40,721 nt of DNA from Streptomyces boluensis (GTDB lineage Bacteria; Actinomycetota; Actinomycetes; Streptomycetales; Streptomycetaceae). The position numbers and the translations under genes were made by a program. Below the pieces are notes generated by a model. The model was not told the origin of the DNA, searched no databases, and saw nothing but the letters and a program-made list of their open reading frames with translations. The stretch lies in NCBI RefSeq assembly GCF_009908195.1, contig NZ_JAAAHS010000022.1, positions 1-40,721 on the forward strand, written 5' to 3'. Of this stretch, positions 1 through 40,721 are shown in pieces. Within the stretch, counting starts at the first letter, position 1. Every line of letters begins with the position of its first letter.

Positions 1-21
1 GGCGTCGGGTGGGCGTGGTGG

Positions 22-2211
22 TCAGCCCTTGTCCAGGTACTCCTCCCGGTCCTTGTCGAGCAGCGCGTCCAGTGCCGTGCGCAGTGCGGGGAGCCGGTCG
101 AGCTCGGGGTCGCGGGCGACGATCGTGACCGCCTCCTCGCGGGCCTGGGCGATGACCTCCTCGTCCTCGATGACCGCGAGCACCCGCAGCGAGGACCGCA
201 CTCCGGACTGGGCCTGCCCCAACACATCGCCCTCGCGCCGCTGTTCGAGGTCGATGCGGGAGAGCTCGAAGCCGTCGAGCGTGGCCGCGACCGCGCCGAG
301 CCGGGCCCGCGCGGGGCTGGCCTCCGGCATCTCGGAGACGAGCAGGCACAGACCGGGGGCGGAGCCTCGGCCGACGCGGCCGCGCAGCTGATGCAGCTGG
401 GAGACGCCGAAGCGGTCGGCGTCCATGATCACCATCGCGGTGGCGTTCGGGACGTTCACCCCCACCTCGATGACCGTCGTGGCCACCAGGACGTCGACCT
501 CGCCCGCGGCGAAGCGGCGCATCACGGCGTCCTTGTCGTCGGGTGCCATGCGGCCGTGCAGGACCTCGACGCGCAGCCCGCTCAGCGGTCCGGCGCTGAG
601 CTGCCCGGCGACCTCGACGACGGCGAGCGGCGGGCGCTTCTCCGCCTCGTCCTCGGCGGACTTCTTCTTGGCGGCCTTGTCGTCGAGGTCGTCACCGATC
701 CGGGGACACACGACGTACGCCTGGTGGCCGTTCTCCACCTCTTCGCGGACGCGTTCCCAGGCGCGGGCCAGGAAGTGCGGCTTGTCGGCCGCGGGGACGA
801 CATGGGTGGCGATCGGCGAGCGCCCGGCGGGGAGTTGGTCGAGGACGGAGGTCTCCAGGTCACCGAAGACCGTCATGGCGACGGTGCGCGGGATGGGGGT
901 GGCGGTCATCACCAGGAGGTGCGGCGGCTGTTTGCCCTTGCCGCGCAGGGCGTCGCGCTGCTCGACGCCGAAGCGGTGCTGCTCGTCCACGACGACCAGA
1001 CCCAGGTCGTGGAACTGCACCTTGTCCTCGATCAGCGCGTGCGTGCCGATGACGAGGCCGGCCTCGCCGGTGACCAGGTCGAGCAGGGCCTGGCGGCGCG
1101 CGGCCGTGCCCATGGAGCCGGTGAGCAGCACCACCTTGGTGGCCCGCTCGGCACCGCCCAGCATGCCGCCCTCCGCCAACTCCCCCATCATTTCCGTGAT
1201 CGAGCGGTGGTGCTGCTGGGCGAGGACCTCGGTCGGCGCGAGCATCGCGGCCTGCCCGCCCGCGTCGACGACGGCCAGCATGGCGCGCAGGGCGACCATC
1301 GTCTTGCCCGATCCGACCTCGCCCTGGAGCAGCCGGTGCATGGGGTGCTCGGTGGCCAGGTCGTCGAAGATCTCCTTGGTGACCCGCTGCTGTCCGTCGG
1401 TGAGGGTGAACGGCAGCTTGGCGTCGAAGGCGTCCAGGAGGCCGTCCGGCACTGGCCTGCGGGCCACGGCGGGCAGCTGGGTCTCGGCGAACCGGCGTCT
1501 GGCCAGGGCGACTTGGAGGACGAACGCCTCGTCCCACTTGAGGCGGTCCTTGGCCTCGGCCACATCGTCCTTGGTGTGCGGCCGGTGGATCTTGAGGAGT
1601 GCCTCGGGGAGCGTGACCAGGCCGCGCCCTCTCCGCAGCGAGGGCGGCAGCGGGTCCTCGGCGTCCTGCGCACTGGGCAGCACCGCGTCCACCGCCTTGG
1701 CGATCTTCCAGGACTCCAGCTTGGCGGTGGCCGGATAGATCGGGAGCAGCGCTCCGGCCCAGGACTCCACGGTGTCCGTGGCCTCGGTCTCGCTGTCCTT
1801 GCGCAGCAATTCGTACGCGGGATGGGCCAGTTGGAGTTTGCGGTTGAACGCGGACACCTTGCCCGCGAACATCGCGCGTGTGCCGGGCAGCAGGTCCTTG
1901 TGCGGCTTGTGGATGCCGCGGCCGAAGAAGACCAGCTGGAGCTGGCCGCTGCCGTCAGTGATGGTGACTTCGAGGCGCTGGCCGCGGCCGTTGTTGAACT
2001 TCAGGACGCGGGCCGTCGCGACCTGCGCGACCACCGTCACATGCTCGTCCAGGGGCAGGTCGGACATTGTGGTCAGCTCACCCCGCTCCGCGTACCGCCG
2101 CGGGTAGTGGTGGAGCAGGTCGCCGACCGTGTGCAGGTCGAGGTGCTCGGCCATCACCTTCGCGGTGGCGGGGCCGAGGACTTTCTTCAGGGGTTCTTCG
2201 AGCGCGGGCAC
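22..2211 (-). CDS. recG: ATP-dependent DNA helicase RecG
   Basis: RecG remodels branched DNA: it reverses stalled forks and migrates Holliday junctions. An N-terminal wedge/OB region is followed by two helicase lobes. Visible motifs are the Walker A LLQGEVGSGKT, the Walker B-like VVVDEQHRFG (DEQH box), the TATPIPRT motif, and QLRGRVGRG in lobe 2. From the GTG at 2211 the protein is about 729 aa, close to the family norm, and begins VPALEEPLKKVLGPAT, which is how I remember actinobacterial RecG starting. The frame stays open to 2286, with an ATG at 2229, so the start is not certain. It lies downstream of, and is probably co-transcribed with, the DAK2-domain gene; that neighbourhood is conserved in actinobacteria. 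Confidence 0.95.
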   Translation of the reverse strand: MPALEEPLKKVLGPATAKVMAEHLDLHTVGDLLHHYPRRYAERGELTTMSDLPLDEHVTVVAQVATARVLKFNNGRGQRLEVTITDGSGQLQLVFFGRGIHKPHKDLLPGTRAMFAGKVSAFNRKLQLAHPAYELLRKDSETEATDTVESWAGALLPIYPATAKLESWKIAKAVDAVLPSAQDAEDPLPPSLRRGRGLVTLPEALLKIHRPHTKDDVAEAKDRLKWDEAFVLQVALARRRFAETQLPAVARRPVPDGLLDAFDAKLPFTLTDGQQRVTKEIFDDLATEHPMHRLLQGEVGSGKTMVALRAMLAVVDAGGQAAMLAPTEVLAQQHHRSITEMMGELAEGGMLGGAERATKVVLLTGSMGTAARRQALLDLVTGEAGLVIGTHALIEDKVQFHDLGLVVVDEQHRFGVEQRDALRGKGKQPPHLLVMTATPIPRTVAMTVFGDLETSVLDQLPAGRSPIATHVVPAADKPHFLARAWERVREEVENGHQAYVVCPRIGDDLDDKAAKKKSAEDEAEKRPPLAVVEVAGQLSAGPLSGLRVEVLHGRMAPDDKDAVMRRFAAGEVDVLVATTVIEVGVNVPNATAMVIMDADRFGVSQLHQLRGRVGRGSAPGLCLLVSEMPEASPARARLGAVAATLDGFELSRIDLEQRREGDVLGQAQSGVRSSLRVLAVIEDEEVIAQAREEAVTIVARDPELDRLPALRTALDALLDKDREEYLDKG

Positions 2212-2297
2212 GAATCCATTGCACACCATGGCTCTGACAACGTGCCGAGCCTGTGGAAAACCCCGGCCGCGCCGCGTCCCCGCCAAGCGTGCGGGAT

Positions 2298-4103
2298 CTA
2301 CTCCACGCCTATGAGCATCAGCGGCGACTGCGGGCCGCCGCGGTAGACGACGGTGTCGACGGCGAGGTGATGCTCGCGTACGTGCTGCTCAAGGCGGTCG
2401 GCGACGGACTCGGGGACCTCGTCGCCGAGGACGAGGGTGACCATCTCGCCGCCCGCGGAGAGCATCCGGTCGAGCACGGCGGCGGCCGTGGCCGTGACCT
2501 CGGCACCGATCACGGCGACGTCCCCGTCGATCAGGCCGAGCAGATCACCGGCCTGGCAGATGCCGGCCATGGTCCACGACTGCCGCTCGGCGACGGCGAG
2601 TTCGGCATAGCGGGTGGCACCGGCCGCCGAGGTCATCCCGACCACGTCCTCGTCGAACCGGCGGTCCGGCTCGTGCACGGCGAGCGCCGCGATGCCCTGC
2701 ACCGCGCAGCGGGTGGGGATGAGCGCGACCCGTACGCCCTCGGCGCGTGCCTGCTCGGCGGCGGCCGCGGCCGTGTAGCGCAGCTCCGGGTCGTTGGGCA
2801 GCAGCACCACCTCGCGCGCGTGCGCCCGGCGGATCGCGTCGACCAGCTCCCCGCTCGCCGGGGGCTCCCCCGGCCGCGCGAGCACGGTGGTCGCCCCGGC
2901 CTCCGCGCACAGCTCGGCGAGGCCCTCGCCCGGCACGACGGCCACGATCGCGCGTTGCGCCCGCTCGCGCGGCTGCTGCGGGTGCCCGCCGCTGTGCGCG
3001 TCCTGCGCCCCGAAGTGCGTGATCCGGATGCGGTACGGGCGGCCCGCCTCGACGCCCGCCTCCACGGCGGCGCCCGCGTCGTCCACGTGCACATGGACGT
3101 TCCACAGCCCGTCCCCGCCGACCACCACCAGGGAGTCCCCGAGGGAGTCGAGGCGGGACCGGAGCCGGTCCACCGCGCTGTCGTCCGCCTCCAGGAGGTA
3201 GATCACCTCGAAGGCGGGACCGGTGCCGCACTCCCCCGCACCCTCGACAACACAGTCCACGGAGTCGGCCGGGGCCTCGTCCACGGCGCCCGGCGAAAAC
3301 GCCGCCACGCGCGCGTGCCCCCCGCCCCCCACGCGTACCGACCGCTCCGGTGACCGTCCGGACAGCGCCTCCACCAGGGCGCCGAGTACCGCCACGAGTC
3401 CTTGGCCGCCCGCGTCGACGACGCCCGCGCGGCCGAGTACCGCGAGCTGTTCCGGGGTGTGCTTCAGGGCGGCGGCGGCGCCTTCGTAGGCGGCCAGGGC
3501 CACCGCCGCGCAGTCGCCGTCCGCCTCCTGGGCCGCGGCGGCCGCCGCGGTGGCGACCGTCAGGACCGTGCCCTCGACGGGGTGCGCGACCGCCTGGTAC
3601 CCGGACTCGGCGGCCCTCCGCAGTGCGCGCCGCAGGACGTCGCCCTCGTATCGAGCCCCATCAAGGTGGGCACCGTCAGACCGAGCACCATCAGCGTGGG
3701 CACCATCAGAGTGGCCGGAATCGTCGGATCCGGTGTGAGGCGCACCACGTCCGGGCCCCTCGGCGGGAGTCTCCTCGGCCAGCACCTGGGCCGTTCCGCG
3801 CAGCAGCTGCGCCAGGATCGTGCCGGAGTTTCCGCAGGCCCCGATGAGTGCACCGTGCGCCGCCGCGCGGGCCGCGTCGGCGAGTGAAGGGCCCGCCTGG
3901 GACCCGGCGGCCTCGTGCCCCTTGAAGACCGCGTCGACCGCGCGAGCGGCGGATTCCACGGTCAGGTAGAGATTGGTTCCGGTGTCCCCGTCCGCGACCG
4001 GGTAGACGTTGATCGCGTCGATCTCCTCGCGGGCCCTCCCGAGCGCGCGGAGCGCCAGTCCGCACCAAGTGCGCACCACCTCGGCGTCGGGGGTCTGGGG
4101 CAC
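2298..4103 (-). CDS. DAK2 domain-containing FakA-like fatty acid kinase / YloV family protein
   Basis: A 601-aa protein. The N-terminal DAK2 domain has the nucleotide/Mg-binding motif NVYPVADGDTGTN (residues about 32-44, Asp38 and Asp40), then GACGNSGTILAQ and VVDAGGQGLV. The rest resembles the middle and C-terminal domains of FakA/YloV. In Firmicutes FakA phosphorylates fatty acids presented by the DegV-like protein FakB; whether this actinobacterial form does so is inference. The unusual part is a four-unit pentapeptide repeat (SDGAH, ADGAR, SDGAH, LDGAR) at about residues 129-148, inserted between the GNSG motif and the next conserved block. The stop lies 86 nt before the preferred recG start, consistent with one operon. 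Confidence 0.85.
   Translation of the reverse strand: MPQTPDAEVVRTWCGLALRALGRAREEIDAINVYPVADGDTGTNLYLTVESAARAVDAVFKGHEAAGSQAGPSLADAARAAAHGALIGACGNSGTILAQLLRGTAQVLAEETPAEGPGRGAPHTGSDDSGHSDGAHADGARSDGAHLDGARYEGDVLRRALRRAAESGYQAVAHPVEGTVLTVATAAAAAAQEADGDCAAVALAAYEGAAAALKHTPEQLAVLGRAGVVDAGGQGLVAVLGALVEALSGRSPERSVRVGGGGHARVAAFSPGAVDEAPADSVDCVVEGAGECGTGPAFEVIYLLEADDSAVDRLRSRLDSLGDSLVVVGGDGLWNVHVHVDDAGAAVEAGVEAGRPYRIRITHFGAQDAHSGGHPQQPRERAQRAIVAVVPGEGLAELCAEAGATTVLARPGEPPASGELVDAIRRAHAREVVLLPNDPELRYTAAAAAEQARAEGVRVALIPTRCAVQGIAALAVHEPDRRFDEDVVGMTSAAGATRYAELAVAERQSWTMAGICQAGDLLGLIDGDVAVIGAEVTATAAAVLDRMLSAGGEMVTLVLGDEVPESVADRLEQHVREHHLAVDTVVYRGGPQSPLMLIGVE
3658..3717 (-). repeat. 15-bp tandem repeat, four units, inside the DAK2 gene
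   Basis: Four consecutive 15-bp units (3658-3672, 3673-3687, 3688-3702, 3703-3717). The first and third read ccatcaaggtgggca and ccatcagcgtgggca; the others differ by a few bases. They keep frame and encode the DGA(H/R) pentapeptide repeat. Unit number could vary between strains by slippage without breaking the frame. Confidence 0.85.
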
Positions 4104-4195
4104 CGGCTGCCTCCTTGCTCAGGCGTCGTCTCGCAGCGTAGTCCCCGGTCGGGAGGCTGCCCGGGGCAGGCCCCCGGGCGGTCATGGTAGTTTCG

Positions 4196-4229
4196 TTGTA
4201 CCGAAGCCGCCGTTGTATGCTGCTTCGGT
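4196..4229 (+). promoter_or_regulatory. Putative rpmB promoter with overlapping inverted repeat
   Basis: The region between the DAK2 gene and rpmB is divergent. TATGCT at 4216-4221 is a plausible -10, with weak TTCGTT at 4192-4197 as the -35 (18-nt spacer). It lies within an 8-bp inverted repeat, ACCGAAGC (4200-4207) and GCTTCGGT (4222-4229), so a dimeric regulator bound there would cover the -10. No transcription start is known from the sequence alone. Confidence 0.4.
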
Positions 4230-4285
4230 TGCCTGATGAGAGTCAGGCCGACATTCCCCCCTGGCACCGCCAATCAGATCACTAG

Positions 4286-4303
4286 ATCCCGGCATGCCGG
4301 GAT
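4286..4303 (+). promoter_or_regulatory. Perfect 18-bp palindrome in the rpmB leader
   Basis: ATCCCGGCATGCCGGGAT is a perfect palindrome 36 nt before the rpmB GTG, probably inside its 5' UTR. As RNA it would fold into a 7-bp hairpin with a CAUG loop. It could be a protein-binding DNA site or a leader structure for ribosomal-protein feedback; the sequence does not decide. Confidence 0.5.
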
Positions 4304-4339
4304 TATCCGTTAGTGCATCTGAAGTCTTTGGAGTGACCC

Positions 4340-4525
4340 GTGGCTGCCAACTGCGACGTCTGCGGCAAGGGGCCGGGCTTCGGCAACAACATCTCGCACT
4401 CGCACCGCCGTACTCCCCGTCGCTGGAACCCGAACATCCAGCGCGTGCGTACCGTGGTCGGTGGGACGCCGAAGCGCCTCAACGCCTGCACCTCGTGCAT
4501 CAAGGCCGGCAAGGTCTCGCGCTGA
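4340..4525 (+). CDS. rpmB: 50S ribosomal protein L28, zinc-binding (C+) form
   Basis: A 61-aa protein with the L28 signature (FGNNISHSHRRTPRRWNPN). It has two CxxC pairs, Cys5/Cys8 and Cys50/Cys53, which form a zinc ribbon. This marks it as the C+ paralogue; streptomycetes also carry a zinc-free C- copy elsewhere that is induced under zinc shortage. The GTG start is preceded by GGAG at 4330-4333. It is monocistronic, with a strong terminator about 100 nt downstream. Confidence 0.97.
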   Translation: MAANCDVCGKGPGFGNNISHSHRRTPRRWNPNIQRVRTVVGGTPKRLNACTSCIKAGKVSR

Positions 4526-4554
4526 CGTAACTTCCCCACGCTCTCGGCTTCTCC

Positions 4555-4570
4555 CCCAGCTACCGCTGGG
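4555..4570 (+). other. Short hairpin after rpmB
   Basis: CCCAGC (4555-4560), TACC, GCTGGG (4565-4570), followed by AAGTGCCCCCAGAG. It resembles a C/G-rich intergenic hairpin I recall recurring in Streptomyces genomes. It lies between the rpmB stop and the main terminator. No coding potential is seen nearby. Confidence 0.4.
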
Positions 4571-4623
4571 AAGTGCCCCCAGAGCAGGGGAGGCCATTGC
4601 GCGGCCACCTAGCTGGTTGCTGT

Positions 4624-4657
4624 GAAAGCCGGTCCACCTTCGGGTGGGCCGGCTTTC
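4624..4657 (+). terminator. Intrinsic terminator of rpmB
   Basis: A 15-bp stem (4624-4638 with 4643-4657, one G-U pair) capped by a TTCG tetraloop, ending GGCTTTCTCG. It faces the convergent thiD end and could act in both directions. Confidence 0.85.
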
Positions 4658-4764
4658 TCGTGTGCGCGGGCGGGACGGGACGGTGCGAGCCGGTGGACGA
4701 GCCACCGGCCCCACGACCACTGCGGCCCCGCGACCGCTGACCACTGGCCGTTGGCCATTGCTCC

Positions 4765-5565
4765 CTAGGAGCCCGACCGCCACTGGTACCCGTGGTCGAC
4801 CGGTCCGATCCCCTCGCCAAGAGCGAAGCCCGCCGCGATCGCCCCGGTGACGTACTCCTTCGCCGCGCGTACCGCGTCCGGCACGGTGAGCCCCTTGGCG
4901 AGGCCTGCGGCGATCGCGCTGGCGAGGGTGCAGCCGGTGCCGTGGGTGTGGCGGTTGTCGTGGCGCGGGGCGCGCAGCCAGTGCTCCTCGGTGCCGTCGG
5001 TGAGGAGATCCACGGCGTCGCCGCTGAGGTGGCCGCCCTTGATCAGCGCCCAGCGCGGCCCGAAGTCCAGGAGCGCCGCCGCCGCCCGCCGCAGCCCGTC
5101 CTCGGACTCGACGTGTACGCCGGTGAGCTGGGCCACCTCGTCCAGGTTCGGCGTCGCGACGGTGGCGACGGGCAGCAGCCTCGTACGGACCGAGTCGAGG
5201 GCCGAAGCGGCGAGGAGCGAGTCGCCGTGCTTCGAGATGCCCACCGGGTCGATCACCGTGGGCGCGTCGGTGCCGGCGAGCAACTCCGCGACGGCCTCGA
5301 CGAGTTCGGCGGAGGCGAGCATGCCGGTCTTCACGGCCTGTACGCCGATGTCGTCGACGACGCTGCGGTACTGGGCGCGTACCGCCTCCACCGGCAGTTC
5401 CCAAGCGCCTTGCACGCCAAGGGAGTTCTGCGCGGTGACGGCGGTGACGACGCTCATGCCGTGGGTGCCGAGGGCCAGCATCGTCTTGAGGTCGGCCTGG
5501 ATGCCCGCGCCGCCGCCGGAGTCGGACCCGGCGACGGTCAGTAGACGAGGGGGCGCCGCCGTCAC
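4765..5565 (-). CDS. thiD: Hydroxymethylpyrimidine/phosphomethylpyrimidine kinase ThiD
   Basis: ThiD phosphorylates HMP and then HMP-P to HMP-PP, the pyrimidine precursor of thiamine. The 266-aa protein has the ribokinase-fold signatures of the family: [18 protein letters not shown] near the N-terminus, [12 protein letters not shown] in the middle, and the anion-hole motif [17 protein letters not shown] near the C-terminus. I chose the GTG at 5565 because it overlaps the thiL stop by four bases (GTGA) and gives the normal family start; the frame stays open upstream to 5748 within thiL. Translational coupling to thiL is likely. Confidence 0.94.
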
Positions 5566-6527
5566 GACTCGATCTCCCCGAAGTGGTCCCAGCCGCTCTT
5601 GCTGGTCCAGGGCGCGCCGTCGACGGTGACCTGGGGCAGGGCCGAGGGGTTGAGGACCTCGCCGATCACCTTCCAGCGGGCCGGAAGCTGTACGTCCGGC
5701 GGGAAGGTGGCGACGATCGCGTGGTCCTCGCCGCCGGTGAGCACCCACTGCAGCGGGTCGACGCCGACGGCCTGGCCGATGTCGTTCATCTGCGAAGGCA
5801 CGTCGATCGAGGCGGACTTGACGTCGATGCGCACCTTGCTCGACTCGGCGATGTGCCCGAGGTCGGCGATCAGGCCGTCGCTGACGTCGGCCATCGCGGT
5901 GGCGCCGAGCCCGGCGGCGGCGGGGCCCGCGTGGTACGGCGGCTCGGGCCTGCGGTGCGCCTCCACGAAGGCGCGCGGCGAGCGGAAGCCGCGCGAGAGC
6001 ACCGCGAGCCCAGCGGCGGACCAGCCCAGCCAGCCGGTGTACGCGACGACATCGCCGGGTTGCGCGCCGGCGCGGGTCACCGGCTCGTGGTTGCGCAGAT
6101 CGCCGAGCGCGGTGATCGCGATGGTGATGGTGTCACCGCGTACGACATCGCCGCCGACCACGGCCGCGCCCGCGACCTGGCACTCGTCGCGCAGCCCGTC
6201 CATCAGCTCGCTCGCCCAGGTCACCGGCAGCTCGGCGGGGACGACGAGGCCGAGAAGCAGCGCGGTCGGCACGGCGCCCATGGCGGCGATGTCGGCGAGG
6301 TTCTGCGCGGCGGCCTTGCGGCCCACGTCGTACGCGGTGGACCAGTCGCGGCGGAAGTGCCGTCCTTCGAGGAGGATGTCCGTGCTGGCCACGACCCTGC
6401 GGTCGGGGGCGGCCACGACCGCGGCGTCGTCGCCGGGTCCGAGGCGTACCGCCGGAGTGGTGGTGAGCCGGGACGTGAGCTCTCTGATGAGCCCGAACTC
6501 CCCGAGCTCGCCCACGGTGCCCTTCAT
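5562..6527 (-). CDS. thiL: Thiamine-monophosphate kinase ThiL
   Basis: ThiL phosphorylates thiamine monophosphate to thiamine pyrophosphate, the last step of the pathway. The 321-aa protein has the PurM/AIR-synthase-like N-terminal half with [20 protein letters not shown] and [15 protein letters not shown] (metal and ATP binding), and a [12 protein letters not shown] motif in the C-terminal half. It is the first gene of a thiL-thiD pair with a 4-nt overlap. The ATG at 6527 starts [14 protein letters not shown], a normal start. Three copies of a 12-bp repeat lie directly upstream. Confidence 0.95.
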
Positions 6528-6544
6528 CGAGTCTCGCCTCTTCC

Positions 6545-6580
6545 TGTCATGCCGAGTGTCATGCCGAGTGTCGTGCCGAG
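6545..6580. repeat. 12-bp tandem repeat upstream of thiL
   Basis: Three head-to-tail units of TGTCATGCCGAG at 6545-6556, 6557-6568 and 6569-6580 (third unit TGTCGTGCCGAG). They lie 18-53 nt before the thiL start, in the 314-bp divergent region 6528-6841. I found no other clear feature in that region besides the ribosome binding site of the next gene. Confidence 0.8.
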
Positions 6581-6841
6581 GTTCGCGCCGGCCGTCATGC
6601 CGACCGCCCGGCGCGCGTGCGGTCGCGGGGCGACTTGGCCGCGGGTACCGTCAACAGGTACGTCAACTTCGTTTGTCCGTACGCCGTGGTGTCCGCGCCA
6701 CAGGCCCCGCGGGTCTCCCCGCGACGCACGGTGACGCGATACCGTGGCGCCTCGTCTCCCGCCACAGCCCATGCCCGAGAGCGCTGCGGGCTCGCTGTTC
6801 CCATTTCCCCACATGATCCTCGTGGCCGCCCTGGAGGTTCC

Positions 6842-7075
6842 GTGGTACAGGCGTACATCTTGATCCAGACCGAGGTTGGCAAGGCGTCCGTGGTCGCCGA
6901 GCTGATCGGCAAGATCCCCGGCGTGATCCAGGCCGAGGACGTGACCGGTCCCTACGATGTCATCGTGCGCGCCCAGGCGGACACGGTGGATGAACTCGGT
7001 CGCATGGTGGTCGCGAAAGTCCAGCAGGTGGACGGCATCACCCGCACCCTGACCTGCCCGGTCGTGCACTTGTAG
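6842..7075 (+). CDS. Stand-alone Lrp/AsnC ligand-binding (RAM) domain protein
   Basis: A 77-aa protein beginning VVQAYILIQTEVGKAS and containing the alpha/beta RAM domain of Lrp/AsnC regulators (GVIQAEDVTGPYDVIVRAQ, ITRTLTCPVVHL). It lacks the helix-turn-helix domain. Such single-domain proteins form oligomers and may bind amino acids or pair with full-length Lrp proteins; no specific role can be assigned. The GTG at 6842 is preceded by GGAGG at 6833-6837. The frame is open upstream to 6617, but that part does not resemble protein. It precedes the DUF3515 lipoprotein gene by 20 nt, so they probably share a transcript. Confidence 0.9.
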   Translation: MVQAYILIQTEVGKASVVAELIGKIPGVIQAEDVTGPYDVIVRAQADTVDELGRMVVAKVQQVDGITRTLTCPVVHL

Positions 7076-7095
7076 CCCCCGTCTACGCTTGGCCG

Positions 7096-7578
7096 GTGAA
7101 CGTATTCCGCCGCCGGCTGATCTGTCTGCCCGCCCTCGGTCTGCTCTGCCTGACCGTGGGCTGTTCTTCGACGGACGACCGGGCGACGGTACCGGTTCCC
7201 TCCCCCGACGCCGATACGGCGCGGCTCTGCCGCGACCTGCACGAGCGGCTGCCCGAGCGGATCGACGGGCTCGACCGCGAGGATCCGCAGCCGCGTTCCG
7301 AACTGACTGCCGGATGGGGAGGCTCGGCGATCATACTGCGCTGCGGTGTACCCCGGCCCGCCGCGATGGCCGACCCCGAGGCGTACGGCTCCGAGGTCAA
7401 CGGCGTGGGCTGGCTGACCGAGGAGCAGAAGGACGGTTCGTACCGTTTCACCACGACGCTGCGTGCGGCGTACGTCGAGGTGACGTTCAACGCCGAGCAC
7501 GCGAAGCAGGGCGCGGGTTCGCTCATCGACCTGGCGGAGCCGGTCAAGAAGTCGGTACCGGAGGGCATCGCGAACTGA
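7096..7578 (+). CDS. DUF3515 family lipoprotein
   Basis: A 160-aa predicted lipoprotein: a positively charged N-terminus (MNVFRRRL), a hydrophobic segment and a lipobox LTVGC, so the mature protein would be lipidated at about Cys23. The rest matches the actinobacterial DUF3515 pattern (LCRDLHERLPERIDG, WGGSAIILRCGVPRP, VNGVGWLTEEQKDG). The function is unknown. It follows the Lrp-like gene closely. Its neighbour ddl is convergent and shares a terminator with it. Confidence 0.88.
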   Translation: MNVFRRRLICLPALGLLCLTVGCSSTDDRATVPVPSPDADTARLCRDLHERLPERIDGLDREDPQPRSELTAGWGGSAIILRCGVPRPAAMADPEAYGSEVNGVGWLTEEQKDGSYRFTTTLRAAYVEVTFNAEHAKQGAGSLIDLAEPVKKSVPEGIAN

Positions 7579-7593
7579 GCCCAACTACACGAC

Positions 7594-7622
7594 AGGGCCC
7601 GGCCGTTGGACGGCCGGGCCCT
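7594..7622. terminator. Bidirectional terminator between DUF3515 gene and ddl
   Basis: A 13-bp perfect stem (7594-7606 with 7610-7622, core GGGCCCGGCCGT) and a very short loop, lying between two convergent stop codons. It ends in CTT on the plus strand. Symmetry suggests it serves both genes. Confidence 0.8.
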
Positions 7623-7643
7623 TCGTGCGTGCGGGTGGGTGCG

Positions 7644-8816
<1,173 letters not shown>

Positions 8817-8909
8817 ATCGCGTTGAGCGTACCTGCTGGTATCGGCCGAGTCAGCGCGCGTGCGGCGTCGAGTCGGCGCACGCGCGCGGTGGGGGCGGTA
8901 CGCGGGAGG

Positions 8910-9920
8910 TCAGCGGCGCTCGGACTTCGCGCTGCGCCCCATCAGCTCCTTGAGGGCGACCAGCGGCGGCTTGCCCTCGTGCACGATGTCCACGACGGTC
9001 TCCGTGATGGGCATCTCGACGCCGTGCCTGCGCGCCAGATCGAGCACGGACTCACAGGACTTGACGCCCTCGGCGGTCTGCTTGGTGACCGCGATGGTCT
9101 CCTGCAGGGTCATGCCCTTGCCGAGGTTGGTGCCGAAGGTGTGGTTGCGCGAGAGCGGCGAGGAGCAGGTGGCGACCAGGTCACCGAGTCCGGCGAGCCC
9201 GGAGAAGGTCAACGGGTCGGCGCCCATGGCGTGCCCGAGCCGGGTGGTCTCGGCGAGGCCGCGGGTGATGAGGGAGCCCTTGGCGTTGTCGCCGAGGCCC
9301 ATGCCGTCCGCGATGCCGACGGCGAGACCGATCACGTTCTTGACGGCGCCGCCGAGTTCACAGCCGACCACGTCGGTGTTGGTGTACGGCCGGAAGTACG
9401 CGGTGTGGCAAGCCGTTTGGAGCCGCTGCGCCACGGACTCGTCGCTGCAGGCAACGACCGCCGCGGCGGGCTGGCGGGCGGCGATCTCGCGCGCGAGGTT
9501 GGGTCCTGTGACGACGGCGATGCGCTCGGACGGCACCTTGGTGACGTCCTCGACGACCTCGCTCATCCGCATCGCGGAGCCGAGTTCGACGCCCTTCATG
9601 AGCGATACGAGGACGGTGTCGGGGGCGAGCAGCGGCGCCCACGCGGCGAGGTTGCCGCGCAGCGTCTGCGAGGGCACGGCGAGCACGGTGAAGTCCGCGC
9701 CGTACGCCGCCTCGGCCGCGTCGGTGGTCGCCCGCAGCCGCGCGGGGAGTTCCACGCCCGGCAGGTAGTCGGGGTTGGTACGGCCGGAGTTGACCGCTTC
9801 GGCGAGCTCGGGACGGCGGCCCCACAGGGTCACGTCGCAGCCCGCGTCCGCGAGCACCATGCCGAAGGCCGTACCCCACGAACCCGTACCGAAGACGGCT
9901 GCCTTCACAGGCGGTGTCAC
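8910..9920 (-). CDS. gpsA: Glycerol-3-phosphate dehydrogenase [NAD(P)+]
   Basis: GpsA reduces dihydroxyacetone phosphate to sn-glycerol-3-phosphate, the phospholipid backbone. The 336-aa protein has the N-terminal Rossmann motif AAVFGTGSWGTAFG, VVTGPNLAREIA, the catalytic-lysine region GGAVKNVIGLAVGI, and GDNAKGSLITRGLAE. The GTG at 9920 overlaps the plsC stop by four bases (GTGA), so translation is probably coupled and the two steps of glycerolipid synthesis are made together. A GTG four codons further in is an alternative. The open frame upstream to 10364 lies within plsC. Confidence 0.95.
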   Translation of the reverse strand: MTPPVKAAVFGTGSWGTAFGMVLADAGCDVTLWGRRPELAEAVNSGRTNPDYLPGVELPARLRATTDAAEAAYGADFTVLAVPSQTLRGNLAAWAPLLAPDTVLVSLMKGVELGSAMRMSEVVEDVTKVPSERIAVVTGPNLAREIAARQPAAAVVACSDESVAQRLQTACHTAYFRPYTNTDVVGCELGGAVKNVIGLAVGIADGMGLGDNAKGSLITRGLAETTRLGHAMGADPLTFSGLAGLGDLVATCSSPLSRNHTFGTNLGKGMTLQETIAVTKQTAEGVKSCESVLDLARRHGVEMPITETVVDIVHEGKPPLVALKELMGRSAKSERR

Positions 9921-10708
9921 TTGGTGTCCTCCCCGGCTGCGCCGGTCTTCTCGCCGGGCGTACCGGCGGTCTTCCGCTGTTCTGTCTTGCGGCGCTGTGC
10001 GATGCGTGCCTGACGCGGGTCGTACGGCGTCGCGGGTGCCTTCTCGCCGCGGATCTCCTCGAGGAGCGCGGTGATGGCGGCCATGATGACTTCCGTTGCC
10101 TCCTTGAGGAGTTCGGGCGTCATCTCCTTGTCGTAGAAGCGGCTCAGGTCGACCGGCGCACCGGCGAGCACGATGTGCGTCTTGCGCGGCCAGAGGTGCG
10201 GCTTCTTCGCGTAGGGCGGCAGGAGTTCGTTGGCTCCCCACTGCGCGATCGGGATGACCGGGCACTTGGTCTGGAGCGCTACGCGGGCGGCGCCCGTCTT
10301 GGCGGTCATGGGCCAGAGTTCGGGGTCGCGGGTGAGCGTTCCCTCGGGATAGAACGCCACGCATTCACCGCGGTCCACCGCGTCGATGGCGGCGCGGAAC
10401 GCACTGAGTGCGTCGGTGCTCTCTCGGTACACGGGGATCTGTCCGGTACCACGCATCATGGCTCCGACAAATCCGCCGTTGAATAGTCCGTGCTTCGCCA
10501 GGAATCGCGGTACACGTCCAGTGTTGTACTGAAAGTGCGCATATGCCAAAGGGTCGACATGGGAATTGTGGTTCACCGCGGCAATAAATCCACCGTCGGC
10601 CGGAATGTGTTCCACACCACGCCAGTCCCGCTTGAGTAGAACCACCAGCGGCGGTTTTGCGATGACCGCCGCCAGGCGGTACCAGAAGCCGATTCTGCGG
10701 CGGGACAC
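9917..10708 (-). CDS. plsC: 1-acyl-sn-glycerol-3-phosphate acyltransferase
   Basis: The 263-aa protein belongs to the PlsC-like acyltransferases, which acylate lysophosphatidic acid to phosphatidic acid at the membrane. It has the catalytic HX4D block in VNHNSHVDPLAY, the substrate-binding FYPEGTLTR, and a later PVIPIAQWG block. A long charged C-terminal tail (RRKTEQRKT) is typical of actinobacterial members. The GTG at 10708 starts VSRRRIGFWYRLA and has GAGGAAGG seven bases upstream. It is the first gene of plsC-gpsA(-ddl) and is divergent from cofC. The exact acyl acceptor is inferred from the family. Confidence 0.9.
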   Translation of the reverse strand: MSRRRIGFWYRLAAVIAKPPLVVLLKRDWRGVEHIPADGGFIAAVNHNSHVDPLAYAHFQYNTGRVPRFLAKHGLFNGGFVGAMMRGTGQIPVYRESTDALSAFRAAIDAVDRGECVAFYPEGTLTRDPELWPMTAKTGAARVALQTKCPVIPIAQWGANELLPPYAKKPHLWPRKTHIVLAGAPVDLSRFYDKEMTPELLKEATEVIMAAITALLEEIRGEKAPATPYDPRQARIAQRRKTEQRKTAGTPGEKTGAAGEDTK

Positions 10709-10866
10709 TCGGACACCTTCCTCTGCTGACCTGTTGTGCGCTGGTGCGCCGCACAAGTGTCGCCCCAGGTACTCAGTCTGTCGAGAACACCGTATGCCAA
10801 GCCGTTCGGGCCTCTCTGTCCACAGGGCCGTACGCCGGAGCCGCCGGCAGGCAAGAATGGGCGGCC

Positions 10867-11562
10867 ATGCGCACACAAGCCGATCGCACTCAGCCGCCCG
10901 CGTGGAGCCTGGTCATCCCCCTGAAGCCGCTGGTGCGGGCGAAGAGTCGGCTCGCGGCCGCCGCGAGCGACCGGCTGCGGCCCTCGCTGGCCCTCGCGTT
11001 CGCCCAGGACACCGTGTCCGCGGCACTGGCCTGCGCTTCGGTGCGCGATGTGGTGGTCGTCACGGACGACGCCCGCGCCGCACGGGAGTTGGCGGCCCTG
11101 GGCGCCCGGACGGTGCGGGACGAACCGGGCGCGGGGCTCAACGCGGCGCTGACCCACGGCGCGCGCGCCGCCCGCGCGCTGCGCCCGACGGCCCCGGTGG
11201 CGGCGTTGAACGCGGATTTGCCCGCACTCCGCACCACGGAATTGGCCCGAGTTCTTGATTATGCGCGCGCATTTCCACGGGCATTTCTCCCCGATGCCGC
11301 GGATATCGGTACGACGCTGCTGTGCGCCGCCCCCTCGGTCCCACTGGCCCCGCACTTCGGCGGCGCGTCCCGGGCCCGGCACGCGGCCTCGGGCGCCGTG
11401 GAGATACCCCTGCTCGACGTGGCGAGCGTCCGCCAGGACGTGGATACGGCGGACGACCTGGCCGTCGCCCTGTCCCTCGGCGTCGGCCCGCACACGCTGG
11501 CCGCGGCCGAACTGGGCGTGCGTACGGGCCTGCTCAGAGGGTCTGCAGCGTCACCAGAGTGA
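10867..11562 (+). CDS. cofC: 2-phospholactate/phosphoenolpyruvate guanylyltransferase CofC (FbiD)
   Basis: CofC/FbiD activates 2-phospho-L-lactate (or PEP, in mycobacteria) with GTP on the route to coenzyme F420. The 231-aa protein has a nucleotidyltransferase fold: VIPLKPLVRAKSRLA at the N-terminus, VVVVTDD, EPGAGLNAAL, AALNADLPAL, then a C-terminal QDVDTADDLAVAL. I chose the ATG at 10867 because the family begins shortly before VIPLKP; no strong ribosome binding site is visible. The gene ends 29 bases inside the convergent small ORF. Whether the substrate is PEP or phospholactate cannot be told by eye. Confidence 0.9.
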   Translation: MRTQADRTQPPAWSLVIPLKPLVRAKSRLAAAASDRLRPSLALAFAQDTVSAALACASVRDVVVVTDDARAARELAALGARTVRDEPGAGLNAALTHGARAARALRPTAPVAALNADLPALRTTELARVLDYARAFPRAFLPDAADIGTTLLCAAPSVPLAPHFGGASRARHAASGAVEIPLLDVASVRQDVDTADDLAVALSLGVGPHTLAAAELGVRTGLLRGSAASPE

Positions 11563-11743
11563 TCCGCCGGGCGTCCGCCCCCGCCGCTTCGTCGAGCTCG
11601 ATCCGCACCCGCTGTCCAGGCCGCAGCAGCCGCAGCCCCCCGGCGTCGAAGGCCGGGCCGTCGAAGGGCACCGGGGTGCCGTCGTCGAGAAGCACACTGC
11701 CGCTGCGGGTCTCGGGGTCGTACGTGTACGCGGTGGCCTGCAT
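11534..11743 (-). CDS. Small conserved protein of unknown function
   Basis: A 69-aa ORF starting MQATAYTYDPETRSGSVLLDDG and continuing TPVPFDGPAFDAGGLRLL, then PGQRVRIELDEA. The pattern of short strands, with a basic-hydrophobic VRIELDE stretch, suggests a small beta-barrel like an OB or cold-shock fold, but it lacks the RNP motifs, so this is only a structural guess. The frame is open upstream to 11797 (GTG). It is convergent with cofC and overlaps its end by 29 nt. I recall a protein like this in the same position in other streptomycetes. Confidence 0.7.
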   Translation of the reverse strand: MQATAYTYDPETRSGSVLLDDGTPVPFDGPAFDAGGLRLLRPGQRVRIELDEAAGADARRITLVTLQTL

Positions 11744-11842
11744 GGCCGCAGCGTATCGGGCGCCGCGGGCCGGGCGCACCGCCCGTCCCCCGCGCACCGG
11801 GAGCGGCGCCGGCTCCCCCGTGAACCGGCGCCGGACACACCG

Positions 11843-11874
11843 CGGGCCGGGCTCCCCGAGGGGAGCCCGGCCCG
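11843..11874 (-). terminator. Terminator downstream of hupS
   Basis: A GC-rich stem of about 15 bp (11843-11857 with 11860-11874, core GGGCCGGGCTCCCC) lies about 25 nt after the hupS stop on the minus strand. There is no T tract, as is common in Streptomyces. Confidence 0.7.
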
Positions 11875-11899
11875 GCGCGTGAGTGAGCCCTGCAGACCG

Positions 11900-12574
11900 T
11901 TACTTCTTCCTGGCGGTGGTCTTCTTGGCGGTGGTCTTGCGCGCCGTCGACTTCTTCGCGGGCGCCTTCTTCGCCGTCGCCTTCTTCGCGGGCGCGGTCT
12001 TCTTGGCGGTGGCCTTCTTGGCCGTGGTGGCCTTCTTCGCGGCGGCCTTCTTGGCTGCCGGCGCGGCCTTCTTCGCCGTGGTCTTCTTGGCGGTGGCCTT
12101 CTTCGCCGTCGCCTTCTTCGCGGCGGTGGTCTTCTTCGCCGCGGTCTTCTTCGCGGCGGTGGTCTTCTTCGCGGCCGCCTTCTTCGCCGCGGTCGTCTTC
12201 TTCGCCGCCGCCTTCTTCACGGTGGTGCGGCTGGAAGTGCTGCCGGAGAGGCTGCCCTTCGGCGCCTTCTTGACCGCGACGTCGTTCTTCGGGAGCTTCT
12301 TCGAACCGCTCACCAGGTCCTTGAAGCCCTGGCCCGCGCGGAAGCGCGGAACGGAGGTCTTCTTGACGCGCACGCGCTCCCCGGTCTGGGGGTTGCGGGC
12401 GTAGCGGGCGGGACGGTCGACCTTCTCGAACGAGCCGAAGCCCGTGACCGAGACCCGGTCGCCGCTGACGACCGCGCGGACGATGGCGTCCAGGACCGCG
12501 TCGACTGCGTCGGCGGCCTGCTGACGGCCACCGACCTTGTCGGCAATCGCTTCTACGAGCTGCGCCTTGTTCAC
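11900..12574 (-). CDS. hupS: HU-family nucleoid protein with histone H1-like lysine-rich tail
   Basis: A 224-aa protein. Residues 1 to about 92 form a standard HU domain (MNKAQLVEAIADKVGG, VSGDRVSVTGFGSFEKV, ARNPQTGERVRVKKT, PRFRAGQGFKDLV). After a short linker, about 115 residues consist almost entirely of Lys, Ala and Thr in repeats such as AAKKTTAAKK. This two-part layout matches the sporulation-linked HupS of S. coelicolor, where the tail aids DNA binding and compaction in spores. The GTG start is preceded by a GAAGGGGAAG ribosome binding site. A good promoter lies 52 nt upstream and a terminator follows, so it is probably monocistronic. Confidence 0.95.
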   Translation of the reverse strand: MNKAQLVEAIADKVGGRQQAADAVDAVLDAIVRAVVSGDRVSVTGFGSFEKVDRPARYARNPQTGERVRVKKTSVPRFRAGQGFKDLVSGSKKLPKNDVAVKKAPKGSLSGSTSSRTTVKKAAAKKTTAAKKAAAKKTTAAKKTAAKKTTAAKKATAKKATAKKTTAKKAAPAAKKAAAKKATTAKKATAKKTAPAKKATAKKAPAKKSTARKTTAKKTTARKK

Positions 12575-12625
12575 GTCTTCCCCTTCGGAGACATTGCCAG
12601 AACCAATGTGTTCAAGCTTTTTCGC

Positions 12626-12654
12626 ACGTTAGGCAGATGTATACCGCAAATCAA
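12626..12654 (-). promoter_or_regulatory. Putative hupS promoter
   Basis: On the minus strand, TTGATT (12654-12649) is separated by 17 nt from TAACGT (12631-12626). This fits a housekeeping-type promoter and lies in an AT-rich stretch 52 nt before the hupS GTG. Confidence 0.55.
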
Positions 12655-12699
12655 ACACGAAACGGGCTAATCACCCTTGTGCCGCAACGGGCTGGACTG

Positions 12700-12954
12700 T
12701 CAGAGAGTTCCGTCAGTTCGGCCCGCATCGGCATCAGTGGGGAATCGACCCTCGTCCAGTTCGGTCATGAACTGATCCAGACGCCTTGCCGCATCGGTGA
12801 GGTCGTGTTTGGCCGCGGCCGTAATGACCAGCAGCTTCCGGGTCAGCGCCATCCGTACGCCCTCCGGGACTTGCAGTGTGCGCACCGTCGCGTGCGCTTC
12901 TTTCAGCCGGTCCGCGACGAGCCCGTAGAGCTCGAGTTGGCTGTCGCGGTCCAT
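12700..12954 (-). CDS. Small conserved actinobacterial protein of unknown function
   Basis: An 84-aa, mainly helical, charged protein (MDRDSQLELYGLVADRLKEA, HATVRTLQVPEGVRMALTRK, LLVITAAAKHDLTDAARRLD). The helices, with regular hydrophobic spacing, could pair into a coiled coil or helical bundle. I recall conserved homologues at this place between hupS and leuD, but no function is known to me. No convincing Shine-Dalgarno precedes the ATG at 12954, so a leaderless or weakly translated mRNA is possible. The region upstream (12955-13138) contains CAACTCCC twice and no gene. Confidence 0.8.
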   Translation of the reverse strand: MDRDSQLELYGLVADRLKEAHATVRTLQVPEGVRMALTRKLLVITAAAKHDLTDAARRLDQFMTELDEGRFPTDADAGRTDGTL

Positions 12955-13138
12955 GCACTGATTGTGCCATCTAGGGCGAGTTGTCGCCTCGCGAGGTCCC
13001 AGCGCGCCGCCCAAATGGGGTTTTCGGGGTCCGCGCGACCCCTAAGTCGTGCTGGCGGCGGGTGCTTCCCAACTCCCCGTACGACGCCCCAACTCCCTTG
13101 TGTCACCGGCGAGTTGAACGTCGCACCCGACAAACGAC

Positions 13139-13170
13139 CGAACCGCGGTCTGCACGCAGACCGCGGTTCG
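13139..13170 (-). terminator. leuCD terminator
   Basis: A 15-bp perfect stem, CGAACCGCGGTCTGC with its complement (13139-13153 and 13156-13170), lies about 36 nt past the leuD stop. On the minus strand it is followed by GTCGTTTGTCGG. Confidence 0.85.
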
Positions 13171-13206
13171 TAAGAGAGTGTCGATTCGGTTGCCCGAATG
13201 GCCGAT

Positions 13207-13800
13207 TCAGACCTGGACGGTGCGCGGCTTGTATGCCGGGCGCTTCGTCTCGTAGGCCGCGATGTCGGCTTCGTTCTGCAGCGTGATGCTGATGTCGTCA
13301 AGGCCGTTCAGGAGCCGCCAACGGGAGTTCTCGTCGAGCTCGAACGCGGCGGTGACGCCCTCGGCGCGCACCTCGCGGGCCTCCAGGTCGACGGTGATCT
13401 CGGCCTGCGGGTCCTTCTCGACGAGCTCCCACAGCTGCTCCACGACCGACTGGTCGAGGACGACCGTCAGGAGGCCGTTCTTCAGCGAGTTGCCGCGGAA
13501 GATGTCGGCGAACCGGGACGAGATCACGGTCTTGAAGCCGTAGTTCTGCAGGGCCCACACGGCGTGCTCACGGGAGGAGCCGGTACCGAAGTCGGGACCC
13601 GCCACCAGGACCGAGGCGCCTTGCCGCTCGGGCTTGTTGAGGATGAAGGACGCGTCCTTGCGCCAGGCCTCGAAGAGACCGTCCTCGAAGCCGTCGCGGG
13701 TGACCTTCTTGAGCCAGTGGGCGGGGATGATCTGGTCGGTGTCGACGTTGCTGCGACGCAGCGGGACGGCCCGGCCGGTGTGCGCGGTGAATGCTTCCAT
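13207..13800 (-). CDS. leuD: 3-isopropylmalate dehydratase small subunit
   Basis: LeuD is the swivelling small subunit of isopropylmalate isomerase, which converts 2-isopropylmalate to 3-isopropylmalate in leucine synthesis. The 197-aa protein has the family motifs [35 protein letters not shown] (substrate loop) and [18 protein letters not shown]. It starts six bases after the leuC stop and so is co-transcribed with it. Confidence 0.97.
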
Positions 13801-13806
13801 GGCTGC

Positions 13807-15231
13807 TCAGACTCCAGCGGGCGTACGGACGTCGGTCAGGTCGGCGGGCGCGGCCAGGTGGCCGGTGACCGCGGTGGCGGCGGCGACCTGCGGCGAGACC
13901 AGGTGGGTACGGCCGCCCTTGCCCTGCCTGCCTTCGAAGTTGCGGTTGGAGGTGGACGCGGAGCGCTCACCGGGCGCCAGTTGGTCCGGGTTCATACCCA
14001 GGCACATGGAACAGCCCGCGTGCCGCCACTCGGCGCCGGCCTCCTTGAAGACCTTGTCCAGGCCCTCTTCGACGGCCTGCAGGCCGACCCGCGCGGAGCC
14101 GGGAACGACCAGCATCCGTACGCCGTCGGCGACTTTGCGGCCCTTGACGATGTCGGCGGCGGCGCGCAGGTCCTCGATCCGCCCGTTGGTGCAGGAGCCC
14201 ACGAAGACGGTGTCGACCTTGATGTCCCGCAGCGGCTGACCGGCCTGCAGACCCATGTACTCCAGGGCCTTCTCGGCCGCGTGCCGCTCCGAAGCGTCTT
14301 CGTACGAAGCAGGGTCGGGGACGTTGGCCGACAGCGGCGCGCCCTGACCGGGGTTGGTGCCCCAGGTGACGAACGGCGCCAGGGAGGCGGCGTCGATGAC
14401 GACCTCGGCGTCGAAGACCGCGTCGTCGTCCGTCTTCAGGGTCTTCCAGTACGCGACGGCCGCGTCCCAGTCCTCGCCCTGCGGGGCGTGCGCGCGGCCC
14501 TCGATGTACGCGAACGTCGTCTCGTCGGGGGCGATCATGCCCGCGCGGGCGCCGGCCTCGATCGACATGTTGCAGATGGTCATGCGGGCTTCCATCGAGA
14601 GCTTCTCGATGGCGGAGCCGCGGTATTCGAGGATGTAGCCCTGGCCGCCGCCGGTGCCGATCTTCGCGATGATGGCGAGGATCAGGTCCTTGGCCGTTAC
14701 GCCGTCGGGGAGTTCACCGTCGACCGTGATGGCCATGGTCTTCGGGCGGGCCAGCGGCAGCGTCTGGGTGGCCAGCACGTGCTCGACCTGCGAGGTGCCG
14801 ATGCCGAACGCCAGCGCGCCGAAGGCGCCGTGGGTGGAGGTGTGCGAGTCACCGCAGACCACGGTGGTGCCGGGCTGGGTCAGACCCAGCTGCGGGCCGA
14901 CCACGTGCACGACGCCCTGCTCGACGTCGCCCAGCGGGTGCAGCCGCACGCCGAAGTCCGCGCAGTTCTTGCGCAGCGTCTCCAGCTGGGCCCGCGACAC
15001 CGGGTCGGCGATGGGCTTGTCGATGTCGAGGGTCGGGGTGTTGTGGTCCTCGGTGGCGATGGTGAGGTCGAGGCGCCGCACCTGGCGGCCGCCCTTGCGG
15101 AGGCCGTCGAAGGCCTGCGGGCTGGTCACCTCGTGCAGCAGGTGCAGATCGATGAAGAGGAGGTCGGGCTCGCCCTCGGCGCGCCGGACGACGTGGTCGT
15201 CCCAGACCTTCTCCGCGAGTGTCCTACCCAT
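13807..15231 (-). CDS. leuC: 3-isopropylmalate dehydratase large subunit
   Basis: LeuC is the aconitase-like large subunit carrying a [4Fe-4S] cluster. The 474-aa protein starts [15 protein letters not shown]; the GGAGGG ribosome binding site eight bases upstream fixes the ATG at 15231, although the frame stays open to 16074 under ndgR. Cluster cysteines are in FVGSCTNGR (around residue 345) and in [13 protein letters not shown] (around 405 and 408). [19 protein letters not shown] is also present. It is divergent from ndgR, whose product regulates this operon in S. coelicolor. Confidence 0.97.
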
Positions 15232-15360
15232 CGCTTTCCCTCCGGCCGGCAGATTGCGCCCGGCCACTTCTAGAGATGTGAGCGGTGACGTCCGTACCCC
15301 TCGTACCGAACGTGATCCGCTGGACCCGTTGGTCTGCGGGCCGCTGTATGTACAGGGTGA

Positions 15361-15385
15361 CAAGTTCCCTGGGAAATTGAACTTG
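15361..15385. promoter_or_regulatory. Candidate NdgR operator between leuC and ndgR
   Basis: CAAGTTC (15361-15367) and GAACTTG (15379-15385) form an inverted repeat with an 11-nt spacer. Nested in it is the odd palindrome TTCCCTGGGAA (15365-15375). It lies 33 nt before the ndgR ATG and 130 nt before leuC, in the only intergenic region they share. IclR-type regulators bind such palindromes. Assignment to NdgR is inference from position. Confidence 0.5.
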
Positions 15386-15417
15386 CGTTTCACAGAGTGA
15401 GACGCGAGTATCGACGC

Positions 15418-16134
15418 ATGGACAACTCTAGCGGCGTTGGCGTCCTCGACAAGGCAGCCCTTGTCCTGGGCGCCCTGGAGTCCGGTCCGGCCACCCTCGC
15501 GGGCTTGGTCGCGGCCACCGGGCTCGCACGACCTACTGCACATCGTCTCGCTGTCGCCCTCGAGCACCACCGCATGGTGGCGAGGGACATGCAGGGCCGG
15601 TTCATCCTCGGCCCGCGGCTCGCCGAACTGGCGGCCGCGGCCGGTGAGGACCGCCTGCTCGCCACGGCGGGGCCGGTACTGACCCATCTCCGCGACGTGA
15701 CCGGCGAGAGCGCCCAGCTCTACCGCCGCCAGGGCGACATGCGCATCTGCGTCGCCGCGGCGGAGCGCCTGTCCGGACTGCGGGACACGGTCCCGGTGGG
15801 CTCCACGCTCACCATGAAGGCCGGTTCCTCGGCCCAGATCCTGATGGCCTGGGAGGAGCCGGAGCGCCTGCACCGCGGCCTCCAGGGCGCCCGTTTCACG
15901 GCCACGGCCCTCTCGGGGGTACGCCGCCGTGGCTGGGCCCAGTCGATCGGTGAGCGCGAGCCGGGCGTCGCCTCGGTGTCGGCGCCGGTGCGTGGCCCGT
16001 CCAACCGTGTGGTCGCCGCCGTCTCGGTCTCCGGACCGATCGAGCGCCTGACCCGGCACCCGGGCCGGATGCACGCCCAGGCGATCATCGACGCCGCGGG
16101 CCGCCTCTCGGAGGCGCTGCGCCGCACCAGCTGA
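15418..16134 (+). CDS. ndgR: IclR-family transcriptional regulator NdgR
   Basis: A 238-aa regulator. The N-terminal winged helix-turn-helix (about residues 8-65) includes [20 protein letters not shown] and [13 protein letters not shown]; the C-terminal IclR effector domain includes [19 protein letters not shown] and [21 protein letters not shown]. It matches S. coelicolor NdgR in length and sequence as I recall it. NdgR controls leucine and other branched-chain and sulfur amino acid genes and links nitrogen supply to antibiotic production. The ATG at 15418 is preferred over the in-frame GTG at 15397 from family alignment. It is divergent from leuC, its expected target, and ends with its own terminator. 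Confidence 0.95.
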
Positions 16135-16153
16135 CCTTCCGCACCGTTCTGGT

Positions 16154-16185
16154 CCGGGTCCGCCTCAACGCCGCGGCGGACCCGG
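16154..16185 (+). terminator. ndgR terminator
   Basis: An 11-bp stem, CCGGGTCCGCC (16154-16164) with GGCGGACCCGG (16175-16185), loop of 10 nt, 20 nt after the ndgR stop. Confidence 0.7.
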
Positions 16186-16352
16186 CACCGGCGAGTACGC
16201 GAACGTCCTGGGGCAGCGGCCTCAACTCGCTTCACCACACGCCCGGTTCACGACCGAGGGTCTCAACGGAACGTGCCGCGGCCGCCGTTGACACCGTCCA
16301 CCCGAACTGCCCGGCGGAACCCGCCAGTTGCCTCGTACCAACTCGTACCAAG

Positions 16353-16390
16353 CGAAGAGGCCCTCCGCACGGATGCGGAGGGCCTCTTCG
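16353..16390. terminator. Strong terminator ending the tRNA cluster
   Basis: A perfect 17-bp stem (16353-16369 with 16374-16390, core GAAGAGGCCCTCCGCA) and a 4-nt loop, six bases past the 3' end of the last tRNA-Glu on the minus strand. Symmetry also makes it a backstop for ndgR. A 10-bp tandem duplication, CTCGTACCAA twice, sits beside it at 16332-16351. Confidence 0.85.
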
Positions 16391-16395
16391 ATGCG

Positions 16396-16468
16396 TACCC
16401 CCGACCGGATTCGAACCGGCGCTACCGCCTTGAGAGGGCGGCGTGCTAGGCCGCTACACAACGGGGGC
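16396..16468 (-). tRNA. tRNA-Glu (CTC), copy 1
   Basis: 73 nt on the minus strand, starting GCCCCCGTTGTGTAGC. The anticodon loop CTCTCAA is between CCGCC and GGCGG, giving anticodon CTC (reads GAG). The T arm is GGTTCGAATCC. The acceptor stem GCCCCCG/CGGGGGT is followed by discriminator A. CCA is not encoded. Confidence 0.95.
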
Positions 16469-16492
16469 TAGCTTTACTGCACTTGTACTGCG

Positions 16493-16564
16493 CTGGGCTA
16501 CCAGGACTCGAACCTAGAACAACGGAACCAGAAACCGCCGTGTTGCCAATTACACCATAGCCCA
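16493..16564 (-). tRNA. tRNA-Gln (CTG), copy 1
   Basis: 72 nt on the minus strand, starting TGGGCTATGGTGTAATTGG, ending TAGCCCA plus discriminator G. The anticodon loop TTCTGGT gives CTG (reads CAG). The acceptor is TGGGCTA/TAGCCCA. The closing 31-39 position is T-T rather than a pair. Confidence 0.93.
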
Positions 16565-16585
16565 CTGGTGGTTTAGACCAGAGAG

Positions 16586-16658
16586 TACCCCCGACCGGAT
16601 TCGAACCGGCGCTACCGCCTTGAGAGGGCGGCGTGCTAGGCCGCTACACAACGGGGGC
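16586..16658 (-). tRNA. tRNA-Glu (CTC), copy 2
   Basis: Identical over its 73 nt to the copy at 16396-16468: anticodon CTC and the same acceptor, D, anticodon and T arms. It is separated from the tRNA-Gln downstream by 21 nt. Confidence 0.95.
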
Positions 16659-16721
16659 CCTAGCGATCCTGCATTGAAGTCAGCGGGTGCGACCCATAGC
16701 TGTCCTCACGGGAAGGATCTG

Positions 16722-16794
16722 TACCCCCGACCGGATTCGAACCGGCGCTACCGCCTTGAGAGGGCGGCGTGCTAGGCCGCTACACAACGGGGGC
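16722..16794 (-). tRNA. tRNA-Glu (CTC), copy 3
   Basis: The third identical 73-nt copy with anticodon CTC. The 63-nt spacer to copy 2 is unrelated to the other spacers, so only the mature tRNA sequence is conserved. Confidence 0.95.
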
Positions 16795-16835
16795 CTTGCG
16801 GATACATGATCCGCGGCACAGATAAGCTCTGCGAG

Positions 16836-16907
16836 CTGGCCTACCAGGACTCGAACCTAGACTAACGGAACCAGAAACCGTCGTGCTGCCAATTACACCA
16901 TAGGCCA
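16836..16907 (-). tRNA. tRNA-Gln (CTG), copy 2
   Basis: 72 nt, the first tRNA of the cluster in the direction of transcription. Anticodon CTG. The acceptor is TGGCCTA/TAGGCCA: compared with the other Gln copy, pair 4-69 is swapped from G-C to C-G, with both strands changed. D-loop and anticodon-stem bases also differ (GGCAGCACGACGG against GGCAACACGGCGG). Confidence 0.93.
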
Positions 16908-16913
16908 CCAAAA

Positions 16914-16949
16914 CGCAAATCCCCTTGGGGGTTTTTGTTTGGGTTTGCG
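16914..16949 (-). terminator. Possible HAD-gene terminator or tRNA leader hairpin
   Basis: Outer arms CGCAAA (16914-16919) and TTTGCG (16944-16949) enclose CCCC (16921-16924) and GGGG (16927-16930). On the minus strand TTTT follows. It lies between the HAD stop and the first tRNA, so it could end the HAD transcript. On the plus strand a T-rich tract follows, but no plus-strand gene is upstream. Confidence 0.35.
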
Positions 16950-16994
16950 CTTCCCGCTTGGCCTGCCGGCCCGGCGAGCGGCGCAGGAAGAACA

Positions 16995-17732
16995 TTACCC
17001 GAAGGTGGACGGCGCTCCAAAACGGGTATCAGCGGCCAGCAGGCCGGGCAGCTCCGCGAGCCCGGTGATCCGCCGTACGCCGCGCGGGACTTCGGCCGTC
17101 GGCGGCTCGGCGGCGCTGCGGTCCAGCCAGATCCCGAGCAGCCCGGCGTCGTGTGCGCCCCTGGCGTCGATCTCCGGCTGGTCCCCCACGTACGCCACTT
17201 CGGCGGGGTCGAGGGCGAGCGTGGCGCAGGCGGCGTGGAAGGCCTCGGGTGCGGGCTTGGCGACGCCGAGTTGGACCGCGCAGAGCAGCGCCTCGAAGCG
17301 GTCGCGTACGCCGAGGGCGCGGAGTTTTCGCTCCTGCTGGTCGGCGTGGGCGTTGGAGAGGACGGCGTGCCGGTAGCCGTCGGCGAGGGCGTCGAGGGTG
17401 GGGACGGTGTCGGGGAAGAGGGCCCAGGCGGCTTCGTAGTGACCGATGTAACGGCGGAACCAGGCGTCGGATGCGTTGTCGGAGAGGGCCGGGTCGTCGA
17501 GGAAGTCGCGGACGCGGTCGTTCCGCTGGGTGACGAAGTCCACTTCCCCGGCGCTGAAACGGTCCCAGTGCCGCTGCGTGGTCGTCTTCCAGTGGGCGAG
17601 GGCGTCGGTGGCGGTGCCGTAGCGGGAGAGGATCCCTTCGGCTTCCAGGTGGGCCCGCATACCGAGGGTGTCCGCAGTGCCGTAGTCGAAGATCGTGTCG
17701 TCGATGTCCCAGAGGACGGCTTTGATCGGCAT
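16995..17732 (-). CDS. HAD-superfamily hydrolase
   Basis: A 245-aa haloacid-dehalogenase-fold phosphatase or hydrolase. Motif I is LWDIDDTIFD (nucleophile Asp9, acid Asp11), followed by a helical cap of about 85 residues. Motif II is LSNAHADQ, motif III is the Lys of VAKPAPEAF, and motif IV is YVGDQPEIDARGAHDAG. All catalytic residues are present, so it should be active, most likely on a small phosphorylated metabolite; the substrate cannot be told. It lies downstream of gltX but after a strong terminator, so it probably has its own promoter. Confidence 0.92.
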   Translation of the reverse strand: MPIKAVLWDIDDTIFDYGTADTLGMRAHLEAEGILSRYGTATDALAHWKTTTQRHWDRFSAGEVDFVTQRNDRVRDFLDDPALSDNASDAWFRRYIGHYEAAWALFPDTVPTLDALADGYRHAVLSNAHADQQERKLRALGVRDRFEALLCAVQLGVAKPAPEAFHAACATLALDPAEVAYVGDQPEIDARGAHDAGLLGIWLDRSAAEPPTAEVPRGVRRITGLAELPGLLAADTRFGAPSTFG

Positions 17733-17747
17733 GGGTCGACCGTACGG

Positions 17748-17785
17748 CGAAGGGCCCGGAAGCCGGGTGGCTTTCGGGCCCTTCG
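17748..17785 (-). terminator. gltX terminator
   Basis: A 17-bp stem (17748-17764 with 17769-17785, one G-U pair, core GAAGGGCCCG) 19 nt past the gltX stop and just before the HAD start. It should separate the two genes. Confidence 0.85.
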
Positions 17786-17804
17786 TCGTGCGTGCGGGGT
17801 GTGG

Positions 17805-19283
17805 TCAGGCGGTGAGCTTCGCCAGGGTCGCGTCGATGCGCTGGAGGGTGCGGTCCTTGCCCAGGATCTCCAGGGACTCGAAGAGGGGCAGGCCGATCGT
17901 GCGGCCGGTGACGGCTACGCGGACCGGGGCCTGGGCCTTGCCGAGCTTGAGGCCGTGCTCCTCGCCGGCGGCCAGGACGGCCTCCTTGAGGGACTCGGGG
18001 GAGGTCCAGTCGGCCGCTTCGAGCTTGGCGCGGGCCGTGGTGAGGAGGGCCACCGGGTCGCCCTTGCCCATCGCCTTGGTCCACGAGGCCTCGTCCTCGA
18101 CGGGCTTGTCGAGGAAGAGGAAGTCGACGTTCTCCGTGATCTCGGAGAGGACCTTGATACGGGTCTGGGCGTGCGGGGCGATGGCTTCCCAGGCGGCCTG
18201 GTCGAAGTCCTCGGGGGCCCAGTTGGCGTGCGGGGCCGTCAGCCAGGGCTCGCAGGCCGTGGCGAACGCCTTCACGTCCAGCATGCGGATGTGGTCGGCG
18301 TTGATCGCCTCGGCCTTCTTCAGGTCGAAGCGGGCCGGGTTGGCGTTGACGTCCGCGACGTCGAACTTCTCGATCATTTCCTTGATCGTGAAGACGTCCT
18401 GGTCGGCGGAGAACGACCAGCCGAGCAGCGAGAGGTAGTTGAGCAGTCCCTCGGGGAGGAAGCCGCGCTCGCGGTAGAGGTTGAGGTTGGCCTGCGGGTC
18501 GCGCTTGGAGAGCTTCTTGTTGCCCTCGCCCATCACGTACGGCAGGTGCCCGAAGGTGGGGATCTCCTTGGCGACGCCGAGCTCGATCAGCGCCTTGTAC
18601 AGGGCGATCTGGCGCGGGGTCGAGGAGAGCAGGTCCTCGCCGCGCAGGACGTGGGTGATCTCCATCAGGGCGTCGTCGACCGGGTTGACCAGGGTGTACA
18701 GCGGGGCGCCGTTGGCGCGCACGATGCCGTAGTCCGGGACGTTCTCCGGGGTGAAGGTGAGCTCGCCGCGGACCGCGTCCGTGAAGGTGATCGGCTCGTC
18801 GGGCATCCGGAAGCGGATGATGTGCGCGCGGCCCTCCGCCTCGTACGCCTGCTTCTGCTCGGCGGTGAGGGTGCGGCAGGTGCCGTCGTAACCGGAGGGC
18901 TTGCCGGCGGCGCGGGCGGCCTCGCGGCGGGCGTCCAGTTCCTCGGTGGTGCAGTAGCAGGGGTAGGCGTACCCGCCGTCGATCAGCTTCCGCGCGACGT
19001 CCTTGTAGATGTCCATGCGCTGCGACTGGCGGTACGGGGTGTGCGGGCCGCCGACCTCGGGGCCCTCGTCCCAGTCGAAGCCCAGCCAGTGGAACGAGTC
19101 GAGGAGCTGCTCGTACGACTCCTCCGAGTCGCGGGCCGCGTCCGTGTCCTCGATGCGGAAGACCAGCTGGCCGCCGGTGTGGCGGGCGTACGCCCAGTTG
19201 AAGAGGGCGGTACGGACCAGGCCCACGTGGGGGTTGCCGGTCGGGGAGGGACAGAAACGTACGCGGATGCTCGCGTTAGCCAC
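17805..19283 (-). CDS. gltX: Glutamyl-tRNA synthetase
   Basis: A 492-aa class I synthetase. The HIGH-type motif is [20 protein letters not shown] (His19 to Leu22) and the KMSKS-type motif is KKLSKRDPQ (about residue 257). VFRIEDTD and [12 protein letters not shown] are also present. Actinobacteria generally lack GlnRS, so this enzyme is expected to be non-discriminating: it charges both tRNA-Glu and tRNA-Gln with Glu, and GatCAB then amidates the latter. The GTG start lies within the end of the FAH gene (8-nt overlap), showing tight coupling. The five-tRNA cluster with both of its substrates is 0.9 kb downstream. Confidence 0.96.
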
Positions 19284-20064
19284 GCTTGATCACCTTGTTG
19301 GTGAGAGTGCCGATGCCTTGGATGGTGACGGCGACCTCGTCGCCGACGTTGAGGGGGCCGACCCCGGCCGGGGTGCCGGTCAGGATCACGTCTCCGGGGA
19401 GGAGCGTCATCGCCTCGGTGATGTTGACGATCAGGTCCTCGATGGAGTGGATCATCTGGCTCGTCGAACCGAGCTGGCGCTGCTCGCCGTTGACCGTGCA
19501 CTGGATCGCCAGGTCGCCGGTGTCCAGTTCGGTCTCGACCCAGGGGCCGATGGGGCAGGCCGTGTCGAAGCCCTTGGCCCTGGCCCACTGCTTCTCGCGG
19601 CGCTGCACGTCGCGGGCCGTGACGTCGTTGGCGCAGGTGTAGCCGAAGATGACGTCCTTGACGCGCTCGCGCGGGACCTCGCGGCACATGCGGCCGATGA
19701 CCACGGCCAGTTCGGCCTCGTGGTGCAGCTCGCTGGAGAAGGCGGGGTACTCGATGGCGTCGCCGGAGCCGATCATCGAGGTGGTCGGCTTGAGGAAGGC
19801 GAAGGGCTCCTCGGGGACCTCGTTGCCGAGTTCCCGCGCGTGGTCGGCGTAGTTGCGCCCGAAGGCGACGATCTTGTTGCCGATCACGGGGGGCAGCAGC
19901 CGGACCTTGCTGAGCGGGAGCTTGACCCCGCTCAGCTCGAAGTCGGCGTACGGAATGCCCTTGATGACGTCGAGGACGAGTTCGCCCTCCTTGCCGGGGG
20001 CGGGGTCGCCCTCGACCGCGCCGAAGGCGACATTGCCGTCGATGGAGAACCTGGCGATGCGCAC
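19276..20064 (-). CDS. Fumarylacetoacetate hydrolase (FAH) family protein
   Basis: A 262-aa protein with the FAH C-terminal fold. Metal-binding residues appear in [12 protein letters not shown] (Glu, Glu) and in [11 protein letters not shown] (Asp); [13 protein letters not shown] and [11 protein letters not shown] are also family signatures. Members hydrolyse or decarboxylate beta-diketo acids or oxaloacetate-type compounds in aromatic catabolism or metabolite repair. The specific reaction is not clear. It is fused by overlap to gltX, a conserved arrangement in actinobacteria, which points to a housekeeping rather than a catabolic role. It starts with GTG at 20064. Confidence 0.9.
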
Positions 20065-20089
20065 GGAATGCGGCCCCTCTGCTTGCGGT

Positions 20090-20112
20090 GCCTGGAGACT
20101 GACGCTCCAGGC
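20090..20112 (-). terminator. Weak hairpin between the NPRR-repeat gene and FAH gene
   Basis: GCCTGGAG (20090-20097) and CTCCAGGC (20105-20112) form an 8-bp stem with a 7-nt loop. It has no T tract, so it may be an attenuator or simply a leader structure of the FAH-gltX transcript. Confidence 0.4.
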
Positions 20113-20143
20113 TAACGCGCTCAGGGGGGTTGACCTCGCGGTG

Positions 20144-20413
20144 TTACTCCGCGGCCGCGGTGACCGGGGCGACCATCAGGACCGTGCGGCGGGGGTTGGC
20201 CGTGTTGGTCGGGAGTTCCGTGAGTTCGGACTGTTCCGGCTGCTGCGGGGCCGCCTGCAGTTCGTCGGCGTCCTTCAGGTGCGCCAGGGTGGTGCGCCGC
20301 GGGTTGGCTATGTTGCGGAACATCATCGTCGTCTTCACGGCGGCTTCGACCTCTTGGATCTCGGGGCGGGGGTTGACGGTTCGGCCATCCCTGTAAAGCG
20401 TCAGGCTAAACAT
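20144..20413 (-). CDS. Small protein with three NPR(P/R) motifs, function unknown
   Basis: An 89-aa protein beginning MFSLTLYRDGRTVNPRPEI. NPRP occurs at 14-17, NPRRTTL at 37-43 and NPRRTVL at 73-79; the last two are preceded by Ala and spaced 36 residues apart. Between them is an acidic, Gln/Pro-rich stretch (AAPQQPEQSELTELP). There is no signal peptide or membrane segment. The ATG at 20413 has GGGGA six bases upstream, better than the open-frame TTG at 20428. It lies upstream of FAH-gltX and is divergent from cvnA1. I do not recognise a family; repeated short motifs suggest peptide recognition sites or processed peptides. Confidence 0.75.
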   Translation of the reverse strand: MFSLTLYRDGRTVNPRPEIQEVEAAVKTTMMFRNIANPRRTTLAHLKDADELQAAPQQPEQSELTELPTNTANPRRTVLMVAPVTAAAE

Positions 20414-20898
20414 TTGAATTCCCCGCAAAGCCGTGAACTCCCCTGGATCTTCATGTGAGTTTGCTCACGAGCTGACGGACGTAGCGGACAGAACGGGCGA
20501 CTTACGGACGGGATCGGAAGGGACATTCCGGTACTGAAGCGCCGATTCCGCTCCCGATCATGGCGACTGGGACACCCTGCGCACGGAGGCGAGTCGCACG
20601 TAAAAGCCCGATATGGCCGGGATGGGGCTCGACATCTTGTAACCCCTCGCTCACCCGCTGTCACGGAGGTCACAGCCCGGCAGCGGGGCTTGTTGGAGAT
20701 CCGGCACTGTGCTGGAATTCCCGGGAACCGCCGCAGGTATGAACCGGCGCGCACGGGCGCAACGCAGCGTCGAGTGGCGGTGGGAAAGGGGGAGACGCGC
20801 CGGTCACTCAAGACCACCGGGGTCCTTCGGGCTCCACGACGCCGACACCGTCCCACCGTCTGTGCGGAGGGGCGCCTGGTCCAGAGGTTGCGACGCTA
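20414..20898. other. 485-bp divergent intergenic region upstream of cvnA1
   Basis: No gene of convincing quality lies here. It should carry promoters for the NPRR-repeat gene (minus) and cvnA1 (plus). A small inverted repeat GTGAG/CTCAC is at 20455-20468. A weak promoter-like pair, TTGTTG (20690-20695) and TGGAAT (20713-20718), is visible for the plus strand. Base composition is slightly lower in GC than the flanking genes. Confidence 0.4.
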
Positions 20899-24624
<3,726 letters not shown>

Positions 24625-25047
24625 TTGAGTCCGATGAGCCAGGCGGCGCAGAATCTGAACTGGTTGATCACCAACTTCGTGGACAACACCCCCGGGGTGT
24701 CCCACACGGTGGTGGTGTCGGCCGACGGTCTGCTGCTCGCGATGTCCGAAGGCTTCCCGCGTGACCGCGCCGACCAACTGGCGGCGGTCGCCTCGGGTCT
24801 GACCTCGCTGACGGCGGGCGCGTCCCGCATCTTCGAGGGCGGCCCGGTCAACCAGACCGTGGTGGAGATGGAGCGCGGCTTCCTCTTCCTCATGTCCATC
24901 TCCGACGGCTCGTCCCTCGCGGTGCTCGCGCACCCGGAGTGCGACATCGGCCTCGTCGGATACGAGATGGCGCTCCTGGTCGACCGGGCGGGCACCGTGC
25001 TCACCCCCGACCTGCGCGCCGAGCTCCAGGGAAGCCTGCTGCACTAG
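24625..25047 (+). CDS. cvnB1: Conservon roadblock/LC7 protein CvnB1
   Basis: A 140-aa roadblock/LC7-domain protein (SQAAQNLNWLITNFVDNTPG, SHTVVVSADGLLLAMSEGF, VVEMERGFLFLMSISDGSSL). In other systems such domains dimerize and regulate small GTPases, so it probably links CvnA1 and CvnD1. The TTG at 24625 immediately follows the cvnA1 stop and has AGGAG six bases upstream within the last cvnA1 codons; an ATG nine bases further in is too far from that site. The paralogue uses GTG at the same position, which supports the choice. Confidence 0.9.
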   Translation: MSPMSQAAQNLNWLITNFVDNTPGVSHTVVVSADGLLLAMSEGFPRDRADQLAAVASGLTSLTAGASRIFEGGPVNQTVVEMERGFLFLMSISDGSSLAVLAHPECDIGLVGYEMALLVDRAGTVLTPDLRAELQGSLLH

Positions 25048-25136
25048 TCAGGAGCGCACCACCACCGTCAAGGCCCGTCCCCCACCGGCCAAGTCAGACG
25101 GCACGCCGACCACTTGCTGTCCCGCCCGGAGGATCC

Positions 25137-25541
25137 ATGACCCCGCCCACCGCCCCTCACGATCCGTACGGAGCCCAGTCTTCCTACGGCGTTGAGGGCG
25201 ACCAGCCGCTGGTGCGTCCGTACGCGATGACCGGCGGCCGGACCAGGCCGCGCTACCAGCTCGCCATCGAGGCGCTGGTGAGCACGACGGCCGACCCGGC
25301 CCAGCTGATGGGGTTGCTCCCCGAGCACCAGCGGATCTGCCACCTGTGCCGCGAGGTCAAGTCGGTGGCCGAGGTGTCCGCGCTCCTTTCCATGCCTCTC
25401 GGGGTGGCCCGGATTCTGGTCGCGGACCTCGCCGAGGCCGGACTCGTGGCCATCCACCAGCCCGGCGGCGATGAGAACGCCGGCGGCCAGCCAGACGTGA
25501 CACTGCTCGAAAGGGTGCTCAGTGGACTTCGAAAGCTCTAG
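25137..25541 (+). CDS. cvnC1: Conservon DUF742 protein CvnC1
   Basis: A 134-aa DUF742 protein. After a short Pro-rich N-terminus comes VRPYAMTGGRTRPRYQLAIE, then CHLCREVKSVAEVSALLSMP and LGVARILVADLAEAGLVAIH, with the helical spacing of a winged helix. CvnC proteins are part of the membrane-associated conservon complex, and DNA binding is possible but unproven. The ATG has GGAGG four bases upstream. The 3' part (from 25398) is inside the near-identical tract shared with cvnC2. It overlaps cvnD1 by 20 nt. Confidence 0.9.
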   Translation: MTPPTAPHDPYGAQSSYGVEGDQPLVRPYAMTGGRTRPRYQLAIEALVSTTADPAQLMGLLPEHQRICHLCREVKSVAEVSALLSMPLGVARILVADLAEAGLVAIHQPGGDENAGGQPDVTLLERVLSGLRKL

Positions 25542-25826
25542 CGGCGGCGCAACCCGCTCCACCACCAGCGCGAAAATCGTGGTGGCGGGCGGCTTCGGCG
25601 TGGGCAAGACCACGTTCGTCGGCGCCGTCTCGGAGATCAACCCGCTGCGCACGGAAGCAGTCATGACGTCAGCGTCGGCCGGAATCGACGACCTGACGCA
25701 CACCGGCGACAAGACCACGACGACGGTCGCCATGGACTTCGGCCGCATCACCCTCGACCAGGACCTGATCCTCTACCTGTTCGGCACCCCCGGACAGGAC
25801 CGCTTCTGGTTCATGTGGGACGACCT
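25398..25826 (+). repeat. Near-identical 429-bp tract, copy 1 (cvnC1-cvnD1)
   Basis: By eye, 425 of 429 bases match 30721-31149 (offset 5323). Mismatches are one GAT/GAC change and three changes in a Thr run. It covers the 3' end of cvnC, the gene overlap, and the 5' half of cvnD. Outside its edges many synonymous sites differ. Confidence 0.85.
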
Positions 25827-26103
25827 CGTCCGCGGCGCCATCGGTGCCGTCGTGCTCGTCGACACCCGTCGTCTCGCCGACTGCTTCCCGGCCGTGGACT
25901 ACTTCGAGAACAGCGGCCTGCCGTTCGTCATCGCGCTCAACGGGTTCGAAGGGCACCAGCCCTACAACCCGGACGAAGTCCGCGAAGCGCTGCAGATCGG
26001 GCCCGACACCCCGATCATCACCACCGACGCCCGGCACCGCGGCGACGCCAAGTCGGCGCTCATCACCCTCGTCGAGCACGCGCTGATGGCCCGGTTGCGA
26101 TAG
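25522..26103 (+). CDS. cvnD1: Conservon small GTPase CvnD1
   Basis: A 193-aa Ras-like GTP-binding protein. The P loop is GGFGVGKTT (23-31), and switch II is LFGTPGQDRFW (86-96), where Ras has DTAGQE. The G4 motif is unusual: FVIALNGFEGH places NGFE (140-143) where most GTPases have NKxD, so guanine specificity may be reached differently. It is the output GTPase of the conservon and should cycle with CvnB as regulator. The GTG start lies in the end of cvnC1. It differs from CvnD2 at only two residues. Confidence 0.92.
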   Translation: MDFESSSGGATRSTTSAKIVVAGGFGVGKTTFVGAVSEINPLRTEAVMTSASAGIDDLTHTGDKTTTTVAMDFGRITLDQDLILYLFGTPGQDRFWFMWDDLVRGAIGAVVLVDTRRLADCFPAVDYFENSGLPFVIALNGFEGHQPYNPDEVREALQIGPDTPIITTDARHRGDAKSALITLVEHALMARLR

Positions 26104-26157
26104 CGCGTACGACTCAAGTCGGCCACTCTGTACGGAAGTTGCCGTAGCCACCACGGA

Positions 26158-26185
26158 GCGGGCTGTGTCCTTTGACACGGCCCGC
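26158..26185 (+). terminator. Terminator of conservon 1
   Basis: GCGGGCTGTGTC (26158-26169), CTTT loop, GACACGGCCCGC (26174-26185): a 12-bp stem with one G-U pair, 55 nt after the cvnD1 stop. It separates the two conservons. Confidence 0.75.
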
Positions 26186-26459
26186 ACGGGTGTTCATAAC
26201 GTTTCGACAGAGAATTGCCCTGTCGCCAACACAGCTCGCATTCACGCGGTACCGCTGTGCTGATATCGCTCTGGCCATTTGCCGGGCCTCGATGTTTATG
26301 CCCGTTTTATCTGAGGCCCACGTCACCCGGAACCAGCACGTCGCACTGTTTGGTGGAGCCACCGCTGACGTGCTCAAATTCGCTGAACTGCCCAGTAGCA
26401 ACGGGCGTGGAGACGAAGCGGCACGATGCAGGTGCCCTCGCCGAGAGGTTGTTGGTCGA
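26186..26459 (+). promoter_or_regulatory. cvnA2 upstream region with candidate operator
   Basis: The gene-free stretch between conservons is AT-richer than its surroundings (for example GTTCATAACGTTTCG). An inverted repeat CGACAG (26205-26210) and CTGTCG (26220-26225) with a 9-nt spacer could bind a regulator. No clear -35/-10 pair was found. A separate promoter here would let the second conservon be controlled independently of the first. Confidence 0.4.
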
Positions 26460-29400
26460 GTGAGGCGAAGCAAGAACAGCCCCGAGCCGTCGGAACGGGG
26501 CAACTTCACCCCGCCGCAGCGAGGAGCGGCATCACCCGCACAGGCACCCGCGCCCGAACCGGCGCCCGTGTCCAGCGGTAGCAAGCTCTCGCCCCGCAAC
26601 TGGCGTGTGCCCACCAGGCTGAACGCCATTCTCCTCATACCCGTGGTCGTCGCCATCGTGATGGGCGGCTTCCAGGTCAAGGGTTCCATTGACACGTGGA
26701 ACGAGGCCGAGGACGCGGAGAAGACCGCGCTGATCGTGCGCGCCGCCGAGAACTACGGCCAGGCGCTGCTCAACGAACGTGACATATCCGCCGCCCCGCT
26801 GCTGCTCGGCAAGGGCGACGGCGGCGCGGTCGAGAAGGCCCGCGCCGCCACCGACGCCGCCAAGGCGGAGTTCGACGACGTCGTCGCGGACATGCCGGAG
26901 AAGCAGGGCCTGGAGCGCCGCCTCTCCCTCTTCAAGAAGAACGAGTCGAGCCTCGCCAACCTGCGCAAGACCGCGTACACCCGCGCCATGGACCCGGTGA
27001 AGACCGAAGAGGGTTACGTAGTCGTCCAGCACTCCCTGATGGAGTTCGCGAACGAGCTCGGCCTCGGCACCGGCAACATCACCAGCTACGGCCGGACCGT
27101 GTACGCCGTCTCCCTCGCCAAGGCCTCCGTCTCCCTGCAGCGGTCCATCGGCACCCACCTGATCGTCCGCCCCGCCTCGGATCGCGCGACCCTCGAGGCC
27201 CAGTCGACGGCGTTCAGCTCGTACGCGTACCTGGAGAAGATCGCCATCGGCGAGTACGTCTCCGCCGGTACCGAGCAGGACTACAAGGACCTGACCGGGA
27301 TGCTGCGCGGCAAGCAGACGGAGGGCAAGAAGAAGCTCGCCGCCGCCGCCCGCGAGGCCAAGGCGAACGGCCAGCGGTTCAAGGCCCCGCCGTCCCCCGA
27401 CGCGATGGTCAAGCTGATCGGCAGCGGCGCGAAGCCCGCCACGCTGCGGGCGCAGGGCGTCACCCCCGAGGCCTGGTTCGCGACCACCACCGCGAAGTTC
27501 GACGGTTACCGCGAGATCGAGACCGAGCTGATCGACAAGGCGGTCGCCGAGTCCGCGCAGATCGCGAACGACGCCGAGCGGGACGCCTACATCAACGGCG
27601 CGGTCGTACTCGGCGCCGTACTCCTCGCGTTCCTCATCGCCGGCCTCATGGCCCGCCAGATGAGCCGCAACATGCTCAAGCTGCGTACCGCCGCCTTCGG
27701 CATCGCCGAGCAGCGGCTGCCGATGCTGGTCGACCAGCTCTCGCGCACCGAGCCCGGCCGGGTCGACACCCGGGTCCAGCCCATCCCGATCAACACCCGG
27801 GACGAGATCGGCGAGGTCGCCCGCGCCTTCGACCAGGTGCACCGCGAGGCCGTCCGGCTCGCCGCCGAGCAGGCGCTGCTGCGGGGCAACGTCAACGCGA
27901 TCTTCACCAACCTGTCGCGCCGCAACCAGTCGCTGATCGAGGGCCAGTTGACCCTCATCACCGACCTGGAGAACAACGAGGCCGACCCGGACCAGCTGGA
28001 GAACCTCTTCAAGCTGGACCACCTGGCGACCCGTATGCGCCGCAACGGCGAGAACCTCCTGGTCCTCGCCGGCGAGGAGCCGGGCCGCCGCTGGGACCAG
28101 CCGGTCCCGCTGGTCGACGTGCTGCGCGCCGCCTCCTCCGAGGTGGAGCAGTACGAGCGTGTCGAGCTGTCCGGCGTCCCGGAGGCCGAGATCCACGGCC
28201 GCGCGGTCACCGACCTCGTACACCTGCTCGCCGAGCTCCTGGAGAACGCCACGTCGTTCTCCTCGCCGCAGACCAAGGTCCGCGTCACCGCGACCCGGCT
28301 GCCCGACGGCCGCGTGATGGTCGAGATCCACGACAAGGGCATCGGCCTCACCGCCGAGGACTTCGCGGACATCAACCACAAGCTGGCCAACCCGCCGACC
28401 GTGGACGCCGCGATCTCGCAGCGCATGGGCCTGTTCGTGGTCGGCCGCCTGGCCGACCGGCACAGCGTCCGGGTCCAGCTCCGCCCCTCCGGCGAGCAGG
28501 CGGGCACCACGTCCCTGGTCATGCTCCCCGACGCGATCACGCACGGCGGCGGCGGCAACGACCTGCCGGAGAGCGAGTTCACGGTCTCCCGGATCGTGCC
28601 CGAGCAGGACCAGGCGTACCAGGCCCCGCCGCTGCGCACCGCCGCCGAACTCGGCTTCGACGACAGCCGCTACGGCGAGGGCTCCCCCGCGAACGACCCG
28701 ATGGACCGCTCGCTGTTCCAGGCCGAGCGCCGCCCCGCCCTCGAGCAGCAGCCCGAGGACCGCCCGCTGTTCCGCGACGAACTCGCCCAGGAGCAGGGCT
28801 ACGAGCAGAACGCCCCTGCGTACGAGCAGAACGCCCCCGCGTACGACCAGCAGCCGCAGGCGTACGAGGAGCACAGCGGGTACGCGCAGGAGCAGGACGG
28901 GTACGCGCAGCAGCAGCACGGCGGCTTCCCGCAGCAGCCCGCGTACGACCAGGGCTACGCCCCTCAGGGCGGCGGCTACGACGAGTATCCGGAATCCGGA
29001 TATGCGGAACCTGGCTACGACGACGGGTACTCCGCAAGGCAGTCGGGCCAGGATGCGTACGCCGACTACAACGGGCAGACGCAGCAAGGTGATTGGCAGC
29101 GGCAGGCTCCCGCGACGGATGCTTTCGGTAACGCTTACGAGACAGAAGCGGAATCTGCTCCTGGCGCTTCTGAAGGCGACCGGGACCGTGTAGGTTTCGA
29201 CCGTCAGGGACCTGCGCCTTCGGCTGTGCACGAGCTGACCGACGCGGGTCTGCCGCGCCGCGGCGGTGTACCCGCGGGCAACGGCAACCAGGGCGCGGGC
29301 GGCGAGCAGTGGCCGTCGGCGTCGGGCCAGGACACTCCCCCACAGCCGCACGCGGAAGACGCGCCCGCAGGGCCCGCCGACGCTGCCGGTGCCGGCGACG

Positions 29401-29702
29401 ACTGGCGTTCCGCCAACGACGACCGCTGGCAGCGTGCCGAGCAGCTCCGGCAGCCCAGGGCGGGCGGGGTCACCACCTCGGGACTGCCGCGCCGGGTTCC
29501 CAAGGCCAACTTGGTCGAGGGCACGGCGGAGCAGACCCCGCAGGGTGGGCCGCAGATCTCCCGTGCCCCTGAGGACGTGCGTGGCAGGCTGAGCAACCTG
29601 CGGCGCGGTGTTCAGCGGGGACGCGACGCAGGAAGTGACTCGAACGGCCAGGCCACTGGTGAACACAGTGGGCCTGGTGGCAACTACAACCAGGAGCGTT
29701 AG
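26460..29702 (+). CDS. cvnA2: Conservon sensor histidine kinase-like protein CvnA2
   Basis: A 1080-aa paralogue of CvnA1. TM1 is at about 54-76, the extracellular sensor region to about 377, TM2 at about 379-401, then HAMP. LDHLATRMRRNGENLLVLAG holds candidate His521. The HATPase motifs are LAELLENATSF, IHDKGIGLT and RMGLFVVGRL. The disordered C-terminal part differs from CvnA1: 28800-29100 encodes a Tyr/Gln-rich low-complexity stretch (YEQNAPAYEQNAPAYDQQ). It ends with the same conserved peptide, GGVTTSGLPRRVPKANLV to RGRLSNLRRGVQRGRDAG. The GTG at 26460 begins VRRSKNSPEPSERGNF, the usual CvnA start, preceded by AGAGGTTG. The sensor domains diverge far more than the kinase core. Confidence 0.93.
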   Translation: MRRSKNSPEPSERGNFTPPQRGAASPAQAPAPEPAPVSSGSKLSPRNWRVPTRLNAILLIPVVVAIVMGGFQVKGSIDTWNEAEDAEKTALIVRAAENYGQALLNERDISAAPLLLGKGDGGAVEKARAATDAAKAEFDDVVADMPEKQGLERRLSLFKKNESSLANLRKTAYTRAMDPVKTEEGYVVVQHSLMEFANELGLGTGNITSYGRTVYAVSLAKASVSLQRSIGTHLIVRPASDRATLEAQSTAFSSYAYLEKIAIGEYVSAGTEQDYKDLTGMLRGKQTEGKKKLAAAAREAKANGQRFKAPPSPDAMVKLIGSGAKPATLRAQGVTPEAWFATTTAKFDGYREIETELIDKAVAESAQIANDAERDAYINGAVVLGAVLLAFLIAGLMARQMSRNMLKLRTAAFGIAEQRLPMLVDQLSRTEPGRVDTRVQPIPINTRDEIGEVARAFDQVHREAVRLAAEQALLRGNVNAIFTNLSRRNQSLIEGQLTLITDLENNEADPDQLENLFKLDHLATRMRRNGENLLVLAGEEPGRRWDQPVPLVDVLRAASSEVEQYERVELSGVPEAEIHGRAVTDLVHLLAELLENATSFSSPQTKVRVTATRLPDGRVMVEIHDKGIGLTAEDFADINHKLANPPTVDAAISQRMGLFVVGRLADRHSVRVQLRPSGEQAGTTSLVMLPDAITHGGGGNDLPESEFTVSRIVPEQDQAYQAPPLRTAAELGFDDSRYGEGSPANDPMDRSLFQAERRPALEQQPEDRPLFRDELAQEQGYEQNAPAYEQNAPAYDQQPQAYEEHSGYAQEQDGYAQQQHGGFPQQPAYDQGYAPQGGGYDEYPESGYAEPGYDDGYSARQSGQDAYADYNGQTQQGDWQRQAPATDAFGNAYETEAESAPGASEGDRDRVGFDRQGPAPSAVHELTDAGLPRRGGVPAGNGNQGAGGEQWPSASGQDTPPQPHAEDAPAGPADAAGAGDDWRSANDDRWQRAEQLRQPRAGGVTTSGLPRRVPKANLVEGTAEQTPQGGPQISRAPEDVRGRLSNLRRGVQRGRDAGSDSNGQATGEHSGPGGNYNQER

Positions 29703-29703
29703 T

Positions 29704-30126
29704 GTGAGCCCGATGAGCCAGGCGGCGCAGAACCTGAACTGGTTGATCACCAACTTCGTGGAGAACACCCCCGGTGTCTCCCACACGGTGGTGGTCTCCG
29801 CCGACGGACTCCTTCTGGCTATGTCCGAAGGGTTCCCGCGTGACCGTGCCGACCAGCTGGCGGCGGTCGCTTCCGGTCTGACCTCGCTGACGGCGGGCGC
29901 GTCCCGCATCTTCGAGGGTGGCAGCGTGAATCAGACAGTTGTGGAGATGGAGCGAGGATTTCTCTTCCTCATGTCCATCTCCGACGGTTCCTCCCTTGCC
30001 GTACTCGCGCACCCCGAAGCGGACATCGGTCTCATCGGGTACGAGATGGCACTTCTCGTCGACCGGGCGGGCACCGTGCTCACCCCCGACCTGCGGGCCG
30101 AGCTCCAGGGAAGCCTTCTCGGTTAG
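29704..30126 (+). CDS. cvnB2: Conservon roadblock/LC7 protein CvnB2
   Basis: A 140-aa roadblock/LC7 protein, with a handful of residue differences from CvnB1 (for example VENTPG for VDNTPG and HPEADIGLIG for HPECDIGLVG). Nucleotide differences are spread along the gene at synonymous sites, unlike the following tract. The GTG at 29704 has AGGAG seven bases upstream. It is one base past the cvnA2 stop. Role as for CvnB1: a likely regulator of the CvnD GTPase. Confidence 0.9.
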   Translation: MSPMSQAAQNLNWLITNFVENTPGVSHTVVVSADGLLLAMSEGFPRDRADQLAAVASGLTSLTAGASRIFEGGSVNQTVVEMERGFLFLMSISDGSSLAVLAHPEADIGLIGYEMALLVDRAGTVLTPDLRAELQGSLLG

Positions 30127-30231
30127 TTCTCAACTAGCAGACAGGCGGTGCGTTTTCGCGTCCCGGGGCCTTAAAGTTCGGGACGCGGCACCACAGTGAT
30201 GGATGCCAGGCACAGTCGGAGGAGGAAGCAC

Positions 30232-30864
30232 GTGGCAAGTGGCGCAACACCCCCAGAGGGTTCGTCTTCGGCCAACTGGTCTTACGGCCAGGACCGAGGC
30301 GGCCAGGGCGGCGAGGGTTCGCCCAACCGCTACAACTTCCCCTCCGCACCCAGCCGTCGGCAGCAGCAGCCTTACTCCCCGCCGCAGCGCGCGCAGCAGC
30401 CGTACGACCAACAGCGGCCTCCGGCGCCGCGCAGTCCGTACGAGCAGCAGCAGGCGCCGCGTATCCAGCCCGTGCAGCCGCATCAGCGTCCCGCTGAGCC
30501 GCCGCAGCCGGCCGGGGGCGCGCACAACCCGCTCGTCCGTCCGTACGCCATGACGGGCGGCCGGACCAGGCCGCGGTACCAGCTCGCCATCGAGGCGCTG
30601 GTGCACACCACGGCGCAGCCGCATCAGCTCCAGGGCCAACTGCCCGAGCACCAGCGGATCTGCAACCTGTGCCGAGAGATCAAGTCCGTCGCTGAGATCT
30701 CGGCACTGCTCTCCATCCCCCTCGGGGTGGCCCGGATTCTGGTCGCGGACCTCGCCGAGGCCGGACTCGTGGCCATCCACCAGCCCGGCGGCGACGAGAA
30801 CGCCGGCGGCCAGCCAGACGTGACACTGCTCGAAAGGGTGCTCAGTGGACTTCGAAAGCTCTAG
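30232..30864 (+). CDS. cvnC2: Conservon DUF742 protein CvnC2
   Basis: A 210-aa DUF742 protein. Its N-terminal 100 residues are a Pro/Gln/Tyr-rich, probably disordered extension (QQQPYSPPQRAQQPYDQQ) that CvnC1 lacks almost entirely. The conserved domain then runs from VRPYAMTGGRTRPRYQLAIE to the end. The GTG at 30232 follows a strong GGAGGAGG ribosome binding site (30218-30225). From 30721 the gene lies in the near-identical tract shared with cvnC1. It overlaps cvnD2 by 20 nt. Confidence 0.9.
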   Translation: MASGATPPEGSSSANWSYGQDRGGQGGEGSPNRYNFPSAPSRRQQQPYSPPQRAQQPYDQQRPPAPRSPYEQQQAPRIQPVQPHQRPAEPPQPAGGAHNPLVRPYAMTGGRTRPRYQLAIEALVHTTAQPHQLQGQLPEHQRICNLCREIKSVAEISALLSIPLGVARILVADLAEAGLVAIHQPGGDENAGGQPDVTLLERVLSGLRKL

Positions 30865-31149
30865 CGGCGGCGCAACCCGCTCCACCACCAGCGCGAAAAT
30901 CGTGGTGGCGGGCGGCTTCGGCGTGGGCAAGACCACGTTCGTCGGCGCCGTCTCGGAGATCAACCCGCTGCGCACGGAAGCAGTCATGACGTCAGCGTCG
31001 GCCGGAATCGACGACCTGACGCACACCGGCGACAAGACCACCACCACCGTCGCCATGGACTTCGGCCGCATCACCCTCGACCAGGACCTGATCCTCTACC
31101 TGTTCGGCACCCCCGGACAGGACCGCTTCTGGTTCATGTGGGACGACCT
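30721..31149 (+). repeat. Near-identical 429-bp tract, copy 2 (cvnC2-cvnD2)
   Basis: Partner of 25398-25826. The tract ends abruptly at GACGACCT: the next bases are GGTGCGGGGTGC here and CGTCCGCGGCGC in copy 1, although both encode the same residues. A second short identical patch of about 45 bp follows at 31257-31300. Confidence 0.85.
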
Positions 31150-31426
31150 GGTGCGGGGTGCGATCGGTGCGATCGTCCTTGTCGACACGCGGCGTCTGGC
31201 GGACTGTTTCCCGGCGGTGGACTACTTCGAGAACTCCGGGCTGCCGTTCGTGATCGCGCTCAACGGGTTCGAAGGGCACCAGCCCTACAACCCGGACGAG
31301 GTGCGGGAGGCTCTGCAGATCGGGCCTGACACTCCGATCATCACGACGGATGCGCGGCATCGTGCCGATGCGAAGTCGGCTCTGATCACGCTGGTCGAGC
31401 ATGCGCTCATGGCTCGCCTGCGGTAG
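30845..31426 (+). CDS. cvnD2: Conservon small GTPase CvnD2
   Basis: A 193-aa Ras-like GTPase, identical to CvnD1 except for Ile in place of Val110 and Ala in place of Gly in RHRADAK. It has the same P loop GGFGVGKTT, switch II FGTPGQDR and atypical NGFE. The downstream third uses different synonymous codons from cvnD1, so protein identity there reflects selection, whereas the upstream part is identical in DNA. Because the two GTPases are nearly the same, specificity of the two conservons must lie in CvnA, CvnC or expression. Confidence 0.92.
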   Translation: MDFESSSGGATRSTTSAKIVVAGGFGVGKTTFVGAVSEINPLRTEAVMTSASAGIDDLTHTGDKTTTTVAMDFGRITLDQDLILYLFGTPGQDRFWFMWDDLVRGAIGAIVLVDTRRLADCFPAVDYFENSGLPFVIALNGFEGHQPYNPDEVREALQIGPDTPIITTDARHRADAKSALITLVEHALMARLR

Positions 31427-31446
31427 CGCTTCCGCTTCAACTTCTG

Positions 31447-31481
31447 GTCCCGCGCCCCTGGTTGGGGGTGCGGGACTTTTT
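31447..31481 (+). terminator. Terminator of conservon 2
   Basis: GTCCCGCGCCCC with GGGGTGCGGGAC (12-bp stem, one G-U pair, 6-nt loop), followed by TTTTTGTTT: a classical intrinsic terminator 20 nt after the cvnD2 stop. Confidence 0.9.
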
Positions 31482-31491
31482 GTTTCCCCTC

Positions 31492-31631
31492 CCCGCCCCT
31501 TCCCGAAAGTCCTCGCCGGACGGGCCTCCTCAATCGCCGGAGGGGCTATCTATTAGCCCCTCCGGCGATTGAGGAGCGGGGTCCGGGGCGGAGCCCCGTG
31601 GCTGTCCGCAGGACTTTCGGGAAGGGGCGGG
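31492..31631. repeat. Composite 140-bp palindromic element
   Basis: Outer arms of 22 bp (31492-31513 and 31610-31631, core CCCTTCCCGAAAGTCCT) are perfectly complementary. Inside is a 21-bp perfect stem (31527-31547 with 31555-31575, core CTCAATCGCCGGAGGGG, loop ATCTATT), then GGGGTCCGGGGCGGAGCCCCG. These words recur between genes in many Streptomyces genomes as I recall. It has no coding potential. It lies between the convergent cvnD2 and accE. Confidence 0.85.
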
Positions 31632-31638
31632 ACTGGGG

Positions 31639-31678
31639 AAAAAGCAAGAGCCCCCGCCACGACGTGCGTGACGGGGGC
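31639..31678 (-). terminator. accB-accE terminator
   Basis: On the minus strand a 12-bp stem, GCCCCCGTCACG with CGTGGCGGGGGC (one G-U pair, 5-nt loop), is followed by TCTTGCTTTTT. It lies 24 nt past the accE stop. Confidence 0.85.
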
Positions 31679-31701
31679 CCGAGGAGCCGGAAGGCAGACG
31701 C

Positions 31702-31905
31702 TCAGTCCTGCCAGCTGTGCGGGGCACGGAAGCCCGGCGTGCGTTCCAGGCGGCGCCAGCCGGCCTTCGTACGGCCGCGGTGCGCGACAACGGGCTCCGG
31801 CTGAGCCGCGGCGCGGGCCATCAGGACGGCGGTGATGGCCGCCAGCTCCTCCGGCTCCGCGTGGCCCTTCTCGACCCGCAGCAGGTGATCAGTGGGAGTG
31901 CTCAT
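31702..31905 (-). CDS. accE: Acyl-CoA carboxylase epsilon subunit
   Basis: A 67-aa protein beginning MSTPTDHLLRVEKGHAEPEE and continuing LAAITAVLMARAA, the epsilon-subunit pattern, with a C-terminal WRRLERTPGFRAPHSWQD. Epsilon subunits are specific to actinobacterial acyl-CoA carboxylases and stabilise the alpha6-beta6 complex, raising activity. It starts 31 nt after the accB stop, so the two form an operon. Confidence 0.92.
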   Translation of the reverse strand: MSTPTDHLLRVEKGHAEPEELAAITAVLMARAAAQPEPVVAHRGRTKAGWRRLERTPGFRAPHSWQD

Positions 31906-31936
31906 GAGTTCGGGGTCTCCGTAACGTGTGAGGCGG

Positions 31937-33520
31937 TTACTGCGGGGGGTTGCCGTGCTTGCGGGACGGCAGGTCCGCGTGCTTGTTGCTGAGCATCGCC
32001 AGGGACGCGATCAGCACCTCGCGGGTCTCCGCCGGGTCGATGACGTCATCGACGAGGCCGCGTTCGGCGGCGTAGTACGGGTGCATCAGCTCGGCCTTGT
32101 ACTCCTTGACCATGCGCGCCCGCATCGCCTCCGAGTCCTCGGCCTCCGCGATCTGGCGGCGGAAGATCACGTTCGCGGCGCCCTCGGCGCCCATGACCGC
32201 GATCTCGTTGGTCGGCCAGGCGTACGTGAGGTCCGCGCCGATGGACTGCGAGTCCATGACGATGTACGCACCTCCGTACGCCTTGCGCAGGATCAGCGAG
32301 ATACGCGGCACCGTGGCGTTGCAGTACGCGTAGAGCAGCTTCGCGCCGTGGCGGATGATGCCGCCGTGCTCCTGGTCGACGCCTGGCAGGAAGCCCGGCA
32401 CGTCCAACAGCGTCACGATCGGGATGTTGAAAGCATCGCACATCTGGACGAAACGGGCAGCCTTCTCGGAGGCCTCGATGTCCAGGACGCCCGCGAGGGA
32501 CTGCGGCTGGTTGGCGACGATGCCGACGACCTGGCCGTCGAGGCGGGCAAGCGCGCAGACGATGTTGCGGGCCCAGCGCTCGTGGATCTCCAGGAAGTCG
32601 CCGTCGTCGACGAGCTCCTCGATGACCTTGTGCATGTCGTACGGCCGGTTGCCGTCGGCCGGGACCAGGTCGAGCAGCACGTCCGAGCGCCGGTCGGCCG
32701 GGTCGTCCGAGGGGGTCACCGGCGGGTTCTCGCGGTTGTTGGAGGGCAGCATCCCGATGAGGTACCGGACCTCGGCGATGCAGGTCTCCTCGTCGTCGTA
32801 CGCGAAGTGCGCGACGCCGGAGGTCTCCGCGTGCACGTCGGCGCCGCCGAGGCCGTTCTGCGTGATCTCCTCGCCCGTCACCGCCTTGACGACGTCAGGA
32901 CCGGTGATGAACATCTGCGAGGTCTCGCGGACCATGAACACGAAGTCCGTCAGGGCGGGCGAGTACGCCGCGCCGCCCGCGCACGGGCCGAGCATCACGC
33001 TGATCTGCGGGATGACGCCGGACGCCTTGGTGTTGCGCTGGAAGATGCCGCCGTATCCGGCGAGCGCGCTGACGCCTTCCTGGATACGGGCGCCCGCGCC
33101 GTCGTTCAGGGAGACCAGCGGCGCACCGGCCGCGATGGCCATGTCCATGATCTTGTGGATCTTCGTCGCGTGCGCCTCACCCAGCGCGCCGCCGAAGATC
33201 CGGAAGTCGTGCGCGTAGACGAAGACCGTGCGGCCGTCGACCGTGCCCCAGCCGGTGATCACACCGTCCGTGTACGGCTTCTTGCTCTCCAGGCCGAACC
33301 CTGTCGCCCGGTGCCGGCGCAGCTGCTCGACCTCCTTGAACGTTCCCGGGTCGACGAGCAGCTCTATGCGCTCGCGGGCGGTGAGCTTGCCCTTGGCGTG
33401 CTGGGCGGCGGTCGCCTTCTCGCTGGGGCCCGCCGTCGCCTTGGCGCGGATCTCGTGCAGCTCGGCCACGCGGCCGCGAGCGTCTGCGGGCTCACCCGGG
33501 GTGTCGTCCAAAACGGTCAT
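31937..33520 (-). CDS. accB: Acetyl-CoA carboxylase carboxyltransferase (beta) subunit
   Basis: A 527-aa carboxyltransferase that moves CO2 from biotin to acyl-CoA; with the alpha subunit and AccE it makes malonyl-CoA for fatty acid and polyketide synthesis. Oxyanion-hole regions are NDGAGARIQEGV in the N-half and RKAYGGAYIVMDS in the C-half. The residue after GGAY is Ile420, the position that is Asp422 in propionyl-CoA-specific PccB and Ile in AccB, so acetyl-CoA (with propionyl- and butyryl-CoA) acceptance is predicted. I chose the ATG at 33520 (MTVLDDTPGEPADARGRV) over the longer open frame. An inverted repeat lies just upstream. Confidence 0.94.
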   Translation of the reverse strand: MTVLDDTPGEPADARGRVAELHEIRAKATAGPSEKATAAQHAKGKLTARERIELLVDPGTFKEVEQLRRHRATGFGLESKKPYTDGVITGWGTVDGRTVFVYAHDFRIFGGALGEAHATKIHKIMDMAIAAGAPLVSLNDGAGARIQEGVSALAGYGGIFQRNTKASGVIPQISVMLGPCAGGAAYSPALTDFVFMVRETSQMFITGPDVVKAVTGEEITQNGLGGADVHAETSGVAHFAYDDEETCIAEVRYLIGMLPSNNRENPPVTPSDDPADRRSDVLLDLVPADGNRPYDMHKVIEELVDDGDFLEIHERWARNIVCALARLDGQVVGIVANQPQSLAGVLDIEASEKAARFVQMCDAFNIPIVTLLDVPGFLPGVDQEHGGIIRHGAKLLYAYCNATVPRISLILRKAYGGAYIVMDSQSIGADLTYAWPTNEIAVMGAEGAANVIFRRQIAEAEDSEAMRARMVKEYKAELMHPYYAAERGLVDDVIDPAETREVLIASLAMLSNKHADLPSRKHGNPPQ

Positions 33521-33545
33521 GTAGTGACCATACGAAGCCGACCAA

Positions 33546-33589
33546 GGGAAACGGGCCGTCGACTCCTCACAGTCTCCGGCCCGTTTTCC
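33546..33589 (-). promoter_or_regulatory. Inverted repeat upstream of accB
   Basis: GGGAAACGGGCCG (33546-33558) and CGGCCCGTTTTCC (33577-33589) are complementary over 13 bp with one G-T position; the spacer is 18 nt. It ends 26 nt before the accB ATG. It could be a leader hairpin or a regulator site for malonyl-CoA supply. The plus-strand T run would also allow termination, but no plus-strand gene leads into it. Confidence 0.45.
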
Positions 33590-33652
33590 TGGTACCCCCG
33601 GACAGACACCCTCGGCAGTGCAGCTGAAGTGACTGCTCAGGGGGCGGTCGCC

Positions 33653-33669
33653 TTGTGGGGGTCCCACAA
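33653..33669 (-). terminator. Possible terminator of the GH101-PL8 operon
   Basis: TTGTGGG (33653-33659) and CCCACAA (33663-33669) form a 7-bp stem 15 nt past the PL8 stop on the minus strand. No T tract follows, so confidence is low. It could equally be an upstream operator for accB. Confidence 0.35.
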
Positions 33670-33683
33670 ATATGGTGCTCGGT

Positions 33684-36020
33684 TCAGCTGAGAGTCACCT
33701 CACAGCGGTGGCTGCTCCCCGCTGTGCCCGGGGTGATCCGGAGCCGCAGTTCCTTGCCGGTGGCGAGGACCTCGACGGTCGGGTCGGCGGCTGTGACGCG
33801 GGCCGCCGGGTGGTGCCAGACGAGTTCCACGGGGCGTCCGGTGCGGCTCGGCTCGCTGACGGTGAGGTCTGCCGTGCTTCCCCGGCGGCGCAGCAGCACG
33901 CTCGCGGGTCCGTCGGCGGTGAGCGGCCCCACCGTACCGGCCTTCCAGAAGTTCGCGGCGGTCAGGCCCAGGGAGCGGACGGAGACGGCCTGGCGGGCGT
34001 TGTCGTTGGCGAGGACGGACAGCCAGTCGCGGTCGGCGGCGCGGGCCGCGAGGGCGCGCTGTCCCGCGCCGGGCATCAGCAGGTAGGCGTACGAGGCGTC
34101 GGTGGGGTCGGTGCCGTGGTCGAACCACAGGGTCTGCCAGCGGCGGGTGCGGCGTTCCGTGGAGCTGGTGGTGTTGATGTCGGACCAGGCGCCGGTGCGG
34201 TCCTCGCGCAGCGTACGCAGTCGGCCGCCGGACGGGAAGACCCAGCCGCCGTGCCCTTCCAGATGGGCCCAACCCGCCTGCTGTGTGAAGGAGTTGGTGC
34301 CGGACTCGCCGAGGTTGCGGTTGTCCACGACCGTCTCGACGGGCACTCCGTCGCTCGCGGTGATGCCCGCACCCAGGCAGATCACCGTGTCGGCGGCGCA
34401 GAACCAGGACTTGCGGGCCGTCAGGGTCGAGCCGAGGCCCTTGAGGTGCTGGCCGACGGCGGCGAACTCGCCGTCGGTGGCGCCGCCGACCCACTGCGCG
34501 GCCGGCCGTGGCTCGCCCCACTCGCCGCCCGCCTTGTCGGCAAGTCGCTTGGTGGACACGGTGGTTCCGGGCAGCCGGCAGAAGTCGACGGTCGGCCAGA
34601 ACCAGTCCGTGTACTGGTCCGACTTGCCCTCCGGCCCCCACCAATAGAGCATCCCCGCGCCGGTGTGCCAGCCGCGCGGGTTCTCGCCGTTGCCGCACTC
34701 GTAGTACGAGATCCGCTCCGAGGCCATCGAGATGTTCGCGCACCAGCCGGGCCTGCGGTGCACGGCCCGGTCCATGGCGGTGTACAGCTTGTGCGCCACG
34801 GGTTCGGGCGCGGCCGGTACGGAGGTGGCGGCGACCGCGTGCAGCCGGGCCAGGTCGTCGGTGTCGAACTGCCGCCCGGTGAGGATCGGGGAGACCGTGT
34901 CGCGGTCGATCCAGCCCTTCACCATGCCGTGCCAGCGGGCTTGCTCGGCGGGGCTCGCGCCCTGGGCGAGCAGCGCGATCGCGGCGATCAGGCCCTGGCC
35001 GTGGAAGTGGTCGGAGCGCATCACCTTGCGGTCGTCGGCCTTGAGGTAACCGCGGCTGATGGCACGGCCGTTGACGCTGTCCATCATCAGGCCGTCGTGG
35101 ATGAGCGGCGCGAAGGCGTGCTCGACGCTGTCCAGGATGATCTGCTTCTTGGGGTCCTTGACCTCCCAGGTGGACCCGGCGAGCAGCGTGAAAAGGCGTC
35201 CGAGCCCGTCCATCAGGACCTGCCCGTACGTGCCCGCGTACGCGACCCAGGTGTGCTGCACGAACGAGCCGTCGGCGTAAAGACCGTCGCCCTTGGTGAC
35301 GTACGGGAAGACCGGCGAGAGGGCGTCGCGCGCGAGGGCGACCTTCTCCGGTTTCCGGCCGAGGATGCCGCGCAGGGCGACCGAGCGGCACAGGTCGACG
35401 CGGTTGGCGCCGGTCGAGGTGCCGGTGTAGTCGCCGAGCATGGAGTCGGGGATGAAGTGGCCGACGGCCGCGAAGGCCGCTTCCCGCTGCGCCTCGGTGA
35501 GCTGGTCGTACAGGGCGGCGACGATGTCGAGGAGCAGGCGTGGGCTGCCTATCTGCCACTCCCACCAGTTGCCGTAGCGCGTGGTGGACGGGTTGTAGAC
35601 GGTCGTCGCGAGGTGGTCGAGGCCGCGCACGATGTCGGCGAGCAGGCCCGCGTCGCCGGTGAGGCCGGTGCCCTCCTGGACGTGGGCGCGGGTCATCGTC
35701 CACAGGCGGCTGTAGCTCTGGGTGATCCCGGCGGGCGGGTCGAAGGCGTAGCCGGGCCAGAGGGAGTCGGCGGCGGGCGCCATCGTGTCGCGGAACCCGC
35801 GCGCGAGCTCGCCGGTCTCCTTGAGGCGGGCGGCGAAGGGCCCGGCGGCCGGGTCGTAGCCGGTGCCGAGCTGCACGGTGAGCCAGCGGGCTCTGAGCGC
35901 GTCGAACTCCTCCTCGGCGCTCACGGCGACGGCCGAAGCAGGCGGCCCGAGCACCCCCATCGCGGCCCCCGCCGCCGTGGCGGTCGTAGCTGTCAGGAAC
36001 GTACGGCGTGTTGTCGGCAC
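33684..36020 (-). CDS. Secreted polysaccharide lyase family 8 protein (hyaluronate/chondroitin/xanthan lyase-like)
   Basis: A 778-aa predicted exported lyase. The N-terminus has a Tat-type signal, TTRRTFLTATTATAAGAAMG. The alpha/alpha toroid domain holds the PL8 catalytic set: Asn in GNWWEWQIGSP (about 150), His and Tyr in FVQHTWVAYAGTYG (about 255 and 261), GANRVDLCR (about 207) and NGENPRGWHTG (about 443). The C-terminal half is the antiparallel beta-sandwich. PL8 enzymes cut uronic-acid polymers by beta-elimination; whether this one prefers hyaluronan, chondroitin or xanthan cannot be told. The GTG start is three bases after the GH101 stop, so the two are co-expressed. Confidence 0.9.
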   Translation of the reverse strand: MPTTRRTFLTATTATAAGAAMGVLGPPASAVAVSAEEEFDALRARWLTVQLGTGYDPAAGPFAARLKETGELARGFRDTMAPAADSLWPGYAFDPPAGITQSYSRLWTMTRAHVQEGTGLTGDAGLLADIVRGLDHLATTVYNPSTTRYGNWWEWQIGSPRLLLDIVAALYDQLTEAQREAAFAAVGHFIPDSMLGDYTGTSTGANRVDLCRSVALRGILGRKPEKVALARDALSPVFPYVTKGDGLYADGSFVQHTWVAYAGTYGQVLMDGLGRLFTLLAGSTWEVKDPKKQIILDSVEHAFAPLIHDGLMMDSVNGRAISRGYLKADDRKVMRSDHFHGQGLIAAIALLAQGASPAEQARWHGMVKGWIDRDTVSPILTGRQFDTDDLARLHAVAATSVPAAPEPVAHKLYTAMDRAVHRRPGWCANISMASERISYYECGNGENPRGWHTGAGMLYWWGPEGKSDQYTDWFWPTVDFCRLPGTTVSTKRLADKAGGEWGEPRPAAQWVGGATDGEFAAVGQHLKGLGSTLTARKSWFCAADTVICLGAGITASDGVPVETVVDNRNLGESGTNSFTQQAGWAHLEGHGGWVFPSGGRLRTLREDRTGAWSDINTTSSTERRTRRWQTLWFDHGTDPTDASYAYLLMPGAGQRALAARAADRDWLSVLANDNARQAVSVRSLGLTAANFWKAGTVGPLTADGPASVLLRRRGSTADLTVSEPSRTGRPVELVWHHPAARVTAADPTVEVLATGKELRLRITPGTAGSSHRCEVTLS

Positions 36021-36023
36021 GTC

Positions 36024-39000
36024 TCAACCTCCGCAGTGGAAACGGGCGTTGCCCCAGTCGGCGTGGTCATTACCGTTGCCGTCGCCGCCGTCGCCCACAA
36101 GGAGTTCGACGTACTTGGCTCCGGTGACGTCGGCGGTGAGGCTGTGCGCCGGGTCGGTGGCCCTGAGGACCGGCGACTCGGCCTTGCTCGTGCCGTCGGC
36201 CGTGACACCGAACTGAACGCTGCCGCGCGTCGGTTGGGCCTCGTCGACGCCGACCTCGGCGGTGAACGAGGTGCACTTCCCGCCCAGGTAGTAGCGGATC
36301 TTCGCGGGTGCGTGGGTGCCGAGGCCCTTCTCGTACGACACCGAACCGATCTTCAGCGGGGTGCCGTCGCCGCTGCCCGTACCGCCGTTGGACAGGTCCC
36401 GCTCGACCGGCCCCCAGCCGTTCTCGGCGGCGGTCCAGTCCAGGTCGCTGGCCCAGGCGTCGGCGGTGGGCGGGGGCGGCAGCGTGCGCACCGAGGTCGT
36501 GCCGGTGACGCTCCGGGCGCCGTCGCCGGTGCGGTACGTGGCGTCGGCGGTGAGCTGGTACGTCCGGTACGCGGCGTCGGCGGGCGGGGTGACCTGCCAG
36601 GTCGCGGTTGCCCTTGCGCCGGGGGCGACCGGGTCGAGGGTGACCGGACCGGCGGGCTCGGCGGTCCAGCCCTCGGGCAGGCCGAGGGTGACCTTCAAGT
36701 CCTCGGCGGCGGTGGCCTCGTGATTGGTGAAGGTCGCGGTGACCTCGTTGGCCCGGCCCGGCTCCAGGACCTCCGCCTCCGGGCGCACCGTGAGGGTGGC
36801 GCAGGCGGCCTGTTCCTCGGCCGGGCCCAGGTCGGTGACGGTGAAGTCGTCCAGGACGAAGTCGGCGCTCTCGGGGGCGTCTTCGCGCATCCGCAGTCCG
36901 GTCCAGGTGTCGCCGCAGCCCGCCGTGACGCGCTGCTCGAAGTGGCCGGTGGTGCGCTGCTGCGGCAGCGGGGTGTGCCGGGTCTCGACGGAGGCGGGTC
37001 TGCCGTCCGCGAACTGGTCGTAGCCGGTGACCCATTCGAAGGCGCCCCCGTGCGAGGCCTGGTAGTCGAACTCGACCCGGTAGGCGCGCCCGTCCTTCAT
37101 CGGCACGGTCGCCGGGGCCGTGCGGTACACGAGCCCCGTGTTGCCCTCATGCGTCTTCAGCGACTCGGAGCCGCCAAGCACATCGTCGACCAGCTTCGCG
37201 TTCCAGCCCGCCTGGGTGTACGGGGCGTGCTTCTGCGCGATGTGGGTGCGCGGGTCGTTGGCGCCGCCCGCCGGGCCCTTGAGGAAGGGGCCCCATCCCT
37301 GGTCGACGGCCTCGAAGTCCTCGTGGGCGACGGCCCCTTGGACGGTCGAGGGCGCGTTCGCGACGAGCCGTACGTCGTCCACGCGGACCGTGCCCGCGCC
37401 CTGGTCCGCGCCGACGCTGAGGGTGGTGCGGCCGTCGGCGGGCGCCGTGAACGTGACCTTGGCGCGCTGGAAGTACGTGCCGTGCCAGTCGCTGCCCCCG
37501 ATGGTGTTCTCCACCGTGGAACGCTCGACGGTGACGTGCTCGCCGCCCGCCGAGAGCGTGGTCGGACGGGTGGTGCCGGGTTCGACCTCGATCCAGGCGG
37601 AGGCGGTGTAGCGCTTGCCGCCGGTCAGGCCGTCGATCTTCTGCGACACGGCTGCGGCGCCGGGCCCGGAGAGCTTGCCGTTGTTGCGGCCGAGGCTGTC
37701 GGTGTCCCGGTCGACGGTGCCGGTGGTGGTCCAGGCGTCGAGCCCCGCGTCGTTGAACCCGGGGTCGTCGACCGGGGTGCCCTCGCCCCACGCGGGGTCG
37801 GCGCGCTCGGGGGTGCGGTCGGCCGGGTAGAGGACGTACGGCCGGCCCTTGTCGGCCTTCAGGGTGAGCTTGCCGCCGGTGGCGGTGACCGTGCCGGTCT
37901 TCACCCGGCCGTTGTCGGTGAGCTCGTACACGGTGTACGCGGCGCCGTCGGAGGCGGCCCAACTCGTCGTACCACCGCCCTTGTTGTAGTGGTACAGCTT
38001 CTTGCCGCCGTCCCAGGGCAGCAGATACGCGTCGCCGTCGAGGACCTTGCGGCCGTCGTCGTAGAGCGTCCGGGTACCGTTCTCCACGGTGCCGTGGACA
38101 CCGCCGGAGAAGTCGATGCGGTTCTCGGTCCACTTCTGGATCGTGTGGTGCTGGAGGAACTTGGCGGGCAGGTTCTTCTGCCAGACGTTGTCGGTGAACG
38201 CGCTGAAGTCGTTCTCGCCGGTCCAGCCCTCGAAGTCGACGAGGGAGGTCTGGCCGAGGATCGGGTGGTCGTTCCAGATGTCTTTCTCGCCGTTCCGGAT
38301 GAACCGGATGATCCGCGAGTTGAGGCCCTTGTTGGTGGCGCCGCCGTAGTCCAGGTCGTTGGCCCAGTGCGACCAGAGCGAGTCGCGCTCGAACTTGTCG
38401 GCCCACTCGGTGGCCAGGTTCCAGCCCTGTTCCCGTACGGCCCTCGCGGTCTTCTCCGCGATCCAGCCGTGCGTGTAGTACACGTCGAGGTAGATGAGCG
38501 ACAGGTTCCTGTCGGTCTCCTCGCGCAGCCGCTGGAAGCGTTCGGCCAGGTCACCGCTGTTGATGTCGCGCCGCTGGTCGATGTAATAGCTCTGGTTGAG
38601 CCAGTTCCAGCCGGGCTTGGACTTGTCGACGAGCTGTTCGTCGAAGGCCTTCGCCTCCGGGTAGGCCTCGGTGGCGTTGACATGTACGCCGAAGGTCGCG
38701 CCCCACTGCTTGCCGCCCTTGAGCAGCTTGTTGAGGTCGGTGAGGCCGCCGGCGCGCTTGTTGATGTTGCCGCCGTAGTCGGGGTGCGCGGAGTCGTGGC
38801 CCTCCGACGCGTACCCCTTGAGCAGCGCCAGCTGGCCGAGGCCGTCGGTCGCGAGGGAGACGCGTTTGACGTCGTCGAGGGTGCGCAGGAAGGGGTGCGT
38901 GGCCTGGCTGGCGAAGTTGAACGGGATGTGGGTGATCACCCGGTCCGGGGTCTGCTCGCCGCCGGGCGCCTTCACGCCGATCGAGCGGAACGCGACGGCC

Positions 39001-39866
39001 CCGTCCTGCCAGTCGACGGCCTTGTCCCCGTTGGCGTCGGGCGTGACGACGACCTTCGCCCAGGGCAGATCGTCCCGGTCCACCGTCCCGGCGCCCGCGC
39101 CCCGGTACGTCCACTGCCCGGACCAGACACCCACCCGGGTCTCGCCGCTCTCGGTCTTCCGCGCCTGGTGCCAGAACCGGGCGTCGTCGCCGCCGGTGGC
39201 GCCGCTCGGCTTGTCGTACGTCGAGTTGGACTCGACGGCCGCGGCGAGCCGCCCCGTATTGACGATCGCGTACGAGGCACCGGCCGGCGCACTCTCCGCC
39301 GGGGTGTCGGCGCCGACCTTCCCGAACACGTCGGCGGTCTTCGTGGAGTCCGGGTCGAGCCGGGTGAAGGCGGTCTCGGCGCCCTGGTCGGCGCTGCCCA
39401 CCGAGACCAGGTCGTGCCCGGGGATGTCGAGCGTCCCGACCCGGAAGGCCTCGGTGTCCCGGACCGCGGTGATCCGGAACGCGGTGGCGCGCCCGTCGAC
39501 GGAGAGCGTCGCGTCCAGTTGCACGCCGGGCAGGTCAGGGAAGGCGAGCGTGTACGCGGCCGAGTCCGCCTCGATGTCGGGGGCGCCCTCGACCCGTACG
39601 GCATACGCGGCGCCGTTGAGGACGACCTCGGTGACCGGGCGGGTGGAGCCGAGCAGGCGGGCGCCCGTGGCCCGGTCGGTGTAGGACGTGACGCGCGGGA
39701 AGTCGGCCGCGACCTCGACGTCGAGCTGCGGCGAGGAGATCACTTGCGCCTGGAGGGGCGGCGCACCGGAGGCGGCGGTGACCGGGCTCGGGGACACGAC
39801 GGCGAGGGACGTGGCGGCGGCGAGCACGGCGCAGGCCGCGCGGATTCTTCGGGTTCGTCGGGACAT
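36024..39866 (-). CDS. Secreted endo-alpha-N-acetylgalactosaminidase (GH101)
   Basis: A 1280-aa secreted enzyme with a Sec signal (MSRRTRRIRAACAVLAAATS), a galactose-mutarotase-like beta domain, then a TIM barrel. Candidate catalytic residues are the nucleophile Asp461 in LIYLDVYYTHGW and acid/base Glu487 in NLATEWADKF, the spacing and context expected for GH101. After the barrel come carbohydrate-binding beta-sandwich domains, a NEW3-like domain (about 1030-1110) and a C-terminal NPCBM domain (SYEKGLGTHAPAKIRYYLGG). GH101 releases the core-1 disaccharide Gal-GalNAc from Ser/Thr of mucin-type glycoproteins. The ATG at 39866 is preferred; GTG at 39887 and TTG at 39935 are in frame. It forms an operon with the PL8 gene. 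Confidence 0.9.
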   Translation of the reverse strand: MSRRTRRIRAACAVLAAATSLAVVSPSPVTAASGAPPLQAQVISSPQLDVEVAADFPRVTSYTDRATGARLLGSTRPVTEVVLNGAAYAVRVEGAPDIEADSAAYTLAFPDLPGVQLDATLSVDGRATAFRITAVRDTEAFRVGTLDIPGHDLVSVGSADQGAETAFTRLDPDSTKTADVFGKVGADTPAESAPAGASYAIVNTGRLAAAVESNSTYDKPSGATGGDDARFWHQARKTESGETRVGVWSGQWTYRGAGAGTVDRDDLPWAKVVVTPDANGDKAVDWQDGAVAFRSIGVKAPGGEQTPDRVITHIPFNFASQATHPFLRTLDDVKRVSLATDGLGQLALLKGYASEGHDSAHPDYGGNINKRAGGLTDLNKLLKGGKQWGATFGVHVNATEAYPEAKAFDEQLVDKSKPGWNWLNQSYYIDQRRDINSGDLAERFQRLREETDRNLSLIYLDVYYTHGWIAEKTARAVREQGWNLATEWADKFERDSLWSHWANDLDYGGATNKGLNSRIIRFIRNGEKDIWNDHPILGQTSLVDFEGWTGENDFSAFTDNVWQKNLPAKFLQHHTIQKWTENRIDFSGGVHGTVENGTRTLYDDGRKVLDGDAYLLPWDGGKKLYHYNKGGGTTSWAASDGAAYTVYELTDNGRVKTGTVTATGGKLTLKADKGRPYVLYPADRTPERADPAWGEGTPVDDPGFNDAGLDAWTTTGTVDRDTDSLGRNNGKLSGPGAAAVSQKIDGLTGGKRYTASAWIEVEPGTTRPTTLSAGGEHVTVERSTVENTIGGSDWHGTYFQRAKVTFTAPADGRTTLSVGADQGAGTVRVDDVRLVANAPSTVQGAVAHEDFEAVDQGWGPFLKGPAGGANDPRTHIAQKHAPYTQAGWNAKLVDDVLGGSESLKTHEGNTGLVYRTAPATVPMKDGRAYRVEFDYQASHGGAFEWVTGYDQFADGRPASVETRHTPLPQQRTTGHFEQRVTAGCGDTWTGLRMREDAPESADFVLDDFTVTDLGPAEEQAACATLTVRPEAEVLEPGRANEVTATFTNHEATAAEDLKVTLGLPEGWTAEPAGPVTLDPVAPGARATATWQVTPPADAAYRTYQLTADATYRTGDGARSVTGTTSVRTLPPPPTADAWASDLDWTAAENGWGPVERDLSNGGTGSGDGTPLKIGSVSYEKGLGTHAPAKIRYYLGGKCTSFTAEVGVDEAQPTRGSVQFGVTADGTSKAESPVLRATDPAHSLTADVTGAKYVELLVGDGGDGNGNDHADWGNARFHCGG

Positions 39867-39993
39867 GGTGCGTGGGTAGCGGCGCACCTCGTACGGGGTC
39901 AACGGGCCGGGGGTTTCCTGGTTCCGGCAGTCCAAGAAGTGGCGCGCTTCCGTCCAAGAGACACGGGTCCGGGAACCTCCTTCGCCATAGATG

Positions 39994-40043
39994 TTGAATG
40001 TTGAACTTAATCGCGCTACAGTGAATCTCGTTGAACATTCAAC
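39994..40043 (+). promoter_or_regulatory. YceI-gene promoter with GTTGAA half-sites
   Basis: TTGAAT (39994-39999), a 17-nt spacer and TACAGT (40017-40022) make a good housekeeping promoter. GTTGAA occurs at 39993-39998 and 40000-40005 over the -35, and GTTGAA/TTCAAC (40030-40035, 40038-40043) form a palindrome at or just after the expected start of transcription. This is the layout of a MarR-type repressor operator. No such regulator is in the window. Confidence 0.6.
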
Positions 40044-40116
40044 AGGTGTTCGACAGCCTGCTTCGGACTCGTCCGGAGCTCGTCCCCCTCAAGCTCGTCC
40101 CCCCAAGGAGCAGGTC

Positions 40117-40716
40117 ATGGGCATCTTCGGCCGCAAGAACGACAGCACCGCCACCATCACCGCCGACGTCAACCCCGAGCTCGCAGCGCTCACCGGCGAC
40201 TACTCGATCGACCCCTCGCACTCCAGCCTCGGCTTCACCGCCCGGCACGCGATGGTCACCAACGTGAAGGGCGCCTTCCTCGACTTCGAGGGCAGCCTCC
40301 AGCTGGACGGCTCGAACCCGGCGGCGTCCACCGCGAGCATCGACGTGAAGATGGACAGCATCGACACCGGTGCGGCCGACCGCGACGGTCACCTCAAGAG
40401 CGCCGACTTCTTCGACGCCGAGACCTTCCCCGCCATGTCCTTCCGCTCCACCTCGGCCGAGACCCGTGGCGGCGACGACTACCGGATCCACGGCGACCTG
40501 ACCATCAAGGGCATCACGAAGCCCGTCGCCATCGACCTGGAGTTCAACGGCTCGGCCACGGACCCGTTCGGCAACGAGCGCGTCGGCTTCGAGGGCAAGG
40601 CCGAGATCCTGCGCTCCGACTGGGGCCTCACCTGGAACGCCGCGCTCGAGACCGGTGGCGTCCTGGTCTCGGACAAGATCAAGCTGAACTTCGACATCTC
40701 GGCGATCAAGAAGTAA
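40117..40716 (+). CDS. YceI family protein
   Basis: A 199-aa protein with the lipocalin-like YceI domain: GDYSIDPSHSSLGFTARHAM, DIDVKMDSIDTG-type strands (here SIDVKMDSIDTGAADRDGHL), SADFFDAETFPAMSF, then LTIKGITKPVAIDLEF. YceI proteins bind isoprenoid-like lipids in a barrel and are often stress- or base-induced. This one has no signal peptide and a short charged N-terminus (MGIFGRKNDSTATI), so it is probably cytoplasmic. AAGGAG lies six bases before the ATG. Expression is probably under the palindromic operator upstream. Confidence 0.93.
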   Translation: MGIFGRKNDSTATITADVNPELAALTGDYSIDPSHSSLGFTARHAMVTNVKGAFLDFEGSLQLDGSNPAASTASIDVKMDSIDTGAADRDGHLKSADFFDAETFPAMSFRSTSAETRGGDDYRIHGDLTIKGITKPVAIDLEFNGSATDPFGNERVGFEGKAEILRSDWGLTWNAALETGGVLVSDKIKLNFDISAIKK

Positions 40717-40721
40717 CGCAC

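Follow-up and report, generated by a model that had tools for sequence, protein, structure and literature searches.

The gene products most comparable to the one described here are the conservon accessories CvnE and CvnF. In passages of the source papers, CvnE is a cytochrome P450 (PMC9739842), CvnF8 is an accessory protein that stimulates CvnA8, with keywords that include 'GAF domain' (PMC13343842), and the known CvnE/F accessories go with CvnA proteins that lack a sensor domain (PMC13343842). The small gene examined here likewise adjoins a conservon and its product is a possible CvnA modulator, whereas it differs in encoding a protein of only 64 aa with no predicted fold and no P450 or other recognisable domain (Pfam, E up to 10), in being divergently transcribed, and in facing a CvnA1 that carries a NIT sensor. 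A second point of comparison is the general class of bivalent short-linear-motif adaptors, which present the same motif twice on a disordered linker; the small protein has two conserved motifs and an unconserved linker, and we know of no motif that ANPRRTxL matches. The upstream DNA resembles, thirdly, the Crp (SCO3571-type) regulon in that it has a palindrome whose distance to a -10-like box is fixed. A passage of PMC10033298 quotes the S. coelicolor Crp consensus as GTG(N)6GNCAC, whereas the site GTGAGCAAACTCAC in the window (the whole 40,721-nt stretch of Streptomyces boluensis DNA analysed here) carries C where the consensus has G, is one base off, and is regarded as a candidate site. In Streptomyces coelicolor the orthologue of the small gene is, by position, most likely SCO5545, which appears in part of PMC4595836 as a 'Putative uncharacterized protein' in a target row with SCO5544 (cvnA1) and with no function given. 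Our literature search, conducted outside most subscription journals, returned nothing on SCO5545 by name beyond this 'sco5544-5545' row (PMC4595836); the NPRRT motif was met only in unrelated text, and neither small-protein titles nor the available passages of cvnA1 papers held anything on the small protein. Pfam (E up to 10) and NCBIfam likewise gave no match and PDB no solved relative, and the remark in the earlier note that no described family was known for it agrees with these searches.

Table 1. Coordinates of the small gene, its upstream elements and its immediate neighbours in the window.
Feature	Position	Strand	Basis
CRP/FNR-type palindrome GTGAGCAAACTCAC	20455..20468	minus	GTGA-N6-TCAC in 118/121 loci
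-10-like hexamer TAGCCT, inferred small-gene promoter	20403..20408	minus	conserved distance from palindrome
Leader element GTCAAC, translated as NPRP	20372..20377	minus	G[A/T]CAA[C/G] recurrence
Candidate ribosome-binding sequence GAGGTCG	20347..20353	minus	8 nt 5′ of GTG start
Two-motif small gene, 64 codons + stop	20144..20338	minus	conserved start; profile matches in 143/150 family genomes
Small-protein layout: (V/M)KTTMMFRNI-ANPRRTTL-AHLKDADEL...linker...LPTNT-ANPRRTVL-MVAP			
Motif 1 ANPRRTTL, residues 11-18	20285..20308	minus	near-invariance, pN/pS
Variable Pro/Gln/Glu-rich linker, residues 28-41	20216..20257	minus	pN/pS, spacing
Motif 2 ANPRRTVL, residues 47-54	20177..20200	minus	near-invariance, pN/pS
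cvnA1, divergent neighbour; NIT, HAMP, HATPase domains, Pro/Gln-rich tail	20899..24624	plus	Pfam; 97/97 loci
Fumarylacetoacetate hydrolase (FAH)-family gene, downstream of small gene	19276..20064	minus	Pfam PF01557

The minus-strand open frame at 20144-20413 singled out by the earlier note is present in the window, and ANPRRTTL and ANPRRTVL lie exactly 36 residues apart in its product, as was stated there. The start, however, had to be moved. Conservation of the small protein sets in at (V/M)KTTM, about ten codons 5′ of motif 1, and the window product is for this reason read as 64 aa from the conserved GTG at 20338 instead of the 89 aa proposed before. All 79 scored loci have a start codon (49 GTG, 30 ATG) at 9-13 codons 5′ of motif 1; these are 79 of the 80 best loci, L065 being left out. 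The earlier start could be placed in 54 loci, and just 12 of them have it in frame, open and spelled ATG or GTG; in 26 more its position was not placeable. The earlier start also precedes the conserved TAGCCT hexamer by 5 nt, and if this hexamer is the -10 box, that codon would be untranscribed. From the comparison of loci, the first 25 codons of the 89-aa version thus read as promoter-leader DNA, and this leader (TAGCCTGACGCTTTACA) is read in three different frames among different loci. The 'NPRP' reported at residue 14 falls outside the protein and is the leader element G[A/T]CAA[C/G] in translation. Upstream of the small gene, an AGGTC-like stretch recurs in the consensus. In the 64-aa form 7 acidic residues stand against 7 basic ones (pI 6.6), and 43 homologues (53-84 aa, median 62) have a median pI of 8.5; the term acidic, used previously for the small protein, thus describes it poorly. 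The linker is indeed rich in Gln and Pro, and in Glu as well. There is no recognisable signal peptide. When the small protein was shuffled 100,000 times, 33 of the shuffles gave a repeated 6-mer, and since two motifs also recur within one open frame in 126 of the 129 distinct loci read, the repeat is not ascribed to chance; on these comparative grounds we regard the small gene as genuine. Many family matches were flagged '1 TGA', which raised the question of readthrough or selenocysteine; this was rejected on reading 40 loci from among the matches, as wherever the flag appeared it marked the gene's own stop inside the profile C-terminus.

As judged from pN/pS over 80 sequences (window and 79 loci), purifying selection on the small protein is concentrated on the motifs, with the linker free in both length and sequence. 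The ratio is lowest, at 0.007, in motif 1 together with its AHL extension (residues 11-21), is 0.159 in motif 2 and 0.193 in the N-terminus, and rises to 0.735 in the linker and 1.0 in the C-terminus. In the same 80 sequences seven of the eight residues of motif 1 are invariant and the first Arg is present in 79, and in motif 2 the Pro is present in 79 of 80 Streptomyces-level sequences. Among the 43 diverse homologues, A, N, P and the second R are strictly invariant in both motifs, as is the T in motif 1, and conservation reaches at least 90% at the first R and L of each motif, T46, T52 and P58. The motif-to-motif spacing ranges from 30 to 54 residues in the 126 distinct loci with both motifs and is 33 in 60 of these. 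A third TANPRRT copy lies in frame in two of these loci (L026 and L140), in the promoter-leader stretch upstream of the conserved start, and on account of that position was not counted towards the protein. The source genome contains ANPRRTxL at two places only, both within the small gene, and the TANPRRT DNA pattern in 296 class genomes gave scattered matches outside the family together with one pair 347 bp apart (G316). The AlphaFold2 model has a mean pLDDT of 62.9 and a pTM of 0.16 on a 43-row alignment, such shallow alignments also being able to lower pLDDT, and contains no helix of 4 and no strand of 3 residues; the small protein is probably intrinsically disordered by this prediction. The conservation pattern is, as read across loci, that of a flexible chain bearing two linear motifs, which suggests a two-handed docking peptide for Cvn1 or another regulator. 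The proposal of the earlier note that the motifs are docking sites for a partner consequently fits best, with two motifs throughout, a free linker and no predicted fold in its favour and with binding itself putative.

The distribution of the small gene was assessed in contigs and in genomes. Out of at least 598 candidate stretches, the contig scan used the best 80 of 122 confirmed relatives, all of them titled Streptomyces, and the small gene is encoded in all 80. A 24-row profile matched 143 of 150 family genomes at E ≤ 0.01; we infer that this family is Streptomycetaceae because all 80 titled loci are Streptomyces. Among the genomes that the profile missed, G001, G018 and G029 have divergent two-motif versions at the same place, in the cvnA1-FAH gap, G020 and G038 gave gltX stretches without FAH or cvn1, and G138 is a genome that is 71% complete. 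The remaining one, G015 (L162; 98% complete), has cvn1 and no two-motif frame in its cvnA1-FAH gap. In the set of 296 class genomes all 28 family members match the profile, and outside the family 4 of 268 do so, all at E 0.006-0.01 and dismissed as marginal on E-value. In 15 genomes of the same order from two sister families, 4 of 15 gave matches at E 0.46-0.66, none better than 0.46. Plasmids and phages gave no match, and 8 stretches in viral contigs fit a peptide pattern with none confirmed as a relative. Homologues with intact frames are thus plentiful, contrary to the outcome under which the earlier note would have withdrawn the gene, and the number of motifs holds at two in one frame in 126/129 distinct loci. 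The gene is kept by nearly the whole of an antibiotic-producing family, with one motif almost frozen, and the searches made gave neither a domain model nor a paper for it.

GTGA-N6-TCAC is present within 330 nt upstream of the small-gene start in 118 of 121 loci, being absent in L143, L147 and L148, and about 119 of the 172 occurrences in the 868,040 bases of all these loci are the upstream ones, such palindromes being rare elsewhere in this DNA. The outer GTGA/TCAC follows from the search pattern itself. Most loci have G-C as the inner pair; in L144 both sides are changed (GTGACCAAAGTCAC), and 32 of 118 loci have the pair broken. The source genome has a single copy of the fuller pattern GTGASNAAAMTCACA. 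A search for a few TANNNT-type spellings 40-75 nt past the palindrome centre found a hexamer in 99 of the 118 loci, at 53 nt in 96 and at 52 nt in 3, spelled TAGCCT in 95; in the other 19 no searched spelling was present. A sigma-70 consensus scan reported no promoter, the TAGCCT hexamer included, and the -10 assignment accordingly rests on conservation. With the usual -10 geometry, the palindrome centre would lie near -65, and this is close to the position of class-I CRP sites. In 45 of 82 loci the leader element G[A/T]CAA[C/G] follows TAGCCTG at a distance of 24 nt; it is possibly a further regulator site or an RNA element. A CRP/FNR-type activator, most likely Crp, would on this arrangement switch on the small gene from about 65 bp upstream of the transcription start. 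Points against this are the one-base departure from the Crp consensus, the broken inner pair in 32 loci and the 19 loci without a hexamer of the searched spellings. In a passage of PMC10033298, purified Crp gave no band shift on the cya promoter, and the Rex site, according to part of PMC2883068, also frames GTGA...TCAC, which makes Rex a candidate rival reader of the palindrome. Parts of several papers with ChIP data place other regulators here: BldC and BldD (PMC6428758 and PMC5859096) and WblC (PMC7157823) target cvnA1 or the small-gene/cvnA1 gap, WhiB targets cvnA1/sven5239 (PMC4850268), and ScbR/ScbR2 target sco5544-5545 (PMC4595836). The small gene hence stands at a gap where several developmental regulators reportedly bind, in passages that discuss cvnA1.

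The neighbourhood of the small gene was read in 97 loci, and cvnA1 is head-to-head with it in 97/97 (80/80 of the best 80 of 122 and 17/17 further loci). This upholds the divergence described earlier, although the gap from the conserved start is 560 bp and not 485 bp. The further loci come from 20 chosen stretches, 19 of them belonging to other genera and one (G044) to the same genus; 17 of the 20 have the small gene. The placement beside a conservon and gltX also stands, but the FAH gene lies between the small gene and gltX in the window. FAH and gltX follow in 78 of the best 80 of 122 loci, the other two being short (3,048 and 5,224 bases), and within the stretch read FAH is present in 16 and gltX in 11 of the 17 further loci. 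In L175 (G044) cvnA1 is kept beside the small gene with both FAH and gltX absent. FAH and gltX are less constant neighbours than cvnA1. In four of five sister-family genomes gltX follows the best FAH match, which in the fifth lies at a contig end, and in all five no cvnA1, motif or palindrome was found in the 1.5 kb upstream of FAH; the flanks of cvnA relatives in six sister-family genomes hold no two-motif frame or palindrome, with two chance NPR-x-S matches. One palindrome is present in L185, from outside the order. In the part of L175 from 10188 onwards, where the small gene lacks FAH and gltX behind it, an opposite-strand frame looks by eye like an acyl-CoA carboxyltransferase.

The account that we favour, tentatively and at somewhat less than even confidence, is that the gene is under CRP/FNR-type control and encodes a disordered peptide with two docking sites that is linked to the Cvn1 G-protein system; as a bivalent motif protein the peptide is probably a conservon-linked accessory. 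Each ANPRRTxL motif would dock in the same kind of pocket, and the peptide would then bind a dimer, or two molecules of a single protein, and act through avidity, whether as adaptor, clamp or competitor. Its partner may, with less assurance, be a member of the actinobacterial Cvn1 system across the shared intergenic region, and Cvn1 is the first candidate because the cvnA1 pairing holds in every locus checked, even without other neighbours. The conservon link raised earlier as a possibility is supported by this synteny, and a role as regulator or substrate is a candidate one. CvnA1 promotes aerial mycelium and pigment antibiotics according to a passage of the review PMC9739842, and part of PMC2374992 gives its transcript as down about two-fold upon ppGpp synthesis. 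Its tail contains a conserved SGLPRRVPRANLV-type element (LPRR[V/T]P) in the kinase frame in 26/26 loci read. This element loosely resembles NPRRT, and as PRR is short and common it serves as a lead only; competition of the peptide with it for one pocket is possible. That the peptide is a dedicated soluble Cvn1 component, cued by cAMP/CRP, which tethers or displaces Cvn1 parts, perhaps by mimicking this tail, and so couples nutrient state to development, is unlikely. Weighing against the link to Cvn1 is the NIT sensor domain of CvnA1 itself (Pfam E 1.7e-41).

Alternatively, the partner that the motifs dock may lie outside Cvn1, such as a developmental or metabolic protein specific to the family, with cvnA1 synteny reflecting a shared developmental control region only, an explanation that is possible though we have doubts about it. 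The several regulators reported at cvnA1 or the gap are in keeping with it, and the head-to-head pairing can persist via shared promoter DNA alone. G015 retains cvn1 without the small gene, so that Cvn1 has no strict need for the small protein, and the palindrome (GTGACGAAAATCAC) is kept there between cvnA1 and FAH (L162 8689) without a two-motif gene. The NIT sensor of CvnA1 again speaks for this explanation, published CvnE/F proteins accompanying a CvnA without a sensor, whereas the finding that cvnA1 is the sole neighbour kept in all 97 loci checked, even without FAH and gltX, speaks against it. The two motifs are clean and open to point mutation, which makes the question directly testable. 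Conservon signalling is described as poorly understood in part of PMC13343842, and a peptide that binds Cvn1 would provide a handle on it.

Three further explanations were weighed. Streptomyces have many Ser/Thr kinases, and in motif 1 the Arg pair is always followed by Thr, in motif 2 almost always, which would suit Arg-Arg-Thr cores that serve as phosphosites in a two-site kinase substrate, one that binds FHA-type readers once modified. We consider this quite improbable, as the Thr is matched in its invariance by the A, N and P that precede the Arg pair, Ile replaces it in motif 2 of L146, and no such kinase is a constant neighbour in a scan that covered cvn, FAH, gltX and a HAD gene only. 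A RiPP-like precursor, from which each ANPRRTxL would be cut out as a core and released or modified, would share the small size, the repeated short segment and the variable spacer, and the earlier note had considered such cores of a processed peptide; it is very hard to credit, since copy number stays at two throughout without expanding, Cys is absent from the 43 homologues and Trp present in only 2, and the same four-gene scan saw only cvn, FAH and gltX as constant neighbours, with no modifying enzyme constant alongside. That the gene is merely a leader peptide or attenuator of FAH-gltX, its product having no role, is similarly far-fetched despite its place upstream of FAH on the same strand and a stable hairpin after its stop (z -2.9), as selection on the motifs acts at the amino-acid level with synonymous change free, there is no run of Glu codons, and L175 lacks FAH and gltX after the small gene.

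The hairpin occupies 20065-20146 on the minus strand of the window, between the small-gene stop and FAH, with an MFE of -34.2 kcal/mol, and is perhaps a T-poor terminator that gives the small gene its own transcript. On the other side of the locus, a second conservon follows cvn1 in tandem (26574-31423, plus strand). Its B, C and D products are 96, 92 and 99% identical, respectively, to their cvn1 counterparts over the matched parts, whereas the N-terminal part of the kinase is 44% identical, and this disparity suggests gene conversion or recent exchange.
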